A DNA stretch of 64,000 bases, taken from the NCBI RefSeq assembly GCF_000949475.1, contig NZ_JRHC01000001.1:558001-622000 (forward strand). The letters are read 5' to 3'. The notes beneath the pieces are model-generated. The model was not told the origin of the DNA. It saw only the letters and a program-made list of their open reading frames with translations, and searched no databases. Origin of the DNA: Draconibacterium sediminis. Its GTDB lineage: Bacteria > Bacteroidota > Bacteroidia > Bacteroidales > Prolixibacteraceae. Positions 1-64,000 of the stretch are shown piece after piece. Within the stretch, counting starts at the first letter, position 1. Each line of letters opens with the position of its first letter. The translations under genes were made by a program, and so were the position numbers.

Positions 1-361
1 TGTTTAATTCGTTTTCTGTCATCTTTAGCATTTCTTCCAGCTCTTCAATTCCCAGGTTGTTCTCTTTGGCAAAAAAAGTGGCCATTTTCGGGAACGAGCC
101 GTTGAAGTAGTTTTTCAGTAGAGATGAAAACTGGACTTTTGTGTAGTCGGTTTTACTAACTGCAGGCGAAAAAAGATTCGTATTCCCAATCTTTTTATGG
201 GTAACAAATCCCTTTTTTTCCAGAACATTTAAAACAGTTGCCACGGTTGTGTAGGCCGGTTTATCATCGCCAAATTCGTCGACTACCTGTTTAACAACTC
301 CCTCTTTTAAATTCCAGAGAATATGCATTACCTGTTCTTCCGCTTTTGTTAATGTTTTCAT
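1..361 (-). CDS. BlaI/MecI/CopY-family transcriptional repressor (partial)
   Basis: The minus-strand frame opens at an ATG at 359-361 and is still open at base 1, so only about the first 120 residues are present. The N-terminus reads MKTLTKAEEQVMHILWNLKE, followed by a winged-helix segment (YTTVATVLNVLEKKGFVTH) and then GNTNLFSPAVSKTDY, the characteristic order of the BlaI/MecI family. These repressors bind DNA as dimers and are usually inactivated when a BlaR1-type M56 membrane peptidase senses a signal. That partner gene would lie to the left of the window and is not visible. Two near-identical 16-bp operators sit upstream, one over the -33 element, so autoregulation is likely. The regulated function (beta-lactam, copper or envelope stress) cannot be told from here. 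Confidence 0.9.
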   Translation of the reverse strand, partial: MKTLTKAEEQVMHILWNLKEGVVKQVVDEFGDDKPAYTTVATVLNVLEKKGFVTHKKIGNTNLFSPAVSKTDYTKVQFSSLLKNYFNGSFPKMATFFAKENNLGIEELEEMLKMTENELN

Positions 362-399
362 CCTTTAAATTGATTATATACTCGTACAAAATTATTTTC

Positions 400-415
400 T
401 ACTACAAACATAGTA
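400..415. promoter_or_regulatory. BlaI-type operator 1
   Basis: TACTACAAACATAGTA is a 16-bp imperfect dyad (TACTA...TAGTA) between the predicted blaI-like promoter and its start codon. It differs at a single base from the second copy at 454-469. BlaI-family repressors bind dyads of this kind, so repression here is inferred from position and family. Confidence 0.7.
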
Positions 416-430
416 CTAAAAATTTAGAAA

Positions 431-462
431 CAAAACTATTTTAATAGAAAAACTACTACAAA
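431..462 (-). promoter_or_regulatory. Bacteroidota-type promoter of the BlaI-like gene
   Basis: Read on the minus strand, TTTG (459-462), a 20-nt spacer and TAGTTTTG (431-438) match the phylum's -33/-7 consensus TTTG / TAnnTTTG. A second -7-like box, TAATTTTG, lies at 387-394. The operator at 454-469 overlaps the -33 element and the one at 400-415 lies about 16 bases beyond the -7 box, so both would block initiation or early elongation. Confidence 0.65.
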
Positions 463-469
463 AATAGTA
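454..469. promoter_or_regulatory. BlaI-type operator 2
   Basis: TACTACAAAAATAGTA is a 16-bp dyad overlapping the -33 element. It lies 54 bp (start to start) from operator 1, close to five helical turns, a spacing that would let two repressor dimers sit on the same DNA face. Confidence 0.7.
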
Positions 470-485
470 AATAGAAAAAGAGCAT

Positions 486-513
486 AAAAAAACCGCCTGA
501 AAAACAAGCGGTT
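486..513 (-). terminator. Rho-independent terminator of the lipoprotein gene at 532-1248
   Basis: On the minus strand the stem AACCGC / GCGGTT closes an 11-nt loop and is followed by seven T. It sits 19 bases past the stop codon and just before the divergent regulatory region of the BlaI-like gene. Confidence 0.75.
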
Positions 514-531
514 GTATTGAATTGTTTTTTT

Positions 532-1248
532 TTAGTCTTCAAAGATGAATTCTTCCGAAGCTATTGCAATTGTTTCTATTTGATAGAAAAAATTAGCATT
601 GGTTGCACCGTCTTCAAATACCATTGCCTGAACTTCAATAGTATAGGTTTCGCCGCTTGTTAATGATGTTTCCCATGATCCTGTACTTTGGTTAGCAGTG
701 AAACTATCCTCATCATCAGCCAGAATGTAGCTGTTAAAAACTATTTCATCGTCGTCATTTAAAATCTGAACAGCATAACCTTGCGCATCATCATTGTTAC
801 TCCATTCAACATAAACCGATTCTGTACTGGTTGTTACACCAACTGAATCGATTGTAGGGATATCCACATCTGTAAAAATGTGATTTTCAGTGGCTGTATA
901 TTCTACACCGTTGTTAAATACCAAAAAATCATAATTTTCTGTTGCCGGAGCAGTTGTGGAAAAGTCTTCAGTTGAAGCTTCATAAGAATAGGTAAGTTTT
1001 TGCGCATCTGCTGCTGAAAGTGTAAGCGTTGAATCGCCTGGAAAGTCAACGCTGGCCGAATCCATTTTCATGTTGGCGTAGGCGTAATAGCTTAACGCAA
1101 ATTTTTCTTCGCCATCGATTGTTCTTTTAAGGGTAACAACCTCTCCAATAAAGTTAAATGGTTCCGGATCATCATCGTTACATGCCCAAAACCCGGTTAC
1201 AATAAACGCTAGTAAAACTAATTTGCCAATTTTCTGAATGTTAATCAT
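532..1248 (-). CDS. Predicted outer-membrane-associated lipoprotein, tandem paralogue 1
   Basis: This 238-residue protein starts with a lipoprotein signal peptide (charged n-region, hydrophobic LVLLAFIVTGF, lipobox ending at Cys23, then NDDDPEP). The acidic residues after the cysteine are compatible with transport to the outer membrane in Bacteroidota. No enzymatic motif is recognised. The C-terminal half (VYVEWSNNDDAQGYAVQIL and a GETYTIEVQAM strand) resembles a fibronectin-III-like beta-sandwich. It matches the gene at 1442-2158 in length and in the blocks F-IG-V-KRTI-E-K-A and GYxVQIL/GYQIRLI, so the two probably arose by tandem duplication. Each gene has its own terminator. The function is unknown. 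Confidence 0.8.
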   Translation of the reverse strand: MINIQKIGKLVLLAFIVTGFWACNDDDPEPFNFIGEVVTLKRTIDGEEKFALSYYAYANMKMDSASVDFPGDSTLTLSAADAQKLTYSYEASTEDFSTTAPATENYDFLVFNNGVEYTATENHIFTDVDIPTIDSVGVTTSTESVYVEWSNNDDAQGYAVQILNDDDEIVFNSYILADDEDSFTANQSTGSWETSLTSGETYTIEVQAMVFEDGATNANFFYQIETIAIASEEFIFED

Positions 1249-1391
1249 TTGTCTTTGTTTTTTAAATTTAATTTGAGTTATTCTGATTTCTTTTATCTAT
1301 TGGTAGATGCAATTGGGCTAACAATAGTTGCTTGGCAAATTGTTTTTTTTCGATTGTAATTAATTTCGGCGATGAGCTTACGAAAAGGCAC

Positions 1392-1427
1392 AAAAAAAAA
1401 CCGCCTGAAATTCAGACGGTTTTTTTA
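1392..1427 (-). terminator. Rho-independent terminator of the lipoprotein gene at 1442-2158
   Basis: The arms 1399-1409 and 1411-1421 pair over 11 bp, with the single C/A mismatch on the plus strand becoming a G-U wobble in the minus-strand RNA, and a T-run follows. The arm AACCGCCTGAA also occurs in the terminator at 486-513, suggesting the terminator was copied with the gene. Confidence 0.75.
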
Positions 1428-1441
1428 TTATTGCAAATTGT

Positions 1442-2158
1442 TTATTGCCATGTAACTTCTTGCTCGGTAACAGCAACTTCCTGAATGTTTTTAGCCGCAT
1501 TTAAACTGGTGGCATCATCTTCATATCTAATTGTCAGGAATTCTAATGTATAAACATTTCCTGGTTCCGGGGTTTCGTACCACGCGCCTGAAGCTGCGTT
1601 TGTACCAATATCTAAACGAACCATTTGTTCTGGTAAGGCTACGCTAAAGAAAGCGATGTCGCCACTTTGGTTAATCAATCTGATTTGATAACCTTCTGCA
1701 ACGCTATTGGTTTCCCACTGTACGCTTAAAACGTTATTTACCATATCTGCCGAAGAAATGGGTGTAAAATCAATATCATCAAAATCCAGCAAGTCAGCAG
1801 ATTCGTGGGTAATATCCTCGTTTATCACTAAAAACTGGTAATTGCCCTGAACAGGGGCAGCGGTGCTGTATTCGGCCAATGCAGGCTCTTTTGCGTAAGT
1901 ATTCAGATTTTCAGAAGCCGGATCCAGAGTAAAATTCGCAGCAGTGGGAGTTGTAACTTCTGCGTGGCTCATTGGCTGGTTACCCCAGGCTACATAAGCG
2001 TTGGCGTATTTTACTTCATCGTTAATGGTACGTTTAATTACATAAACATCGCCAATCACCTCGAAAGGCACGGAGTTGTCGTCGTCGCTACAGGCAAAAA
2101 ATCCGGCAACAATTAAAAAGATCGTTAGTGTTTTTCCAATTTTCATCATCGTGTCCAT
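1442..2158 (-). CDS. Predicted outer-membrane-associated lipoprotein, tandem paralogue 2
   Basis: This 238-residue lipoprotein has hydrophobic TLTIFLIVAGFFAC with the acylated Cys at position 23 and a following SDDD. Translation could also begin at the internal methionines 4 or 5 (MMKIGK), which give a more usual signal-peptide length. It shares with the neighbouring 532-1248 product the block EVIGDVYVIKRTINDE-K-ANAY and the sandwich strand SVQWETNSVAEGYQIRLI. The middle part has diverged strongly. No catalytic residues are evident. A role as an exposed binding or structural surface lipoprotein is inference only. Confidence 0.8.
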   Translation of the reverse strand: MDTMMKIGKTLTIFLIVAGFFACSDDDNSVPFEVIGDVYVIKRTINDEVKYANAYVAWGNQPMSHAEVTTPTAANFTLDPASENLNTYAKEPALAEYSTAAPVQGNYQFLVINEDITHESADLLDFDDIDFTPISSADMVNNVLSVQWETNSVAEGYQIRLINQSGDIAFFSVALPEQMVRLDIGTNAASGAWYETPEPGNVYTLEFLTIRYEDDATSLNAAKNIQEVAVTEQEVTWQ

Positions 2159-2341
2159 ATTTCTAATTTTTAAAGTTATTCAGAGTTCAATTATTTTTTT
2201 GATGTAGTTTCTATCGATTTGGTTGTCTTGAAATGGCAATATCGTGAATTTTTTTTAAACAACATCTACTAAATACATCAAATTGAGTGTATTGGAAATC
2301 GTTAAGCTTCCCAATAAATTGCATTTATGGTGAAGTGGCGA

Positions 2342-5300
2342 TCAACTTTTTAGTTCATCAATAATCTCACGAAGTATGTAATCAGCCGTTTCTACATTCG
2401 GAACATTTGAAAAACTGAGTGTTAGTTTTCCATTTGTTTCTTTCATCCGGCCTTTCGATTTTCCTTTTTGTACGTACTGCACAATTTTAATAAAATCGCC
2501 CGATTGATAGAACGACGACTTCTGATCGGAAACAAAGTAGCAGATCATTTTTTTGTTTTTCAGAATAATCCTTTCCATGCTCAAATCGATGGCTTTCCAA
2601 CGCAGTGGCAAAATGTCGATCAGTTCACGGCTTTCGCGCGGAAGTTCTCCAAAACGGTCTTGCAATCCTTTGGTAAAATTGTCCAGCGCTTCCTTGCTTT
2701 CAATATTATCCAACTCGCGGTACAGCATCATGCGTTCCGAGTTTCCCGGAATATAATCGCTCGGGAAAAGCAGCTCCATATCGGTGTCGATGGTACAGTC
2801 GTTCACGTATTTAATATTCAGGAAGGCCTGCGATTGCGCCTTGTCTTCTTCGGCAAACAAATCTTTAAACTCGTCGTGCTTTAACTCCTGAATGGCTTCG
2901 TTTAAAATGCGGTGGTAGGTTTCGAAACCAATGTCGGCGATAAAACCACTTTGCTCTGCGCCCAGCATATTTCCGGCACCACGAATATCGAGGTCTTGCA
3001 TGGCAATGTTAAAACCGCTGCCCAGTTCCGAAAACTGTTCGATGGCCTGCAAACGCCTGCGTGCTTCGGCACTAACCGTTGAAAGTGGAGGTGCAATCAG
3101 GTAACAGAATGCTTTTTTGTTCGAGCGGCCAACGCGACCACGCAACTGGTGCAGGTCGCTTAATCCAAAATTCTGCGCGTGGTTAATTATTATGGTGTTG
3201 GCATTTGGTATGTCAAGCCCCGATTCGATAATAGTAGTGGCAATCAGCACATCGAATTTGCCATTGATAAAATCGAGCATCACTTTTTCCAACTTCGGCC
3301 CTTCCATTTGCCCGTGGCCAACCACTGTTTTTACACCCGGAACAATACGTTTTATCGTTTCTTCAACTTCGTAAATATTCTGAACTCTGTTATGAATAAA
3401 GAAGACCTGTCCGTTTCGGTCTATTTCGTACAGAATGGCTTCTTTTATCATCTGCTCGTTAAAACCGTGCACCTCGGTAACAATGGGGTAACGGTTGGGT
3501 GGCGGCGTTTGTATAATAGATAAATCGCGGGCACCCATCAGCGAGAATTGTAAGGTACGCGGAATTGGCGTTGCTGTGAGTGTAAGCGTATCAACATTTA
3601 CTTTAAACTGCTTCAGTTTTTCTTTTACCGAAACACCAAATTTCTGCTCTTCATCAATAATCAGCAAACCCAGGTCTTTAAACTTCACATCTTTGCTCAC
3701 CAAACGGTGCGTACCAATTATTATGTCGATTTTTCCGTCGGCAACATCTTTTAATGAAGCTTTTACCTGGGCGGTCGATTTCAGGCGGCTGACGTAATCA
3801 ATTTTTACCGGGAAATCCTGCAAACGCTCAGTAAAGGTTTTAAAATGCTGAAACGCCAGTATGGTTGTTGGCACCAAAACGGCCACCTGTTTACTGTCGG
3901 TAACTGCTTTAAAAGCCGCACGGATGGCAATTTCCGTTTTTCCAAAACCAACGTCGCCACACACCAGTCGGTCCATCGGCATGGTTTTTTCCATGTCTTC
4001 TTTTACGGCTGCGGTCGACTTTTCCTGGTCGGGTGTATCTTCGTAAATAAACGATGCTTCCAGCTCAGTTTGCAGGTACGAGTCGCGCGAAAAAGCATAA
4101 CCTTTCTCAGCACGTCGTTGGGCATACAGGGCAATCAGTTCTTTGGCAATATCCTTCACCTTCGCCTTGGTGCGGTTTTTCATTTTTTGCCATGCACCGG
4201 TGCCCAGTTTGTTAATTTTGGGCTCGCCACCGTCTTTGCCTTTGTATTTCGAAATGCGGTGCAGCGAGTGAATACTCACCAACAGCGAGTCGTTATCTTT
4301 ATAAACCAAACGAATGGCTTCCTGCATTTTTCCGTTTACTTCGGTGCGCGCCAGTCCTGCAAATTTCCCAATTCCGTGATCAATGTGAACCACATAATCA
4401 CCCGGATGCAGTTTATTCAGTTCTTTTAATGAAATGGCTTCGCGTTGCGCTTTTCGGTTTTTCAATTTAAAACGGTGGTAACGCTCAAAAATCTGGTGGT
4501 CGGTGTAAAAACAGGCTTTTAGTTCGTGATCAATAAACCCTTCGTGCAACACAAAATTTACCGGGTTAAAACTGACTTTAACGCCCGTATCTTTAAAAAT
4601 TGTTTGCAGCCGTTCAATCTGTTTTTCCTGGCTGGAGAGAATAAAAAGCTCGTAACCGTTTTTTTGGTGATCCGTCAGATTCGATGCCAGCAGTTCAAAA
4701 TTTTTGTTGAAAACCGGCTGGCTCGAAGTGGCAATTTCTATTTTTTCATCGGCAGAAAAAGCCAGGTCGTTACCAAAATCAAAAATAGTTTTTGCCTTTA
4801 ATTGCTTTTCTAATTCGGCCGAAGTTAAAAGCAGATCAACAATATCTTCCTCTTCACGAGCAATAATTGTTTGGCGGTGCAGTTCAGCAATCCGGTCGAC
4901 AAACTGGTTGGTATTATTACCAAACCACAGGCTTTCTTTCTGCTGAAACTCGATAAATGAAATTCGCTCACCTTCAACCGAGCTGTTTTGAATATTCGGA
5001 ACAATGGTAATGTGGTTTAAGCGCTCTTTCGACAGTTGGTTTTCGATATCGAAACTGCGGATAGAGTCAACTTCATCGCCAAAAAAATCGAGGCGAAAAG
5101 GATCTTCGTGCGAAAACGAAAAGATATCGACAATACTTCCGCGTACCGAAAACTGGCCGGGTTCATATACAAAGTCTACCCGCTCGAAACCGTATTCGTA
5201 CAAAAACTCGTTAATAAAATCGATCGAAATTTTATCGCCGCTTTTTACCTGTAGCGTATTGTTTTCCAGGCTTTCGTTAGAGATCACTTTCTCGATGATC

Positions 5301-5701
5301 GCCTCGGGATACGAAATAACAAAGTAAGGCTTTTCTGCAGCTGACAGCAGGTTCAAAACCTCGGTACGTTGCACAATGTTCTCTTGTTCCGGATTATCGT
5401 ATTGCACCGATCGTTTGTACGACGATGGCAAAAACAACGTGTTTTCAGCAAATCCCAGGTTGTTCAGGTCGTCGAAAAAATAGGCTGCTTCCTCACGGTC
5501 ATTGAGCAGAACAATACAGTTTTGCTGAATTTCCTGAAATACCCTGGCAAGTAATATGGTTTTGGCAGACCCAATAAGCCCATGCAGGTGAATTTTTTCA
5601 CCCGGGGGGGCAGCGGCTTTTTTTAGAACTTTGGCTGTAGCGCTATGCCCCTCGAAATATTTTAGAAACGTGGTTGTTTCCAAACTATAAATTTTTGGCA
5701 A
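2342..5701 (-). CDS. mfd: Transcription-repair coupling factor Mfd
   Basis: This superfamily 2 translocase removes RNA polymerase stalled at DNA lesions and recruits UvrA. The ~1119-residue length is normal. Residues 1-400 form the UvrB-like module, with a degenerate P-loop (GLIGSAKT). The RNA-polymerase-interacting domain spans about 428-490 (HPGDYVVHIDHGIGKF). The motor carries Walker A GDVGFGKT (582-589), DEEQ (683-686) and TATPIPRT (about 709-716), and RGRVGR follows in the second RecA lobe. The C-terminus ends with the UvrA-inhibitory D7 domain. The longest frame starts with TTG at 5699-5701, but a consensus -7 box (TATCTTTG) covers that codon, so translation may really begin at a later codon, for example TTG 5681-5683. 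No ATG exists in the first 47 codons. Confidence 0.97.
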   Translation of the reverse strand: MPKIYSLETTTFLKYFEGHSATAKVLKKAAAPPGEKIHLHGLIGSAKTILLARVFQEIQQNCIVLLNDREEAAYFFDDLNNLGFAENTLFLPSSYKRSVQYDNPEQENIVQRTEVLNLLSAAEKPYFVISYPEAIIEKVISNESLENNTLQVKSGDKISIDFINEFLYEYGFERVDFVYEPGQFSVRGSIVDIFSFSHEDPFRLDFFGDEVDSIRSFDIENQLSKERLNHITIVPNIQNSSVEGERISFIEFQQKESLWFGNNTNQFVDRIAELHRQTIIAREEEDIVDLLLTSAELEKQLKAKTIFDFGNDLAFSADEKIEIATSSQPVFNKNFELLASNLTDHQKNGYELFILSSQEKQIERLQTIFKDTGVKVSFNPVNFVLHEGFIDHELKACFYTDHQIFERYHRFKLKNRKAQREAISLKELNKLHPGDYVVHIDHGIGKFAGLARTEVNGKMQEAIRLVYKDNDSLLVSIHSLHRISKYKGKDGGEPKINKLGTGAWQKMKNRTKAKVKDIAKELIALYAQRRAEKGYAFSRDSYLQTELEASFIYEDTPDQEKSTAAVKEDMEKTMPMDRLVCGDVGFGKTEIAIRAAFKAVTDSKQVAVLVPTTILAFQHFKTFTERLQDFPVKIDYVSRLKSTAQVKASLKDVADGKIDIIIGTHRLVSKDVKFKDLGLLIIDEEQKFGVSVKEKLKQFKVNVDTLTLTATPIPRTLQFSLMGARDLSIIQTPPPNRYPIVTEVHGFNEQMIKEAILYEIDRNGQVFFIHNRVQNIYEVEETIKRIVPGVKTVVGHGQMEGPKLEKVMLDFINGKFDVLIATTIIESGLDIPNANTIIINHAQNFGLSDLHQLRGRVGRSNKKAFCYLIAPPLSTVSAEARRRLQAIEQFSELGSGFNIAMQDLDIRGAGNMLGAEQSGFIADIGFETYHRILNEAIQELKHDEFKDLFAEEDKAQSQAFLNIKYVNDCTIDTDMELLFPSDYIPGNSERMMLYRELDNIESKEALDNFTKGLQDRFGELPRESRELIDILPLRWKAIDLSMERIILKNKKMICYFVSDQKSSFYQSGDFIKIVQYVQKGKSKGRMKETNGKLTLSFSNVPNVETADYILREIIDELKS

Positions 5702-5706
5702 AGATA
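5699..5706 (-). promoter_or_regulatory. Candidate -7 element for mfd
   Basis: TATCTTTG on the minus strand matches TAnnTTTG exactly and overlaps the most distal possible start codon of mfd. No matching -33 TTTG is present. The same word precedes the CPBP, gltX and pgk genes in this window. Confidence 0.45.
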
Positions 5707-5729
5707 ATTTTTAACACACAGACGAAAAT

Positions 5730-5757
5730 AAAAAGGGAGCAAATTTGCTCCCTTTTT
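5730..5757 (-). terminator. Terminator of the secreted-protein gene at 5776-6204
   Basis: A perfect 28-bp palindrome (arms 5730-5743 and 5744-5757, core GGGAGCAAATTTGCTCCC) has A-runs on one side and T-runs on the other. It lies 18 bases after the stop codon of the upstream minus-strand gene and before mfd, and separates the two transcripts. Confidence 0.75.
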
Positions 5758-5775
5758 ATTTTATGCAAAGTTTTT

Positions 5776-6204
5776 TTACCAGCCAAGAGGCAAATATGTA
5801 CCAGCTCCGTTTAAATGAAACTGAATAGTTAGATTTCCACTCTTGTTCAGCTTGGCGATTCCCTCTGTTAAAATAACATCACCTTCTCCTTCTGTATATT
5901 CTCCATCATTACCGTTGTCGATATACAGATAATTGAATTCAAACCACCGATTTGGATAACCACCAAAATCCTGCATAAGAGGATGGCCCGCTTCAACCGT
6001 GATTTTTAAAGATTTTACGAAATTTCCGCTAGGTGTAATTACTTCATTGGCGGGAGCATCAAACTCATAGGTTACTCCGGTTTTGATTTCGGTAATTGAA
6101 AATTTAGCGGTGTAATGTTTTACTTCGGCCTGTGCACTAGTATTTTTTACAGGAAGTAAAAAACTCAGCAGGCTAATAATTAAAATAGCTCTTAATTTTA
6201 TCAT
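5776..6204 (-). CDS. Small secreted protein of unknown function
   Basis: The start is taken as the ATG at 6202-6204. A longer frame begins only at a TTG at 6234 and would place extra residues before a good signal peptide (MIKLRAILIISLLSFLLPVKNTSAQA, probable cleavage after SAQA). The mature protein is about 118 residues, mostly beta strand by pattern, and contains TPSGNFVKSLKITVEAGHPL and YIDNGNDGEYTEGEGDVIL, the latter a short acidic Gly/Asp loop that could bind a metal ion. It is 36 bases downstream of the peroxiredoxin gene and probably co-transcribed with it, which hints at a periplasmic or surface role. I do not recognise the family. Confidence 0.75.
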   Translation of the reverse strand: MIKLRAILIISLLSFLLPVKNTSAQAEVKHYTAKFSITEIKTGVTYEFDAPANEVITPSGNFVKSLKITVEAGHPLMQDFGGYPNRWFEFNYLYIDNGNDGEYTEGEGDVILTEGIAKLNKSGNLTIQFHLNGAGTYLPLGW

Positions 6205-6240
6205 CTTCAAATTGTTTATAGGTTTGTAAATCAATGCAAT

Positions 6241-6801
6241 TTAAGAATTGTTTTTTATAAAATCCAAAATTTCGGCAGAGTCTTTTGTCGCATCTACTTC
6301 TGTATTCTTATAAACAATTGTTCCTTTTTTGTCGATTATGAATGTCCAGCGCGATGCTGTAGCTCCCCGAACAAGGTCAAAACTATGGCCATCAATTTCG
6401 CGGGTAATCGTACCTCCATCGCGCAACGGAACTCCGAATTTTTTGGCAATTTCACCATTTTCATCCGATAATAACGGGAAATTAAGGTCGTTGGCCTTTT
6501 TAAAAAGTTTTAGCCCCTCAACATTGTCGCCGCTAATTCCAACCACAACGGCGTTGGCTGCATCAATCTGCGTTTTCATGTCGCGGTAGGCACAGGCTTG
6601 TTTAGTACAACCACCGGTCATAGCTGCCGGATAAAAATAAACCACAATAAATTTGTCGCCCAAATAATCGTTTACATTCCATGTTGAGCCATCGTCGGCC
6701 ACGATAGAAAACGACGGTGCTTTGTCGCCAACATTTAATTCCTGCGAAAAACTGCCAATAGATATGCTTAGTAAAAGTGCTGCAATTACAACTAATTTCA
6801 T
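6241..6801 (-). CDS. Periplasmic PrxQ/BCP-type peroxiredoxin
   Basis: This thiol peroxidase of the AhpC/TSA fold would reduce peroxides in the cell envelope. Residues 1-19 are a signal peptide (MKLVVIAALLLSISIGSFSQ). The mature part starts with NVGDKAPSFSIVADDGS, followed by VVYFYPAAMTGGCTKQAC. Cys65 is the peroxidatic cysteine and Cys70, five residues later, is the usual resolving cysteine of the PrxQ/BCP subgroup. The conserved arginine follows in GATASRWTFIID. Most BCP proteins are cytoplasmic, so the export signal is a variation. The divergent zinc-ribbon gene shares the upstream region, which contains a 20-bp palindrome. Confidence 0.9.
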   Translation of the reverse strand: MKLVVIAALLLSISIGSFSQELNVGDKAPSFSIVADDGSTWNVNDYLGDKFIVVYFYPAAMTGGCTKQACAYRDMKTQIDAANAVVVGISGDNVEGLKLFKKANDLNFPLLSDENGEIAKKFGVPLRDGGTITREIDGHSFDLVRGATASRWTFIIDKKGTIVYKNTEVDATKDSAEILDFIKNNS

Positions 6802-6856
6802 GACTAAATATTTTAATGTATGTCATTAATACAGATTAGTTTAAAAAATGTTTCTG

Positions 6857-6870
6857 CTAAGTAGAATTTT
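6857..6870. promoter_or_regulatory. Distal copy of a 14-bp regulatory half-site
   Basis: CTAAGTAGAATTTT is identical to bases 6974-6987 of the palindrome on the other side of the intergenic region. It lies about 55 bases upstream of the peroxiredoxin start. Only the right half of the palindrome is kept here. Confidence 0.45.
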
Positions 6871-6888
6871 TTATGAACTATACTGTAC

Positions 6889-6951
6889 AATGCCGATGTA
6901 ACAACAAAACGGAGTTTGTTTTACTTTGCTTTTTTGTTGTAAATCGGCATT
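6889..6951. repeat. Imperfect 20-bp inverted repeat in a divergent promoter region
   Basis: AATGCCGAT-TAACAACAAAA (6889-6909) pairs with its near complement at 6932-6951 around a loop of about 22 bases. Both neighbouring genes point away from it, so it is not a terminator for either. It could be an operator, a small element, or part of an RNA leader. Confidence 0.5.
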
Positions 6952-6967
6952 AACAATTGTAAACTTT

Positions 6968-6987
6968 AAAATTCTAAGTAGAATTTT
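6968..6987. promoter_or_regulatory. 20-bp operator-like palindrome
   Basis: AAAATTCTA-AG-TAGAATTTT has two perfect 9-bp arms and lies 56 bases upstream of the zinc-ribbon gene. Its right half recurs exactly at 6857-6870 near the peroxiredoxin. The layout suggests one dimeric regulator controlling both divergent genes. The regulator is not identified. Confidence 0.5.
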
Positions 6988-7042
6988 AAAGAACAATTTG
7001 TACAACATCAAAAAACCATTCGAAAATATTTAATTTTAAACG

Positions 7043-7459
7043 ATGGGACATGCTTATTCATATCGCTGCGATCATTGTGGTTTTACCGAAAGTTTTAATC
7101 AGGGACACGGATTTCTGGTTCACTCGCAGCCGGTTAGCAGCTACCTGAAACAACGCACCCGGATATTTCATTACAAAACGCACAATTTGCTCCGGAAGAT
7201 GGCACAGAACTCGGACAAGCTGCATTTAAAAGCCGGTTTCCAGGTTTATAAATGTCCGCATTGTAAAACTTTGTATGATAAAATTGAGGTGACTGTTTTT
7301 GATGACGAAGCAGTGGTGCATAAAAGCGAATTCCGGTGCCGCGATTGTAATTCACGACTAAAACTTACCAATATTCATCGGCTGAAAAAGGCAATTTGTC
7401 CGCGTTGCAGTCAACGTACTTTTCATCGCGATTACGCACAGCACGAACTTTGGGGTTAA
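7043..7459 (+). CDS. Zinc-ribbon protein with four CxxC knuckles
   Basis: This 138-residue protein has pairs C9/C12, C71/C74, C99/C102 and C119/C122, which fits two four-cysteine zinc sites. A His-rich stretch at 21-62 (GHGFLVHSQPVSSYL) separates the first knuckle from the rest. There is no signal peptide or membrane segment, so it is cytoplasmic. The length of the C71-C122 block resembles small rubredoxin-like or RNA/DNA-binding ribbons, but I cannot assign a family. Its stop codon shares the bases TTAA (7456-7459) with the stop of the convergent gene. The promoter region is shared with the peroxiredoxin, so a link to redox or metal stress is possible. Confidence 0.75.
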   Translation: MGHAYSYRCDHCGFTESFNQGHGFLVHSQPVSSYLKQRTRIFHYKTHNLLRKMAQNSDKLHLKAGFQVYKCPHCKTLYDKIEVTVFDDEAVVHKSEFRCRDCNSRLKLTNIHRLKKAICPRCSQRTFHRDYAQHELWG

Positions 7460-8199
7460 ATTTTCTCTTCACACTCGGCCTGATATTCGGCAAAAGTTTG
7501 GTTTGTTGGGTATTTTTTTGTGAGAATTTTAAAGTGTTGCAGCCCAACTTCGGGTTTGTCCTCAATTTTCTGGTACATACGAGCCAAAAAGAAATCGGCC
7601 ACTGTATTTAAGATCACATTATCTTCGGAAGCAAATTTTTCCATTCGCTTTAGTTTCATTTCGCGGGCTTCCGATTTTTTGGCGTTGGCAAAAAAGTTAA
7701 TGTTCTCGATGTATTGATACATGATCACATAACTTTCGAAAAGCTTTTGTTCGTCGCCCGAAAAAGGCGGGTCTTCCTTTTCAATAGCTGCAATCAGGTC
7801 TCTGATGTCGGAGCGTGCCGAAAGCATGCCAAATATGTTGAATTTCTTCTTTTCGTAACGCAGCTGGTAAGAGCGAACAATAATCTGTAGCATCTTTTGT
7901 TCGTAGGTATCGGTTTTGGGCAATAACGATGCGTCGATCAGTTCATCAAGTTGTTCCGAGTTTTCTTTTGAATAGGTGGTGCGGTATTTCCACCAGTGCA
8001 GATCGAGGTTCAGAAAAGTGCGGTAAAATTCGCTCAGCTCTTCCTTCCCGTTTGTGTAAGTTTTTTCAGCTTCGGTAAGGTTTTGTTGGTAGATTAAGGT
8101 GAAAATGCGGTTGGCAATGCTGTCGTTATTTACATTGTTGGCCCATGTTGACAGGCAAAAACACACCAGAAAAATTGAAAAAAATACCCGTTGAATCAT
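7456..8199 (-). CDS. Secreted TPR-like protein, tandem paralogue A
   Basis: This 247-residue protein has a signal peptide (MIQRVFFSIFLVCFCLSTWA). The mature chain is almost wholly helical by pattern: NRIFTLIYQQNLTEAEKTY resembles a TPR helix pair, and the C-terminal GLQHFKILTKKYPTNQTFAEY resembles a terminal TPR unit. The preceding gene (8283-9017) encodes a paralogue with the same plan (DSLVERIFNEMYNQHYSKAEE, VTLSYQLRYELKRFKL against IVRSYQLRYEKKKFNI). Both follow a GNAT gene in what is probably one transcript. It is a likely periplasmic scaffold; its partner is unknown. Confidence 0.7.
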   Translation of the reverse strand: MIQRVFFSIFLVCFCLSTWANNVNNDSIANRIFTLIYQQNLTEAEKTYTNGKEELSEFYRTFLNLDLHWWKYRTTYSKENSEQLDELIDASLLPKTDTYEQKMLQIIVRSYQLRYEKKKFNIFGMLSARSDIRDLIAAIEKEDPPFSGDEQKLFESYVIMYQYIENINFFANAKKSEAREMKLKRMEKFASEDNVILNTVADFFLARMYQKIEDKPEVGLQHFKILTKKYPTNQTFAEYQAECEEKI

Positions 8200-8282
8200 C
8201 TCAAAAATTTTGTGTAAAGTAAAAAGTTTCTTTGATCAAAACTTACGTGCGAAACGGAAAATTGCATGAAATGTTTCAAAAC

Positions 8283-9017
8283 CTATTTCAACTGTTCATT
8301 GCATTCATCCAGTAACTCATCAAACTTTATATTTTCAGGGTAGTTTTTGTGCAGCCATTGAAAGTATTCAACGGCATTTGTTGCATTGTTCTCGTATTTT
8401 AGCCATGTTTTTCCCAGGAAGTAGGCAACCAGGGTTTTTGTAATCCGGCTTTCCGATTGGTACAAACCGGTCATAGTTTTTAATGCTTCGCTGCAGTTTT
8501 CTGTTTTGTCCGAAACAAAAAACGGTTTCAGATAATTGTCGAAATACTGAAATAGGGCCGAATACAACTCGTACAATTCCTGCTGTCCGGGCGGTAACGT
8601 TTCGTTGGGTTTCAGCGCGGTAAAAAGCGCCTTTGTTTCCTGGCGCGTCGAAATAGCTTTAATCAGTTTAAAACGTTTGAGTTCGTAACGCAACTGATAC
8701 GACAAAGTAACCAGCCGAATCGCCTGTTGCGTGGATGATGCAGGAATGCCTGAAGAAAGTTGCTGTAAATCGTTTTCAAAGGCCGGGTAATCAGGCGTGT
8801 CGGTGCCGGTAACATTTTTCCAGTAACTCATGTCAACCGAAAGAACGGCGAAAAGAACAGAGTCGATATGGTTTTTGTTGGTGAGAAGCATTTCTTCTGC
8901 TTTGGAATAATGCTGGTTGTACATTTCGTTAAAAATGCGTTCAACAAGGCTATCCTGCGGGGAGGCAAAAACCTGACTGCCCAGAAAAAGGAATAGTAGA
9001 ATTACAATTTTTTGCAT
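8283..9017 (-). CDS. Secreted TPR-like protein, tandem paralogue B
   Basis: This 244-residue protein has a signal peptide (MQKIVILLFLFLGSQVFA) and then helical repeats. It aligns over its length with the product of 7456-8199: both keep SYQLRYE(K/L)K(K/R)F in the middle and an aromatic Y-Q-Y/YFDN helix before the C-terminal TPR-like unit. It starts only three bases after the end of the GNAT gene, which indicates translational coupling, and ends 83 bases before its paralogue. No catalytic motif is seen. Confidence 0.7.
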   Translation of the reverse strand: MQKIVILLFLFLGSQVFASPQDSLVERIFNEMYNQHYSKAEEMLLTNKNHIDSVLFAVLSVDMSYWKNVTGTDTPDYPAFENDLQQLSSGIPASSTQQAIRLVTLSYQLRYELKRFKLIKAISTRQETKALFTALKPNETLPPGQQELYELYSALFQYFDNYLKPFFVSDKTENCSEALKTMTGLYQSESRITKTLVAYFLGKTWLKYENNATNAVEYFQWLHKNYPENIKFDELLDECNEQLK

Positions 9018-9020
9018 CTG

Positions 9021-9473
9021 TTAGTTGACTTTATTTTCAAACAACATTCCGTAATGCGGAATACCATCTTCAAGGTATTCATCGGTTACGATTTTAAATC
9101 CCAGGTCTTCGTAAAATTTACGAAGGTATTTCTGAGCACTGATCTTTATTTTATCGGGCTTCCAGTTTTCCAGAATATAAGTTTTGGCTTCTTCCATCAT
9201 CTGAATTCCCAGCCCTGATCCGCGCTCTGATTCTCTCACCACAACACGCCCAATGGAATAATCGTTAAAACGTGTACCCGGTTTTAGTAAGCGCGAGTAG
9301 GCCACAATTTGTCCGTCTTTTTCCATGAACTGATGGATGGCATCCTTGTCTAACCCATCCAAATCGTTGTAAACACAGTCCTGCTCAACCACAAAAATTT
9401 CGGCTCGAAGCTGCAGAATATTATAGAGTTCGGATGTTGTTAGTTGGGTGAAATGTTTGAATTTAAAAGTCAT
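9021..9473 (-). CDS. GNAT acetyltransferase, ElaA-like
   Basis: This 150-residue cytoplasmic N-acetyltransferase would use acetyl-CoA. The start is the ATG at 9471-9473; the longer frame would need a TTG. The N-terminus (LYNILQLRAEIFVVEQDCVYNDLDGLD) is the hallmark of the ElaA subgroup. The acetyl-CoA pyrophosphate loop is RESERGSGLGIQMM (R/Q-x-x-G-x-G/A signature), and the C-terminal KFYEDLGF motif closes the fold. The substrate is unknown for this subgroup. It is first in a predicted three-gene transcript with two secreted TPR-like proteins, but a functional link is not obvious. Confidence 0.85.
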   Translation of the reverse strand: MTFKFKHFTQLTTSELYNILQLRAEIFVVEQDCVYNDLDGLDKDAIHQFMEKDGQIVAYSRLLKPGTRFNDYSIGRVVVRESERGSGLGIQMMEEAKTYILENWKPDKIKISAQKYLRKFYEDLGFKIVTDEYLEDGIPHYGMLFENKVN

Positions 9474-9545
9474 AGTAACAGCTTGGAGCAAGGCGCCAGG
9501 CGCAAAGCGATTTGTTGTGCAATGATAATAAATTTTGATTATTCA

Positions 9546-9666
9546 TCTGACCCCTAAATCCCCAAAGGGGACTTTTGGGCCGGTGAAAAGAATTGGCGGT
9601 CTATAAATTAAACCACTAGTCTGATTCCTCTCCGCCAAATGGCGGAAGGTTAGGTGGGGTGGGGTG
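9546..9666. repeat. Tandem repeat unit 1 (CCCCTAAATCCCC / CCGCC-GGCGG type)
   Basis: The unit begins TCTGACCCCTAAATCCCC and contains two small palindromes (CCCCAAAGGGG and CCGCCAAATGGCGG). It repeats after 151 bp at 9697-9817 with about 90% identity by eye. Related shorter copies lie at 20378-20443 and probably 17884-17936 and 32316-32379. Elements of this composition are common in Bacteroidota intergenic DNA. Confidence 0.8.
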
Positions 9667-9696
9667 TAGTAATTGAATGTTTTTATCAATAACCAT

Positions 9697-9817
9697 TCTG
9701 ACCCCTAAATCCCCAAAGGGGACTTTTGGGCCGGTGAATGGAATTGGCGGTCTGGAAATAAAACCACTATTCTGGTTCCTCTCCGCCAACTGGCGGAAGG
9801 CTAGGAGGGGTCAATTT
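9697..9817. repeat. Tandem repeat unit 2, overlapping the DUF559 gene
   Basis: This is the second copy of the 9546-9666 unit. Its right part (9767-9816) is translated on the minus strand as the last 15 or so residues and stop codon of the DUF559 gene, so the repeat supplies the C-terminal tail of that protein. Confidence 0.8.
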
Positions 9818-10201
9818 ATCAACTTCATTTTTTATCTTGAGAACTACTTCTTCAATATCATTTTCAATCTCTTCATTCGTAAAACGTACAACTCTGTATC
9901 CAACTGCAGCAAGCCTTTTGGTTCGCTCGTTGTCTTCTGCTTTTTTGAACAAATGGATTTTTCCATCCACCTCAATGATTAGCTTTATGGAAAGTGCGAC
10001 AAAATCAGGAATGTAAAAATCGATGATGTGTTGTCTTCTGAATTTTACACCAAGCTGCTTATTTCTTAGCTTTTCCCAAAGCATATTTTCCGCTTTGGTC
10101 ATTTCATTTTTAAGTTTTTCCCTTTCGTCTTTATACTTTTTATAGAAATCAGAGTTGGCAGTTTGCCAGCGTGGTTTGTTGTTTGGGTTATCTGAATCCA
10201 T
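9767..10201 (-). CDS. DUF559 / Vsr-like endonuclease-fold protein
   Basis: This 144-residue protein starts at the ATG at 10199-10201 (a TTG four codons earlier is less likely). The order ENMLWEKLRNKQLGVKFRRQ, then IIDFYIPDFVALSIKLIIEVDGKIH, then RTKRLAAVGYRVVRFTNEEIEND defines the DUF559 domain, a restriction-endonuclease-like fold in which the D and ExDG residues correspond to the PD-(D/E)xK metal site. The role of stand-alone DUF559 proteins is not established. The tail LTPPSLPPVGGEEPE is encoded inside an intergenic repeat. It starts 13 bases after the GntP gene on the same strand and could be co-transcribed, though this may be chance insertion. Confidence 0.85.
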   Translation of the reverse strand: MDSDNPNNKPRWQTANSDFYKKYKDEREKLKNEMTKAENMLWEKLRNKQLGVKFRRQHIIDFYIPDFVALSIKLIIEVDGKIHLFKKAEDNERTKRLAAVGYRVVRFTNEEIENDIEEVVLKIKNEVDKLTPPSLPPVGGEEPE

Positions 10202-10213
10202 AATCTGTTGCAA

Positions 10214-11572
10214 TTAAAAAAACAAACTAGCCAACATCGTAAACACCAGTCCGCAAACTGCAATTATCGATTCCATAACCGTCCAGCTTTGCAGGGTTTG
10301 TTTTTCGTTCATTCCAAAATATTTACCAACCAGCCAAAATCCACTGTCGTTTACATGCGATAATAAAGTTGCTCCCGATGCAATGGATAGTACCACCAGT
10401 GCACGTTGCGGGTCGTTTAAGCCAAATTCGCTTAATATTGGTGCAATTATCCCCGCTGCGGTAATCATGGCAACAGTTGCTGAGCCTTGTGTTACCCGTA
10501 CAATAGCTGCTAAAATCCAGGCCAGTAAAATTGGTGGAAGTGCTGAATTTGCCATCGAATCAGCCATCATTTTACCGATTCCCGAATCAACTAAAATTTG
10601 TTTAAGTACGCCTCCTGCGCCGGTTATTAAAATAATAATACCCGCCGGGCCAAGTGCTTTGGTGCTCAGATCGAGAATCGTTTGTTTTGACATTCCTCTT
10701 TTTACACACAAAACATAAATGGCAATTAAAGTGGCAATTATCAGGGCCGAAAACGGATGCCCGATAAATTCAACACCATCTGTCAGCGCTGATTTTTCGA
10801 TCACTCCTTTTTCAACAAGTAACGAGGATAAGGTATTTAGTAAAATTAATACAAGTGGTATTGAAATAATTAGTGCTATAACGCGAAACGAAGGAAGGTT
10901 TTGGTCTTCTTTTTCTTCTTCGGAAGAGTTTAAAAACTCGGCGGGAGGTAAAATGTGTATTTTTTTTGAAATGTATTTTCCCCAGAGAGGACCCGCGATT
11001 ACCGCCGTTGGAAATCCTAGCAGAACACCAAAGAATATAACCCAGCCCAACTGGGCATTCAAAATATCAGCAACAGCAACCGGGCCAGGTGTTGGAGGAA
11101 TAAAACTATGAGTAACGGCAAGTCCAGCTAAAAGTGGTATGCCGTAATAAAGTAGCGACTTTTGGGTGTCTTTCGACAAGGCATAAATAATAGGTACCAG
11201 GATGATAAATCCCACATCGAGAAAAACAGGAATGGCTACAATAAACCCCGTGATCACCATCGCCCATGATGCCTTTTCTTTTCCGAACTTTTTCACCAAA
11301 GAGTGGGCGAGCGAGATGGCACCTCCCGAACTCTCAAGCATTTGACCGAAGATGGCGCCCAGGCCAACCACCGTAGCCACAAAACCCAGCGTACTTCCCA
11401 TACCGTCCTGAATGCTCTGAAGAATATCGTTCAGCGGCATTCCGGTGAGAATTCCCACATAGATTGAAATGATAAGTAACGAAATAAATGCACTGATTTT
11501 TAATTTGAGCACCATAAGAAGCAGCAGTGCAACTGCCGAGGTGACCAGGAAAAAGATAAATAATGTTGACAT
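10214..11572 (-). CDS. GntP-family gluconate/sugar-acid:H+ symporter
   Basis: This 452-residue inner-membrane permease has about a dozen hydrophobic segments. The family signatures are visible: TVVGLGAIFGQMLESSGGA, the PVFLDVGFIILVPIIYAL segment and the HSFIPPTPGPVAVADIL loop that is nearly invariant in GntP/IdnT. The substrate is probably a gluconate-like sugar acid. It is the last metabolic gene of a minus-strand operon after a zinc-dependent dehydrogenase and a Gfo/Idh/MocA oxidoreductase, a combination typical of hexonate or hexitol catabolism. The exact sugar cannot be read from sequence. Confidence 0.9.
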   Translation of the reverse strand: MSTLFIFFLVTSAVALLLLMVLKLKISAFISLLIISIYVGILTGMPLNDILQSIQDGMGSTLGFVATVVGLGAIFGQMLESSGGAISLAHSLVKKFGKEKASWAMVITGFIVAIPVFLDVGFIILVPIIYALSKDTQKSLLYYGIPLLAGLAVTHSFIPPTPGPVAVADILNAQLGWVIFFGVLLGFPTAVIAGPLWGKYISKKIHILPPAEFLNSSEEEKEDQNLPSFRVIALIISIPLVLILLNTLSSLLVEKGVIEKSALTDGVEFIGHPFSALIIATLIAIYVLCVKRGMSKQTILDLSTKALGPAGIIILITGAGGVLKQILVDSGIGKMMADSMANSALPPILLAWILAAIVRVTQGSATVAMITAAGIIAPILSEFGLNDPQRALVVLSIASGATLLSHVNDSGFWLVGKYFGMNEKQTLQSWTVMESIIAVCGLVFTMLASLFF

Positions 11573-11602
11573 CGTTGTTAGGTTTAGTTTGTGTAAATTC
11601 AG

Positions 11603-12730
11603 CTATACCAGCCTTCCGTCCATATCATTTCGGCCTGTTTCGGGTTGAAGTGGAAATTTTACCGGCCGGTTGTCGCGTGTTGATCGATAAATGGCAGTAA
11701 ACAACTCCACTGTCTTTCGCCCTTCTTCTCCGCTTACCAACGGATCGGTATTATGGCTCAAAGACTCCAAAAAATCTTCAATTTGTTTTTCCATGTAATA
11801 AACCGTTGGATCTACTGATTGAAAAAATGCAGCATCTTCTTTTTTCCACTGATCGAGGTATTGTTCTTCGCCGGGAACAGTCCAAATGTCGTTTACAGGA
11901 GGTTCCAGTATCCCCGACATTCCGGCTATAAACATGGCCCCTTCGTCGGTTTGAACGCCCACCGAAGCACCATTGTCGCCATGCACATGTACTTTCCCGT
12001 AAATCCCGGGTTTGGTCGAATTACTAACGATAATGTTACCAATACCGCCATTTTTGAATTTTATAATTGCCACCGCCGTGTCTTCCACTTCGATGTAGGG
12101 ATGATTCAGGTTTTTCGAAACGCCGTAAACTTCATCAATTTCGCCCATGTACCACAACAAAATATCCAGTTGATGCGGCGCCTGGTTAACCAAAACGCCA
12201 CCGCCTTCCATTTTCCAGGTTCCCCGCCACGCGTCTGAATCGTAATAGGCTTTATCGCGCCAGCCAAGCATGTTTACGGTTCCAAAAACAGGCTTCCCGA
12301 TTTTACCATCGTCGATTGCGGTTTTTATTCTTTTAGCAGGTTCGTACCATCGTCGCTGACTGATGACTCCGAGCTTAACGCCATGTTTTTTGCTTGCATT
12401 TATCATTTGGTCAGAATCAGCAAGTGTTGATGCCAGCGGTTTCTCAACCAAAACATTTGCTCCGGCCTCAGCTGCTTGCAGGGTTGGCCCGAGGTGAAAA
12501 GGATGAGGCGTGCAAACGATGACCAGGTCAATTTTCTTATCGGAAACAAGTTTTGAAATATCGGTAAAGGCTTCGATGTTGTATTTGGAAGCGAAGCTTT
12601 TTGCCGTTTCCGGGGTTCGGCTCCAGACACCTGATAAACGGGCATTGGGAATATTTTGGATGGCTTTGGCATGAAGATGAGCTACTTTTCCGCAACCCAG
12701 AATGGCTATGTTGAACAGATTTTTTTTCAA
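11603..12730 (-). CDS. Gfo/Idh/MocA-family sugar oxidoreductase
   Basis: This 375-residue NAD(P)-dependent dehydrogenase would act on sugars or inositols. The Rossmann motif is AILGCGKVAHLHA (residues 9-21) and the conserved EKP triad (96-98) holds the catalytic lysine. NQAPHQLDILLWYMG carries the usual active-site histidine region. There is no signal peptide, so it acts in the cytoplasm, unlike the Tat-exported relative at 39186-40526. It lies 30 bases before the GntP permease and 60 bases after the dehydrogenase, in one operon with both. Confidence 0.9.
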   Translation of the reverse strand: MKKNLFNIAILGCGKVAHLHAKAIQNIPNARLSGVWSRTPETAKSFASKYNIEAFTDISKLVSDKKIDLVIVCTPHPFHLGPTLQAAEAGANVLVEKPLASTLADSDQMINASKKHGVKLGVISQRRWYEPAKRIKTAIDDGKIGKPVFGTVNMLGWRDKAYYDSDAWRGTWKMEGGGVLVNQAPHQLDILLWYMGEIDEVYGVSKNLNHPYIEVEDTAVAIIKFKNGGIGNIIVSNSTKPGIYGKVHVHGDNGASVGVQTDEGAMFIAGMSGILEPPVNDIWTVPGEEQYLDQWKKEDAAFFQSVDPTVYYMEKQIEDFLESLSHNTDPLVSGEEGRKTVELFTAIYRSTRDNRPVKFPLQPETGRNDMDGRLV

Positions 12731-12790
12731 GATAAGTTAAGTTTTATGGTTTACTTTGATTTAGGTATTGTTGGAAAGAAATGAAAGATT

Positions 12791-13822
12791 TTATGGTACA
12801 AGAATAACTTTTTTCAAACCGGCTTCTTTGTTGTACAGTCGCTTAAACCAATCGGCACCCTCCGATAGAGGAGCAACAGCGGAGATCATTTCATTTACAT
12901 TGATTTTACCGGCAGCAATAAGTTGAAGTACTGTTTCATATTCTCCCCGGATCGCACAGCTTCCCAATATTTTTATTTCGCGGGTAACCACACTTTGAAG
13001 CGGGAAATTGATGTTGGCAGAAAGGTTTCCAACCAGCACCACTTTTCCTCCCTTTCTCACAATTTCGATGGCATTGTTAACGGTTGGTTCAATACCAACA
13101 GCTTCGAAAACATGGTCGATTCCGCGTGAATTTGTTCGGGCTAAAACCTCTTTTATCAGATTATCTTTGTTGGGATTCAGAATGACTTCAGCTCCAAATT
13201 TTTTTGCCATATCCAGCTTTGAACTTTCAACATCAATAGCAAAAAGTGGCGAGGCATTGGAAAGCGACAGGAGTTGAACAAGGAACAAACCGATCATTCC
13301 TGTACCGATGACTGCAGCACTTTCTCCCAATTGGAATCCCGATTGTTTAATGGCATGAAGCGCAACGGCGGCGGGTTCGACCATGGCCGCCTGCTCAAAC
13401 GAAACATTATCGGGCAGTTTGTACAAAATATGCTCCGGCACCGTTACATATTCGGCAAAAGCACCATGTTTTTTGTAAGTCCCCGGCGACACGCCAAGTA
13501 CTTGTCTGTTCTCACTAAGGTTGTAATGTCCGTTCAAAGTGTACCAATCATTTAAAGGATATATCGTTGAGTCGAAGGTTACCCTGTCGCCAATATTCCA
13601 GCCTGAAACTTCGCTTCCGAGCGCTGCGATACCCCCCGAAGCTTCGTGACCCATTATAAGCGGTGGTTTTCTTCTTCCGGTGCTACCGTCCATCCCGTGC
13701 ACATCAGAGCCGCAAATTCCGCAGGCTTTTACTTTTACAAGGACTTCATTTGGGGCCGGAACGGGTTCGGCAACATCTTTATAAACCAATTCATTGTAGT
13801 TTTCGAATACCAGTGCCTTCAT
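12791..13822 (-). CDS. Zinc-dependent MDR dehydrogenase (sorbitol/threonine dehydrogenase-like)
   Basis: This 343-residue medium-chain dehydrogenase would oxidise a polyol or sugar acid with NAD(P). The catalytic zinc ligands are present: Cys37 (ACGICGSDVHG), His59-Glu60 (IMGHEASG) and Glu149 (MVEPAAVALHA). The nucleotide site is VIGTGMIGLFLVQL. The lobe that normally carries four structural-zinc cysteines reads LNDWYTLNGHYNLSENRQVLG and has none, so the second zinc has been lost, as in some sorbitol dehydrogenases. It is the first gene of the operon with the Gfo/Idh/MocA enzyme and the GntP transporter and probably supplies one oxidation step of that pathway. Confidence 0.9.
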   Translation of the reverse strand: MKALVFENYNELVYKDVAEPVPAPNEVLVKVKACGICGSDVHGMDGSTGRRKPPLIMGHEASGGIAALGSEVSGWNIGDRVTFDSTIYPLNDWYTLNGHYNLSENRQVLGVSPGTYKKHGAFAEYVTVPEHILYKLPDNVSFEQAAMVEPAAVALHAIKQSGFQLGESAAVIGTGMIGLFLVQLLSLSNASPLFAIDVESSKLDMAKKFGAEVILNPNKDNLIKEVLARTNSRGIDHVFEAVGIEPTVNNAIEIVRKGGKVVLVGNLSANINFPLQSVVTREIKILGSCAIRGEYETVLQLIAAGKINVNEMISAVAPLSEGADWFKRLYNKEAGLKKVILVP

Positions 13823-14184
13823 ACTTTTTAAATCTGATAGTTGGATTTAAATATAGATATATGAGCGGACGTTAGCAAGTTAACAACAGAACTCTTTTGC
13901 ATTCTGATAAATACAGATGCATCCTAAATTCAGGCAAAGTCATTCCAACCTTGTTTCGGAATTTCTGTCATACAAAGCATCTTAATCCGTGAATAAACAG
14001 ACATCATTAGGAATCGAGGTTGGATGGTTGAACTCATGTCCAAAAAAAGTGATTGAAATTTCTGTCTTTCTCTCGATTTATCTCCTTACTCACATACAAA
14101 ATCTCAATATTCAAACGCTGTATTTAAACCCAAGATTAAATCATTTGTAGAAACATTTTAAATTAGCTATTTTAGATTGCCTTT
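13823..14184. other. Intergenic region between divergent sugar-acid and sdh operons
   Basis: These 362 bases hold no convincing ORF, RNA gene or strong hairpin. The right end runs into the sdh promoter. A promoter for the leftward operon must lie here, but no exact TAnnTTTG box was found on the minus strand. Confidence 0.5.
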
Positions 14185-14216
14185 TTTGCTGGTATATTTG
14201 CGTTCGTCTACATTTG
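14185..14216 (+). promoter_or_regulatory. Bacteroidota-type promoter of sdhCAB
   Basis: TTTG (14185-14188), a 20-nt spacer and TACATTTG (14209-14216) match the -33/-7 consensus exactly. A second -7-like box, TATATTTG, lies at 14193-14200. Initiation near 14221-14223 would give a leader of about 43 nt before sdhC. Confidence 0.7.
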
Positions 14217-14264
14217 TGGCGCTTTAAGCAAAATTCAGAATCAACCAAAAATAAATAATAGATT

Positions 14265-14954
14265 ATGAGCAAATTTTTAACAGCCTCGATTGGAAGAAAA
14301 TTTGTGATGAGCCTGTCGGGATTATTCCTGGTAGTGTTTATTGCAGTCCACTTGGGCCTCAACTTATTACTGATTTTTGACAACAGCGGTGATTTGTTTA
14401 ATCAGGGAGCTCACTTTATGGCTACTAACCCCCTGATTAAGATTATGGAACCCATCCTCGGATTAGGTTTTATCATTCACATTGTTTGGTCATTCTTCCT
14501 CGAGTATCAAAACTGGAAAGCACGCCCGGTTAAGTATGCGAAAAAGAACATGAGCGGAGCAAGCTCGTGGGCGTCGCGTAACATGCTGGTTTTAGGTGGT
14601 TTGGTTTTGGTATTCCTTATCATCCACATCATTAACTTCTTTGTTAAGATGAAATTTACCGGTGATCCGCTTTTGGCCGAAGTAACCATCAATGGCGAGC
14701 ACATGCACAATGCGTACGCTTTGGTTTCGTCTGCTTTTATAAACAGCGCTGCACTGGGTATTTTCTACATTCTTGGTGGTATTCTACTGGGAATTCACCT
14801 TTCGCATGGTTTCTGGTCGGCTTTCCAAACCTTGGGTTTAAACAACAAACATTGGTTAAACCGCTGGAAAGTTATTGGTACGATTTACGCAATTCTTATT
14901 GCAGTGGGTTACGCCGTTATTCCACTTTATTTCATGTTAGGATTGTATAAATAA
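14265..14954 (+). CDS. sdhC: Succinate dehydrogenase/fumarate reductase cytochrome b subunit
   Basis: This 229-residue single-polypeptide membrane anchor binds haem b and quinone, the arrangement found in the Bacillus/Bacteroidota/Wolinella type of complex II. It has five hydrophobic helices. Histidines in the helices ([34 protein letters not shown]) are suitable axial haem ligands. It is the first gene of sdhCAB, with sdhA 16 bases downstream. The complex can run as succinate:quinone reductase or fumarate reductase; the sequence does not decide which, though anaerobic Bacteroidota mostly reduce fumarate. Confidence 0.95.
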
Positions 14955-14970
14955 AAAAGAGGAAAGAATT

Positions 14971-16911
14971 ATGAGCATTTTAGATAGTAAGATACCTGAA
15001 GGGCCGTTGGCAGAGAAGTGGAGCAAACACAAAGCTGCCATTAAAGTAGTGAGCCCTGCTAACAAGCGTAAATTAGAAATTATTGTTGTAGGTACCGGTT
15101 TAGGTGGTGCCTCGGCAGCTGCTTCTTTAGCAGAATTAGGATACAAAGTAAAAGCATTTTGTTACCAGGACAGCCCGCGTCGTGCGCACTCAATTGCTGC
15201 ACAGGGTGGTATTAATGCTGCAAAAAACTATCAGAACGATAACGACTCGGTTTACCGTTTGTTCTACGATACAATTAAAGGTGGCGACTACCGTGCACGT
15301 GAAGCTAACGTTTACCGTTTGGCCGAAGTTTCGCCAAATATTATCGACCAGTGTGTTGCACAGGGTGTACCATTTGGCCGCGAATACGGTGGTTTGTTAG
15401 ATAACCGTTCGTTTGGTGGTGTATTGGTAAGCCGTACGTTCTACGCACGTGGGCAAACCGGTCAGCAGTTGTTAATTGGTGCTTACCAGGCTTTAAACCG
15501 TCAGATTTCGAAAGGTGCCGTTGAAATGTACAACCGCCACGAAATGTTGGATTTGGTTAAAATCGACGGAAAAGCCCGTGGTATTATTGCCCGCGACCTT
15601 GTTTCGGGCGAGATTAAACGTTTTGGTGCACACGCCGTTGTTGTTGCAACCGGAGGTTACGGAAACGTATTCTTCCTGTCGACCAACGCAATGGGAAGTA
15701 ACGGATCGGCAGCATGGCAGTGTTACAAACGTGGTGCTTTTATGTCGAACCCATGTTTCGTACAAATTCACCCAACTTGTATTCCTGTTCATGGCGATCA
15801 GCAGTCGAAACTGACTTTGATGTCGGAGTCGTTGCGTAACGATGGTCGTGTTTGGGTGCCAAAGAAAAAAGAAGATGCAGTAAAATTGCAGAAAGGTGAA
15901 ATTGGTCCGAACGACATTCCTGATGAAGATCGCGACTTTTACCTGGAAAGAAGATATCCTTCGTACGGTAACCTTGTACCTCGTGACGTTGCATCGCGTG
16001 CAGCGAAAGAACGTTGCGATGCTGGTTTTGGAGTTAACTCTGAAGGTAAAGCAGTATTCCTCGACTTTAAATATTCGATCGATCGTTTAGGTAAAAACGT
16101 AATTGCACAGCGTTATGGTAACCTGTTCCAGATGTACGAAAAGATTACCGACGTTGATCCGTACACCGAGCCAATGATGATTTACCCGGCTATCCACTAC
16201 TCAATGGGTGGTACCTGGGTTGATTACAACCTGATGACAACTGTTCCTGGTTTGTATTCAATTGGTGAAGCTAACTTCTCCGATCACGGTGCTAACCGCC
16301 TGGGTGCTTCGGCACTGATGCAAGGTTTGGCCGACGGATATTTTGTATTGCCATACACTATTGGTGATTACCTGGCTGATGAAATTATGACGCCAATGGC
16401 CGACACAAACGCTCCTGAGTTTGCTGAAGTTGAAAAAGACGTAAAAGATCGTATCGAGAAATTATACAACATTAAAGGATCGAAACCGGTTGATTATTTC
16501 CACAAAAAACTTGGACAGGTAATGTGGGATTACGTTGGTATGGCCCGTAATGCTGAAGGTTTGCAAAAAGCGATCGATATGATCAAGGAAATTCGCGAAG
16601 AATTCTGGAAAGACGTTCGTATTCCTGGCGAATTGGATAATCTTAATCCTGAGTTGGAGAAAGCCGGTCGTGTTGCCGATTTCTTCGATATTGGTGAGTT
16701 GATGGCTCGCGATGCACTCGACAGAAACGAATCGTGTGGTGGACACTTCCGTGAAGAGTCGGCTACCGAAGAAGGTGAAGCAAAACGTAACGACGAAAAA
16801 TTCACTTACGTATCGTGCTGGGAGTACAAAGGAGAGGGCGTTGAGCCGGATATGCATAAAGAAGATTTGGTATTTGAGAATGTGAAGCTTACGCAGCGTT
16901 CTTACAAATAA
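14971..16911 (+). CDS. sdhA: Succinate dehydrogenase/fumarate reductase flavoprotein subunit
   Basis: This 646-residue catalytic subunit interconverts succinate and fumarate with covalent FAD. The FAD site starts with [19 protein letters not shown], the FAD-linking histidine lies in [19 protein letters not shown], and the dicarboxylate site includes [15 protein letters not shown] and the [15 protein letters not shown] block near the C-terminal side. Its length is typical of the Bacteroidota/epsilon type. A purine-rich stretch (AGAGGAAAG) precedes the ATG, one of the few Shine-Dalgarno-like sequences in the window. It lies in an operon with sdhC and sdhB. Confidence 0.97.
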
Positions 16912-16948
16912 TCGATCGAATAATTATAAATCATAAATCTGTAAGATT

Positions 16949-17710
16949 ATGGCTGATAAGATTCTAAAAAAACTCAAAATAAAAGTTTGGCGTCAAAAGA
17001 ATGCCAAATCAAAAGGTAAATTCGAAACATATACAATCGAAAATATCTCAACCGGGTCTTCTTTCCTTGAAATGATGGATATCCTGAATTTCCAGCTTAT
17101 TGAAGAAGGAATTGACCCAATTGCTTTCGACCACGACTGCCGCGAAGGTATCTGCGGTACTTGTAGTCTTTACATTAATGGCCGTCCGCACGGACCAGAC
17201 ACCGAGGTTACTACCTGCCAGTTGCACATGCGTAAGTTCAAAGATGGTGAAACCATTGTTATTGAGCCTTGGCGTGCACGTGCTTTCCCGGTAATTAAAG
17301 ACCTTGTGGTTGACCGTACTGCTTTCGAGAAAATTCTTCAGGCTGGTGGTTTTGTATCGGTAAATACCGGTGGTGTTCCTGATGCCAATACAATTCCAAT
17401 TCCGAAAGATGACGCTGAAGAGTCAATGGATGCAGCAGCATGTATCGGTTGTGGTGCTTGTGTGGCAGCTTGTAAAAACTCTTCGGCTATGTTGTTTGTT
17501 TCGGCAAAAGTTTCGCACCTGGCAAAATTGCCACAGGGTAAAGTTGAAGCTGCAAGCCGTGCTAAAAACATGGTATCGAAAATGGATGAACTTGGTTTTG
17601 GTGGTTGTACCAATACGCAGGCTTGCGAGGCCGAGTGTCCGAAGAGTATTTCGATTACAAACATTGCACGTTTGAACCGCGAATACCTGAAAGCAAGAAT
17701 TAGCGAATAA
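16949..17710 (+). CDS. sdhB: Succinate dehydrogenase/fumarate reductase iron-sulfur subunit
   Basis: This 253-residue electron-transfer subunit carries electrons from FAD to the quinone site. The plant-type [2Fe-2S] ligands are in [16 protein letters not shown] and the later TTCQLH. The [4Fe-4S] and [3Fe-4S] ligands lie in [15 protein letters not shown] and in [14 protein letters not shown]. It follows sdhA by 37 bases and a strong terminator closes the operon 21 bases after its stop. Confidence 0.97.
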
Positions 17711-17731
17711 GAAAATTCAAGCTATAAAGTT

Positions 17732-17766
17732 AAAAAGCCTTCTCAGTTTCTGGGAAGGCTTTTTGT
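17732..17766 (+). terminator. Rho-independent terminator of sdhCAB
   Basis: AAAAGCCTTC-CAG pairs with CTG-GAAGGCTTTT around a short loop, with a T-run following. It ends the sdh transcript. Confidence 0.85.
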
Positions 17767-17883
17767 TTCTAACAATCTTAGTCGTTTCAATTTTATTTTT
17801 CAATCGATCAAACTGTTTTCCCTTTGTGAGGGAAAATGTCGACAGACAAAAGGGTAGAGGACGACTATTTATAATTTATCAGA

Positions 17884-17936
17884 CTCTACCCCTCATCCGT
17901 CAGCCGACGGGAGCTCCCCTTGCAAGGGGAGCCTTT
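17884..17936. repeat. Small palindrome-rich intergenic repeat
   Basis: CCGTCAGCCGACGG and GCTCCCCTTGCAAGGGGAGC are two adjacent hairpins in the same compositional style as the 9546-9817 and 20378-20443 repeats. Both strands read GC-rich hairpins. No coding potential. Confidence 0.55.
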
Positions 17937-18045
17937 GTACACAAATATTTTACGCTCAATTTCTGAAATAAGGTTTCTATATGAGGCGCATGACACGTTT
18001 AATTTCCAATTAGCTTTTGCATTTGCGCCTTTTCTAATGCTTAAC

Positions 18046-18297
18046 ATTAACCCCGGGCGACACTTTCGCCATCCGGCGGTTCGTTTGCCTGGGGCTAAAT
18101 TATTAAGGACTTTCAGCCCTATGATATATTTTCTGTTGGCTAATAGTAAAAAATAGAGCGCTGAAAGTGCGTTTTATTACAGCCCGGGGCAAAGTAATTC
18201 AGCGAATTACGTCGCCCTGGGTTAGGATAATTTGATTTGAATCGTCCGGCGAAAGAAAATGAACGAAGCTAATTGGTTCTTCCGGACGAAATTTAAC
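18046..18297. repeat. Structured dispersed repeat, copy 1 (core 18157-18291)
   Basis: The core matches 50862-50994. It contains a small hairpin AGCGCT-GAA-AGTGCG, then a long stem GCCCGGGGC / GCCCTGGG enclosing GTAATTC-AGC-GAATTAC, and ends with an 8-bp inverted repeat TCGTCCGG (18242-18249) / CCGGACGA (18282-18289). A further hairpin, CCCCGGGC...GCCTGGGG, lies just upstream (from 18050). The form resembles REP/RAYT-associated elements, but no transposase lies nearby. Confidence 0.7.
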
Positions 18298-18542
18298 GGC
18301 AATATCCATAAAAAGCATTTTAAATGTTCACCTTTCATTTAGGTTATGATTTTATTTTCTGTTTCTAACCCTGTTAACTTCGTGCGAATATAGAGACAGA
18401 AAGGTATTAAAATAAGGCCATTCGCTAAAAGCAGCCTCCTGTTTTTCATACTAATAAACAAGTAGATGTGCATAAGTGTAAGGGCGAACACATGAATTCT
18501 CCATGCACAATCCATAACTTCGCATAAACACAAAGGAACATT

Positions 18543-19280
18543 ATGCCATACAGACGTTTACCCACAACGGATAAAGCCAGAATACGCGCACTTAACGCAG
18601 CGCTGGCAAAGGTGATTAAGAATGAACACAAACTGGCGTTCTCGAATCATTCGGTTGAAGAACTTCAGAATGTAAAAAACACTTTTGAGAATCATCTTAG
18701 ACAATACGAATTAGACACACGCCTACAGTCGGAAAATATAAAAGAGTACAAGGAAGCTTTTGATCGCGCTAAAATGTATGTTTCGCATTTTATACAGGTG
18801 CTGCAGTTTGCATCAGAACGTGGCGAGATAAACGGTGGAATTAAGTGTTACGGAAACCTGGCTTCTTTTGAAGGGAAAGTGCCGCCACTAAACACCGAAG
18901 AAGATATAATTGAGTGGGGCAAAATAATGGTGGAAGGCGAACAAAAGCGTAAACAAAATGGTGGGAGTGCCATTTACAATCCATCAATAGCACTGGTAAA
19001 ATTTAAGGTGGAAGAATTGCACGATGCTTCGGTATTTCAACAAACCTTAAAACGAAATACTTTGCGTTCGTTCGATAAAATGCAGAAACTGCGTAAGATT
19101 ACCAACGACTTTATAAGCAAGCTGTGGACAGAGATTGAAGAGAGTCTTGAGGTGGAATCACCAAAAGTAAAACGTCAATTGGCACAGGAATACGGTATTG
19201 TTTATGTATTTCGCCGTAACGAAAAGAAAAAGCTTTCGGCAGAAGAAATGCAGACCGATCTCTTATTTGAATTTGCTTAG
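18543..19280 (+). CDS. Conserved-looking cytoplasmic protein of unknown function
   Basis: This 245-residue protein has no signal peptide, membrane segment or recognisable motif. Most of it is predicted helical, with charged coiled-coil-like stretches (VEELQNVKNTFENHLRQYEL and IKEYKEAFDRAKMYVSHFIQ), and it is rich in Lys, Glu and Gln. The middle contains GGIKCYGNLASFEGKVPPL, the only glycine-rich loop. It stands alone: a repeat-rich 830-bp region precedes it and a terminator follows. The codon use looks like that of its neighbours. I do not recognise it; a small structural or nucleic-acid-associated role would be speculation. Confidence 0.7.
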   Translation: MPYRRLPTTDKARIRALNAALAKVIKNEHKLAFSNHSVEELQNVKNTFENHLRQYELDTRLQSENIKEYKEAFDRAKMYVSHFIQVLQFASERGEINGGIKCYGNLASFEGKVPPLNTEEDIIEWGKIMVEGEQKRKQNGGSAIYNPSIALVKFKVEELHDASVFQQTLKRNTLRSFDKMQKLRKITNDFISKLWTEIEESLEVESPKVKRQLAQEYGIVYVFRRNEKKKLSAEEMQTDLLFEFA

Positions 19281-19306
19281 AGAAAATTATTGTATTGATA
19301 TTTTAG

Positions 19307-19343
19307 ATCCCGGATTGGTGAAAACTGATCCGGGATTTTTTTT
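19307..19343 (+). terminator. Rho-independent terminator of the 245-aa gene
   Basis: ATCCCGGAT (19307-19315) pairs with ATCCGGGAT (19328-19336) followed by eight T. It abuts the convergent CPBP gene and its A/T flanks could serve both strands. Confidence 0.85.
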
Positions 19344-20271
19344 ATACCGGAATTTCTTTCCCTGCATTCTGGCGTTTCAGCATCATCAGAAACACAAACG
19401 TTAGCGCAAGACTGATTCCGGCCATGTAATAACTGTCGCCGGTAGATCCGATTTCTTCATATTGTGGATTCATCATCCCGTTATTTATAAAGTACATGGC
19501 AATTACGGCAATAGCATTATTCAGGAAATGGGCAATAATGGGCAACCACATCGAGCCGCTCCAAACCAGCATATAACCAAACAGAGCACCAAGTAAAACC
19601 CGTGGTACAAAACCATAAAACTGCATGTGCAAAGCGCTGAATAGTATGGCTGAAATCCAGATTCCCCAATGGTGACTGCGCGTCATTTTGCTAAAAATCT
19701 TCTGAATAACTCCACGGAACAAAAGCTCTTCGCCAACTGCAGGTAGCAGAGCAATCATAAACACATTGAAAGCAAGTCCGCCAATGGTTTTTACATTTAA
19801 AAAGGCTTCGGTAATATCGGCGGCATTTTCTTCTGCATTGCGCATCCATTCTTCCACTCCCGATAGCCAGTCGGGGAAACTCATATTGCTGTTTAATTCC
19901 CCGATCAGGTTAATAAGCGGAGAGGCAAAAAACATCATCACAACAACCAGAATAACACTTTGCGAATTGAAGGTTTTATCGAGATAAAGGTATTCGTTTG
20001 ATTTGCCATGAAACAGGTAGCCCAAAATAAACGGAGGGACGATAAAAAAGCCGATTGCCTGAACAACCTGGATAAATTTATAGAGGTTAATAATATGTTG
20101 TGGCGTTTCGGAATTTATTGCCGGAAGGTGCAAAACAGTGTTGAATCCCCAGATTGGAATGGCCACAGCAAGCGATAATACAAAGAAGATTAAAATGCTG
20201 GCCACCACAACAAATGCGGCAAAAAACAATTGCGAGAAGGGTTTCAGATCTCTGAATGCAGTAAATTCCAT
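19342..20271 (-). CDS. CPBP-family intramembrane metalloprotease
   Basis: This 309-residue polytopic membrane protein belongs to the CAAX-protease/bacteriocin-processing (CPBP, Abi) family. All three motifs are present: EELLFRG with the catalytic glutamates, FSALHMQFYGFVPRVLLGALFGY with the first histidine, and HFLNNA with the second. About eight hydrophobic segments are visible. The start is the ATG at 20269-20271; the seven extra codons of the longer frame begin with TTG inside the -7 box. The substrate is unknown. It is monocistronic, with its own promoter. Confidence 0.9.
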   Translation of the reverse strand: MEFTAFRDLKPFSQLFFAAFVVVASILIFFVLSLAVAIPIWGFNTVLHLPAINSETPQHIINLYKFIQVVQAIGFFIVPPFILGYLFHGKSNEYLYLDKTFNSQSVILVVVMMFFASPLINLIGELNSNMSFPDWLSGVEEWMRNAEENAADITEAFLNVKTIGGLAFNVFMIALLPAVGEELLFRGVIQKIFSKMTRSHHWGIWISAILFSALHMQFYGFVPRVLLGALFGYMLVWSGSMWLPIIAHFLNNAIAVIAMYFINNGMMNPQYEEIGSTGDSYYMAGISLALTFVFLMMLKRQNAGKEIPV

Positions 20272-20289
20272 TTTTAAAAATGTTTCGGG

Positions 20290-20297
20290 CAAAGATA
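20290..20297 (-). promoter_or_regulatory. Candidate -7 element of the CPBP gene
   Basis: TATCTTTG on the minus strand, 19 bases before the ATG, matches TAnnTTTG. The surrounding CAAAGATAATTTTTA is identical to that at the mfd promoter. Confidence 0.5.
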
Positions 20298-20377
20298 ATT
20301 TTTATTGAGAAACCTGTAGTCACTAAAAATTGGGCTTATAATAGTTGGCTCAAGTTGAAATTTGATCTTAGTTTTTT

Positions 20378-20443
20378 GACCCTCTAAATCCCCCGAAGGG
20401 GGACAATTCCTCTCCGTCAGCTGACGGAAGGTTAGGTGGGGTC
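20378..20443. repeat. Short copy of the CCCCTAAATCCCC repeat
   Basis: It begins GACCCTCTAAATCCCCC, contains CCGTCAGCTGACGG and ends GTTAGGTGGGGTC, like the two tandem units at 9546-9817 but without their central 50 or so bases. Confidence 0.7.
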
Positions 20444-20490
20444 TTGATATGCATCTAATATGGCTTTTGAAAACTTCAATTAAGCTGAAA

Positions 20491-21195
20491 CTACAATTCC
20501 CTGATCTTAATATTCCGGAACATAGTCAGTCCGCCATGATCCTGCAAGCCGATATGCCCCGATTTTGCCATACCATAGTCCGGAACTTCAGCCCACTTGC
20601 TTGCAGCTTTATTTTGCAGCCATTGGTCGGTCCAGAGTTCATATTCCACAACTTTGGTTCCGTTTAGCCAGTGCTCAACGTGGGGGCCTTTAACAATTAT
20701 TCGCGTTGTGTTCCACTCGTCAACCGGTTTTACCTTTGCATTTTGAGGTGGATTCATACCGTAATTGGCGCCTGAATGCTGCCAGCCTTCCAGTTCGGTT
20801 GGCAACCCTTTGTCGTCAATCAACTGGTATTCCGGGCCCGATTCGTAAATGACGTCTGTAAGTCCTTCCTGAACGTGGTAAAAAACACCCGAGTTGCTTT
20901 CAGGTGTTACTTTCCACTCCAGGTACAATTCAAAATTGGTGTATTGTTTTTTTGATATAATGTCGCCGCCATGATCCGCCCCAATGCCTGAATTGTGCAA
21001 TTCGCCGTTAATTACCTTCCATCCGGTAACTGCACCTCCGTTAAAGGTTTTCCAGTTATTGGTGGTTTTACCGTCGAACAGCAATTCCCATCCGGCCTCA
21101 ATTTCTTGTTTTGTTAAGGTGTTTTCGCTTTTCTCCGTTGAACATGACAGGAAAATTAGTGCATAGCAAACGAGCAAAAGGGAACTATTTTTCAT
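20491..21195 (-). CDS. DUF1080 (3-keto-disaccharide hydrolase-like) lipoprotein
   Basis: This 234-residue lipoprotein (lipobox LIFLSC, Cys18) carries the DUF1080 concanavalin-like sandwich. Diagnostic blocks are GWELLFDGKTTNNWKTF, GELHNSGIGADHGGDIISKKQYTNFEL, ESNSGVFYHVQE and the C-terminal GHIGLQDHGGLTMFRNIKI. Members of this family act on or bind carbohydrates in the periplasm, and some hydrolyse 3-keto sugars made by Gfo/Idh/MocA enzymes. Such an enzyme, Tat-exported, is encoded at 39186-40526, far away, so a link is only suggestive. It is monocistronic and divergent from the BtpA gene. Confidence 0.9.
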   Translation of the reverse strand: MKNSSLLLVCYALIFLSCSTEKSENTLTKQEIEAGWELLFDGKTTNNWKTFNGGAVTGWKVINGELHNSGIGADHGGDIISKKQYTNFELYLEWKVTPESNSGVFYHVQEGLTDVIYESGPEYQLIDDKGLPTELEGWQHSGANYGMNPPQNAKVKPVDEWNTTRIIVKGPHVEHWLNGTKVVEYELWTDQWLQNKAASKWAEVPDYGMAKSGHIGLQDHGGLTMFRNIKIREL

Positions 21196-21332
21196 CTTTT
21201 GTTTTTTTGACTTAGGTTACAGGATGTAAATGTACAAAATCAGTGGCAATCAAAACGATAAGTGAATTGTTTTTGGTGATCGGCAGAAATTCCATCAATT
21301 CAGTTAACTTTAAGGAAACAAAATAATAAAGC

Positions 21333-22142
21333 GTGGAACTCAACAAATCAATAATCGGGATGGTGCATGTAAGCGCCTTGCCTGGTACTCCCAAATACCA
21401 CCTTACTATACCGGAAATTATTAAAGCCGCTATCAGTGACGCACAAAAGCTTGAGCAAGGCGGTGTGGATGTCATTATGATCGAGAACATGCACGACCGG
21501 CCTTATCTGAATCGCGAAGTTGGGCCCGAAATTGTGGCTGCAATGACCGCCATTGCAACAAAACTGAGACAGGAGGTTTCGCTTCCTTTGGGAATACAGA
21601 TTTTGGCCGGAGCCAACAAGCAGGCGCTGGCTGTGGCCTATGCTGCAGGTTTCGATTTTATCCGGGCCGAAGGATTTGTATTTGGGCATTTGGCCGATGA
21701 GGGAATGATGAACAGCGATGCTGCAGAACTTCTGCGTTACCGGAAACAAATCGGTGCCGACGACATAAAAATCTGGACCGATATTAAAAAGAAACACTCA
21801 TCGCATGCCATTTCAGCCGACATTTCGATTTGTGACATGGCGAAAGCTGCCGGGTTCTTTTTAGCCGACGGTGTTATTGTTACCGGAAATGCAACGGGCG
21901 AAGAAGCATCGATAAAGGATGTGCAGGCTGTAGTTGAGGCGGTTAGGCTGCCGGTGCTGATTGGCTCCGGAATAACGGAGCAAAATATTGCCGGTTTCTG
22001 GCCGTATGCCGATGCCTTTATTGTGGGATCATCGTTTAAATACGATGGCAACTGGCAAAATGAAGTGGAATTGGAAAGGGTTCAGTCGTTTATGAGCCGG
22101 GTGAAGCATTTACGAAACAATTATCGACATTCGTTTGATTAA
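21333..22142 (+). CDS. BtpA/SgcQ-family protein
   Basis: This 269-residue cytoplasmic TIM-barrel-like protein starts with GTG at 21333 (MELNKSIIGMVHVSALPG). The conserved blocks GMVHVSALPGTP, GVDVIMIENMHDRPY, LGIQILAGANKQALAVA, FDFIRAEGFVFGHLADEG and the C-terminal VLIGSGITEQNI with AFIVGSSFK define the BtpA/SgcQ family. BtpA was described in cyanobacterial photosystem I biogenesis, whereas SgcQ homologues lie in sugar-utilisation clusters. In a non-phototroph the metabolic type is more likely. The C-terminal phosphate-binding-like GSGIT suggests a phosphorylated substrate. No operon partner is visible. Confidence 0.88.
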   Translation: MELNKSIIGMVHVSALPGTPKYHLTIPEIIKAAISDAQKLEQGGVDVIMIENMHDRPYLNREVGPEIVAAMTAIATKLRQEVSLPLGIQILAGANKQALAVAYAAGFDFIRAEGFVFGHLADEGMMNSDAAELLRYRKQIGADDIKIWTDIKKKHSSHAISADISICDMAKAAGFFLADGVIVTGNATGEEASIKDVQAVVEAVRLPVLIGSGITEQNIAGFWPYADAFIVGSSFKYDGNWQNEVELERVQSFMSRVKHLRNNYRHSFD

Positions 22143-22527
22143 ATTGCTTAGAATCAGTCGTGTGTGTCTGTTTGGGGCAAGGATGATGGTGTCGGGGCGT
22201 GGTCTAAAACGTCTGAAATACAATAAGATGCTAAAAAATTTTAATTTTATTTAAGTGTTAAATATCAGAATATTCTTTTTGCTGGTTGATTAATAATTAA
22301 TGTTAATGCCATACATTTGATTAACAAATTGATAGAACATCATTTCCAAACCAACTTCGTACTAAAACAAATTTTAAGATTGAAAACAAGAACGATTCAG
22401 GAGAGCGTGCCGGATCGGTGATTGAAAGAAGGCTGTTGAGTTAACATCAGGCGCCGGATGGCAATTCATATAGCATTCTCTGAAATCAAGGCCGGGAACT
22501 GTTCTGTTTCACAAAAAACTTTGAATT
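22143..22527. other. Long leader region of the CBM48-like gene
   Basis: This 385-base stretch has no ORF. A -7-like TACATTTG lies at 22312-22319, which would leave a leader of about 200 nt. The part 22405-22460 repeats GCCGGAT (GTGCCGGATCGG and GCGCCGGATGG) and may fold. No known riboswitch class was recognised. Confidence 0.45.
22312..22319 (+). promoter_or_regulatory. Candidate -7 element of the CBM48-like gene
   Basis: TACATTTG fits TAnnTTTG. Only a TTG with a 23-nt spacer stands at the -33 position, so confidence is moderate. The predicted start near 22325 implies a leader of about 200 nt. Confidence 0.4.
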
Positions 22528-22842
22528 ATGAGTATAAAAAAACAATATTTAAAAAGTAAACCTGAGTGTAAAGTATCGTTTAGAGTAGCAAAAGCAGATG
22601 CTCCGGATGCTGATACAATTAAGATTGTGGGTGAATTTAATGGCTGGAACGAAAGTGTTGAGCCAATGAAAAAACTGAAAAGCGGTGATTTTACACAAAC
22701 ACTGAATCTTGAAACCGGTAAAGCTTACCAGTTTAAATATTTAATCGACAATTCGGTTTGGGAAAACGAAAGCGAAGCCGACAGTACTGCTCCCACCGGT
22801 ATTGTTGAAGGCGAATTTAATTCGGTACTCGACCTGAATTAA
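22528..22842 (+). CDS. Stand-alone CBM48-like (isoamylase N-terminal/AMPK glycogen-binding) domain protein
   Basis: This 104-residue cytoplasmic protein consists of one beta-sandwich domain. KVSFRVAKADAPDADTIKIVGEFNGWNES, then MKKLKSGDFTQTLNLETGKAYQFKYLIDNSVWENE, is the pattern of the glycogen-binding domain of AMPK-beta and of branching enzymes, including the tryptophan of FNGWN and the aromatic FKYLID. Such single-domain proteins may bind storage glucans. No glycogen-metabolism genes are adjacent. The transcript appears unusually long for so short a gene, with leader and trailer of about 200 nt each. Confidence 0.85.
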   Translation: MSIKKQYLKSKPECKVSFRVAKADAPDADTIKIVGEFNGWNESVEPMKKLKSGDFTQTLNLETGKAYQFKYLIDNSVWENESEADSTAPTGIVEGEFNSVLDLN

Positions 22843-22914
22843 ACGCAATCAAGAAATTAAAAACAAAGGGATCTGTAGCCAGACGAAACGATCGTTTTCG
22901 CAGAACTAAGTTTG

Positions 22915-23069
22915 GAGTTTTGTTACGCCCGATTTCCCAAAGGGATGCAAAGCAGCAAGGTTAGCTTCACTGCAGATTGACAAAATAATTAGTCCGGACT
23001 GTCTGATCCGGGTTTCCAAAAAGGTATTTCACAAAGCCGCTTTATCTTTCCCGGTAAAGCGGCTTTTTC
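22915..23069 (+). ncRNA. Possible small RNA or structured 3' trailer
   Basis: A consensus -7 word TAAGTTTG (22907-22914) lies 73 bases after the CBM48-like stop codon, and a strong terminator ends at 23069, giving a potential RNA of about 150 nt. Inside it are a hairpin CCGGACTGTCTGATCCGG (22994-23011) and a GCAG...CTGC stem. There is no ORF. It may simply be the 3' untranslated region of the upstream mRNA. It does not match a class I can name. Confidence 0.3.
23033..23069 (+). terminator. Rho-independent terminator after the CBM48-like gene
   Basis: AAAGCCGCTTTA (23033-23044) and TAAAGCGGCTTT (23055-23066) form a perfect 12-bp stem followed by T-rich sequence. It lies 190 bases beyond the stop codon. 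Confidence 0.85.
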
Positions 23070-23118
23070 TTGTTTTTACACTGAATGCAGCTGGTTTTTC
23101 AGGCGACAGCAATTTTCA

Positions 23119-23216
23119 TCACTTGATGTGATAATTCTAATCACAAGACAGCAAGAAATTTATCACTTGAGGAAAATAAAAAGATCACTTGAGGAAAAAA
23201 CAAAAATGACAAGTGA
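23119..23216. repeat. Cluster of TCACTTGA motifs
   Basis: TCACTTGA occurs at 23119-23126, 23163-23170 and 23185-23192, and its inverse CAAGTGA at 23210-23216. Two copies are extended to ATCACTTGAGGAAAA. A degenerate ATCACAAG lies between. The cluster is about 100-200 bases upstream of the ileS -7 box and could be a multi-site operator. Confidence 0.5.
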
Positions 23217-23318
23217 AAAATATTCATGTGTCAAGACCCCCGGAAAGACAGAGCAGATCTCCTTTTAAGTCTGGTTTAATAATGCCCTTTCATCCTCCCC
23301 CACCCATCAAAATTTTTC

Positions 23319-23326
23319 TATATTTG
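23319..23326 (+). promoter_or_regulatory. Candidate -7 element of ileS
   Basis: TATATTTG matches TAnnTTTG. Initiation near 23331-23333 would give a leader of about 30 nt before the ATG at 23364, too short for a T-box or other large tRNA-sensing element. No TTTG is seen at -33. Confidence 0.5.
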
Positions 23327-23363
23327 CATGTTTTTTAAAATCAGTGGATTATAAGGTATTCTT

Positions 23364-26300
23364 ATGAGTAATAAATTTCAGGAATATAAGCAGTTAGATT
23401 TAGCACAGATAAACAAGGATGTGCTTGCGCGTTGGGAGAAAGACGATACCTTTCATAAAAGTATTTCAACCCGCGAAGGGCACGAAACATTTGTATTTTA
23501 CGAAGGACCGCCATCGGCAAACGGAATGCCGGGTATTCACCACGTGATGGCGCGTGCCATAAAAGATATTTTTTGCCGCTACAAAACCATGAAAGGTTTC
23601 CGTGTGCACCGTAAAGCCGGTTGGGACACGCATGGTTTGCCGGTGGAACTGAGCGTTGAAAAAGCGCTGAACATTACAAAAGACGATATAGGTAAGAAAA
23701 TTACCGTTGAAGAATACAGCGACGCCTGCCGCAAAGAGGTGATGAAATACACCCGCGAGTGGGAAGAACTGACACGTAAAATGGGATATTGGGTAAATAT
23801 GGACGATCCGTATATTACCTACGAAAACCAGTATATCGAGTCGGTTTGGTGGTTGCTGAAACAAATTTATAACAAAGGCTTGTTGTACAAAGGCTACACC
23901 ATTCAGCCCTACTCGCCGGCAGCCGGAACAGGATTGAGCTCGCACGAGCTGAACCAGCCAGGATGTTACCGCGATGTAAAAGATACAACAGCCATTGCCC
24001 AGTTTAAAGCCTTGAGAAACGAAAGGTCGGAGTTCCTGTTCGAAGGAGTGGAAGCCGATCTTTATTTCCTGGCGTGGACGACCACTCCATGGACATTACC
24101 ATCGAACACGGCACTGTGTGTGGGGCCGAACATTAAATATGTAAAAGTTCAGTCGTTTAATCCGTACACCGGCGATCCTGTAACATTGATTTTGGCGAAA
24201 GACCTTTTCCCGGTTTATTTCAGCTCGAAAAATGCAGAGTTGTCACTGGAAGATTACAAACCGGGCGATAAAAATATTCCATACAAAGTGCTGGCCGAGT
24301 ACACCGGCGAGCAGTTAAGAGGTGTTCAGTACGAACAGCTGATTGATTGGGTAAAACCCGAAGGAAAAGCTTTCGAAGTAATTACCGGCGACTTTGTAAC
24401 TATTGAAGATGGTACCGGAATCGTACATATCGCTCCTACTTTTGGTGCTGATGACGACCGCGTAGCAAAACAACACGGAATTTCGCCGCTGATCGTTATT
24501 GATACTGAAGGAAAACGTCAGGCTTTGGTAGACCGAAAAGGACGTTTTTACCCAACTATAGATTTAGATCCGGAGTTTGTTGAGAAGTATGTAAATACCG
24601 AAACCTATCACGAGTTTGCCGGCCGTTCGGTGAAAAACGAATACGACGACAAGCTGGAAGACGATGCTTCAACTGTTGATATCGATATTTCGGTAATGCT
24701 GAAACAGCAAAACAAGGCTTTCAAAATAGAGAAACATGTTCACAGTTATCCGCACTGCTGGAGAACTGATAAACCGGTATTGTATTACCCGCTTGATTCG
24801 TGGTTTATAAAATCAACCGCGGTGAAAGACAAAATGGTGGAGCTGAACAATACCATCAACTGGAAACCAAAATCAACCGGAACAGGACGTTTCGGAAACT
24901 GGCTGGAAAACCTGGTTGACTGGAACCTTAGCCGCTCGCGTTTCTGGGGAACACCGCTGCCAATCTGGAGAACAGAAGATGGTTCGGAAGAGATCTGTAT
25001 CGGTTCGATGGAAGAATTGATGGCGGAGATCGACAAAGCGGTTGCTGCCGGATTTATGGCGGAAAATCCATTTGCCGAATTTAAAGTTGGCGATTACGAA
25101 AAAGCCAACTACGAAAAGATCGACCTGCATAAATCGCATGTCGATAATATCATTCTTGTTTCACCGTCGGGACAAAAAATGGAGCGCGAATCCGACCTTA
25201 TCGATGTTTGGTTCGATTCGGGTGCGATGCCTTTTGCACAGCGCCATTATCCTTTCGAGTGGAAAGAGAATTTTAAAGATGTATTCCCGGCCGATTTTAT
25301 TGCTGAGGGTGTTGACCAGACACGTGGATGGTTCTTCACGTTGCATGCCATTGCAACAATGATCGATGAGTCGGTAGCATTCAAAAATATTATCTCAAAC
25401 GGACTGGTACTGGACAAAAACGGCGTGAAAATGTCGAAACGTCTGGGTAATGCTGTCGATCCGTTCGAAACCATCGATAAATACGGTTCCGATCCGTTGC
25501 GCTGGTACATGATTACCAATGCGCAGCCGTGGGATAACCTGAAATTTGATATCGAAGGTGTTGAGGAAGTAAAACGTAAGTTCTTCGGAACATTATACAA
25601 TACCTACAATTTCTTCGCATTGTACGCCAATGTTGATGGTTTTACTTATGCTGAAGAAGAAATTCCTGTAGCGCAACGTCCGGAGATCGATCGCTGGATT
25701 ATTTCGTTGCTGAACTCACTGATTAAAGAAGTGGGCGACAGCTACGAAAATTACGAGCCAACACGTGCAGGCCGTGCTATTTCGGAGTTTGTAAGCGAAA
25801 ACCTGAGTAACTGGTTCGTACGTTTAAGCCGTAAACGTTACTGGGGTGGCGAATATTCTACCGATAAAATTTCGGCTTATCAAACGCTTTATACTTGTTT
25901 GGAGGTGGTGTCGAAATTAATGTCGCCAATTGCGCCGTTTTATGCCGACCTGCTATACAACGATCTGAATAAAGCTACCGGAAAAGCCGAAGATCAGAGC
26001 GTGCACCTGGTTGATTTTCCTGCTTTTGCGGAAGAACTGATCGACAAAGACCTGGAAGAAAAAATGGCCATTGCGCAAAAAGCTTCTTCAATGATTTTGG
26101 CACTACGCCGAAAAGAAAAGCTGAAAGTACGCCAACCACTCGCTAAAATTATGGTACCGGTATTAAATCCGCACTTTAAAGAGCAATTCGAGGCGGTTTC
26201 AAATATCATTCTGGCAGAAGTAAACGTTAAAGAAGTTGAGTTCTTAACCGATACGGCAGGGGTGATCAAAAAGAAGATCAAGCCGAACTTTAAGGCACTC

Positions 26301-26801
26301 GGTCCGAAATACGGTAAAATGATGAAACAAATTGCCGGAGCGGTAAATCAGCTGGATCAGAATGCCATTTCGGCTTTTGAAAGTACCGGAGAATATGAGT
26401 TGACAGTGGGAGAAGAAAAAGTTATGCTTTCGTTGGACGACGTTGAAATTCAAACCGAAGATATTCCGGGATGGACAGTGGCCACCGAAGGACAAATGAC
26501 TATCGCTTTGGATATCAATGTGTCGGAAGAGCTGAAACAAGAGGGAATTGCCCGTGAATTTATCAACAAAATACAGAACTTACGAAAGGATAATGATTTT
26601 GAGGTAACCGATCGGATTAAGTTGCGTATTGCAAAACACGAAGAGTATAATGTAGCGGTTGAAAACCACAAAGAATACATTTGTACACAGACTCTTGCCG
26701 ACGTTCTTGAATTGGTTGATAGTGCTAATTTGACAGGGGCCACCGAGGTGGAGATTGACAAAGAGGTAGTCGCCAAAATTGAGATAAAAAAGGTTAGCTA
26801 A
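23364..26801 (+). CDS. ileS: Isoleucyl-tRNA synthetase
   Basis: This 1145-residue class Ia enzyme charges tRNA-Ile. The HIGH motif appears as GMPGIHH (about 54-60), KMSKR is at about residue 690 (GVKMSKRLGN), and the CP1 editing domain contains LAWTTTPWTLPSNTAL. The length of about 1140 and the divergent HIGH form place it with the long, eukaryote-like IleS type common in Bacteroidota, which is often less sensitive to mupirocin; that phenotype is family knowledge, not seen here. The C-terminal part (about 990-1145) has the extra anticodon-binding segment of this type. Confidence 0.97.
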   Translation: MSNKFQEYKQLDLAQINKDVLARWEKDDTFHKSISTREGHETFVFYEGPPSANGMPGIHHVMARAIKDIFCRYKTMKGFRVHRKAGWDTHGLPVELSVEKALNITKDDIGKKITVEEYSDACRKEVMKYTREWEELTRKMGYWVNMDDPYITYENQYIESVWWLLKQIYNKGLLYKGYTIQPYSPAAGTGLSSHELNQPGCYRDVKDTTAIAQFKALRNERSEFLFEGVEADLYFLAWTTTPWTLPSNTALCVGPNIKYVKVQSFNPYTGDPVTLILAKDLFPVYFSSKNAELSLEDYKPGDKNIPYKVLAEYTGEQLRGVQYEQLIDWVKPEGKAFEVITGDFVTIEDGTGIVHIAPTFGADDDRVAKQHGISPLIVIDTEGKRQALVDRKGRFYPTIDLDPEFVEKYVNTETYHEFAGRSVKNEYDDKLEDDASTVDIDISVMLKQQNKAFKIEKHVHSYPHCWRTDKPVLYYPLDSWFIKSTAVKDKMVELNNTINWKPKSTGTGRFGNWLENLVDWNLSRSRFWGTPLPIWRTEDGSEEICIGSMEELMAEIDKAVAAGFMAENPFAEFKVGDYEKANYEKIDLHKSHVDNIILVSPSGQKMERESDLIDVWFDSGAMPFAQRHYPFEWKENFKDVFPADFIAEGVDQTRGWFFTLHAIATMIDESVAFKNIISNGLVLDKNGVKMSKRLGNAVDPFETIDKYGSDPLRWYMITNAQPWDNLKFDIEGVEEVKRKFFGTLYNTYNFFALYANVDGFTYAEEEIPVAQRPEIDRWIISLLNSLIKEVGDSYENYEPTRAGRAISEFVSENLSNWFVRLSRKRYWGGEYSTDKISAYQTLYTCLEVVSKLMSPIAPFYADLLYNDLNKATGKAEDQSVHLVDFPAFAEELIDKDLEEKMAIAQKASSMILALRRKEKLKVRQPLAKIMVPVLNPHFKEQFEAVSNIILAEVNVKEVEFLTDTAGVIKKKIKPNFKALGPKYGKMMKQIAGAVNQLDQNAISAFESTGEYELTVGEEKVMLSLDDVEIQTEDIPGWTVATEGQMTIALDINVSEELKQEGIAREFINKIQNLRKDNDFEVTDRIKLRIAKHEEYNVAVENHKEYICTQTLADVLELVDSANLTGATEVEIDKEVVAKIEIKKVS

Positions 26802-26890
26802 ATATTTGTTAACAAGGACAGCAAATGATGGACTTTTTTATTACTTTAGGGCCTTGTTGAAAAAAAAGAGGAACTTAAAACCCACGAATT

Positions 26891-27265
26891 ATGGGAGACA
26901 AAAACAGATATTCGGATGAAGAGTTGATGGAATTCAAAAAGATCATTCTTGATAAGCTTGAAAAAGCGCAGGAAGATTACACAATGTACAAGAATTCAAT
27001 CACTCAAAGCGATGGTAATGATATTTCTGATACCTCGCCAACGTTTAAAGTATTGGAAGAGGGCGCAGCTACACTTTCTAAAGAGGAAGCTGGAAAATTA
27101 GCTCAGCGTCAGTTAAAATTTATTCAGCACTTACAAGCTGCTCTTATTCGTATCGAAAATAAAACTTATGGCGTTTGTCGCGAGACCGGCAAGTTAATAG
27201 CTAAAGAAAGATTGCGTGCAGTTCCTCATGCAACACTTAGTATTGATGCGAAACAAGGAAAATAA
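26891..27265 (+). CDS. TraR/DksA-family regulator with degenerate zinc finger
   Basis: This 124-residue protein has the DksA plan: an N-terminal helical hairpin (residues 10-90, coiled coil with the acidic-tip region GNDISDTSP) and a C-terminal finger (NKTYGVCRETGKLIAKERLRAVPHATL). Only one cysteine (Cys96) remains where zinc-binding members have four, so the fold must be held without zinc, as in several Bacteroidota homologues. DksA proteins act in the RNA-polymerase secondary channel, often together with (p)ppGpp. It lies between ileS and lspA, with a strong hairpin after its stop codon. Confidence 0.88.
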   Translation: MGDKNRYSDEELMEFKKIILDKLEKAQEDYTMYKNSITQSDGNDISDTSPTFKVLEEGAATLSKEEAGKLAQRQLKFIQHLQAALIRIENKTYGVCRETGKLIAKERLRAVPHATLSIDAKQGK

Positions 27266-27290
27266 TAAGTAAAAGAAACGAATTGGAATT

Positions 27291-27334
27291 GCTCTTCGAA
27301 AATACTGATTAGAATTTTCGAAGAGCATTTCTGT
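27291..27334 (+). terminator. Hairpin between the DksA-like gene and lspA
   Basis: GCTCTTCGAAAAT (27291-27303) and ATTTTCGAAGAGC (27314-27326) form a perfect 13-bp stem. The following ATTTCTGTT is a poor U-tract, so it may be a weak terminator or an mRNA-stabilising hairpin that lets some transcription reach lspA. Confidence 0.55.
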
Positions 27335-27350
27335 TATAAAGGGTTAGTAT

Positions 27351-28007
27351 ATGTCGCGTTCCGTAAAATCACTGATAATTATATTCTCCATTTTAGTTGT
27401 CGATCAGGTTCTGAAATTCTGGATAAAAACCAACCTGTCGATCGGTGATGAGATTGTGGTGTTTAAAGATTGGTTTATCCTTCATTTTGTGGAAAATAAC
27501 GGTATGGCTTTTGGTTTTGAGTTTGCCGGCGAATATGGAAAAATGTTCCTGAGTGTTTTCCGTATTGTTGCGGTAATTGCCATTGGTTGGTACCTGTTTA
27601 AACTGGCCAGACAAAAAGATGTGCCTTTTGGTTTTGTAGCTTGTATTGCACTGATTTTTGCCGGTGCCATCGGGAATATCATCGACAGTCTTTTTTACGG
27701 AATGATATTTAACCACAGCTACGGACAGGTGGCTACATTGTTTCCTGCTGAAGGCGGTTATTCCAGCTTCCTGCACGGAAGAGTGGTTGATATGTTTTAT
27801 TTCCCGCTGCTTGAAGGTCGCTATCCCGAGTGGATACCAAGAATTGGAGGAAATCCGTTTATCTTTTTCCGTCCTGTTTTTAATATCGCCGATTCGGCAA
27901 TTACAGTAGGTATCTTTTCAATTTTGCTTTTCTACCGCAAGTATTTTAATAAACTGGAAGAAAGCAAAAGCGATAGCGAAGAGGTGGAAGCTGAGCAAAC
28001 AGCTTAG
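27351..28007 (+). CDS. lspA: Lipoprotein signal peptidase (signal peptidase II)
   Basis: This 218-residue inner-membrane aspartyl protease cleaves prolipoproteins before the lipidated cysteine. It has four membrane helices. The catalytic aspartates are Asp147 (GRVVDMFYF) and Asp181 (FNIADSAI); the ENNGMAFG and GAIGNIIDS signatures are also present. At 218 residues it is longer than the roughly 165-residue enterobacterial enzyme, because of an insertion after GNIIDSLFYG (about 115-140) and an acidic C-terminal tail (SKSDSEEVEAEQ), as is usual in this phylum. The many lipoproteins in this window are its expected substrates. Confidence 0.96.
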   Translation: MSRSVKSLIIIFSILVVDQVLKFWIKTNLSIGDEIVVFKDWFILHFVENNGMAFGFEFAGEYGKMFLSVFRIVAVIAIGWYLFKLARQKDVPFGFVACIALIFAGAIGNIIDSLFYGMIFNHSYGQVATLFPAEGGYSSFLHGRVVDMFYFPLLEGRYPEWIPRIGGNPFIFFRPVFNIADSAITVGIFSILLFYRKYFNKLEESKSDSEEVEAEQTA

Positions 28008-28088
28008 GTATTCAGAACCGCAGGTTAATTACGGTTTACCTTTATGCAGAGGGACTTGGTAACAGTCACAAAATCACTCATTTTGTTT

Positions 28089-28096
28089 TACCTTTG
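28089..28096 (+). promoter_or_regulatory. Candidate -7 element of the cysS leader
   Basis: TACCTTTG matches TAnnTTTG, 27 bases before the small leader ORF. There is no clear TTTG at -33. Confidence 0.45.
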
Positions 28097-28102
28097 CAAA
28101 AT

Positions 28103-28216
28103 CATACGATTTCAGAAAAATTATGAAACGAGCAGAGAACTACATGGAATTAATGGAAGCCATTAAGCAGCGAGTTACATATGATACCGCTGAAAACGAA
28201 CAATTTTAATCATATG
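28103..28216 (+). promoter_or_regulatory. Structured leader of cysS with start-codon hairpin
   Basis: The blocks TTTCAG, ATGAAACGAGCA, GCGAGTTACATA-GATACC and TTTTAATC-TATGAATC recur in the leader of the gene at 30779. CATATGAT (28178-28185) pairs with ATCATATG (28209-28216), an 8-bp stem whose 3' arm contains the cysS ATG (28214-28216); the loop is 23 nt. In the other leader the stem is CATACGAT/ATCGTATG, so one base pair covaries. An RNA element that hides the start codon is inferred. No known class was matched. Confidence 0.55.
28123..28209 (+). CDS. Possible 28-residue leader ORF upstream of cysS
   Basis: It starts at ATG 28123 and ends with TAA at 28207-28209, four bases before the cysS ATG and in a different frame. 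The peptide begins [16 protein letters not shown] and contains RVTYDT near its end. In the related leader at 30690 the equivalent ATGAAACGAGCA frame stops after ten codons, so the nucleotide sequence rather than the peptide seems to be conserved. It may be translated and coupled to cysS, but could equally be incidental. It has no cysteine codons, which argues against classic cysteine attenuation. Confidence 0.35.
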
Positions 28217-29686
28217 AATCAACTATACATTTATAATACGCTGAGCCGAAAAAAGGTAGCGTTTAAGCCACTTGTTGAAGGTCGTGTTGGTTTGTACGTA
28301 TGCGGGCCAACAGTTTACAGCAACTCGCACCTTGGGCACGCCCGCCCGTTTATTACTTTCGATTTGTTGTACCGATACCTTACTTTTCTCGGAAACAAAG
28401 TTCGTTACGTGCGCAACATTACCGATGTTGGTCACCTTGAAGATGAGGTGGAAGGTGTTGGCGAAGACCGTATTGCCAAAAAAGCGCGTTTGGAGCAGCT
28501 GGAGCCAATGGAAGTGGTTCAGAAATACATGAACACTTTTCATCGGAATATGGACGATCTGAACGTTACACGTCCGAGCATTGAGCCACGTGCGTCGGGT
28601 CATATCATTGAGCAAATTCAGGTGATTGAGGGTATTCTGAAAAACGGGTATGCCTACGAAGCCAATGGCTCGGTTTATTTCGATGTAGATAAATACAACA
28701 ACGATTACAAGTACGGAAAACTTTCCGGCCGTAATCTGGATGACATAAAAACCAACACCCGCAAACTTGACGGGCAGGATGAAAAGAAAAACTCTTTTGA
28801 TTTTGCCTTGTGGAAAAAAGCGGCACCCGAGCACATTATGCGCTGGCCTTCGCCATGGAGCGATGGTTTCCCGGGATGGCACCTCGAATGTTCGGCAATG
28901 AGCACAAAATATTTGGGCGAACAGTTTGATATTCACGGTGGCGGAATGGATTTGACATTCCCTCACCACGAATGTGAGATTGCACAAAATACAGCTTGCC
29001 GCGGGCAGGAATCGGTGCGTTACTGGATGCACAATAACATGATCACCATTAACGGGCAGAAAATGGCGCGCTCGCTGGGTAACTTTATTACTTTGGATGA
29101 GTTGTTTACCGGTACGCACGAAATTCTGGAGCAGTCTTATTCGCCAATGACCATCCGCTTCTTCATTTTGCAGGCGCATTATCGCAGCACCATCGATTTC
29201 TCAAATGAAGCGTTACAGGCCTCAGAAAAAGGTTTGGAGCGTTTGATGGCTGCTATGAAGACCCTTGGCGAATTAACTTCTGCTGATACTTCTACAGTTG
29301 ATGTAGCACCATTGAAGGAGAAATGTTTCGCTGCCTTAAGTGACGATTTAAACAGCCCGATTGCTATTGCGCATCTTTTTGACGGGGTAAAAATGATCAA
29401 CTCGATTAAAGCCGGTACGGAGAAAATTTCTGCAGCTGATCTTGAAGATCTGAAAGCCTTTTACAATGCAGTGGTTTTCGATATTCTTGGTTTAAAAGAA
29501 GAAGGTGAAACAGGAAGCGGAAACAACGAAGTATTGGGTGGTGCTGTTGAATTGCTCATAAACCTGCGAAAGGATGCAAAAGCCAATAAAGATTGGGGAA
29601 CTGCCGATAAAATTCGCGACGAATTAAATGCCATTGGCATTGAGTTAAAAGACACCAAAGATGGTGTAGAGTGGAGTGTAAAATAA
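28214..29686 (+). CDS. cysS: Cysteinyl-tRNA synthetase
   Basis: This 490-residue class Ia synthetase charges tRNA-Cys. The start is the ATG at 28214 ([20 protein letters not shown]); an in-frame ATG at 28181 would add eleven residues but lies inside the leader hairpin. The zinc ligand and HIGH regions are in [21 protein letters not shown], the second zinc residues in GWHLECSAM and [10 protein letters not shown], and the KMSKS loop is KMARSLGNF. Length and order are normal for the family. Expression may be controlled by the upstream hairpin that sequesters its start codon. Confidence 0.96.
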
Positions 29687-29778
29687 TTGTAGAATGATGA
29701 ATGTGGATTAACGATTGATAAAGGAAGATCTGAAGTCAAAAATCGTTAATCGAAATTCGCAAATCAAAATATAAAGCT

Positions 29779-30390
29779 ATGTTTTCAGGAATAGTTGAAG
29801 AATACGGAACTGTAGTTGCCGTTGAAAAAGAGCAGGAGAATGTGCATTTTACCTTAACCTGTTCGTTTGCCGACGAGCTGAAAGTTGACCAGAGTTTATC
29901 GCACAACGGCGTTTGTTTAACCGTTGTTTGGGTGGATAAAGCTGAAAAGAAATACAAAGTTACTGCGATTAAAGAAACGCTGCTTAAGTCGAATCTTGGC
30001 TTGCTGGAAGTAGGGTCGAAAGTGAATCTGGAACGCAGTATGATGATGAATGGCCGATTGGATGGGCACATTGTTCAGGGGCACGTTGACCAGACTGCAA
30101 AGTGTGTAAAAATTGAAGAGGCCGACGGAAGCTGGTATTACACTTTTGAATACGAGTTTGATCTGGATAAAGCTAAACAAGGTTATATGACCGTTGAAAA
30201 AGGCTCGGTAACAGTTAATGGTGTCAGTCTTACCGTGGTAAACTCAAAAGATAATTCTTTCCAGGTGGCTATTATTCCTTTCACGCAGGAAGTTACCAAT
30301 TTCCACACTTTTGAAGTGGGATCGGTAATTAACCTTGAGTTTGACATTATTGGAAAATACCTGAGTAAATTGAATTCGTACAGCAAATAG
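29779..30390 (+). CDS. ribE: Riboflavin synthase alpha subunit
   Basis: This 203-residue enzyme converts two 6,7-dimethyl-8-ribityllumazine molecules to riboflavin. It has the expected two homologous barrel halves: MFSGIVEEYGTV with SHNGVCLTV in the first and GYMTVEKGSVTVNGVSLTV in the second. The GHIVQGHVDQ motif between the halves is diagnostic. No FMN riboswitch is visible in the 90 bases upstream. A terminator follows 23 bases after the stop, so it is probably monocistronic or coupled only to cysS. Confidence 0.96.
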   Translation: MFSGIVEEYGTVVAVEKEQENVHFTLTCSFADELKVDQSLSHNGVCLTVVWVDKAEKKYKVTAIKETLLKSNLGLLEVGSKVNLERSMMMNGRLDGHIVQGHVDQTAKCVKIEEADGSWYYTFEYEFDLDKAKQGYMTVEKGSVTVNGVSLTVVNSKDNSFQVAIIPFTQEVTNFHTFEVGSVINLEFDIIGKYLSKLNSYSK

Positions 30391-30413
30391 AAAAACCACA
30401 TAGTGTTTTTAAT

Positions 30414-30439
30414 AGGGTCCGTTTTGCGGGCCTTTTTTT
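30414..30439 (+). terminator. Probable terminator of ribE
   Basis: AGG(G)TCCG pairs with CGGGCCT around TTTTG, with one bulge and a G-U pair, then seven T follow. Moderate strength. Confidence 0.65.
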
Positions 30440-30471
30440 GTTTCAATTTTCTTCGCCTCATAAAGAAAAGA

Positions 30472-30574
30472 TTTCACGCAGAGAACGCTAAGAATATCGC
30501 AAAGTATACAAAGTCGTGTTTAATACTTATATCATCTTTGCGAACTTTGCACTTCTTCATTTCTTTGCGTGAAA
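30472..30574. repeat. Palindromic intergenic element (CACGCA...TGCGTG type)
   Basis: The outer arms TTTCACGCA (30472-30480) and TGCGTGAAA (30566-30574) enclose inner arms CGCAAAGT and ACTTTGC. Elements with CGCAAAG words inside a long dyad are common between Bacteroidota genes. It may be a MITE-like remnant. No ORF. Confidence 0.65.
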
Positions 30575-30603
30575 AGTTATATATAACCTTCCACTTCTGT
30601 TGG

Positions 30604-30633
30604 TTGTTCACGGAAATCACGTTTGTATTTTTG
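30604..30633 (+). promoter_or_regulatory. Candidate promoter of the folM-folX-folK-like operon
   Basis: TATTTTTG (30626-30633) fits the -7 element and a TTG at 30604-30606 stands 19 nt upstream in the -33 place. GTTCAC and GTGAAC flank the region as an inverted repeat. The predicted leader is about 140 nt. Confidence 0.45.
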
Positions 30634-30682
30634 TGAACATAAGTCTGGCCATCCTGTTCTTATTAGAAAAAATAACTAACTT

Positions 30683-30781
30683 TTCAGAATGAAACGAGCA
30701 CGTAAACATTCTCCTCTGTGATAATGATTAGATGTGCGAGTTACATACGATACCTTAAAAATAAACAGTTTTAATCGTATG
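30683..30781 (+). promoter_or_regulatory. Structured leader of the folM-like gene with start-codon hairpin
   Basis: It shares TTTCAG, ATGAAACGAGCA, GCGAGTTACATA-GATACC and TTTTAATC-TATGAATC with the cysS leader. CATACGAT (30744-30751) pairs with ATCGTATG (30774-30781), which contains the start codon ATG 30779-30781; the loop is 22 nt. Relative to cysS the fifth base pair is C-G instead of T-A, a compensatory change. Confidence 0.55.
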
Positions 30782-31507
30782 AATCGAACAGCATTAATAA
30801 CCGGAGCATCAAAACGTATCGGCCGATCGTTAACAGAACATCTGGCCGAAAAAGGCTGGAATGTTGTGCTGCACTACAATTCTTCGGCAAAAGGAGCCAA
30901 TGAGCTGGTTGAAGAACTTGAGAAAAAATATCCAGATCAGGAATTCAGGGCAGTACAAGCCAACCTTGCGGAAACAGATAAGGTAGTGGCATTGATACCC
31001 AAACTGGCTGCCCGAAACATCAAAGTTGATTTGTTGGTAAATAATGCTTCTGTATTCGATCGTGGCTACCTGAAAGGCACCTCAGTTGAGCTTTTTGATT
31101 CACAGCTGGATGTCAACCTAAAAGCTCCGTTTTTTCTTATCCGTGACTTTGCCAATTATTTCAAATCAGGCAACATCATTAATTTTGTAGATACGCGAAT
31201 AACCTCAAATGCTTCAAACTTTGCGGCTTATTCCATCTCGAAAAAAGCACTTTGGGAACTCACAAAAATGGCGGCCTTGGAATTTGCTCCCGATATCAGG
31301 ATAAATGCTATTGCACCCGGTGTTACCTTGCCTCCTGAAGACGAGGATGAGGATTACCTGGAAAAGCTGGCGCAGGGTATTCCGATGAAAAAACCGGGAG
31401 GAGTGGAGCCGATTTTGAAAAGTTTGGATTATATTTTGGAAAATGATCATCTCACCGGGCAATTGCTGTTTGCCGACGGCGGAGAAAACCTTGGAAAAAA
31501 CCTTTAA
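30779..31507 (+). CDS. folM: Pteridine reductase / FolM-like short-chain dehydrogenase
   Basis: This 242-residue SDR probably reduces dihydromonapterin or dihydrofolate with NADPH. The start is the ATG at 30779 (MNRTALITGASKRIGRSL); a GTG at 30734 in frame would add 15 residues and lies in the leader. The nucleotide motif TGxxxRIG (residues 8-15) is the form found in PTR1 and FolM instead of the usual TGxxxGIG. NNASVFDRG and the catalytic YSISK follow, then INAIAPGV. It is directly followed by a FolX-like and a FolK-like gene, which supports a pterin role. The precise substrate is inferred from context. Confidence 0.8.
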   Translation: MNRTALITGASKRIGRSLTEHLAEKGWNVVLHYNSSAKGANELVEELEKKYPDQEFRAVQANLAETDKVVALIPKLAARNIKVDLLVNNASVFDRGYLKGTSVELFDSQLDVNLKAPFFLIRDFANYFKSGNIINFVDTRITSNASNFAAYSISKKALWELTKMAALEFAPDIRINAIAPGVTLPPEDEDEDYLEKLAQGIPMKKPGGVEPILKSLDYILENDHLTGQLLFADGGENLGKNL

Positions 31508-31509
31508 AT

Positions 31510-31863
31510 ATGGCTAAAATACGCGTAAAAGATTTGCTAATCAGAACCTACATCGGATTTAATCCCGATGAATTGGTGAATAAACAGGATGTAGTGATCA
31601 ACCTTGAGATTGAAACTGATATTCCTGAATCGGCCCTCGAATCAGACGAGCCCGAAGACATTTTCAACTATAAAGTGATCACCAAAAAAATAATTACATT
31701 GGTTCAGGAGGGGCGCTTTAAATTACTGGAAGTGCTCACCAAACGTATTCTCGACACGATAATGGAGGATGAAAAAGTCAAGTGGGCTCGTGTTGAAGTG
31801 GATAAGCCACATGCTTTGCGTTTTGCTGAATCGGTATCGATGGAAATGGAGGCCAGTCGATGA
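31510..31863 (+). CDS. folX: Dihydroneopterin aldolase/epimerase-family protein, FolX-like
   Basis: This 117-residue protein belongs to the FolB/FolX family. It resembles FolX (dihydroneopterin-triphosphate 2'-epimerase) more than FolB: IRVKDLLIRTYIGFNPDEL, NKQDVVINLEI, FNYKVITKKIITLVQEGRFKLLE and VEVDKPHALRFAESVSM all follow the FolX pattern as I recall it. With a FolM-like reductase upstream (2-base gap) and a FolK-like gene overlapping by 4 bases, the unit could make tetrahydromonapterin. An aldolase (FolB) function cannot be excluded without alignment. Confidence 0.8.
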   Translation: MAKIRVKDLLIRTYIGFNPDELVNKQDVVINLEIETDIPESALESDEPEDIFNYKVITKKIITLVQEGRFKLLEVLTKRILDTIMEDEKVKWARVEVDKPHALRFAESVSMEMEASR

Positions 31864-32243
31864 ACATTGTAATTATCGGCATAGGCTCAAACATAAACCC
31901 AGATGAGAATATTGCCAAAATGATTGAAATCCTGAATGAGGAGGTTACGGTGCTTGAAGTTTCTTCAATGATAAAAACCAAACCGATTGGAATTAAGTAC
32001 CAGGCCGATTTTACTAACGGAGCGGTAAAGGTTTGCACACGTTTGACTGAGCCTGAACTGAAAAAGTTACTTAAACAAATTGAAGACCGGATGGGGCGCG
32101 ACCGGACGGGGCCAAAATTCGGACCACGTTGTATCGATCTGGATATTGCCGTATGGAACGGCGAGGTAGTTGATGAAGATTATTACACGCGCGACTTTCT
32201 GAGAAATAGTGTGGAGGAGCTGGGTGGAGTAGCAAAAAAGTAA
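31860..32243 (+). CDS. Short FolK-like (HPPK) protein
   Basis: This 127-residue member of the 6-hydroxymethyl-dihydropterin pyrophosphokinase family has GIGSNINPDENI at the N-terminus, DFTNGAVKVCT, a shortened middle, and the signature GPRCIDLDIAVWNGEVV (consensus GPRxIDLDLL). It lacks about 30 residues of the usual 155-160 and ends soon after the signature, so its catalytic competence is uncertain. Its ATG overlaps the FolX stop (ATGA, 31860-31863), so translation is coupled. It could be an accessory or altered HPPK acting on monapterin-type pterins. Confidence 0.75.
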   Translation: MNIVIIGIGSNINPDENIAKMIEILNEEVTVLEVSSMIKTKPIGIKYQADFTNGAVKVCTRLTEPELKKLLKQIEDRMGRDRTGPKFGPRCIDLDIAVWNGEVVDEDYYTRDFLRNSVEELGGVAKK

Positions 32244-32315
32244 GGTCAAACCACCGGTTCTATATTTAATGATTTGACCTCCTATACCAATGTTGGTTAA
32301 TTAACCATTCTTTTT

Positions 32316-32379
32316 ATTTTACCCCCGACCCCTAACGGGGAGCAGGGCAAGTCCCCTTTAGGGGATTTAGGGGTAAAAT
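32316..32379. terminator. Palindromic element acting as bidirectional terminator
   Basis: ATTTTACCCC (32316-32325) and GGGGTAAAAT (32370-32379) form the outer arms, with inner hairpins CCCCTAACGGGG and TCCCCTTTAGGGGA. It lies between convergent genes (FolK-like and HAD) and shares the CCCCTAAATCCCC repeat style of 9546-9817. Confidence 0.6.
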
Positions 32380-32393
32380 AAATCCGTCTTCTA

Positions 32394-33161
32394 TTATTTT
32401 TTATTCTTTAAAAACAGTTCGTTTAAACCTGAAATTCCGCCAACTTCTTCAAGGTCGGTAACCACAAAATCGGCACCGCCTTCAGCTAATTCCTTCTCGT
32501 TGTTTTCGCGGGCAATACCCAGTGTTAAGCCAAATTCTCCTTTTGCTCCGGCCTGAACACCTGAAACAGCATCTTCAACAACAATGGCTTTTGCAGGAGT
32601 GGATTTCAGCATATCGCAGGCAGTGGTAAAAATATCCGGTTCCGGCTTGCCGTGTAAACCCAGCTCTGCCGAAACTACGCCGTCAACGCGGGCACCAAAC
32701 ATTTTTAGCATGTCAACAGCCTCCAAAACCGGCGCACAGTTTTTGCTCGACGATGCCACTCCCAGTTTTATACCTGCTTCTTTAAGGTCGTTTAGCATTT
32801 GTGCTGTCGATTCGTAAACCTCAACGCCATCACGGTCAATGACTTCGTTAAAAGCTTCGTTTTTGCGGTTGCCTAGCCCACAAATCGTTTCCATACCCGG
32901 AGCATCGGAAGGATCGCCAAACTCGATGCTAATATTACGCGACTCTAAAAACGAAGCCACTCCTTTGTAACGTGGTTTTCCATCAACAAAAGCCAGGTAA
33001 TCGCTTTGTGTAAATTCATTAAAAGTTTCTCCTGTTTCTTCAGCGTGTTTTTGCAGGTATTCGTCAAACATTTTCTTCCATGCTGCGGCGTGCGTTATGG
33101 CGGTTTTGGTAATTACTCCGTCCATATCGAAAATAACTGCTTCAAATGCTAAGTTTCCCAT
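32394..33161 (-). CDS. HAD hydrolase, beta-phosphoglucomutase-like
   Basis: This 255-residue cytoplasmic HAD subfamily IA protein has nucleophile Asp12 and acid Asp14 in VIFDMDGVITKTA, the threonine/serine region GVASSSKNC, and the acidic pair in VVEDAVSGVQAG. The cap inserted after motif I (HAAAWKKMFDEYLQKHAEETG) is of the type seen in beta-phosphoglucomutase-like and trehalose/kojibiose-associated HADs. The substrate is probably a sugar phosphate. It is monocistronic, with its promoter at 33188-33195. Confidence 0.88.
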   Translation of the reverse strand: MGNLAFEAVIFDMDGVITKTAITHAAAWKKMFDEYLQKHAEETGETFNEFTQSDYLAFVDGKPRYKGVASFLESRNISIEFGDPSDAPGMETICGLGNRKNEAFNEVIDRDGVEVYESTAQMLNDLKEAGIKLGVASSSKNCAPVLEAVDMLKMFGARVDGVVSAELGLHGKPEPDIFTTACDMLKSTPAKAIVVEDAVSGVQAGAKGEFGLTLGIARENNEKELAEGGADFVVTDLEEVGGISGLNELFLKNKK

Positions 33162-33187
33162 TTTCTATTCCTTTTTCTTATTTGCCA

Positions 33188-33195
33188 CAAAATTA
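33188..33195 (-). promoter_or_regulatory. Candidate -7 element of the HAD gene
   Basis: TAATTTTG on the minus strand matches TAnnTTTG, 26 bases before the ATG. Confidence 0.45.
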
Positions 33196-33248
33196 GGCAT
33201 TTATTGCGGAAGAGGATTTAAAATTGCGTAAAACTGATATTTATCGTG

Positions 33249-33278
33249 TTGCAAATTGATTTAAGCGCGTTAAATTTG
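33249..33278 (+). promoter_or_regulatory. Candidate promoter of tnaA
   Basis: TTG (33249-33251), a 19-nt spacer and TAAATTTG (33271-33278). Predicted initiation near 33284 gives a leader of about 205 nt before tnaA, long enough for attenuation. Confidence 0.5.
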
Positions 33279-33300
33279 TAGCGTAGTAAAATTAAAAGTC

Positions 33301-33384
33301 ATGATTAAATTTTTAATGGCTATCTACCTCCACAACCGAAGTTTCCTGAATATCAAAAACAGGGACGCTTACGCTATTCTGTAA
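33301..33384 (+). CDS. Possible 27-residue tnaA leader ORF
   Basis: ATG 33301 to TAA 33382-33384 encodes a short peptide starting MIKFLMAIYLHNRSF. It precedes a GC hairpin with a T-run and then tnaA. In Escherichia coli the TnaC leader peptide stalls the ribosome in response to tryptophan. This ORF occupies the analogous place but has no tryptophan codon, so if it works the mechanism differs. It may be incidental. Confidence 0.3.
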   Translation: MIKFLMAIYLHNRSFLNIKNRDAYAIL

Positions 33385-33395
33385 TTCATTCGCGT

Positions 33396-33427
33396 GCCGG
33401 GAAAGCTCCGGCTAATCAATTTTTTTT
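33396..33427 (+). terminator. Possible attenuator hairpin in the tnaA leader
   Basis: GCCGG (33396-33400) pairs with CCGGC (33408-33412), then seven bases and a run of eight T (33420-33427). The gap between stem and T-run makes it a weak intrinsic terminator, which is compatible with conditional read-through into tnaA. Confidence 0.35.
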
Positions 33428-33490
33428 AGTAACACGAAAGTATTTTGTCTGGCAGCAGCGAGGCTATAATCTTTCATTCAATTATGAATT

Positions 33491-34885
33491 ATGGAATTAC
33501 CATTTGCAGAATCATATAAAATCAAGATGGTGGAACCCATCTATAAAAGTACGCGTGAACAGCGCAAAGAGTGGATAAAACAAGCAAACTACAACCTTTT
33601 TAATTTACGAAGCGAGCAGGTTTTTATCGACCTGTTGACCGACAGTGGAACCGGTGCCATGAGCCAAAATCAGTGGGCCGCAATTATGACCGGCGACGAA
33701 AGTTATGCCGGATCATCGTCGTATTATCATTTAAAAGATGCAATAAAAAACATTCTTGGTTTTGATTACTTTTTGCCAACTCATCAGGGGCGCGCTGCCG
33801 AAAATGTCTTGTTTTCGGTGCTGGTAAAAGAAGATGATGTAGTGCCCGGAAACAGTCATTTTGATACCACAAAAGGCCACATTGAATACCGGAAAGCATC
33901 GGCTGTTGATTGCACGATCGACGAGGCTTTTGATACTGAATCATTGCATCCGTTTAAGGGAAATCTGGATTTAAACAAGCTGGAAGCCGTTTATTCAACA
34001 CACCCGGCAGAGCAAATTCCTATGGTTATTGTCACGCTAACCTGCAACACTTCAGGCGGGCAGCCGGTGTCGATGCAAAACTTACGCGATGTGCATACGC
34101 TGTCGAAAAAATATGGAATAAAAGTGGTGTTCGATTCGGCTCGTTTTGCCGAAAATGCCTGGTTTATTCAGCAACGTGAAGATGAATACCGCAACAGCAC
34201 GATCAAGGAAATTGTGGCTGAAATGTTTTCATATGCTGACGCCATGACCATGAGCAGTAAAAAGGACGGCATTGTAAATATTGGTGGTTTTATTGCCATG
34301 AAAGACGAAGAGCTGTTAAAACAAGCGTCAGTTTTTAATATCATGTTCGAGGGTTTTAATACCTATGGCGGAATGGCCGGACGTGATATGAATGCCCTTG
34401 CTGTTGGACTGGACGAGGTTACAACAGGGTATTACCTTGAAAACCGGATTCAGCAGGTGGCATATTTGGGCAACAAATTGATTGAGTGGGGAATTCCGGT
34501 GCAGAAACCCATTGGCGGACATGCTGTTTTTGTTGATGCCAAAAAGTTTTTAGGGCACGTTCCTAAAGAGGAGTACATCGCGCAAACACTGGCCATCGAA
34601 TTGTATCTTGAGGCAGGAGTTCGTGGGGTAGAAGTAGGAACATTGCTGGCCGACCGTGATCCCAAAACGCGTGAAAACCGTTATCCGAAACTGGAAATGT
34701 TACGTTTGGCAATTCCGCGCCGCACCTACACCAACAACCACATGGATGTAGTGGCGGTGGCGCTGAAAAATATCTTCGACCGAAGGGAAGAGATTGATCA
34801 CGGTTACCGCATTAAAAAGGAAGCGCCAATTATGCGCCATTTCTCAGTAGAGCTGGAGCATGCCGAAAAGGGGCGTAAAAAATAA
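33491..34885 (+). CDS. tnaA: Tryptophanase (L-tryptophan indole-lyase)
   Basis: This 464-residue PLP enzyme splits tryptophan to indole, pyruvate and ammonia. It is tryptophanase rather than tyrosine phenol-lyase at the positions that separate the two: Asp in HFDTTKGH (Thr in the phenol-lyase), Val in VRGVEVGTLLADRDPKT (Arg in the phenol-lyase) and His in IMRHFSVEL near the C-terminus. The PLP lysine is in MTMSSKKDGIVNIGG; FIDLLTDSGTGAM and PTHQGRAAE bind the cofactor phosphate region. It has a roughly 205-nt leader with a short ORF and a hairpin. No tryptophan permease is adjacent. Confidence 0.94.
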   Translation: MELPFAESYKIKMVEPIYKSTREQRKEWIKQANYNLFNLRSEQVFIDLLTDSGTGAMSQNQWAAIMTGDESYAGSSSYYHLKDAIKNILGFDYFLPTHQGRAAENVLFSVLVKEDDVVPGNSHFDTTKGHIEYRKASAVDCTIDEAFDTESLHPFKGNLDLNKLEAVYSTHPAEQIPMVIVTLTCNTSGGQPVSMQNLRDVHTLSKKYGIKVVFDSARFAENAWFIQQREDEYRNSTIKEIVAEMFSYADAMTMSSKKDGIVNIGGFIAMKDEELLKQASVFNIMFEGFNTYGGMAGRDMNALAVGLDEVTTGYYLENRIQQVAYLGNKLIEWGIPVQKPIGGHAVFVDAKKFLGHVPKEEYIAQTLAIELYLEAGVRGVEVGTLLADRDPKTRENRYPKLEMLRLAIPRRTYTNNHMDVVAVALKNIFDRREEIDHGYRIKKEAPIMRHFSVELEHAEKGRKK

Positions 34886-34894
34886 GCCGGTTTG

Positions 34895-37405
34895 TTATAA
34901 TTGATCGGCGTAGTGATGGGTGAATTCTTTAAAGCTTAAGGCATAGGATTCACCCATTGTTTTTTCATATTTTGAACGAAACGACTCGAAATTGAACTTG
35001 GCTAAATGCGTATTATTTGCTTTTTGTAAAGCCCATATTTGCAGGTAAAGCGCTTCTTCGTTCAGGTCGTCGTAATCCAAAATACGTTGCGATACCTTTT
35101 CAACTTCTTTTGGTTTATTCTCTTTTTTATAATCGGAAGCCAGCTTTAACAAATTGTCAATTACCTGGTTGCCGGTAAATCCTCTCACTTCGTCGAGCCA
35201 TGGCCAGTCCACTCCTTTTAAGAGCCGGCCTTTTTTAACCAAATGGAAAAACAACTGCAACTGCTGCCGCGACATGCCATCAGGAATTTTACAAAGTTGA
35301 AAAGCCTCCACGTAATCGCAGAAAAAGTCTTCCGAAAGATTTAAATTCAGATAACCATTCTGAGAGGTAATTTCTATTTTGTTGAAATGAACCAGAATCT
35401 TTCGCAATTTATTCAGTGTAACTGCGCGGTTGTTAGCCACCTTTTTGTCCTCAATTCCGTACCACAGCGTTTCGTTAACATCGGGAATAGGCGCACCAAT
35501 TCCATTCTTCATAGTGTGGATCAGCGTGAAAATAAACAACTCCCGAACTTTTGGAGTGAATAGATCGGTAACATCTTCGTTTTTGTTGTTAATCGCCTTG
35601 AATTCGCCAAAAAGCTGAATCTGGTTTTTTGTTGGTGTTTCAGGTTTATTGACTAGTATCGAATGTTTTCGTGCATTCATTTTTCGGAGCAAAACAAAAA
35701 TCAACACCAGGAAAACAAAGGTGATTGATCCCAGAATGGCAACAATTGTTTTGGTTGAAAGTAAGGTGCCCGGGGCTTCCGTTGTTTGGTAAGTAATTTC
35801 TTCATCGAGTGCCAGCCGGCTAATTTCTTCATTACCCAACGGACGGTTCCAGATATACAGGTTGTCGATGTACCCTCTAAGACTGGCTCCGCCTGAAAGG
35901 GCACTGCCAATAAAAATATCGTTGGTACCGGAGTAGGGTGGATGGCCATCGGAACCACCAACATACAGTCCATTCACAAAAATGGCTTGTTGGCCGGTTT
36001 CTAAAATATAGCGCCAGGTAAGGTGGTACCACTTGTTGGTTTCCAGTAGTTCGTCCGACATAAAATCGTTGGCCCATAGTCCGAAATAAGGATGCCCTGA
36101 GCGCAGCACCAGGTGAAGTCCTCTTCTGTATCCTGTTTCATCATTTCCTAAAATCGCATTATCTCCAAACTCCAGAATATCAATAAATTTTACAAAACAG
36201 CTAATGGTAAAACTACTGTTGGGCAGACCGTATAACTCGGGATGGCCAAGGTTTACATTGGCATTTTCCGGCAAGCGAAGTACGTTTCCACGGTCAATAT
36301 CCTGGCTAAACGTAAAACCGTTTCCGTCAAAGGTACGTTCGGGGTTCGCTGCATCCGCCAGCTCGTTCTCGAAATGAAAACTGGCCATTAAACCCCGGTT
36401 AAGGTCGAGCGGAGTGGCCAGAATTGAATACTGTTCGGGTTTTACCATTTCGGCAGTGATGGTAAGTTGCGAAGGTGTTAAACTAAAACCCGGAACAAAC
36501 GGGGTTAATATCATTTCTTCGCCACCACGAATGGGAAAGCTGAACTTCCCTCCGGTGATCAGCGTTTCGGCATTTTTCCAGAAAACACGCTCAAAGTTTT
36601 TTCCCACGGTTCGAACCTGTCCTTTTACGGCCTCAAAAGAATGTAGCTGTTCGATAATAAATCCAAAATTGTAGATGCTTCTTTCAACAAAAAGGAAATT
36701 GGGTTTTTTGCCGAATTTTGTCCAGCTTTCAAGCAGAAAGTTGATGTATTCAGGAAACATGTCGCGGTTAACCTGCGAGGTGGAAACACCGATTGGTAAA
36801 CGGTCGAAATTACTGATTTTAAAAAGTTCCTTATTGATGTTCGCTTCCCTTTTCAGAATTGCAGAGTTGGGTGTGATCTGACTAGCACCAATCTCAAGCG
36901 CATAGTCGGAAGTTTCGTGCAGAATCCGGCTTTCGTTTTCGATGTCGCCCTCAACAAAAAATATAACCCTTCGGTTGGCCTGTACCAAATATTCTATCGA
37001 GGGCCATTTTTCTCCTTGTGGTAAAAAGAATATCTGATCGGAAAGACTGCTTGCGTTTATTACAGAGTCGAGTACATGTACATTGCCCGAATAGTTAATA
37101 AATACAGGTACTACCTTCGATTCTTTCTCTTGCAGTATCAATTCTATTTTTTCCAGAATTTCGGAAAATGGAACAGCGCTGTTTTGCAGGCGTATTCCTA
37201 CAGAATCAGAAATAACGGCTAATTCTATTCCGGTCCAGTTATTATCTTTTATAAAATTTAGAAGTCGGTTATTTTGGTATTCGGCGGGTGTTAGTTGACC
37301 TATCAAAAAGGAGTTGTCGGCAAAATCGTTGGCTTTGCCAGGTAAACAAAAGGCAATTCCGGCAAAAAGCCATAAGAATAGCTTCAAAATTATCTTGTTC
37401 GGCAT
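34895..37405 (-). CDS. Membrane-bound one-component regulator with LamG-like sensor and winged-helix effector
   Basis: This 836-residue protein has a signal peptide (residues 1-25), a periplasmic N-terminal domain with PI-PLC-X-like features (35-105: IGQLTPAEYQNNRLLNFI and FSEILEKIELIL), a LamG/concanavalin-type sandwich (about 340-535, with HLVLRSGHPYFGLWA and YIDNLYIWNRPLGNEEI), a membrane helix (553-575), and a cytoplasmic C-terminus. The last part (594-692, QLFGEFKAINN... FTPKVRELFIFTLIH ... NRAVTLNKLRKIL) looks like an OmpR/SARP-type winged helix, followed by a BTAD/TPR-like helical region to 836. It should bind DNA while sensing a polysaccharide or cell-surface ligand. It diverges from the cytochrome-FGE gene, its likely target. 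Confidence 0.75.
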   Translation of the reverse strand: MPNKIILKLFLWLFAGIAFCLPGKANDFADNSFLIGQLTPAEYQNNRLLNFIKDNNWTGIELAVISDSVGIRLQNSAVPFSEILEKIELILQEKESKVVPVFINYSGNVHVLDSVINASSLSDQIFFLPQGEKWPSIEYLVQANRRVIFFVEGDIENESRILHETSDYALEIGASQITPNSAILKREANINKELFKISNFDRLPIGVSTSQVNRDMFPEYINFLLESWTKFGKKPNFLFVERSIYNFGFIIEQLHSFEAVKGQVRTVGKNFERVFWKNAETLITGGKFSFPIRGGEEMILTPFVPGFSLTPSQLTITAEMVKPEQYSILATPLDLNRGLMASFHFENELADAANPERTFDGNGFTFSQDIDRGNVLRLPENANVNLGHPELYGLPNSSFTISCFVKFIDILEFGDNAILGNDETGYRRGLHLVLRSGHPYFGLWANDFMSDELLETNKWYHLTWRYILETGQQAIFVNGLYVGGSDGHPPYSGTNDIFIGSALSGGASLRGYIDNLYIWNRPLGNEEISRLALDEEITYQTTEAPGTLLSTKTIVAILGSITFVFLVLIFVLLRKMNARKHSILVNKPETPTKNQIQLFGEFKAINNKNEDVTDLFTPKVRELFIFTLIHTMKNGIGAPIPDVNETLWYGIEDKKVANNRAVTLNKLRKILVHFNKIEITSQNGYLNLNLSEDFFCDYVEAFQLCKIPDGMSRQQLQLFFHLVKKGRLLKGVDWPWLDEVRGFTGNQVIDNLLKLASDYKKENKPKEVEKVSQRILDYDDLNEEALYLQIWALQKANNTHLAKFNFESFRSKYEKTMGESYALSFKEFTHHYADQL

Positions 37406-37462
37406 CCTGTATGTTCTTCTGATTGGAATGATAATGTCCTTAATTTGATATTATTTTCAGCC

Positions 37463-37470
37463 CAAATATA
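37463..37470 (-). promoter_or_regulatory. Candidate -7 element of the LamG regulator gene
   Basis: TATATTTG on the minus strand fits TAnnTTTG, 57 bases before the ATG. The rest of the 245-base divergent region is AT-rich with repeated TTAAG words (37540-37580) that could be regulator sites. Confidence 0.45.
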
Positions 37471-37650
37471 TTAAAATATACGTAAACTGATATTTTTTCA
37501 TTAAAAATTAAGTTTCTCAAAATGCTTTTTAATCAATATGTTATCGAAAAAATTAAGATTAAATTAAGAGGTCGTTAAGACACATTTAGCACAAATATTA
37601 AGAAGCAGCTAATTACGCGCGTGTATAATTGCGGTTCAAATTGACGACGA

Positions 37651-39174
37651 ATGACTGATAAGACAATTAAACGCAAACACTACATGCTTTTTGTTGCGGG
37701 AGGACTGAGTGTAATACTCTTTTTGCTGTTATTTGATAAAACAGTTGACTATACTTCAACAAATGATTTTTGTAATTCATGTCATGTGCACCCACATGCT
37801 GAAACCAGCTGGAAACTATCAGTTCATCATAATACCCCCAGTGGCGTTTCTGTAAAATGTGTTGACTGCCACTTACCACCGGAAGATCAAACGGCTCGTT
37901 TTTTAACCCGTAAAGCTTATCATGGATTTCATGATTTGTACGCTTACCTGACAATGGATATTGAACAAATTGATTGGGCGGCTAAACGATCGGTTGAAGC
38001 CTCAAAACATTTCGTTTACGAAGATGGATGTTTGAAATGCCATACAAACATGTTTCCCTCAACGCTGAATGAGCAGGGATCTTTGCAACATATAAAATAT
38101 ATTCGCGATCCGGAGAATAACTCGTGTATGCAGTGCCATCATGATGTTGGACATTACCGTGGAGAACCCAACCTGCTGGCTGGATTGGAAGAAACGGTGG
38201 ATCCGACACAAATCTATACTGAGCCTGCAAAAGTAAAAGCTTTTGAAACATTTGAAGAACAGATACCGGGAACAGCGGTATCGTTTAAAATGATTGCCAT
38301 CCCAGGTGGTCAGTTTAAAATGGGAAGCCCGGCTGATGAGCCATACCGCGAAAGGGATGAAGGACCGGTTCGCGATGTGGAAGTAAGTAATTTCTGGATG
38401 GCAGAGATAGAAGTATCATGGGATGAGTACCTGGCCTTTTTTACGGCTACCGGCTCGCAGGGGCGGAAAGAAGCTGTGGAAGTTGATGAAGAAACCGATG
38501 GCGTTTCGGGTGCTACACCACCATGGGGAGCTCCGGATCAGGGCTGGGGAAAAGGAACACGTCCGGCAATTACTATGAGTCATCACGCTGCCGAAACTTA
38601 TTGTAGGTGGCTGACTCAGGAAACCGGAAGAAAATACCGTTTGCCAACCGAAGCAGAGTGGGAATATGCAGCGCGCGGAGGAACACAAATGCCCTATTTC
38701 TTCGAAGGATCGCCTAAAGATTTTGAAGCTGATGGTTTTATCAAAAAATTATTTGGCAGCAATAAAGAAGTGATCAACCAGTATGTGATTTCGCACTTGA
38801 ACAGTCCAAATAAAACTCAACAGCCCGATGCCGTTGAGGCCAATCCTTTTGGGTTGAAAAATATGTTGGGTAATGTGGCTGAATTTTGCCTCGATTATTA
38901 CGATCCGCAGGTGTATGGTAAATACCCGAAAGGTGTGGTGAAAAATCCGAGAGGCCCACGAAACGGAATGGAACACGTGGTTCGGGGAGGTTCGTTCCGC
39001 AACTCGCCAAAAGACTTGCGTGTGGCTGCCCGCGACTTTACAAAAACCGATGCATGGTTAGTAACCGATCCGCAAATCCCAAAAAGTATTTGGTGGTATT
39101 CTGATACCAAAAGTGTTGGTTTCAGAGTGGTTTGCGAGTACAATGAAGAAATGTTTACAACAGAAAAAAATTAA
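37651..39174 (+). CDS. NapC/NrfH-like tetraheme cytochrome c fused to an FGE/SUMF1 domain
   Basis: This 507-residue fusion has a membrane anchor (residues 11-28) and four c-type haem motifs, C41-C44-H45, C70-C73-H74, C127-C130-H131 and C159-C162-H163, as in NapC/NirT quinol dehydrogenases. From about residue 213 it continues as a formylglycine-generating-enzyme/SUMF1 domain (MIAIPGGQFKMGSPADEP, YRLPTEAEWEYAARGG, NMLGNVAEFCLDYY, VVRGGSFRN). The two parts normally occur separately. The haem part could pass electrons from quinol to the periplasmic FGE-like part. No sulfatase is encoded nearby, so the FGE domain may do another reaction or bind a ligand. It starts a five-gene plus-strand run. Confidence 0.88.
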   Translation: MTDKTIKRKHYMLFVAGGLSVILFLLLFDKTVDYTSTNDFCNSCHVHPHAETSWKLSVHHNTPSGVSVKCVDCHLPPEDQTARFLTRKAYHGFHDLYAYLTMDIEQIDWAAKRSVEASKHFVYEDGCLKCHTNMFPSTLNEQGSLQHIKYIRDPENNSCMQCHHDVGHYRGEPNLLAGLEETVDPTQIYTEPAKVKAFETFEEQIPGTAVSFKMIAIPGGQFKMGSPADEPYRERDEGPVRDVEVSNFWMAEIEVSWDEYLAFFTATGSQGRKEAVEVDEETDGVSGATPPWGAPDQGWGKGTRPAITMSHHAAETYCRWLTQETGRKYRLPTEAEWEYAARGGTQMPYFFEGSPKDFEADGFIKKLFGSNKEVINQYVISHLNSPNKTQQPDAVEANPFGLKNMLGNVAEFCLDYYDPQVYGKYPKGVVKNPRGPRNGMEHVVRGGSFRNSPKDLRVAARDFTKTDAWLVTDPQIPKSIWWYSDTKSVGFRVVCEYNEEMFTTEKN

Positions 39175-39185
39175 AACAAAATACA

Positions 39186-40526
39186 ATGAGTAAAGATCAA
39201 CTATCACGCAGGAATTTTCTGGAGAAATCAGCATTAATCGGTGCTGCCGGAGTAATTGGTTTAAATGCACTGAGTTCTTGTAAGAACACAACAAAAGAGG
39301 TTGATTATGAATTTCCCCCGCTGCTTGATCAGGCTCCCGATGGAAAGGAGTTGAAAGTAGGATTGGTAGGCTGTGGAAACAGGGGAACCGGCGCTGCGTT
39401 GAACTTTTTGGCAGCAGGGCACGGGTTGCACCTGGTAGCACTGGCCGATGTTTTTGAAGATAAAGTATGGGATTGCCGCGATAAATTGTTAAAACAACGC
39501 GTTGAAGTACCTGAAGCAAACTGTTTCTGGGGATTCGATGCTTATAAAAGTTTGCTGGATGTGGATTTGGATGTGGTAATTTTGGCTACACCTCCGCATT
39601 TCCGCCCTATGCATTTTGATGCTGCGGTGCAGGCAAAAAAACATGTATTTCTTGAAAAACCTGTTTGTGTTGATCCGGTAGGAGCACGCCAGATAATGGC
39701 TACCTCAAAAAAAGCGGAGAACATGGGCTTGTCGGTAATTACCGGAACACAACGTCGCCACAGCCGCGATTACCTGGAGACTTACCGCCAGGTGGCATCA
39801 GGAGCTATCGGCGATTTGGTGGCTGCAAAAGCTTACTGGCTGCAGTCGCATGTTTGGTTCCGTACCCGCGAAGAAGGTTGGAGCGATATGGAATACATGC
39901 TGCGTAACTGGAACAGCTTCTGTTGGTTGGGTGGCGATCATATTTTGGATACCCATGTTCACAACATCGATATTGTAAACTGGTTTATGGGAAAAACACC
40001 CGAATCAGCAATTGGTTTTGGTGGACGTCACCGCAGGTTAACCGGTGATCAGTACGATTTCTTTAGTATTGATTTTGACTTTGGAAATGGAATTTCGTCG
40101 CACAGTTTTTCGCGTCAGATCGATGGTTGTGCTAACCAACTTGGCGAAGTGATTATGGGAACCGAAGGTTACACGAATTGTAAAAACACGGTCTTCAACC
40201 ACGATGGTTCGGTGAAATGGACTTACGAATATCCAAAAAATAAGGATGGCCGTTCTACCGGAGTTGTAGCGGTTTCGCCTTACGTGCAGGAACATATTCA
40301 CCTGGTAACTGCAATCCGCACCAACAAACCGGTTGTGGAGGCACACCGTACAGCCGAGTCTACATTAACGGCGATTATGGGACGAACCGCTGCTTATACC
40401 GGGCAAAAAGTAACCTGGGAAGATATGATGACTTCGAACGAAAAGCTGGGACCGGGAACGTACGAAATGGGCCCGGTTGACATGGAATTTCCAATACCAA
40501 AACAGGGAACTCAACATAAAGCATAA
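39186..40526 (+). CDS. Tat-exported Gfo/Idh/MocA-family oxidoreductase lipoprotein
   Basis: This 446-residue protein starts with a twin-arginine signal (SRRNFLEKSALIGAAGVIGL) and a lipobox (NALSSC, Cys32), so it is folded in the cytoplasm with its NAD(P) cofactor and then anchored in the envelope. The Rossmann motif is VGLVGCGNRGTGAAL and EKP appears in HVFLEKPVCV. WFRTREEGWSDMEYMLRNWN and DTHVHNIDIVNWFMG match the exported bacteroidotal subgroup that oxidises sugars at C3. It starts 11 bases after the cytochrome-FGE gene, which suggests that the haem domain could take its electrons or that the two act in one periplasmic pathway. Confidence 0.9.
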   Translation: MSKDQLSRRNFLEKSALIGAAGVIGLNALSSCKNTTKEVDYEFPPLLDQAPDGKELKVGLVGCGNRGTGAALNFLAAGHGLHLVALADVFEDKVWDCRDKLLKQRVEVPEANCFWGFDAYKSLLDVDLDVVILATPPHFRPMHFDAAVQAKKHVFLEKPVCVDPVGARQIMATSKKAENMGLSVITGTQRRHSRDYLETYRQVASGAIGDLVAAKAYWLQSHVWFRTREEGWSDMEYMLRNWNSFCWLGGDHILDTHVHNIDIVNWFMGKTPESAIGFGGRHRRLTGDQYDFFSIDFDFGNGISSHSFSRQIDGCANQLGEVIMGTEGYTNCKNTVFNHDGSVKWTYEYPKNKDGRSTGVVAVSPYVQEHIHLVTAIRTNKPVVEAHRTAESTLTAIMGRTAAYTGQKVTWEDMMTSNEKLGPGTYEMGPVDMEFPIPKQGTQHKA

Positions 40527-40535
40527 AAACAGAGT

Positions 40536-41453
40536 ATGAAACTATCCGTTGTAATACCATTATTTAACGAAAGCGCCGTTTTATCGTTGCTGATAAACGA
40601 AGTGCACCATAACCTGATGACTTTGGGCGAAGCTTTCGAAGTGGTGTGTGTTGATGACGGAAGTGCCGATGATACGCTTCAACAGCTTCTCGAAATGAAA
40701 TCGAAGAAGCCGGAGTTAAAAGTAGTATCGCTATCAAGAAATTTTGGATTGCAGGCTGCCATAGCTGCCGGTTTGGAATACACCAAAGGCGAGTATGTAG
40801 TAGTAATGGATGGCGATATGCAGGATCCGCCGGAGTTGATAAAAGAGCTTTACCAGAAAATAAGTGCCACCAAAGGCGATGTGGTTTCGGCTGTGCGTTC
40901 GGAGCGTGGCGAAAAGTTCAGCAAGCGTTTTTACATCAATGTATTTCATAAAATTTTCCGGAATATTTCGGAAGAACAACAACTGGAGCAGGCGGGTAAC
41001 TTTTGTATAATGAGCCGCCGGGCTGTTTCGGCCATATTAAAATTTACCGAGCAGAACCGTTATTTCCCGGGCATCCGCAATTTTATCGGTTTTCAGCACG
41101 ATACCATAGTTTACGAGCGTCCGGACAGAGCCGAAGGCATCGCCAAAATGACCAGCAAAAAACTGTTTGCGCTGGCGGCTGATGCTATTTATTCGTTCTC
41201 GAAATGGCCCATAAAACTGTGTTTGTATTTGGGTTTGTTGGGCGTTTTGGTGTTTTTACTTGCCATTATTTATACGCTGATTTCAAAATACACAGGGTTG
41301 GCGCCAACAGGTTGGTCGTCTACCTTTTTGGCGATTAGTTTTTTTGGCTCGGTGCAGCTTACTTTTTTGGGGCTCATCGGCGAATATATTTACCGCATTT
41401 ACAAGGAAGTACAAAAGCGCCCGGTTTACCTGGTGAAGGAGTTTTATGAATAA
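40536..41453 (+). CDS. GT2 glycosyltransferase, GtrB/dolichol-phosphate-mannose-synthase-like
   Basis: This 305-residue enzyme would move a sugar from a nucleotide sugar to polyprenyl phosphate on the inner face of the membrane. The GT-A fold shows VVIPLFNES, VDDGSADDT, the metal-binding DGDMQDPPEL and MSRRAV; two membrane helices follow (about 228-250 and 262-285), with a C-terminal cytoplasmic tail. The order matches bacterial GtrB and ArnC. It starts ten bases after the Gfo/Idh/MocA gene and overlaps the next gene by eight bases, the usual GtrB-GtrC-type pairing of donor synthase and membrane transferase. Confidence 0.88.
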   Translation: MKLSVVIPLFNESAVLSLLINEVHHNLMTLGEAFEVVCVDDGSADDTLQQLLEMKSKKPELKVVSLSRNFGLQAAIAAGLEYTKGEYVVVMDGDMQDPPELIKELYQKISATKGDVVSAVRSERGEKFSKRFYINVFHKIFRNISEEQQLEQAGNFCIMSRRAVSAILKFTEQNRYFPGIRNFIGFQHDTIVYERPDRAEGIAKMTSKKLFALAADAIYSFSKWPIKLCLYLGLLGVLVFLLAIIYTLISKYTGLAPTGWSSTFLAISFFGSVQLTFLGLIGEYIYRIYKEVQKRPVYLVKEFYE

Positions 41454-43389
41454 ATTAACCGACATATTAACTGCACGCAATGTGTTTCGCATCAGCTTGT
41501 TTGTTGCTGCTGCGATCTTGCTGTCGTTAGCGCCAAAGGCGGCTGTTAATGTCGATGAAATGTTGCATTACCCGCACGCCAAACGGGTGGTAAACTGGTA
41601 TTCCACCGGTGGCGAAGATGCATCGTGCCTTGATACTCCTGTTGACAACCTGAAATATTACGGTCAGTCGGTTGATAACCTCACTGCACTGATCAACCGT
41701 GTACTCTCCATCGAAAATGAATTTCTGACACGACATTTTACTGGAGCTGTATTTTTCTTCCTGCTACTGGTGTTTGCCGGTTTGCTGGGAAAAGAAATTT
41801 CTAATTCATATTGGGTGGCAGCAACTGTCGTTTTATCGCTGATGCTCACGCCGCGTTTATTTGGGCAGGCATTTGGCAACTTAAAAGACATTCCGTTTGC
41901 AGCCGGTTATGTGGCCGGCATTTACTTCATAATAAAATACTTAAAACAATTCCCGAAAGTGAACTGGAGAACAGTGATCGGTCTTGGATTGGCCATCGCT
42001 TTTACCTGTTCGGTGCGTATTGGCGGATTAATTCTTTTTGCCTACCTCGGATTGGGAATTGTGGTTATCGTTCTTTTGAAGCCTTTTTTACTTAAATATA
42101 TCGTTTCAACTAAATCTTGTTTTGTAAGGTTAATGGGCCAGTGGCTGGTAATAGTATTTGCAGGTTATTTCCTCGGACTATTATTCTGGCCCTATGCCTT
42201 GCAGGACGTAGTGCGTCATCCGCTCGAAAGTTTATCGGTGATGGAGCACTACAAAATCAGCATTAAACAGTTGTTCGAAGGCGAGGTAATCTGGAGTTCA
42301 TCGCTGCCATGGCATTACCTTATAAAATGGATTTTGATTGCAACACCCGAGTTTATTTTGCTCGGGGCTCTATACTTCATAGCCTTTTTAACCTATAAGT
42401 TTTCTAAACCGTTAAGCGAACAACTCAGTATAGAGTTGTTCGTCTTTTTTACGCTGCTTTTCCCGGTGGTGTATGTAATTGTTATCGGATCGAACCTGTA
42501 CAGCGGACTCCGGCAAATGTTATTTGTGGTTCCGGTGATGGTTGTTTTGGCAGTTAGTGGAGTGTTTCAGTTCTTAAAATCTGACATTAGCAAGAACGTA
42601 AAAATTCCGGCCATCGCGCTGTTTTTTGTGTTGATGATTTTGCCCTTTCAACACCAGGCGAAAACTTTTCCGGCAGATTATATCTATTTCAACGCCATTT
42701 CAGGAGGAAATAAAACGGCTTGGGGTAATTACGAATACGACTATTATTTCCACGGAATGAAGGAGGCAACTGATTATTTGATCTCCGAGATTGGTGATAA
42801 AGAATCCACAGTAGCGATGAATTGCCAGTTGCCCAATTATTTTGAGAAGATACCCAACATTGATTTTCAATACACACGATACCTTGAACGAAGCTCAGTA
42901 AATTGGGATTATGCATTATTTGGGGTGAATTATATTCATCCATATTTGCTGAAGAATGATACCTGGCAATCGACAAGGATTGTGAAAACATTTTACCATA
43001 AAGGCAATCCATTGGTGGTTCTTTTACAAAGGCAATCGAAAGACGATTTTGAAGGGATTGATCTTTTGAAACACCGAAAATGGGACGAAGCCGAAGTATT
43101 ATTAAAAAAGGAACTGGAAACAGACCCCAATAATGTTTGGATGTTTGTAAATTTGGCGAATTTGAAACTGGCGCAACGCAAGTATGCCGAGCTTGACCAA
43201 TTATTGGAAAAAGGCAGGACAATACATCCATACTACGAGCCGTTGTATTTGCTCGAGGCGCAAAAATTATTCGATCAGGGAAAGTTTGACGAAAGTTATT
43301 CGGTTTTGGAAGAGCTAATGGCAGTGAATCCGCGTTACAAAAATGCGGCACCACTATTGAAGAGAGTGAAAGAGAAATTAAATAAGTAA
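41446..43389 (+). CDS. GT-C-like polytopic membrane glycosyltransferase with C-terminal TPRs
   Basis: This 647-residue protein has about ten membrane segments up to residue 400. The first periplasmic loop has NVDEMLHYPHAKRVVNWY, with an acidic D-E pair in the position where GT-C (GT39/ArnT/PMT-like) enzymes keep their catalytic aspartate. The lipid-linked sugar made by the preceding GT2 is a plausible donor. Residues about 525-647 form TPR units (DGIDLLKHRKWDEAEVLLKKEL, AQRKYAELDQLL, LFDQGKFDESYSVLEELM) that lie outside the membrane, perhaps to hold a protein acceptor. The family assignment rests on topology and the D-E motif, not on strong identity. Confidence 0.7.
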   Translation: MNKLTDILTARNVFRISLFVAAAILLSLAPKAAVNVDEMLHYPHAKRVVNWYSTGGEDASCLDTPVDNLKYYGQSVDNLTALINRVLSIENEFLTRHFTGAVFFFLLLVFAGLLGKEISNSYWVAATVVLSLMLTPRLFGQAFGNLKDIPFAAGYVAGIYFIIKYLKQFPKVNWRTVIGLGLAIAFTCSVRIGGLILFAYLGLGIVVIVLLKPFLLKYIVSTKSCFVRLMGQWLVIVFAGYFLGLLFWPYALQDVVRHPLESLSVMEHYKISIKQLFEGEVIWSSSLPWHYLIKWILIATPEFILLGALYFIAFLTYKFSKPLSEQLSIELFVFFTLLFPVVYVIVIGSNLYSGLRQMLFVVPVMVVLAVSGVFQFLKSDISKNVKIPAIALFFVLMILPFQHQAKTFPADYIYFNAISGGNKTAWGNYEYDYYFHGMKEATDYLISEIGDKESTVAMNCQLPNYFEKIPNIDFQYTRYLERSSVNWDYALFGVNYIHPYLLKNDTWQSTRIVKTFYHKGNPLVVLLQRQSKDDFEGIDLLKHRKWDEAEVLLKKELETDPNNVWMFVNLANLKLAQRKYAELDQLLEKGRTIHPYYEPLYLLEAQKLFDQGKFDESYSVLEELMAVNPRYKNAAPLLKRVKEKLNK

Positions 43390-43412
43390 TACGAATATTA
43401 AAATTTAGAGAA

Positions 43413-43658
43413 ATGAAGAGAGTAATTGCAATGATCGGATTGTTCATCATGAGTTTACCAACAATGTTGCTAATGGCGCAAGACCAGGGAACATACATTG
43501 ACAATTTGGGTGCTCAGGACAGTTCGTACTTGGAAGAAGTGCCGTTGGCTGGTGCTGAACAAGCTTCAGGATCCAATACTACTGTAATCATTATTGTTGT
43601 TGCAGTAGTAGTTATCGCGGCAGCTGTTTTCTTTTTTATGAAGAAAAAGAAAAAGTAA
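43413..43658 (+). CDS. Small membrane peptide with poly-lysine tail
   Basis: This 81-residue protein has a signal peptide (residues 1-22, ending MLLMAQ), an extracytoplasmic segment of about 33 residues rich in Asp, Gly, Ser and Ala, a membrane helix (57-76, VIIIVVAVVVIAAAVFFF) and five terminal lysines in the cytoplasm. This resembles C-terminal sorting tails (hydrophobic helix plus basic end), but no PEP-CTERM or LPXTG-like motif is visible. It lies 24 bases after the GT-C-like gene and ends the run with a terminator. It could be a substrate of the preceding transferases. The family is unknown. Confidence 0.7.
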   Translation: MKRVIAMIGLFIMSLPTMLLMAQDQGTYIDNLGAQDSSYLEEVPLAGAEQASGSNTTVIIIVVAVVVIAAAVFFFMKKKKK

Positions 43659-43794
43659 TGTAGAGTTATACCAATCGTTTTTCAGTGTGAGCTTTAAGCG
43701 AAACAGTGAAATTACGGTGGTTAATACCGATAGAAATAGAATATTATCTGAAATAAGGTGCACTTTCATTTCACATCGGTATGAGATCTGATTA

Positions 43795-43830
43795 CAAAAA
43801 AACCGGCTTGAATCAAGCCGGTTTTTTTTA
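43795..43830. terminator. Bidirectional terminator between the 81-aa gene and gltX
   Basis: AACCGGCTTGA (43801-43811) and TCAAGCCGGTT (43813-43823) form an 11-bp stem flanked by A- and T-runs, so it works for both convergent transcripts. Confidence 0.85.
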
Positions 43831-43849
43831 TGATATAAAGTGGTGTCGA

Positions 43850-45376
43850 TTATATCTTTTCGATTGCTGTTTTTATACGTGCGATGCTTTCTTCTTTACC
43901 CAGCAGCTCGCAAATTACAAACAAGTCGGGGCCCATATTCCCGCCAACAAGCGCCAGTCGCAGCGGATTCATAATCGCGCCAAATCCCCATTCTTTTTCA
44001 GTCATAAAAGCTGAAAAAACTTCTTTTATGGCATCGGCTTTCCAGTTTTCAACAGTTTCAAAAACATTAACTATTTCAGATAACTGGGCCGAAGTATTTT
44101 CTTTCCAACGTTTTTTTACTGTTTTTTCGTCGTACTCGGTTGGGGCCACAAAAAAGTAGCTGCTCTGATCCCACAGTTCGGAAACAAATTCGCAGCGCTC
44201 TTTTATCTCGGCAACTACTGCATTTACTTTTTCATCCGATGCTTCTACTCCTTTTTCTGCAAGTATGGGTTTGAATAACTCCGAAAGTTCCTCAACCGAT
44301 TTCTGCTGGAAATAATGTTTGTTAAACCATTTGGCTTTTTCCGGATCGAAACGTGATCCTGATTTTACCACGCGCTCCAAGCTGAAGATTTCTCCCAGTT
44401 CTTCCAGCGAGAAAAATTCCTGCTCAGTTCCCGGGTTCCAGCCCAATAATGCCAGCAGGTTAATAAAAGCCTCAGGGAAATAACCATCTTCGCGGTAGCC
44501 ACGAGAAACGTCTCCTGTTTTTGGATCAGTCCACAACAATGGAAATACCGGGAATCCCAGCTTGTCGCCATCGCGTTTGCTGAGTTTTCCTTTTCCAACC
44601 GGTTTTAAAATCAATGGAAGATGTGCAAATCGAGGTTTGGTAGCCTCCCAGCCCAATGCTTTGTATAACAAAACGTGCAGCGGCATTGATGGCAACCATT
44701 CTTCGCCACGAATAACGTGCGAAATCTCCATCAAATGATCGTCAACCACATTGGCAAGGTGGTAAGTCGGCATTCCGTCCGATTTAAAAAGCACCTTGTC
44801 GTCGAGACTTTTTGTGGTGTTAAAAGTTACGTTACCACGAATCAGATCGTCCTCTGAAACGTCTGTATCCGCAGGCATTTTAAAACGAATTACATAAGCT
44901 TCGCCTGCTGTTATTTTTTGTTGAACTTCTTCTTCCGATAATTTGAGCGAGTTATTCAGCTTGTCGCGCGTGGCAATTCCGTACGCGAAAGTTTCCTTGT
45001 TGGCTTCCGCGGCCTGGCGCAGCGTATCAATTTCTTCAGGTGTGTCAAAAGCATAATAAGCCCAGCCGCTTTCTACCAGCTGATCGGCATATTTTTTATA
45101 CAACTCTTTCCGTTCACTCTGACGGTATGGGCCAAAGTCGCCCCCAATTCCCGGGCCTTCAACCGGTGTTAATCCGCACCAGTTCAAGCTTTCAATAATA
45201 TAATCTTCGGCACCCGGAACAAATCGGGTTTGGTCGGTATCTTCAATTCGGAGTATAAATTCGCCACCGTGTTTTTTTGCAAACAGGTAATTAAATAAAG
45301 CTGTTCGCACGCCACCCATATGCAACGGCCCGGTTGGACTTGGGGCAAATCGTACCCGTACTTTTCTTTCGCTCAT
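43850..45376 (-). CDS. gltX: Glutamyl-tRNA synthetase
   Basis: This 508-residue class Ib enzyme charges tRNA-Glu (and possibly tRNA-Gln, if a GatCAB system exists). The start is the ATG at 45374-45376 ([22 protein letters not shown]); the longer frame would add eight residues upstream. HIGH appears as PLHMGG and the KMSKS loop as GKLSKRDGD. No discriminating features were seen for non-specific charging. It is monocistronic, with a -7 box 22 bases upstream. Confidence 0.97.
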
Positions 45377-45397
45377 TGTTCTTTCTTTATTTTGGCG

Positions 45398-45405
45398 CAA
45401 AGATA
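45398..45405 (-). promoter_or_regulatory. Candidate -7 element of gltX
   Basis: TATCTTTG on the minus strand matches TAnnTTTG and is the same word as at mfd, the CPBP gene and pgk. Confidence 0.5.
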
Positions 45406-45576
45406 GAAGAAAATAGTGATCAGTTAGCAGTGGCAGTTAGCAGTTTTATTGATGTAACTTTGAACTTAGACTGCAAACTGAGACTGATAACTGTCAACTT
45501 GAAATTTCTGCCTTTTATCAATGTTTAATACTATTGCTTTCCATTACTTTGTGTAAAGTTTAAAACAACTGGAATC

Positions 45577-46764
45577 ATGTACGGAAAAATTAAGAACGAC
45601 CTAAGAAACACGCTCGAAGAATTAAAAGAGCAGGGATTATATAAAAGCGAACGGATTATTACGACATCGCAAAGCTCTGAAATTGCAGTATCAACCGGAG
45701 AGACGGTACTGAATTTTTGTGCCAACAATTACTTGGGGCTGGCCAACAATCCGGAGGTGGTTAAAGCTGCGCAGGACATTATGAACGACTGGGGATTCGG
45801 ACTTTCTTCAGTGCGTTTTATTTGCGGAACACAATCCATTCATAAACAGTTGGAAGAAAAGGTTTCTGAGTTTTTGGGAACTGAGGACACGATTTTATAC
45901 TGTGCCTGTTTTGATGCCAACGGCGGAGTTTTTGAGCCACTTTTAGGTGCTGATTCGGCGATTATTTCGGATGAGTTAAACCATGCTTCGATTATCGACG
46001 GGGTGCGTTTGTGTAAAGCACAGCGTTTTCGTTACAAACACTCTGATATGGCAGAGCTGGAGCAATGTCTAAAAGATGCATCGGGCGCAAAATACCGTTT
46101 AATTGTTACCGATGGTGTTTTTTCGATGGATGGAGATATTGCTAATTTACCCGACATTGTTAAGCTGGCTAAAAAATACGATGCACTGGTAATGGTCGAC
46201 GATTCGCATGCCACCGGTTACATTGGAAAAACCGGCCGTGGTACTGCCGAACATTACGATTTACTGGGAGAAATTGATATTATAACAACCACTTTCGGGA
46301 AAGCCATGGGTGGTGGTAACGGAGGTTGTACCTCAGGTCGCCGGGAGATCATCGATATGTTGCGTCAACGTTCACGTCCGTATTTATTCTCGAATACTCT
46401 GGCACCGGCAACGGTTGGAGCAACTATGAAAGTTATCGAAATGCTTTCGGGTGGTGCGGATCTGCCAGCCAAAACAATGGCAAATGCCGATCGTTTCAGA
46501 ACGAAAATGGAAGCCGCCGGTTTCGACCTGGTAAAAGGCGATACCGCTATTGTTCCGGTGATGGTTTACGATGAACCACTGGCCATAAAATTTGCCGACG
46601 AATTATTGAAAGAAGGCGTTTATGTTATCGGATTCTGTTTCCCTGTAGTTCCTCGCGGAAAAGCAAGAATTCGGGTTCAGCTTTCGGCAGCACACTCGTT
46701 CGAGGAAATCGACAGGGCTGTTGATGCCTTTACTAAGGTGGGTAAAGAATTGGGAATTATTTAA
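45577..46764 (+). CDS. kbl: Glycine C-acetyltransferase (2-amino-3-ketobutyrate CoA ligase)
   Basis: This 395-residue PLP enzyme of the alpha-oxoamine synthase family cleaves 2-amino-3-ketobutyrate with CoA into glycine and acetyl-CoA in threonine breakdown. NFCANNYLGLANN, FICGTQSIHKQLE, DELNHASIIDGVRLCKA, MVDDSHATGYIG and the PLP lysine in TTTFGKAMGGG are all present. The partner threonine dehydrogenase is not in the window; the MDR enzyme at 12791-13822 is distant and in another operon. It is monocistronic. Confidence 0.94.
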   Translation: MYGKIKNDLRNTLEELKEQGLYKSERIITTSQSSEIAVSTGETVLNFCANNYLGLANNPEVVKAAQDIMNDWGFGLSSVRFICGTQSIHKQLEEKVSEFLGTEDTILYCACFDANGGVFEPLLGADSAIISDELNHASIIDGVRLCKAQRFRYKHSDMAELEQCLKDASGAKYRLIVTDGVFSMDGDIANLPDIVKLAKKYDALVMVDDSHATGYIGKTGRGTAEHYDLLGEIDIITTTFGKAMGGGNGGCTSGRREIIDMLRQRSRPYLFSNTLAPATVGATMKVIEMLSGGADLPAKTMANADRFRTKMEAAGFDLVKGDTAIVPVMVYDEPLAIKFADELLKEGVYVIGFCFPVVPRGKARIRVQLSAAHSFEEIDRAVDAFTKVGKELGII

Positions 46765-46770
46765 TGATAT

Positions 46771-46854
46771 TGTCATTTCGAAGGAGGAACAACTGAGAAA
46801 TCTGTCACTTTGAATCTTCTGAGTTACAGATTTCTCACTATGTTCGAAATGACA
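46771..46854. repeat. Palindromic intergenic repeat (TGTCATTTCGAA type)
   Basis: TGTCATTTCGAA...GAGAAATCTGT is answered by ACAGATTTCTC...TTCGAAATGACA, an 84-bp near-perfect dyad. Elements of this sequence are widespread in Bacteroidota and form strong hairpins that often separate convergent genes, as here. Confidence 0.8.
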
Positions 46855-46857
46855 GTT

Positions 46858-47385
46858 CTATTTTATCCCCCGAATAGATTGTGTTGAAATATCCTGACCA
46901 ATTTTATCTGCAGCTTTTTTGAATTGAGCCGCAGTAATAGCTTCTACAAAAATTCCTACCGATCCGCCGGCCTTGTGAATACCAAATTCGGCAATCGCAT
47001 TAAATTTATCTTCGCCATCTTGTTCCTCCCTGAATATAGCTGAGAAATTCTCGCTTTTAATCTTTGAAAGATCCCTGAATTTTATGGCGAAAAAACCTTC
47101 AGTTCCCTGGTAATAGTAAGTTTTGTTTTTCGGTTTGTAAGTGGCTTTGGTCATGGTTTCGTGTTTGGGCTTTTCCTTTATGTATTTTCCTTCCTGTTGC
47201 GGGAAAACCAAAAGCAATTTGTAGCTGCCTTCATCAAGGTGTTTAAAGCTTACTTTGCCTTTTTCGCCGGTGGCCTGAGATGCGATTAACCGGCCTCCCT
47301 TCTGCAGGTATACTTCGGTTTCTTCGGCCGGTTTGCCTGTGAAAATAGAGAGAATGCTAAAAAAGAATGCAATAAATAAATTCAT
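46858..47385 (-). CDS. Secreted protein of unknown function
   Basis: This 175-residue protein has a short signal peptide (MNLFIAFFFSILSIFTGK). The first half (TEVYLQKGGRLIASQATGEKGKVSFKHLDEGSYKLLLVFP) looks like a prealbumin/SpaA-like or carboxypeptidase-regulatory sandwich, with the typical GKVSF-LDEGSYKL strand pair. The second half is lysine-rich and ends AAQFKKAADKIGQDIS. The stop codon lies just after the 46771-46854 dyad. It has no operon partner and the family is not recognised. Confidence 0.65.
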   Translation of the reverse strand: MNLFIAFFFSILSIFTGKPAEETEVYLQKGGRLIASQATGEKGKVSFKHLDEGSYKLLLVFPQQEGKYIKEKPKHETMTKATYKPKNKTYYYQGTEGFFAIKFRDLSKIKSENFSAIFREEQDGEDKFNAIAEFGIHKAGGSVGIFVEAITAAQFKKAADKIGQDISTQSIRGIK

Positions 47386-47458
47386 AATAAGCTTAAAGGT
47401 CGGGAAATTGAAAAGGAATAAAAATGTGCGGGTGGATTTGTTTTAAACAGCGGGGTGT

Positions 47459-47507
47459 CAACAAAAGAAAAGGATGTTCAGAAAGCGTAATTCTATCTGA
47501 ACATCCT
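47459..47507 (-). terminator. Rho-independent terminator of the beta-mannosidase gene
   Basis: AGGATGTTCAGA (47471-47482) and TCTGAACATCCT (47496-47507) form a perfect 12-bp stem; the minus-strand RNA continues with TTTTCTTTTG. Confidence 0.75.
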
Positions 47508-47563
47508 TCATTATTATCATTTATGCGCTAAGCGCGTAAGTACCAAAAATTTTTGTTCTCAGC

Positions 47564-50158
47564 TTAAAAAGCGTCATCCAAAGTACGAATGGTAAGTACT
47601 TCGTTTAGCTTTTCTTCCGAAATATCGGTTTTTAAGTGGATCGATACCTTATCGTTTGGCAGCATATCAAAGTAATTGTCGGAGAAGAAACCTTCTTCGT
47701 CGCCAATTTCCAGGAACAGGTTTTTCGCCAGTTTGTCGGTTCTTAGCGCAATGTCAAAACCGTTATCGGCTTTTGTTATGGCATATTCAACCTGTGGTGC
47801 TTTAACGCTAAGGTTTTTAAATGGCAGGAAGTAGTAGTAGTTTTTCGAAAGAACATTACCATTTTCAACCAGTTCGGTGGTGAATACAACGTTTTTCAGA
47901 TTTCTTCTGTATTGGTAACGCCACTCGTTTTTGTTTACATCAAAATAGTCGTCGCTCGAGTTGGCAGGAATATCAACCAGGTGAGCTTCTTCCCAAATCA
48001 CTTTGCCATCGAAATCAACCATTTGCATACGAAGCTCGGCTTGAATTGGCTCCAGTCGGTCGTTAACAATACCCACTTTAAACTTAATTCCTTCTTCGTA
48101 GGGGCTAACCAAAACCTGGCTAAATCCTTTTTTAACGTAGTATTGCAACGCTTTCCATTTTTGATAATAATCGGTTGAGCTCCACGAAGCCACCGGCCAA
48201 ACATCGTTGATCTGCCAGTACAAACTTCCCATACAGAACGGCATTGCGCGGCGGTGTCCTTCCAATCCGAATTTAATACCGTCGGCTTGCAACACGTGGT
48301 TTACATACAGGAACGACTCAAAATCTTTTGGTTTTTTGTATTCCTGAAGCATGTAATATTCGATGGTTCCGTTACCGATCGATGAGCGCTGGTGCGACTC
48401 CATCACTTCCGAGTAGATATCGTAATCTTCCGGCTCGGCATATTTACGTACCGACGCCATTTCAGGGAAACTCTGGAAACCATACTCGCTCATAAAACGA
48501 GCCAGGTGAGTGGCATAAGTGCTGAACGGCTCTTTAGCCCACCAAACACCCCAGTAGTGTTCGTCTCCATTTACAAGGTCAGCCTGTACACCAAGACCCG
48601 ATGATGGACTTGATCCCCAGTAACTGCGCGCAGGATCGTATTCATTCACTACGTCGGGCAAGGTTTTATGGAAAATATCAACATAAGCCTGCCATACTTT
48701 CTCAGTTACATCATCGCCCTGGTCGGCAGCAATTTTTTTCCATCCCCAGGTGTTCCAGGCAGTCAGAATTTCGTTGTTGCCACACCACAAGGCAATACTT
48801 GGGTGATTGCGCAGGCGTTTTACATTGTCAATCGCTTCGTGTTTAATGTTATCCAAAAACTCAGGATTATTCGGGAACATGGCACAGGCAAACATAAAGT
48901 CCTGCCAGATCAGTATTCCGTTTTCATCGCAGAGGTTGTAGAAAATATCGTTTTCGTAAATACCACCTCCCCAAACACGCAACATATTGTTGTTTGCATT
49001 TTTGGCATTCATAACCACCTTGCGGTAATTTTCGTCGGTAACGCGTGGCAGGAACATGTCGTTCGGAATATAGTTGGCACCTTTCATAAATACCGGGTGC
49101 CCGTTCAGTTTGAAGTAGAACGAAGTACCGGCATCGTCTTTCTCGCGAACCAGTTCCAGCGTGCGAATACCAATTCGGGTATCTTCAGTAACCGTGCGGC
49201 CTTTTACATCCAGAACTCCTGAAAGATTGTATAAATGTGCTTCTCCCAAACCGTTTGTCCACCAAAGCTGTGGGTTGGCAATTTCAAAATCAACCGAATA
49301 TTTATTTACTCCCGGAGTAAGACTAACTTCACTTGAAGCCAAAGTTTGTCCATCGTTATTTACAGCAATGGTAGCTTTTGTTTTCTTAACTGCGTCTACT
49401 TCGAAAACAGCGGTGAATGTTGCTTTTTCGTCAGAAACTTCGTTCTGAACAATTTGCAGATTTTCGATAGTTGCATTGTCCCAGGCTTTCAGGTAAACCG
49501 GTTTCCAGATACCGCTGGTTACCAAACGTGGACCCCAGTCCCAACCATAATGGTAACCGGCTTTACGCGTGTATATACTAACACGTTTGTTGCCTTCTAC
49601 TTCTCCGCGTTCGGCCTGGTCGTTTTCGGCTCCGGGATACACAAAACCGTTGGCATCGTATTTTTTCAACCCTTCAACAATTGGCGAGCGAAAAACAATG
49701 TGTATTTCGTTGTCGCCTTCTTTTAACAGGTCTTTTACATCCACCTGCCACTCGCGAAACATGTTGTCGGCCGAAAGTACTTTTTCGCCGTTCACCGAAA
49801 CATCGGCATAAGTATCAAGACCTTCAAAATCGAGAACCACTATGTCGCGGGTTAAAAATGTTTTGTCAACCGTGAAAGTGCTTTTGTATTCCCAGTCCAC
49901 TTTGTCGATCCATTGCTGATCCAGTTCATTCAACCGATAAAAAGGATCTTCAATTTTTTCGTTGGCCAGCAAATCGGTGTGAACTGTTCCCGGAACTGTG
50001 GCGGGCAACCATTCGTTTTCACCTGCCTGGCTAAAGGTCCAGTTGGTGTTCAGTTCTTTTTGTATCATAAGGTCGGGGCCGGATTCATTAGTGGTGCACG
50101 CCACCGTAAAAAGCAGCGCCAGAATGGCCAGAAGCGGCCAGCGGTTAATCGCATTCAT
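47564..50158 (-). CDS. GH2 beta-mannosidase lipoprotein
   Basis: This 864-residue exo-beta-mannosidase would remove terminal beta-mannose from mannans or N-glycan cores. It is a lipoprotein (ILALLFTVAC, Cys21), so it acts in the periplasm. The N-terminal sugar-binding domain contains NTNWTFSQAGENEWLPATVPGTVHTDL, the signature of mannosidase-type GH2. The catalytic barrel has acid/base Glu in LWCGNNEILTAW and the nucleophile in RFMSEYGFQSFP. There are no SusC/SusD genes, other hydrolases or regulators next to it, so it is outside a polysaccharide utilisation locus. Confidence 0.94.
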   Translation of the reverse strand: MNAINRWPLLAILALLFTVACTTNESGPDLMIQKELNTNWTFSQAGENEWLPATVPGTVHTDLLANEKIEDPFYRLNELDQQWIDKVDWEYKSTFTVDKTFLTRDIVVLDFEGLDTYADVSVNGEKVLSADNMFREWQVDVKDLLKEGDNEIHIVFRSPIVEGLKKYDANGFVYPGAENDQAERGEVEGNKRVSIYTRKAGYHYGWDWGPRLVTSGIWKPVYLKAWDNATIENLQIVQNEVSDEKATFTAVFEVDAVKKTKATIAVNNDGQTLASSEVSLTPGVNKYSVDFEIANPQLWWTNGLGEAHLYNLSGVLDVKGRTVTEDTRIGIRTLELVREKDDAGTSFYFKLNGHPVFMKGANYIPNDMFLPRVTDENYRKVVMNAKNANNNMLRVWGGGIYENDIFYNLCDENGILIWQDFMFACAMFPNNPEFLDNIKHEAIDNVKRLRNHPSIALWCGNNEILTAWNTWGWKKIAADQGDDVTEKVWQAYVDIFHKTLPDVVNEYDPARSYWGSSPSSGLGVQADLVNGDEHYWGVWWAKEPFSTYATHLARFMSEYGFQSFPEMASVRKYAEPEDYDIYSEVMESHQRSSIGNGTIEYYMLQEYKKPKDFESFLYVNHVLQADGIKFGLEGHRRAMPFCMGSLYWQINDVWPVASWSSTDYYQKWKALQYYVKKGFSQVLVSPYEEGIKFKVGIVNDRLEPIQAELRMQMVDFDGKVIWEEAHLVDIPANSSDDYFDVNKNEWRYQYRRNLKNVVFTTELVENGNVLSKNYYYFLPFKNLSVKAPQVEYAITKADNGFDIALRTDKLAKNLFLEIGDEEGFFSDNYFDMLPNDKVSIHLKTDISEEKLNEVLTIRTLDDAF

Positions 50159-50386
50159 AGTATAAAAGTTTAATACTCTTCAAAATTGATAAAAACACAA
50201 GGAATAACCTAAATATAGCTCCTAAATATATTTAAATTTCTTGTTTTAAAGACTATTTGAGTCGAGGATAAAAAGAGATTGGAGGGGGCAATATTTTGAC
50301 ATTCAGCAACATTCTGAAATGAGTACTGATAATTGTTTAGCGGGTAAACTTTAAATTATTGAAGTTGCAAAAACCGCGGTTGTCGT

Positions 50387-50575
50387 TTATTCGTCCTTTC
50401 CGGTAGTAGAAATATTTAGTGGGAAATACAACGGACAAAACCTAAAAAGCCCGGTGGCCAATGGAATAATGCCAATTAAACCCCACCAGCTGTCGAAAAT
50501 AGCACCGATAATAGCAATTATCAATCCTGCAATAATTCGTATTAACCTGTCAATTGATCCTACGTTACCTTTCAT
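50387..50575 (-). CDS. DUF2892 inner-membrane protein
   Basis: This 62-residue protein begins KGNVGSIDRLIRIIAGLIIAIIG, the mark of the DUF2892/YgaP-tail family, with two membrane helices (about 12-27 and 30-45) and CPLYFPLNIS after the second. Members occur alone or fused to rhodanese domains and their role is not settled. Single-gene transcript. Confidence 0.85.
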   Translation of the reverse strand: MKGNVGSIDRLIRIIAGLIIAIIGAIFDSWWGLIGIIPLATGLFRFCPLYFPLNISTTGKDE

Positions 50576-50861
50576 TTTTTCCTGTTTTAAGTTTGTTATG
50601 GAACAGTTGGATGGGGGGTTATGTTCAAGGGAAAGAATTGGCAGACAAAGAAAGTCGGAGAATAAAAATTTGACCCATTCTTATTTTTTTCTACAATCAG
50701 TTTATAGTTGCTTTCGGTTTATTTCGTCCGGGGCAGCGAACAATCTCTATTCAGCTTTCTTCGCCGAACGAGATTGACTTAATTTTCTTTCCCGGCGCTT
50801 ACTGACTGTCGTCAGTCGCACCGGGTTATTGCTTTTCGCCCCTTTGGGGCTCCTAATTAAA
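50576..50861. other. Intergenic region leading into a structured repeat
   Basis: No supported gene lies here. It contains TCGTCCGG (50724-50731), a dyad ACTGACTGTCGTCAGT and GCCCCTTTGGGGC, which are GC-rich hairpins in the same style as the repeat that follows. They may be part of a larger composite element. Confidence 0.45.
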
Positions 50862-50994
50862 AGCGCTGAAAGTGCGTTTTATTTTAGCCCGGGGCAAAGT
50901 AATTCTTTGAATTACGCCGCCCCGGGTAAAAGGTTGTCAGGGAGATCGTCCGGCGAAGAAAGCTGTTCAACGATGATGGTTATTCCGGACGAAA
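50862..50994. repeat. Structured dispersed repeat, copy 2
   Basis: This copy matches the core at 18157-18291: AGCGCTGAAAGTGCG, then CCCGGGGC...GCCCCGGG enclosing GTAATTC-TTT-GAATTAC, then TCGTCCGG (50946-50953) / CCGGACGA (50985-50992). The stems are kept and the loops differ (AGC against TTT), which points to selection for structure. Confidence 0.7.
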
Positions 50995-51062
50995 ACAAAA
51001 ACAGCTCCATTTAATAGAAGTGAAGAATAAAATAGCTGCTTTTAATCAAGATTGAATAACAC

Positions 51063-51092
51063 AAAAAAGCCCGGTTCAAAACGAACCAGGCC
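51063..51092 (-). terminator. Rho-independent terminator of pgk
   Basis: In the minus-strand RNA, GGCCTGGTTC pairs with GAACCGGGC around GTTTT, with one mismatch, followed by six U. Confidence 0.75.
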
Positions 51093-51150
51093 TTTGAAAA
51101 TATTGTAACCTTCTTATCAGTTCTACCCTTTAGGGAAGCCAGAAGGGTTA

Positions 51151-52347
51151 TTATTCGCCACGAACAGCAGCAACACCAGGAAGCGTTTTTCCTTCAAGGT
51201 ATTCCAACAGCGCGCCACCTGCAGTTGAGATGTACGAAACACCATCAGCAAATCCCAATTGATTAACCGCAGCAACCGAGTCGCCACCGCCAACAAGCGA
51301 GAATGCACCTTTTTTTGTTGCTTCAACAACAGCTTCACCAACTGCTCTTGTTCCTTCAGCAAAAGCTTCCATTTCGAAAACACCGATAGGGCCATTCCAG
51401 AGAATAGTACCCGATTTTTCAATTACTTTCTTGAATTCTTCAATAGCATCAGGGCCGGCATCCAATCCCATCCATCCGTCAGGAATTTCGCCAATAGGAA
51501 GAACTTTTGTGTTGGCATCGTTGCTAAATGCATCGGCAGCAATAACATCGCTGGCCATGTATAAATTCACCCCTTTTTCTTTCGCCAGCTTTTCAATATT
51601 TAAAGCTGTTTCCAGGAAGTCGTCTTCGCATATTGAGCTACCAACTTTACCTCCGTGAGCTTTCGCGAAAGTAAATTTCATGCCACCACCCAAAATCAGG
51701 TTGTCTACTTTATCCAACATGTTTTCGATAATGGTAATTTTCGACGAAACTTTAGCTCCACCCATAATTGCAGTAAGCGGACGCTTTGGCGCTTTTACTA
51801 CTTTGTCGAGGCTTTCCACTTCGCTTTCAATCAGGTAACCAAACATTTTGTCGTTCGGGAAAAACTTAGCGATTACAGCAGTTGAAGCGTGTGCACGGTG
51901 AGCAGTACCAAAAGCATCGTTTACCCAGCAGTCGCCGTTTTCAGCTAGTTTAGCAGCAAATTCTTCGTCGCCGGCAGTTTCTTCTTTGTAAAAACGCAGG
52001 TTTTCAAGAATCAAAACTTCACCTGGTTTTACATCCTCAGCCATAGCTTTTACTTCGTCGCCAATACAATCAGGAGCGATTTTTACCGTAGCACCACCAA
52101 GCAGTTCGCTCAGGTGATTTACCAATGGTTTCAGCGAGAATTTTTCTTCCGGACCGTTTTTCGGACGGCCAAGGTGCGACATGATGATTGGTGAACCACC
52201 GCCTTCGATAATTTTTTTGATTGTTGGAAGGGCGGCACGCATACGTGTATCGTCGGTAATCTCGAATTTGTCGTTTAAAGGCACGTTGAAATCAACGCGG
52301 ATTAGAGCTCTCTTTCCTTTAAAGTCATAGCTGCTAATAGTTTGCAT
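51151..52347 (-). CDS. pgk: Phosphoglycerate kinase
   Basis: This 398-residue glycolytic enzyme transfers phosphate from 1,3-bisphosphoglycerate to ADP. The N-terminal [10 protein letters not shown], the [19 protein letters not shown] loop and [10 protein letters not shown] bind the acidic substrate; the C-terminal domain has [10 protein letters not shown] and the nucleotide loop [13 protein letters not shown]. The length is normal. It stands alone with its own promoter and terminator; no gap gene is adjacent. Confidence 0.97.
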
Positions 52348-52384
52348 GATATTATATTTTTAGTGTTTTTTGAAAAATTCAACC

Positions 52385-52392
52385 AAAGATAG
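52385..52392 (-). promoter_or_regulatory. Candidate -7 element of pgk
   Basis: TATCTTTG on the minus strand matches TAnnTTTG, 37 bases before the ATG. Confidence 0.5.
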
Positions 52393-53020
52393 GAATTAAT
52401 AGCACGAAAAAACAGCAGAATTTTAAGGCCTTTCATAATTTAATGTTGCGGTAAGATAACGAGGAGTGGAGGAGTGGTTGAATATTAGAATGTTGGAATA
52501 ATGGAATACGAAAATGCATAAATGCTTTAATGCATAAATGTGAGCATTAGAATTGTGATTGCAGAAGGGGAGGAAAGTATACAGTTTTCAGTCGCAGTTT
52601 TCAGTCGCACCCAACAGTTTTGCAATTTAACAGTTTAGCAGCAGACGTGTGAATGAATTATTGAGAGAATGAGGAGGAAATGTAAAACATTGAATTACGA
52701 ATGAAGATTAACGATTTCAGATTTCAGAAGAGGGAAGAAAGTTTTCAGTTTTCAGTTTTACAATTTAGCAATAGAACAGTTTTGCAATTTGACAGTGGAA
52801 CTATTTTGCAGTAGTACCCAAACCTATTGTGTCCAATGTGCCTAATGTGGTTTAGTTTTTAGTGTCATAGGGTCTTTGTGTTTAAAAGTTTCTCCAAAGA
52901 AGAAAAGCTAGCGGCTAGTAACTAGCAGCTCGCAACTTTGCCTACTGCATTTTGCCAACCGCCAACTTTTTCTTTCGGCATATTTCTCTATTCTTCCACC
53001 GCCGAACAGGCAGAAAATAC
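52393..53020. other. Gene-free region of degenerate CAGTTTTCAG-like words
   Basis: About 630 bases without a supported gene. Words such as CAGTTTTCAGTCGCAG, GCAATTTAGCA, CAGTTTTGCAATTT and TGCATAAATG recur in degenerate tandem form. The same words appear at 45420-45500 and 56925-56950, always between genes. It looks like expanding low-complexity DNA and not a conserved element. Confidence 0.6.
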
Positions 53021-53028
53021 TATTTTTG
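53021..53028 (+). promoter_or_regulatory. -7-like word immediately before the holB-like start
   Basis: TATTTTTG matches TAnnTTTG but ends only four bases before the ATG at 53033, so a transcript starting there would be leaderless. No -33 element is seen, so it may be coincidence. Confidence 0.3.
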
Positions 53029-53032
53029 GCTT

Positions 53033-54157
53033 ATGTTTTTCAAAGACGTAGTAGGACAAGAGAATATAAAAAGCCGCCTGATCAGGTCGGTGCAGGAGCA
53101 ACGAATCAGTCACGCACAGTTATTTTCGGGCCCGTCGGGAACCGGCAAGCTGGCCATGGCTTTGGCTTATGCGCAGTATGTTTCGTGCAAAAACCGCAGC
53201 GAAACCGATTCGTGTGGTACCTGCCCGTCGTGCCATAAATACCAAAAAATGGCGCACCCCGATTTGCATTTTGTATTCCCGATTTTTAACGCCAAACAGT
53301 TTAATAAGCCGGTTAGCGACGATTTTCTTCCGAAGTGGCGCGAGAAGGTTTTGGCCAACCCGTATTTCGAACTGAGCGACTGGTTGAGCCACATCGACGC
53401 TGGAAATGCACAAGGCGAAATTTACGAACGCGAAAGCGAGTCGATTCTACGAAAACTGAATCTCAAATCGTTTGAGTCGGAGTTTAAAGTGATGATCATC
53501 TGGTTACCTGAAAAGATGAACATCGCCTGCTCGAACAAGCTTCTGAAAATGATTGAGGAGCCGCCCAGCAAAACACTTTTTATTTTGGTTACCGAAAACG
53601 AAGAGGGTGTGATCGGCACCATTCGCTCGCGGGCGCAACTGGTAAAGTTTCCGTTTGTCGATAATCAATCGATAAAAAATGCATTGCTGAAAATTGAGGG
53701 AGTTGATCCGGCAATTATTCCCGATGCGGTTCACCTGGCTTCGGGAAGTTACCTGAAAGCGTTGAGCTATTTATCACCGTCGGACGATGAGCAGTTTTAT
53801 TTCCAGAAATTTCAGGAAATGATGCGTTTTGCCTATGCCCGGCAAGTGAAAGATATGATTGACTGGGCCGATGAAATGGCAAAGATTGGCCGCGACAAAC
53901 AAAAAGCCTTTTTTGCAGCGTCGTTGCGTTTGGTGCGCGAGTATTTTGTGTCGAATATGAAACGCAGCGAAATTGTGTATATGAACCGCGCCGAAAAAGA
54001 CTGGGGCAAAAAATTCGCACCTTTTATTAACGAGCGCAACATTGTGGCTTTTGCCGACGAATTTGAGCTGGCCATAAAACACATCTCTATGAACGGGAAT
54101 CCGCGTATTGTTTTTATGGATACCGGTTTGCGCATGGTACGGTTGATTAAACGGTAG
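53033..54157 (+). CDS. holB: DNA polymerase III delta'-like clamp-loader subunit
   Basis: This 374-residue AAA+ protein is part of the clamp loader that places the beta clamp on DNA. The start is the ATG at 53033 (MFFKDVVGQENIKSRLIRSV), the family's usual N-terminus; the longer upstream frame is AT-rich intergenic DNA. Walker A is GPSGTGK (33-39). A zinc module has Cys52, 61, 64 and 67, and the arginine-finger region reads TIRSRAQLVKF. It begins a plus-strand series with ricT and gldH, an order common in Bacteroidota. Confidence 0.92.
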   Translation: MFFKDVVGQENIKSRLIRSVQEQRISHAQLFSGPSGTGKLAMALAYAQYVSCKNRSETDSCGTCPSCHKYQKMAHPDLHFVFPIFNAKQFNKPVSDDFLPKWREKVLANPYFELSDWLSHIDAGNAQGEIYERESESILRKLNLKSFESEFKVMIIWLPEKMNIACSNKLLKMIEEPPSKTLFILVTENEEGVIGTIRSRAQLVKFPFVDNQSIKNALLKIEGVDPAIIPDAVHLASGSYLKALSYLSPSDDEQFYFQKFQEMMRFAYARQVKDMIDWADEMAKIGRDKQKAFFAASLRLVREYFVSNMKRSEIVYMNRAEKDWGKKFAPFINERNIVAFADEFELAIKHISMNGNPRIVFMDTGLRMVRLIKR

Positions 54158-54235
54158 TTATTCCGTCTTGCTAGTTTCCCTTTTTAGATTCATTTTAAAA
54201 ACCAAGCCTCTAGCTATCAAATTGCTATTAATCAT

Positions 54236-54243
54236 TACTTTTG
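54236..54243 (+). promoter_or_regulatory. Candidate -7 element of ricT
   Basis: TACTTTTG matches TAnnTTTG, 82 bases before the ATG. No clear -33 TTTG. Confidence 0.4.
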
Positions 54244-54325
54244 TGAGGTAAATGATTATCTTGGCATTGCCGGATAAAACAGGCCTTTGAAGAATACTGG
54301 AAAGCCGGGGACTTAAGCCTAAAGA

Positions 54326-55594
54326 ATGAAAGAAGTAAATACCACAGATAGAGGGATTTGTCAAACGAAAGTTGGAAACTGCGGAAAACTGCAGGTTACC
54401 GACTGGCTTGGCGATGTACAGCCTGCTTATAAAGGCGAAGACATTGTTGAGGTGCGTTTTAAAAATACCCGAAAAGACTATTATAAAAACGTAAATAACC
54501 TAAAACTTAAAGTTGGCGAACTGGTGGCCGTTGAAGGGAATCCGGGTCACGACATTGGTATTATTTCCCTGAAAGGGGAGTTGGTGTTTGAGCAATTGAA
54601 ACGCCACAAAGTAACCCTGAATAACGGCGAATACCGCAAAGTGTACCGCCACGCCAAACCGGTTGATATCGATAAGTGGAAAGAAGCCATTTCGCTGGAA
54701 CACGAAACCATGATCAAATCGCGGCAAATTGTGAAAGACCTGCGCCTTGATATGAAAATTGGCGATGTGGAATACCAGGGCGATAAAACAAAAGCCATTT
54801 TCTATTACATTGCTGATGGCCGTGTTGATTTTCGCCAGCTGATAAAAGTTCTGGCCGAAACATTCCGTATTCGCATCGAGATGAAACAGATCGGTGCTCG
54901 CCAGGAAGCCGGCCGTATTGGCGGAATTGGCCCTTGCGGACGAACGCTGTGCTGCTCAACATGGATGAGTAATTTTGTGTCGGTAACAACCAATGCAGCA
55001 CGTCATCAGGAGATTTCGCTAAATCCGCAAAAACTGGCCGGGCAATGTGGTAAGTTAAAGTGTTGCCTCAATTTCGAGGTGGATGCTTACATTGATGCAC
55101 AAAGAGATTTCCCGCCAAACCATATTCCGCTTGAAACGGAACATAAGACCTATTCCTTTTTGAAAGCCGATATTTTTGGTGGAATATACTGGTATGCACC
55201 TCGCGGCGAAGGTCCCGGAACATTGGTACCCGTGCCTGTAAAACGCGTAAAAGAGGTGTTGCGTTTAAACCGTAGTGGTAAAAAACCGGAAAAACTGGTG
55301 GTTGAAAAATACGATGCCGGAGCACAAAAGAACGATACTTTCCACAATGTGGTGGGACAGGAAGACCTGGATCGTTTCGACCGGGCAAAGAAAAGCAGCC
55401 GTTCGAAAAAACGGAGCAACCGTCGTAATCCGAACCGGGGCAGAAATCAAAATCAGCCCAGTGCGCAGGGACAGAATCCCGATCGCAGGCAAGATAGCGG
55501 CCAGGGAGACGGACAAAACCGCAAACCAAAGCAAAACCGAGGGGGAAGCCAAAACCGGCGATCAAATCAAAATCGAAGCCAAAACCGTAATTAA
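54326..55594 (+). CDS. ricT: RicT/PSP1-family protein with basic disordered tail
   Basis: This 422-residue member of the PSP1 (YaaT/RicT) family takes part, in Bacillus, in the Y-complex that adjusts RNase Y activity. The core domain spans about 15-285 and has the two cysteine clusters GPCGRTLCC (204, 209, 210) and GQCGKLKCC (241, 246, 247), which bind an iron-sulfur cluster in the Bacillus complex. Residues about 355-422 form a strongly basic, low-complexity Arg/Asn/Gln/Gly tail (repeated RNPNRGRNQNQ-like words) that probably binds RNA. The conserved neighbourhood holB-ricT-gldH is typical of the phylum. Confidence 0.9.
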   Translation: MKEVNTTDRGICQTKVGNCGKLQVTDWLGDVQPAYKGEDIVEVRFKNTRKDYYKNVNNLKLKVGELVAVEGNPGHDIGIISLKGELVFEQLKRHKVTLNNGEYRKVYRHAKPVDIDKWKEAISLEHETMIKSRQIVKDLRLDMKIGDVEYQGDKTKAIFYYIADGRVDFRQLIKVLAETFRIRIEMKQIGARQEAGRIGGIGPCGRTLCCSTWMSNFVSVTTNAARHQEISLNPQKLAGQCGKLKCCLNFEVDAYIDAQRDFPPNHIPLETEHKTYSFLKADIFGGIYWYAPRGEGPGTLVPVPVKRVKEVLRLNRSGKKPEKLVVEKYDAGAQKNDTFHNVVGQEDLDRFDRAKKSSRSKKRSNRRNPNRGRNQNQPSAQGQNPDRRQDSGQGDGQNRKPKQNRGGSQNRRSNQNRSQNRN

Positions 55595-55660
55595 AGAAAA
55601 CAACTTGCGTTTTATAACGTTTGATGTATTGATCTTTCGAAAAAAAATAGTTGAAGCAGA

Positions 55661-56131
55661 ATGAGTCGTTTTTTTCAGGTTATACTTTTTACGGGAATTG
55701 TGCTGATTATGGCAGCTTGCAATTCGCAAAGTATTTACGATAAATACAAGCCAATAAACAAAGGCGTTTGGAACAAAGATTCGCTGGTGGTGTTTCAGGT
55801 GCCGGTTACCGATACCCTTCAAAATCACAATCTTTACATTAATGTGCGCAACAAAGTGGATTACCGCTACAGCAACCTATGGCTGTTTGTTTCCATTGAG
55901 CAACCCGGTGGCAAAACGGTGAAAGATACCTTCGAAATGGTGCTGGCCGATCCGTCGGGGAAATGGCTGGGCGAAGGTTTTGGCGGATTAAAAACCCGTG
56001 AGGCAATATACCGGCGCAATGTGTTTTTCCCCCGCTCGGGCGATTACACCATCAGTTTGCAGCAAGGCATGCGCAACGACGAGCTAAAAGGAATTTCCGA
56101 TGTGGGTGTGCGTGTGGAAAAAGTGGAATAG
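55661..56131 (+). CDS. gldH: Gliding-motility lipoprotein GldH
   Basis: This 156-residue lipoprotein (lipobox LIMAAC, Cys20) has a mature part containing YDKYKPINKGVWNKDSLVVFQV, the VRNKVDYRYSNLWLFVSI block and FPRSGDYTISLQQGMRND, which are characteristic of GldH. In Flavobacterium GldH is needed for gliding and supports type IX secretion. The sprE- and porX-like genes further right fit the same machinery. It follows ricT by 66 bases. Confidence 0.88.
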   Translation: MSRFFQVILFTGIVLIMAACNSQSIYDKYKPINKGVWNKDSLVVFQVPVTDTLQNHNLYINVRNKVDYRYSNLWLFVSIEQPGGKTVKDTFEMVLADPSGKWLGEGFGGLKTREAIYRRNVFFPRSGDYTISLQQGMRNDELKGISDVGVRVEKVE

Positions 56132-56175
56132 AATATCAAGGAAATTTATAAATACCAATAGTTTATTTTTTAGAG

Positions 56176-56916
56176 GTGGGAAAAGGAAAGCTGAAAAAGT
56201 TTGATGAAATGAAGAGCTATGAACATGTTGTTCAGGCGCCGTTTCATAAGGTTGGCCACGATGATTTTCATTTAAAAGGAAAATGGTCGGCCGAATTTTT
56301 TAAAAACGATCAGCCCATAATCTTAGAGTTGGGTTGTGGCAAGGGGGAGTATACCGTTGAGCTGGCGGCAATGAATCCGAACATCAATTACATTGGTGTG
56401 GATATTAAAGGCGCGCGGCTGTGGAAAGGTGCAAAACAGGCCTTCCAACGCGAAATGACAAATGTGGGATTTTTGCGTACCAATATCGAACTGATTACGC
56501 AGTTTTTTGGCAAGGATGAGGTGGATGAAATTTGGCTCACTTTCCCCGATCCGCAAATGCGGAAAGCCCGGAAACGCCTTACCTCAACAACGTTTCTGAA
56601 TAAATACCGGAATTTTCTGAAACCCGGCGGTGTGGTGCATTTAAAAACCGACAGTAATTTTCAGTACAACTACACGCTTGAAATGGCGAAATTGAATCAA
56701 TTCGAAATACTGGCTGAAACCGATAATTTGTACGAATGGGAAGGATTAACTGATGTGCTGCGCATCCGTACGTTTTACGAAAAGCAGTGGCTCGACCGCG
56801 GAATACCAAGTAAATACCTGGCCTTTATTCCACACGACGGCGAATACACAGAGCCCGAAATAGATATCGAACGCGACGAGTACAGGAGCTTTGGGCGTAG
56901 TGCACGGGACTTATAA
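56176..56916 (+). CDS. trmB: tRNA (guanine-N7-)-methyltransferase
   Basis: This 246-residue enzyme methylates G46 in the tRNA variable loop. The start is GTG at 56176 (MGKGKLKKFDEM). The SAM-binding site is ILELGCGKGEYTVEL and the family motif WLTFPDPQMRKARKRL is present, with the acidic DPQMRK catalytic region. The C-terminus ends SFGRSARDL. It starts 44 bases after gldH and may be co-transcribed with it. Confidence 0.95.
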   Translation: MGKGKLKKFDEMKSYEHVVQAPFHKVGHDDFHLKGKWSAEFFKNDQPIILELGCGKGEYTVELAAMNPNINYIGVDIKGARLWKGAKQAFQREMTNVGFLRTNIELITQFFGKDEVDEIWLTFPDPQMRKARKRLTSTTFLNKYRNFLKPGGVVHLKTDSNFQYNYTLEMAKLNQFEILAETDNLYEWEGLTDVLRIRTFYEKQWLDRGIPSKYLAFIPHDGEYTEPEIDIERDEYRSFGRSARDL

Positions 56917-56999
56917 AAGAGAGTAGGCAGTTTTCAGTCGCAGTTGGCAAAGCGTAAAATTCGAATATTCCGATATTCTAACATTCAAATATTCCAAAC

Positions 57000-57323
57000 G
57001 TGAGTGATTTCTTTAACCAGGTTTACGAAGTAGTAAAGCAAATTCCGCCGGGACGAGTAACATCGTACGGAGCAATAGCTGCTTGTCTGGGTTCGCCGGG
57101 AGCCGCGCGAATGGTGGGCTGGGCGATGAATGCCAGTCACTCGCACCCGGAGTTTGTGCCGGCGCACCGGGTGGTGAACCGTAATGGACTACTAACCGGG
57201 AAACATCATTTTGATAATCCAAATGCCATGCAGGAACTTCTTGAGGCTGAAGGGCTGAAGCTGGATGGCGACAAAATCCTGGATTTCAAGGAAAAATTCT
57301 GGGATCCGATGAAAGAATTGTAG
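57000..57323 (+). CDS. Alkyltransferase-like protein (MGMT family, no catalytic cysteine)
   Basis: This 107-residue protein has the fold of the C-terminal domain of O6-alkylguanine-DNA alkyltransferase. The start is GTG at 57000. The DNA-binding helix (VTSYGAIAACLGSPGAARMVGWAM) is intact, but the active-site motif PCHR reads PAHR (54-57), with Ala55 replacing the alkyl-accepting cysteine. It is therefore an alkyltransferase-like (ATL) protein, which binds O6-alkylguanine and passes it to nucleotide-excision repair. That link is shown for homologues, not here. mfd, at the other end of the window, serves the same repair pathway. Confidence 0.9.
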   Translation: MSDFFNQVYEVVKQIPPGRVTSYGAIAACLGSPGAARMVGWAMNASHSHPEFVPAHRVVNRNGLLTGKHHFDNPNAMQELLEAEGLKLDGDKILDFKEKFWDPMKEL

Positions 57324-57479
57324 TTGAACATTTTCTCATTCGCAGGAAAGTAGCTCGAATCAATCAAATGTTCATATTGATAATCAAAACATTTCCGTGT
57401 TTAAACTGTTCATCTAATTGCAATTATTAAATTTGCAGCTACAAATAATTTTTCAAAAAAGTGAAATAAGCATTTTAAA

Positions 57480-58595
57480 ATGGCAGATATACCAAGAAAA
57501 TTAATTGTCCCGAAAGATGTTACCGATGCGCTGCGCACCGTAAAATATCCGGGAAGCGACGAAGATGTGGTGCAACTGGAGATGCCACAGGAAATCCGCA
57601 TTGCCGGACAACGAATCAGTTTTTCGCTGGTTTTTCAGAAAAGCAACGACCCAAATATTGAAGCACTGGTTTTGGCTTGCGAAGCGGCCATAAAAAAATA
57701 CATTGGCGAACAGGTTGAAATTGAAGACAACATTGCCGTGAAATTTATTCACGACATGGAGCGCCCGGTTTTGCCCAACGTTAAAAACATTGTGGCCATT
57801 GCATCGGGTAAAGGTGGTGTTGGAAAATCAACTGTGGCGGTAAATACAGCTGTTGCACTGGCAAAAAGTGGAGCAAAAGTTGGTTTGCTCGATGCCGATA
57901 TTTTTGGCCCCTCAATTCCAAAAATGTTTGGTGTTGAAGGCGAACGTCCGGCAGGAATAAAGATCGACGACAGAGAAATGATCAATCCGCTGGAAAAATA
58001 TGGTGTTAAATTCTTGTCGGTAGGCTTTTTTGTTGATCCCGACAGTGCCATTATCTGGCGCGGACCAATGGCATCGAATGCATTAAAGCAACTGATTTCG
58101 GAAGGAAACTGGGGCGAACTGGATTATTTGCTGATCGACCTGCCTCCGGGTACCAGCGATATTCACCTTACTTTGGTACAAAGTGTTCCGGTAACCGGAG
58201 CTGTGATTGTAACCACTCCGCAGGATGTGGCTTTGGCCGACGTGGTTCGCGGAGCCAGCATGTTCCAAAGTAAATCGGTTGATGTACCTGTGCTTGGTTT
58301 GGTAGAAAATATGGCGTGGTTTACACCGGAAGAACTGCCTGAAAATAAATACTACATTTTTGGTAAGGAAGGTGGTAAAAAACTGGCCGATAAACTGGGT
58401 TTGCCCTTGCTTGGTCAAATTCCAATCGTTCAGAGCATTCGCGAAGGTGGAGATGAAGGAACACCCGTAGCTGCCAGCGGCGATACAATTACGGGGCAGG
58501 CTTTTGCCGATGTAGCTGATAAAGTGAAACACCGTGTGCATGTGCGCAACATACAAATGGCGCCAACTAAAAAGGTAAAAATTTCACGAAAATAA
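57480..58595 (+). CDS. Mrp/ApbC-family iron-sulfur carrier ATPase
   Basis: This 371-residue P-loop ATPase would carry or insert iron-sulfur clusters. An N-terminal MIP18/DUF59-like part (1-95) precedes the deviant Walker A SGKGGVGKS (110-117). The usual CxxC cluster site near ENM(S/A) is absent: the region reads ENMAWFTPEELPENKYYIFG, as in other Bacteroidota Mrp proteins. So cluster binding, if it occurs, must use other residues. A terminator follows eight bases after the stop. Confidence 0.93.
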   Translation: MADIPRKLIVPKDVTDALRTVKYPGSDEDVVQLEMPQEIRIAGQRISFSLVFQKSNDPNIEALVLACEAAIKKYIGEQVEIEDNIAVKFIHDMERPVLPNVKNIVAIASGKGGVGKSTVAVNTAVALAKSGAKVGLLDADIFGPSIPKMFGVEGERPAGIKIDDREMINPLEKYGVKFLSVGFFVDPDSAIIWRGPMASNALKQLISEGNWGELDYLLIDLPPGTSDIHLTLVQSVPVTGAVIVTTPQDVALADVVRGASMFQSKSVDVPVLGLVENMAWFTPEELPENKYYIFGKEGGKKLADKLGLPLLGQIPIVQSIREGGDEGTPVAASGDTITGQAFADVADKVKHRVHVRNIQMAPTKKVKISRK

Positions 58596-58599
58596 ATTG

Positions 58600-58640
58600 A
58601 AAAGGCAGAGGTGTACAAGGCGTTCATCTCTGCCTTTTTT
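58600..58640 (+). terminator. Rho-independent terminator of the mrp gene
   Basis: AAAAGGCAGAG (58600-58610) pairs with CTCTGCCTTTT around a 17-nt loop, followed by T. Confidence 0.8.
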
Positions 58641-58809
58641 CAGGGCCAGAATCCCTTTGAAATTTATAATCTTCCCCATCCGGTAATTAATTCCGTTGAA
58701 CACTCATTTTTTCTTATTTTTACAGCGTTTACAAAATGCAACAATTCAGGATGTACAGGCAATAATCTTGTGATTCCTGAGTTTATTCAATGAGTTAACA
58801 AAAAACTGC

Positions 58810-61800
58810 TTGAAGAAACGATTTTTACATACCATATTCCTGTTCTTATTGGTTTCGATTTTTGCCGGCTGTTCTACTGAAAAAAATACCCGTGCATCAC
58901 GAACTTTCCATAATGTTACTTCGCGTTACAATATTTATTTTAATGCCAACGAGGCAGTAAAAGAGGGTGTTGCAACTATTGAAGAGCGCATTGAGGACGA
59001 CTTTACGCGGATTTTGCCCATTTACAAAGAGAGCGATCCATCGGTAGCGCGCATGGTAAAATCGGATATGGATTATGCGGTTGTAAAATGTTCGAAACTG
59101 ATCGAGATCCACTCCATTACCAAAAAACCAAAACGTAAAAGAGGAGGTGGTTCGCGCAAATACCAGGAGTTTGCCAGCCAGGAGGAGTTTAACAATTGGA
59201 TCGACGACAGTTACCTCTTAATGGGGAAAGCCTATTTCTACCAGCACAATTTTTTTGCGGCCATTGATAATTTCTCGTATGTGGTGCGTAAATACCCCGA
59301 CGAAGAAACGGCCGATGAGGCACAGGTTTGGCTGATTAGGGCTTACACCGAGATGGAACGTTTCATTGAAGCCAACGAAGTAATTCAGGCCATTCAGTCG
59401 TACGACGATTTTCCAAAAAGTCTGGAGCGCGATTTTGCCATCGCCACGGCTTTCTATTACAAAAAGCAGTTTGAATACGACAATGCCATTCGCCTGCTCG
59501 ATATTGCCATCGACAAAACATTCTGGAAACAAGATAAAGCCCGCCTGCAATATATTGTAGCGCAGTTGTACCAGGAACTTGGCCAGAACGAGGCGGCTGC
59601 TGAAGCCTTTAGAAAGGTAACCAAAATGAATCCTGATTACACCATGGCGTTTAACGCGATGATAAACGGGGCAGGTGTATTTTCGGGCGAAGGAAATACG
59701 GAAGATCTGAAAAAGCAGTTGAATAAAATGCTGCGCGACAAAAAGAATGTCGATTTCCGCGATCAGATTTATTATGCCTTGGGTAACATTTTTTTCCGCG
59801 AAGGAAACCGCGATGTAGCCAAGGATAACTATAAAGAATCAGTAGCTACGAGTTTTAAAAATCAATACCAGCGGGCCTTGTCGTCAATTACTTTGGCCGA
59901 TATTTATTTTGAGGATTTGAATTACCGCGGTGCACAGTCGTACTACGATAGTGCAATGATCATTATCGACGAAACATATCCGAATTACGACAATGTGTCG
60001 GCACGTTACCGGAGTTTAACCAACCTGGTCGACAATATTCTGTTGGTTGAACGTGAAGACAGTCTGCAAAGAGTAGCTCAAATGTCGGATGTTGAGCGCG
60101 AAGCGTTGATTGCCAGCCTGATGAAAGAAGAGCAGGAGCGCCAGCGCAACATGGAAAATCTGACTCTGCAGGATGCGCAAAGTCAGGGCTACTACCGCTC
60201 AAACCGTTACCGCATGGGAATGGGAAATTCAGGTGGCGGCGGCTGGTATTTTTACAATCCGCAAACGGTGTCGTACGGGCGGGTAACGTTCCAGCAACAA
60301 TGGGGGCGACGAACGCTTGAAGACGATTGGCGACGATCGAACAAGGCCACTGTGTCGATGGCAGAAGGCGAAGAAATGGCAGAGGTTGAACCCGAAGAAC
60401 AACGTGTGGAAGACCCATTGAAAAAGGAATTCTATACGCAGGATTTACCTTTAACCGACTCGATGATGGCAGTGTCGCACGAACGAATTCGCGATGCACT
60501 GTACAACTCAGGAAAAATATTTAAATCGGAATTTGAAGATTACGAGCGTTCAGCCGAGGCTTTTGAGGAGCTGATAGAACGTTACCCAAACAATATTTAT
60601 CTCTTGTCGGCTTATTTTGATTTGTACGATTTGTATGAATTGATGGGCGATAAAGAAAAATCAAACTACTACCGTAACCTCATTATTTCACAGTATCCGA
60701 AAAGTAAGTTTGCGCAGTTTTTACAAAACCCGAATTTCTTTGTTGAAATGGCAGCCAAAACGGATAGCATGAATCGTTTGTACCAGGAAACATTCCGGAA
60801 TTACAAGCAGGGAAGGTACCAGGCCGTGCAGTCGCTTACCATGCAAATGAAAAGAATGGAGCCCGATACAGTGATCCTTCCGAAAATTGATTTTATGGAA
60901 ATGGTTGCCGATGGCGTGTTAACCGATGTGCATAATTTTGAAGCCTTGTTAAAAGGCTACCTGGCTGAATATCCGGCAAAAGAACCATCGCCACTCGCTG
61001 GGGAAATACTTAAGCTTATTCAGGACAGTACCTTAACCGACTACCAGAAACTGGTGGAAATGGGATACATCAGCGAAGAGATTCAAAACGAGGAATTGTT
61101 GCCCGAAAATTTCTTTGCCGACGATGAGTTTGGCGGAAAATTCAGTTACGACGAAGATCTGTTGCATTACTTTGTAATTGCCTATCCGCGCGACGAAGAA
61201 GACAATATCGATTTGAATCGCCTGAAGTTTGATATTGCCAATTACAACATTGATCACTATACAAAAATTGATTTCGATATTGAAACCGAATACCTCGATG
61301 ATAAACTGGCTTTTGTGCTGGTGCGCTCGATGACCAACAAAGAAAATGCGCTGATCTATCACGGAGCGATCATCAGAAAAGCTTCAGTGTTTAAAGCCTT
61401 ACAGGGAATTGATTATATGAACTTTGTGATATCGTCGACCAACTACCGGGCGGTAATGCAGGAACGCTCAACAGCCGATTACATGAAGTTCTTTGTGAAG
61501 AATTACAGTCGTTTTATCCGTTCAAATTTCAGCGACGACGATTTGGATATCTCGCCTGAAGAGCTGATGGCGCGTGCCGCAGCCGAAGACAATGCGCTGA
61601 ACGAACGTGGTACTTTTGTTACGGTAAATGCTGGTCCGGCCGGATTGTACGATACAAATGTTGATACCACACAGAATTTTGTGATTGCCGTAAAAGACAA
61701 AAACCTGTCGTTACGACCATTAATGCGTGGATTTGCTGATTTTAACCGGGACCAATTCCGTGCCTGGGGACTGGCATTGCAGGCAAAAGAAGTGGGCGAT

Positions 61801-62505
61801 TATCGTTTGCTGGTGGTTCACGGAATTCCGGCACTCAACGAATCGATGTCGTATTTCCGCAGGGCAATTACCACACGTAGTTTGTTCGAGCCGCTGGGGC
61901 AATCCACTTACCGCAACTTCCTGATTACCGATGATAACCTGCAGGCTATGCTCGACGAGAATAAAGTGGAAGAGTACATCGTTTTCTTCCGCGACAATTA
62001 TATTCAGCGCAGGGCTTCCGATTCGTCGACGGATACCGAAAGCCAGACTACAACACCTACACAAACAACAACAACGCAAACTGCTGAGTCAACTACGAAT
62101 ACTCAGGCTGAAGCGGCTTCGCTGGCCGATACGCCGTACAACCAGAACATTGAAGGGCCACACCGCATTGTGTTTGTAATTCCGGCAACAGGTGTATTTA
62201 AAGATGCGTTTATTAGCGGTATTGCAGCGTATAACCAGTCGAATTTTGCCAACTCGGGTTTTGTCATCGAAGAACAGCAGCTTGATCAGGTGCGTCAGCT
62301 CATCATTGTAAAAGGAATGGAAGACGAGGCAACGGCACGTCAGTATTTTAGCGTGGTGGTGCGCAACCGCGATCTGTTCGATCCGCTTGGAACGGCGCAG
62401 TACCGTAATTTCCTGATTTCGGATGAGAACTTCGGTATTTTCCTTCAAGAGAAGAACATTACCGAATACATGGATTTCTACAAGCAGGTATACCTCAATA
62501 AATAG
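58810..62505 (+). CDS. SprE/PorW-like type IX secretion TPR lipoprotein
   Basis: This 1231-residue lipoprotein starts with TTG at 58810 (MKKRFLHTIFLFLLVSIFAGC, Cys21). It begins STEKNTRASRTFHNVTSRYNIYFNANEAVKEG, the signature of SprE/PorW, which is needed for type IX secretion in Flavobacterium and Porphyromonas. The region up to about 780 is TPR-rich (FFAAIDNFSYVVRKYPDEETADEA and similar). It ends with three homologous modules (about 785-900, 953-1065 and 1115-1231), each with an FVIA/VFVIP strand, a YxNFLI(T/S)D-like block and a final YxxFYxxxY. A Thr/Gln-rich linker (about 1070-1105) separates the last two. porX follows. Confidence 0.88.
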   Translation: MKKRFLHTIFLFLLVSIFAGCSTEKNTRASRTFHNVTSRYNIYFNANEAVKEGVATIEERIEDDFTRILPIYKESDPSVARMVKSDMDYAVVKCSKLIEIHSITKKPKRKRGGGSRKYQEFASQEEFNNWIDDSYLLMGKAYFYQHNFFAAIDNFSYVVRKYPDEETADEAQVWLIRAYTEMERFIEANEVIQAIQSYDDFPKSLERDFAIATAFYYKKQFEYDNAIRLLDIAIDKTFWKQDKARLQYIVAQLYQELGQNEAAAEAFRKVTKMNPDYTMAFNAMINGAGVFSGEGNTEDLKKQLNKMLRDKKNVDFRDQIYYALGNIFFREGNRDVAKDNYKESVATSFKNQYQRALSSITLADIYFEDLNYRGAQSYYDSAMIIIDETYPNYDNVSARYRSLTNLVDNILLVEREDSLQRVAQMSDVEREALIASLMKEEQERQRNMENLTLQDAQSQGYYRSNRYRMGMGNSGGGGWYFYNPQTVSYGRVTFQQQWGRRTLEDDWRRSNKATVSMAEGEEMAEVEPEEQRVEDPLKKEFYTQDLPLTDSMMAVSHERIRDALYNSGKIFKSEFEDYERSAEAFEELIERYPNNIYLLSAYFDLYDLYELMGDKEKSNYYRNLIISQYPKSKFAQFLQNPNFFVEMAAKTDSMNRLYQETFRNYKQGRYQAVQSLTMQMKRMEPDTVILPKIDFMEMVADGVLTDVHNFEALLKGYLAEYPAKEPSPLAGEILKLIQDSTLTDYQKLVEMGYISEEIQNEELLPENFFADDEFGGKFSYDEDLLHYFVIAYPRDEEDNIDLNRLKFDIANYNIDHYTKIDFDIETEYLDDKLAFVLVRSMTNKENALIYHGAIIRKASVFKALQGIDYMNFVISSTNYRAVMQERSTADYMKFFVKNYSRFIRSNFSDDDLDISPEELMARAAAEDNALNERGTFVTVNAGPAGLYDTNVDTTQNFVIAVKDKNLSLRPLMRGFADFNRDQFRAWGLALQAKEVGDYRLLVVHGIPALNESMSYFRRAITTRSLFEPLGQSTYRNFLITDDNLQAMLDENKVEEYIVFFRDNYIQRRASDSSTDTESQTTTPTQTTTTQTAESTTNTQAEAASLADTPYNQNIEGPHRIVFVIPATGVFKDAFISGIAAYNQSNFANSGFVIEEQQLDQVRQLIIVKGMEDEATARQYFSVVVRNRDLFDPLGTAQYRNFLISDENFGIFLQEKNITEYMDFYKQVYLNK

Positions 62506-62630
62506 CACCATTTATTACTTCCCTTAGGAGTAAAGAACTCTTAAAGTTTGTTAAGCACATACTTTAACGGCACCCATTTTGTTCTTATCTTTAACTGATA
62601 GGAACGAACGAAACAGAAAACATAAAAAGA

Positions 62631-64000
62631 ATGAATAAGCCAAGAATACTTTGGACAGATGACGAAATAGATCTCTTACGCGCGCACATTATATTTTTGC
62701 AGGAAAAAGGTTACGAAGTTGAAACAGCGAACAACGGCCTTGATGCGATTGAGAAAGTTGAAGCCGGTTATTTCGACATAATTTTTCTCGACGAGAATAT
62801 GCCGGGCCTTACAGGTTTGGAAACGCTGACAAAAATTAAGGACCTTGCACCCAATGTGCCGGTGGTAATGATTACCAAAAGCGAGGAGGAAAATATAATG
62901 GATGAGGCAATTGGCGCTAAAATTGCCGATTACCTGATTAAGCCGGTCAATCCAAAACAGATATTGCTGACACTGAAAAAGAACATCGATCAGAAGCGGC
63001 TGGTTACCGAACAAACCACATCGAAATACCAGATGCAGTTTGCCCAGATCGGGATGAAACTGAACGACCGCCTGACTTTTGATGAATGGAAAGATATTTA
63101 CCGCCAGTTGGTGTACTGGGAACTGGAGTTGAGCGAGTCGGAAGATTCGGCCATGGACCAGGTGCTAACCATGCAGAAGGAGGAGGCCAACAAGGCGTTT
63201 TTCCGTTTTATAAAAGATAACTACCAGGATTGGTTTGATGCCGATTTTGAAGATCGGCCAATGTTGTCGCCCGATATTTTTAAACACCGTGTTTTTCCAA
63301 ACCTTAACGATGGGAAAAAGACCTTTGTGCTGGTGGTGGACAATTTGCGCTACGACCAGTGGAGGGTTATTAGTCCCGAGATAAATACCTATTTCCGCAC
63401 GGTAACGGAAGAGTTGTACTGCGGAATTTTGCCCACCGCCACCATGTATGCGCGTAATGCTATGTTTGCCGGCTTAATGCCTTCGGAAATTGAAAAGTTG
63501 TACCCGCAGCTTTGGCTCGACGACGATAACGAAGGCTACAAAAACCGCAACGAAGAGGAGCTGTTGCGTAAACAGCTGGAGCGTTTTTCGCGCAAAGAGA
63601 GCCTGTATTTCGAAAAAGGATCGGGAGCTAAAAAGGAGCGCTGGGTAAACGATAATCTCAACAATATTCTGAAAAACGATCTTTCGGTAATGGTGGTGAA
63701 TTTTGTGGATATGATTTCGCATGCCCGCACCGAAATGGACATGATTCGCGAGTTGGCTAACAACGAAAAAGCTTATCGCTCGTTAACCTTAAGCTGGTTT
63801 AAAAACTCGTCGTTGCTGGAGTTGTTGAAGGCGCTGGCCGATGAGAATATTCGTGTGGTAATTACTACCGACCACGGTGCCATTCGTGTTGATAATCCGG
63901 TGAAAATTATTGGCGACCGCGAAACCAATACCAACCTGCGTTACAAGCTGGGTAAGAACTTGAATTTTAAATCGAAGAATGTATTTGAGATTCGCGACCC
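62631..64000 (+). CDS. porX: PorX-like response regulator with PglZ domain (partial)
   Basis: The ATG at 62631 opens a frame still open at the right edge (at least 456 codons). An N-terminal receiver has the acidic pocket Asp10-Asp11, phosphoacceptor Asp54 (IIFLDENMPG), Thr82 and Lys104. From about 210 a PglZ/alkaline-phosphatase-fold domain follows (VVDNLRYDQW, LPTATMYARNAMFAGLMP and TTDHGA). This pairing is PorX, the response regulator partner of the histidine kinase PorY, which controls type IX secretion; its PglZ domain is a phosphodiesterase acting on oligonucleotides in characterised homologues. The gene follows sprE/porW after 125 bases, a conserved order. Confidence 0.93.
   Translation, partial: MNKPRILWTDDEIDLLRAHIIFLQEKGYEVETANNGLDAIEKVEAGYFDIIFLDENMPGLTGLETLTKIKDLAPNVPVVMITKSEEENIMDEAIGAKIADYLIKPVNPKQILLTLKKNIDQKRLVTEQTTSKYQMQFAQIGMKLNDRLTFDEWKDIYRQLVYWELELSESEDSAMDQVLTMQKEEANKAFFRFIKDNYQDWFDADFEDRPMLSPDIFKHRVFPNLNDGKKTFVLVVDNLRYDQWRVISPEINTYFRTVTEELYCGILPTATMYARNAMFAGLMPSEIEKLYPQLWLDDDNEGYKNRNEEELLRKQLERFSRKESLYFEKGSGAKKERWVNDNLNNILKNDLSVMVVNFVDMISHARTEMDMIRELANNEKAYRSLTLSWFKNSSLLELLKALADENIRVVITTDHGAIRVDNPVKIIGDRETNTNLRYKLGKNLNFKSKNVFEIRD

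Follow-up and report, generated by a model that had tools for sequence, protein, structure and literature searches.

A probable mobile hairpin repeat at the start codons of cysS and of a folate operon in Draconibacterium sediminis

The leaders of cysS and of a short-chain dehydrogenase (SDR) gene that opens a folate operon are very probably copies of one small, non-autonomous mobile hairpin repeat, which inserts at ATGA(A). Copies are dispersed, orthologous sites are empty with an exact boundary, the core is present at both ends and shared between tandem copies, a relative carries a recent burst, and one hairpin covaries. Our search of the literature returned no description of the element.

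The two copies in the window

The window is a stretch of 64,000 nucleotides, and all positions refer to it. A sequence-only reading had reported three common blocks, in the same order in both leaders, and an 8-bp stem hiding each start codon. A check of the sequence placed the blocks and the four stem arms as described, exact to the base, with the start ATG inside each 3' arm (28214 for cysS, 30779 for SDR). The frame encoding RVTYDT is indeed in phase with the SDR gene (ORF 30734-31507) and out of phase with cysS, where the upstream ORF runs from 28123 to a stop at 28209. The similarity of the leaders is beyond chance: a search of the own genome with the cysS leader recovers the SDR leader at E = 6e-8, together with six further places at E<=6e-5. 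The reading missed that both leaders are members of a dispersed family, and that the shared ATGAAACGAGCA is the left boundary of the element, located at the old start codons of the genes. The parts are as follows.

28123 to 28219, + strand: element copy 1, at the cysS start codon; covariance-model match E 4.8e-12; empty orthologous site in six same-genus genomes
28123 to 28126, + strand: left core ATGA of copy 1, the old cysS start codon; empty sites there read ...ATGAGTCAAC
28123 to 28209, + strand: upstream ORF of copy 1, 28 codons, TAA at 28207-28209, read from the sequence
28127 to 28176, + strand: hairpin 1 of copy 1, AAC-GA-GC (28127-28133) with GC-GA-GTT (28170-28176); tandem G.A mismatches, variable middle
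28178 to 28216, + strand: hairpin 2 of copy 1, CATATGAT (28178-28185) with ATCATATG (28209-28216); contains the current start codon
28214 to 28218, + strand: right core ATGAA of copy 1, the current cysS start codon
28214 to 29686, + strand: cysS, cysteinyl-tRNA synthetase, host gene of copy 1 (PF01406, E 8.7e-107)
30689 to 30784, + strand: element copy 2, at the start codon of the SDR gene; covariance-model match E 8.7e-12; element-free start in the 12 readable of 15 relatives
30689 to 30692, + strand: left core ATGA of copy 2, the old SDR start codon; empty sites read ...cttttcagaATGAAACGAACAG or ATGATTCGAACAG
30689 to 30721, + strand: upstream ORF of copy 2, 10 codons from the left core, TGA at 30719-30721
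30693 to 30742, + strand: hairpin 1 of copy 2, AAC-GA-GC (30693-30699) with GC-GA-GTT (30736-30742)
30744 to 30781, + strand: hairpin 2 of copy 2, CATACGAT (30744-30751) with ATCGTATG (30774-30781); contains the current start codon
30779 to 30783, + strand: right core ATGAA of copy 2, the current SDR start codon
30779 to 32243, + strand: host genes of copy 2, short-chain dehydrogenase 30779-31507 (PF00106/PF13561), FolB 31510-31863 (PF02152) and HPPK/FolK 31860-32243 (PF01288)

Copies, empty sites and gene starts

The element measures ~85-120 bp (roughly 95 bases in the window copies). Its two hairpins, AAC-GA-GC…GC-GA-GTT and then CATNN…NNATG, lie between two ATGA(A) cores. The covariance-model search that the sequence-only reading had proposed found many further copies with compensating stems before start codons. 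At E<=0.01 there are 46 copies in the own genome, both window leaders among them; G005 has 59 matches and G007 has 83. Matches occur in 24 of 25 same-genus genomes, the own one included. Across the wider Bacteroidota the distribution is patchy, with copy numbers that are lower bounds (13 candidates scored per genome).

Element-free orthologues were found in relatives for 8/8 genes tested, and in each the sequences part exactly at the start codon. For the HemN-like gene, the left flank shown (~40 nt) is identical in the own genome and in the empty G009 site. Both window insertions, at cysS and at SDR, are missing from closely related species, as judged from all but 3 of the 30 cysS loci and all but 3 of the 15 SDR regions (L287-L289 were unreadable). 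The cysS start of G021 carries a copy of a different subfamily. At both genes the base after ATGA is G or T in empty sites and A in filled ones, which leaves the core length at 4 or 5 bases or else points to a substitution after the insertion.

In 5/5 parsed tandem pairs the next copy starts exactly at the 3' ATG of the preceding one, with a single shared ATGAAA, and 6-nt overlaps between neighbouring matches were seen in further searches too. The relative G016 went through a recent burst, with 18 near-identical dispersed copies (91-100% identity). The two window copies lie only 2.6 kb apart, as would be expected if one leader had arisen from the other by a recent local duplication, an outcome that the sequence-only reading had named, for a duplication without conserved stems, as fatal to its own proposal. 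However, they differ in their middles and stem letters, dozens of copies are dispersed elsewhere, and the cysS copy is common to G009 and G024, whose SDR starts are both empty. This pattern of empty sites refutes a local duplication, to which we assign practically no probability.

The genes behind the copies are diverse: diacylglycerol kinase (DAGK)-, SusD-, HlyD-, TolC-, HemN-, threonine synthase-, TrkA- and saccharopine dehydrogenase-like genes and others, names which come from reading the proteins and not from a family search. An ORF of >=60 codons, our proxy for a gene start, begins at the 3' ATG in 26 of the 30 best-scoring of the 46 own copies (the other 4 have none), and in 24 of the best 30 in G005/G007 (59 and 83 matches). 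As background, 39-46% of non-coding ATGAA/ATGAAA sites fall in start zones, a null built from crude ORF calls, with start zones that take in any in-frame ATG within the first 30 codons. Of the 17 readable copies in the fresh G016 burst, 10 lie at gene starts, which does not clearly exceed this null (p 0.20); one of its 18 copies lacks the right end, and one of the 10 ORFs leaves the contig end at 74 codons. Read-through from the left-end start codon into the gene is possible in only 3/57 copies with such a start codon.

Hairpins and translational control

In the 17 aligned own-genome copies, the AAC/GTT pairs of hairpin 1 are standard in 17/17, the GA of the 5' arm and the G of the 3' arm are invariant, and the A of the 3' arm is kept in at least 90%. 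For hairpin 2 of the same copies, 91.9% of cells are paired compared to 83.5% in shuffles, and double-sided changes number 18 vs 9.1; the number of further pair types is not above shuffled. Among copies from other genomes (127 of 131 parsed, four without ATGAA in range being dropped), Watson-Crick pairs make up 91% at stem position 4 and 89% at position 5, vs 30% and 38% after partner shuffling. Position 6 is paired in 80% vs 70%, and position 7 in 28%, no better than shuffled. A 3' ATG was present in 131 of the 135 pattern matches, and the 127-copy count is free of any choice of ATG that would favour pairing. The compensating pairs noticed earlier are real. The full 8-bp stem is thus characteristic of Draconibacterium-type copies, with 5-6 bp as the usual length elsewhere.

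RNAalifold on alignment A1 returned a long invariant helix, ATG.AAC..GC/GC..GTT.CAT, without double-sided changes. The two-hairpin structure, which we named after that result, is the one with covariation, and it competes with this helix for CAT. Single-sequence folds of nine copies were mixed: for two of them no shuffle folded as well, and for L013 66/200 did. The AAC/GTT helix is missing from the single-sequence fold of copy 1 and present in those of copies L012 and L015. Conservation of an upstream peptide was considered and rejected, as the codons after MKRA are variable and the stops lie at different places.

The sequence-only reading proposed a cis-regulatory RNA that acts on translation and connects cysteine charging with pterin metabolism. 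The start codon does sit inside the covarying stem. In complete-stem copies its predicted unpaired probability is 0.03, 0.00, 0.11 and 0.06 (cysS, SDR, HemN, DAGK), vs 0.17, 0.45, 0.48 and 0.80 in one empty orthologue each. However, the start is predicted to be open (0.58-0.78) in 4/8 copies folded, and the NN letters pair about as well without a gene behind the copy (35/44) as with one (69/80; p 0.44; three more copies, at contig ends, are omitted here). The covariation is thus no proof of selection for control of the downstream gene, and the pairing is a property of the element, not of a cysS/folate regulon. The specific link between cysteine and pterins is ruled out by the presence of the same element at unrelated genes and by the empty sites at the same genes in sister species. 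The tandem arrays and the burst are further evidence against a riboswitch, and across species the element does not follow a functional class of genes. The earlier reading had recognised no known riboswitch class, and none matches on the copies scanned: Rfam 15 gave nothing at the gathering threshold in the window, one tRNA only at 10 other loci, and, at E<=10 over 8 loci, three chance-level hits, none on the element. A conserved, riboswitch-like regulatory RNA with a regulon including cysS and the folate operon is therefore very unlikely.

A domesticated element is a better candidate, albeit still a minority view: the repeat would have spread as such, and some start-codon copies would now be kept to tune or switch translation of host genes. 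The sets with older copies are more often at starts than the fresh G016 burst (50/60 vs 10/17, Fisher p 0.047), but mere tolerance of such insertions would likewise predict retention at starts, and the own, G005 and G007 sets possibly share insertions, so that the counts are not independent. In orthologous copies the left part is 96%, the right 90% and the middle 80% identical (the strict pattern lost L221 from the cysS group and all pairs from the ThrC group), and the faster change of the middle would also be compatible with a cis function for the ends. The ends, however, do not exceed the upstream flank (92%) in conservation; the TrkA site accounts for 15 of the 23 compared pairs, and decay is seen in several of its copies. 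On the other hand, in one class-level relative genus two genomes each have an lpxD-like gene with a copy that has retained its stem.

For the mobile repeat itself, an effect of insertion on translation is plausible. The target is ATGA(A), and copies in the older sets mostly lie exactly at a start codon and in the direction of the gene. There the right end restores ATGAA and supplies an A/T-rich initiation region (AAACAATTTTAATNNNATGAA), so that the gene receives a new start, often within a hairpin. The old start codon would now open a short upstream ORF (MKRA...), and hairpin 2 probably reduces access to the new start in complete-stem copies. Such insertions would account at once for many cases of an apparent leader RNA or a displaced start codon in Bacteroidota. 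They also carry a risk for annotation, as the old start, now that of an upstream ORF, may be mistaken for the gene start, and they call for caution, as a covarying start-codon hairpin may be part of a mobile repeat and not a riboswitch. If retained copies tune translation, they represent a natural movable translational control part, and the natural empty/filled pairs make repeat domestication directly testable.

Mobilisation and comparison with known systems

Movement by a Y1 (HUH) transposase, as a REP-like or IS200/IS605-type single-stranded DNA element with ATGA as the tetranucleotide beside the bulged hairpin, is somewhat doubtful. Published descriptions (PMC6006769, PMC8266576) place the REP tetranucleotide 5' to the foot of a hairpin, whose mismatch bulge is conserved in E. 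coli, and mention atypical flanking structures for Bacteroidetes subclass 2.6 TnpA genes. A tetranucleotide and a bulged hairpin foot are likewise present in the 17 aligned copies, and Y1 genes are common (36/41 genomes searched). However, no element match better than E 0.23 turned up at 50 Y1-hit loci, which represent 48 distinct places and only some of the Y1 hits, and no convincing copy flanked a transposase gene there. Two weak-match Y1 genes that we inspected were flanked by another palindrome, CCCCTCGTTTGTAACGAGGGG. Y1 count and element copy number are weakly and not significantly correlated (Spearman 0.30, p 0.14; 25 same-genus genomes). Replication-strand bias is absent in G007, where 48/83 copies run with the leading strand (not significant; the positions of origin and terminus are a guess based on GC skew in 20 samples, a few of which did not fit the trend).

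Ten integron-integrase-like loci had no element match better than E 1.3. Integrases above the TIGR02249 cut-off were found in 0/13 genomes, and related recombinases below it in 13/13. Neither Y1/RAYT genes nor integron integrases are thus supported as neighbours of the element at the loci fetched. An ORF-bearing long form was not found in G016, and when 795 ORFs from the surroundings of 123 loci were clustered, the top clusters held common families only.

The hairpins might serve as a recognition signal for the mobilising enzyme, perhaps acting in trans, and the internal GTTNCAT could conceivably pair with ATGA(A) at either end. An excised circle, if formed, would carry a …NNATGAAACGAGC… junction. 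A bolder proposal, which we hold to be rather improbable, is a new class of start-codon-specialised mobile element. It would recognise ATGAA by means of its GTTNCAT guide, and might pass through a rod-like circular single-stranded intermediate with CNNATGAAAC pairing GTTNCATNNG; the old start would become an upstream ORF, and hosts across Bacteroidota would acquire portable translational hairpins, selectively kept at genes such as cysS, trkA or lpxD.

Among known systems, REP/RAYT (TnpA-REP) elements are also short, dispersed, extragenic, non-autonomous hairpins that have a mismatch bulge and, at the foot, a conserved tetranucleotide. The present element differs in its two hairpins, ATGA(A) on both sides, head-to-tail core-sharing arrays, start-codon position and the lack of an adjacent Y1 gene at the 48 places. 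Start-codon-sequestering leader RNAs also hold the start codon in a covarying stem, but the element is spread by insertion, at unrelated genes, with no evident ligand or regulon. MITEs and the small IS200/IS605-derived elements (PATEs) are small, without an ORF, dispersed and directed to a fixed short target, all of which applies here. Unlike them, the element has no terminal inverted repeats of the kind expected of DDE-type MITEs (the ends in alignment A1 are ATGAAACGAGC and NNATGAA), and its core is a start codon, which is restored. Rickettsia palindromic elements are small repeats that colonise genes by in-frame insertion inside the coding sequence, whereas our element, equally small and gene-colonising, sits at start codons with rare read-through. 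Integron attC sites share the imperfect AAC...GTT hairpin, its unpaired spacers and its variable tip, yet the insertion boundary of the element lies outside the GTT box, and an integron integrase above the cut-off is lacking in all 13 genomes. HEARO elements may likewise insert next to ATGA.

A repeat family behind two leaders

The similar leaders of cysS and of an SDR gene belong to a genuine family of small hairpin elements that are mobile and reside at start codons. The two copies are:

28123-28219, copy 1, at the start of cysS
30689-30784, copy 2, at the start of the SDR gene, which is followed by folB and folK

The stems, shared blocks, coordinates and gene identities of the sequence-only reading agree with the sequence. 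Its statement that no known riboswitch class is recognisable also stands, as Rfam gave no gathering-level match anywhere in the window, and nothing on the element in eight loci (E ≤ 10) or in ten further loci (gathering). The covariance-model search it had proposed found further copies in the own genome and in other Bacteroidota. In contrast, a regulatory RNA uniting cysteine charging and pterin metabolism is not upheld, because the element fails defining tests of a riboswitch regulon.

With the cysS leader as query, the SDR leader and six more significant places were found in the own genome. Copies were collected by right-end and 3'-end patterns, and then by a covariance model built from an alignment of 17 own copies. 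This model gave 53 matches in the own genome at E ≤ 1 (46 at E ≤ 0.01) and matched 26 of the 41 genomes searched: 24 of 25 Draconibacterium genomes, own counted, with 3 to 83 copies each, and two of the 16 genomes from the same order, which hold 12 and 19 copies. A pattern scan of named genomes yielded at least 120 matching stretches. Prolixibacteraceae, Marinilabiliaceae, Dysgonamonadaceae, Tannerellaceae, Odoribacter, Paludibacter and Bacterium BMS3Abin03 are among the matches listed. An even sample of the phylum matched in 11 of 296 genomes (own counted), at least 12 times in each of two and at least once in most others, these counts being lower bounds with 13 candidates scored per genome. 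The same architecture was seen at eight of the nine inspected loci of this sample; the ninth (L499), close to a contig end, was unreadable. Three viral-collection contigs (L215, L216, L217) also bear copies.

From 5' to 3', the element reads ATGA, hairpin 1, N, hairpin 2 and AA(A). Hairpin 1 consists of AAC-GA-GC, a variable middle and GC-GA-GTT, with tandem G.A mismatches, and hairpin 2, CATNNNAT ... ATNNNATG, holds the start codon. A lineage variant, present in tandem copies (L498, genome G234), has one extra base on each side of hairpin 1, ATGAAATCGAGC...GCGAGATTCCAT, the pattern that a paired helix would give. Pairs 4 to 6 of hairpin 2 show double-sided changes in 3 to 8 of the 17 aligned own copies, of which a subgroup has CATC-GA-AT/AT-GA-GATG instead and was scored unpaired at two positions. 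In 97 model-aligned matches, an alignment biased towards the model, double-sided changes filled 110 cells versus 35 in shuffles, and the number of pair types was not above shuffles. An alignment-free count (127/131 copies) gave Watson-Crick pairing of 91% at position 4 and 89% at position 5, versus 30% and 38% when shuffled; at position 7, pairing was no higher than shuffled (127 copies). The internal CAT has an alternative partner in the left ATG, and this invariant helix is the one that RNAalifold favours.

Filled and empty gene starts

Gene starts with (filled) and without (empty) the element; names from HemN downwards were assigned by reading the proteins
cysS: filled at the same point in own, G009 and G024; ATGAGTCAAC at the insertion point in G002, G004, G005, G007, G012 and G013; copy of a different subfamily in G021; element absent from 150 bases upstream at the remaining loci (30 fetched, three unjudgeable)
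SDR: filled in own only; empty in 12 of 15 fetched relatives, three unreadable
HemN: filled in own; empty in 7 of 7 relatives
Branching-enzyme-like: filled in own, G005 and G012, hybrid copy in G007; 4 empty
Threonine synthase (ThrC): filled in own, G012 and G007; 5 empty
Saccharopine-dehydrogenase-like: filled in own, G009 and G004; 5 empty
TrkA-like: filled or decaying in own and six relatives; G002 empty
Diacylglycerol kinase: filled in own and G009; 3 empty

The filled starts of HemN, threonine synthase, saccharopine dehydrogenase, TrkA and the kinase correspond to the start seen in an empty relative with the element added, and have ATGAAA at either end. The branching-enzyme gene has ATGAAG in the own copy and ATGAAA in those of G005 and G012, and ATGAGA or ATGCAA occurs among the empty starts of threonine synthase. 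The base that follows ATGA became A in both cysS and SDR, which suggests that the right end may bring ATGAA with it. In tandem arrays, the 3' ATG of one copy is the exact starting point of the next (5 of 5 pairs).

An ORF of at least 60 codons opens from the 3' ATG in 26 of the 30 top-scoring own copies and in 24 of the 30 top-scoring ones from G005/G007. Both rates exceed the null in tests (73 of 160 non-coding ATGAAA and 146 of 373 non-coding ATGAA within start zones, 464 kb). G016 carries a fresh burst of 18 copies that are 91-100% identical; two are shortened, and no long ORF-bearing form was found there. In this burst, such an ORF opens in 10 of 17 readable copies, with no clear excess over the null (p 0.20) and below the 50 of 60 in the older sets (Fisher p 0.047). 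All these p-values are indicative only, as the sets may share insertions. These rates hint that insertion targets ATGA(A) in general and that start-codon copies are preferentially kept, perhaps because they are harmless there or useful.

Possible consequences for the host gene

The former start codon now opens an upstream ORF. In 37 of the 57 copies with a left-end start codon (three own copies of 60 have none), this ORF ends over 15 nt upstream of the new start; in 17 its stop falls between -15 and +60, and in three it reads on into the gene. The new start is predicted to be closed in four folded copies with a complete stem, but not in four with G.A-type or imperfect stems. According to PMC3155529, Bacteroidetes lack Shine-Dalgarno signals, and in Prevotella bryantii a reporter was fivefold lower when structure covered the SD position. 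It is thus plausible that the element would affect translation of the downstream gene.

The NN pairs (CATNN…NNATG) of hairpin 2 are kept in 69 of 80 copies with a gene behind versus 35 of 44 without (p 0.44), a similarity indicating that pairing serves the element first. In one class-level relative genus, two genomes have the element at the start of genes (L494, L501) named lpxD-like from the protein start; both keep the stem.

In 23 pairs of orthologous copies (the TrkA site contributes 15), identity was 96% in the left part, 90% in the right part, 92% in the upstream flank and 80% in the middle. The G024 cysS copy (L219) matches the own one at 20 of 36 middle positions and 44 of 44 in the right part, which looks like replacement of the middle, not drift. 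In L219 and L334 alike, the middle appears to have been exchanged en bloc, with ends otherwise conserved; L334 (branching-enzyme gene, G007) resembles a hybrid in which two subfamilies meet in the middle.

Mobility and known kinds of element

A DDE MITE is rejected because the element's ends are not inverted. As far as tested, the element also fails defining tests of REP/RAYT, and no mobilising enzyme was identified near Y1 or integrase-like loci. At 50 fetched Y1 (HUH) transposase hits (48 distinct places), no element match was better than E 0.23; two weak-match Y1 genes (L428, L439) that have look-alike words close by are flanked by a palindrome of their own, CCCCTCGTTTGTAACGAGGGG; and Y1 count against copy number in 25 same-genus genomes gave a Spearman coefficient of 0.30 (p 0.14). 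This palindrome possibly corresponds to the "atypical structures" reported for Bacteroidetes subclass 2.6.

Defining tests of integron attC sites likewise failed, as far as tested: no integron integrase exceeded the family cut-off in 13 genomes, and no element match near integrase-like genes was better than E 1.3 (10 loci). Sub-cut-off integron-integrase-like tyrosine recombinases do occur (for example at L502, L503, L507 and L511). Of the 11 Draconibacterium genomes searched, 10 have their best hit in an open frame of 375-514 residues and the eleventh in one of 603; low-complexity repeat-coded ORFs stand upstream at three of the four loci inspected. In G007, 48 of 83 elements run with the leading strand, versus 67% of 277 sampled genes. 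In Thermophagus xiamenensis (L134:2799-3109), three tandem copies lie between two halves of a transposase-like gene, which we take to be of ISL3 type.

No published description of the element was found in the literature searched; in kind, it belongs with the known small non-autonomous repeats.
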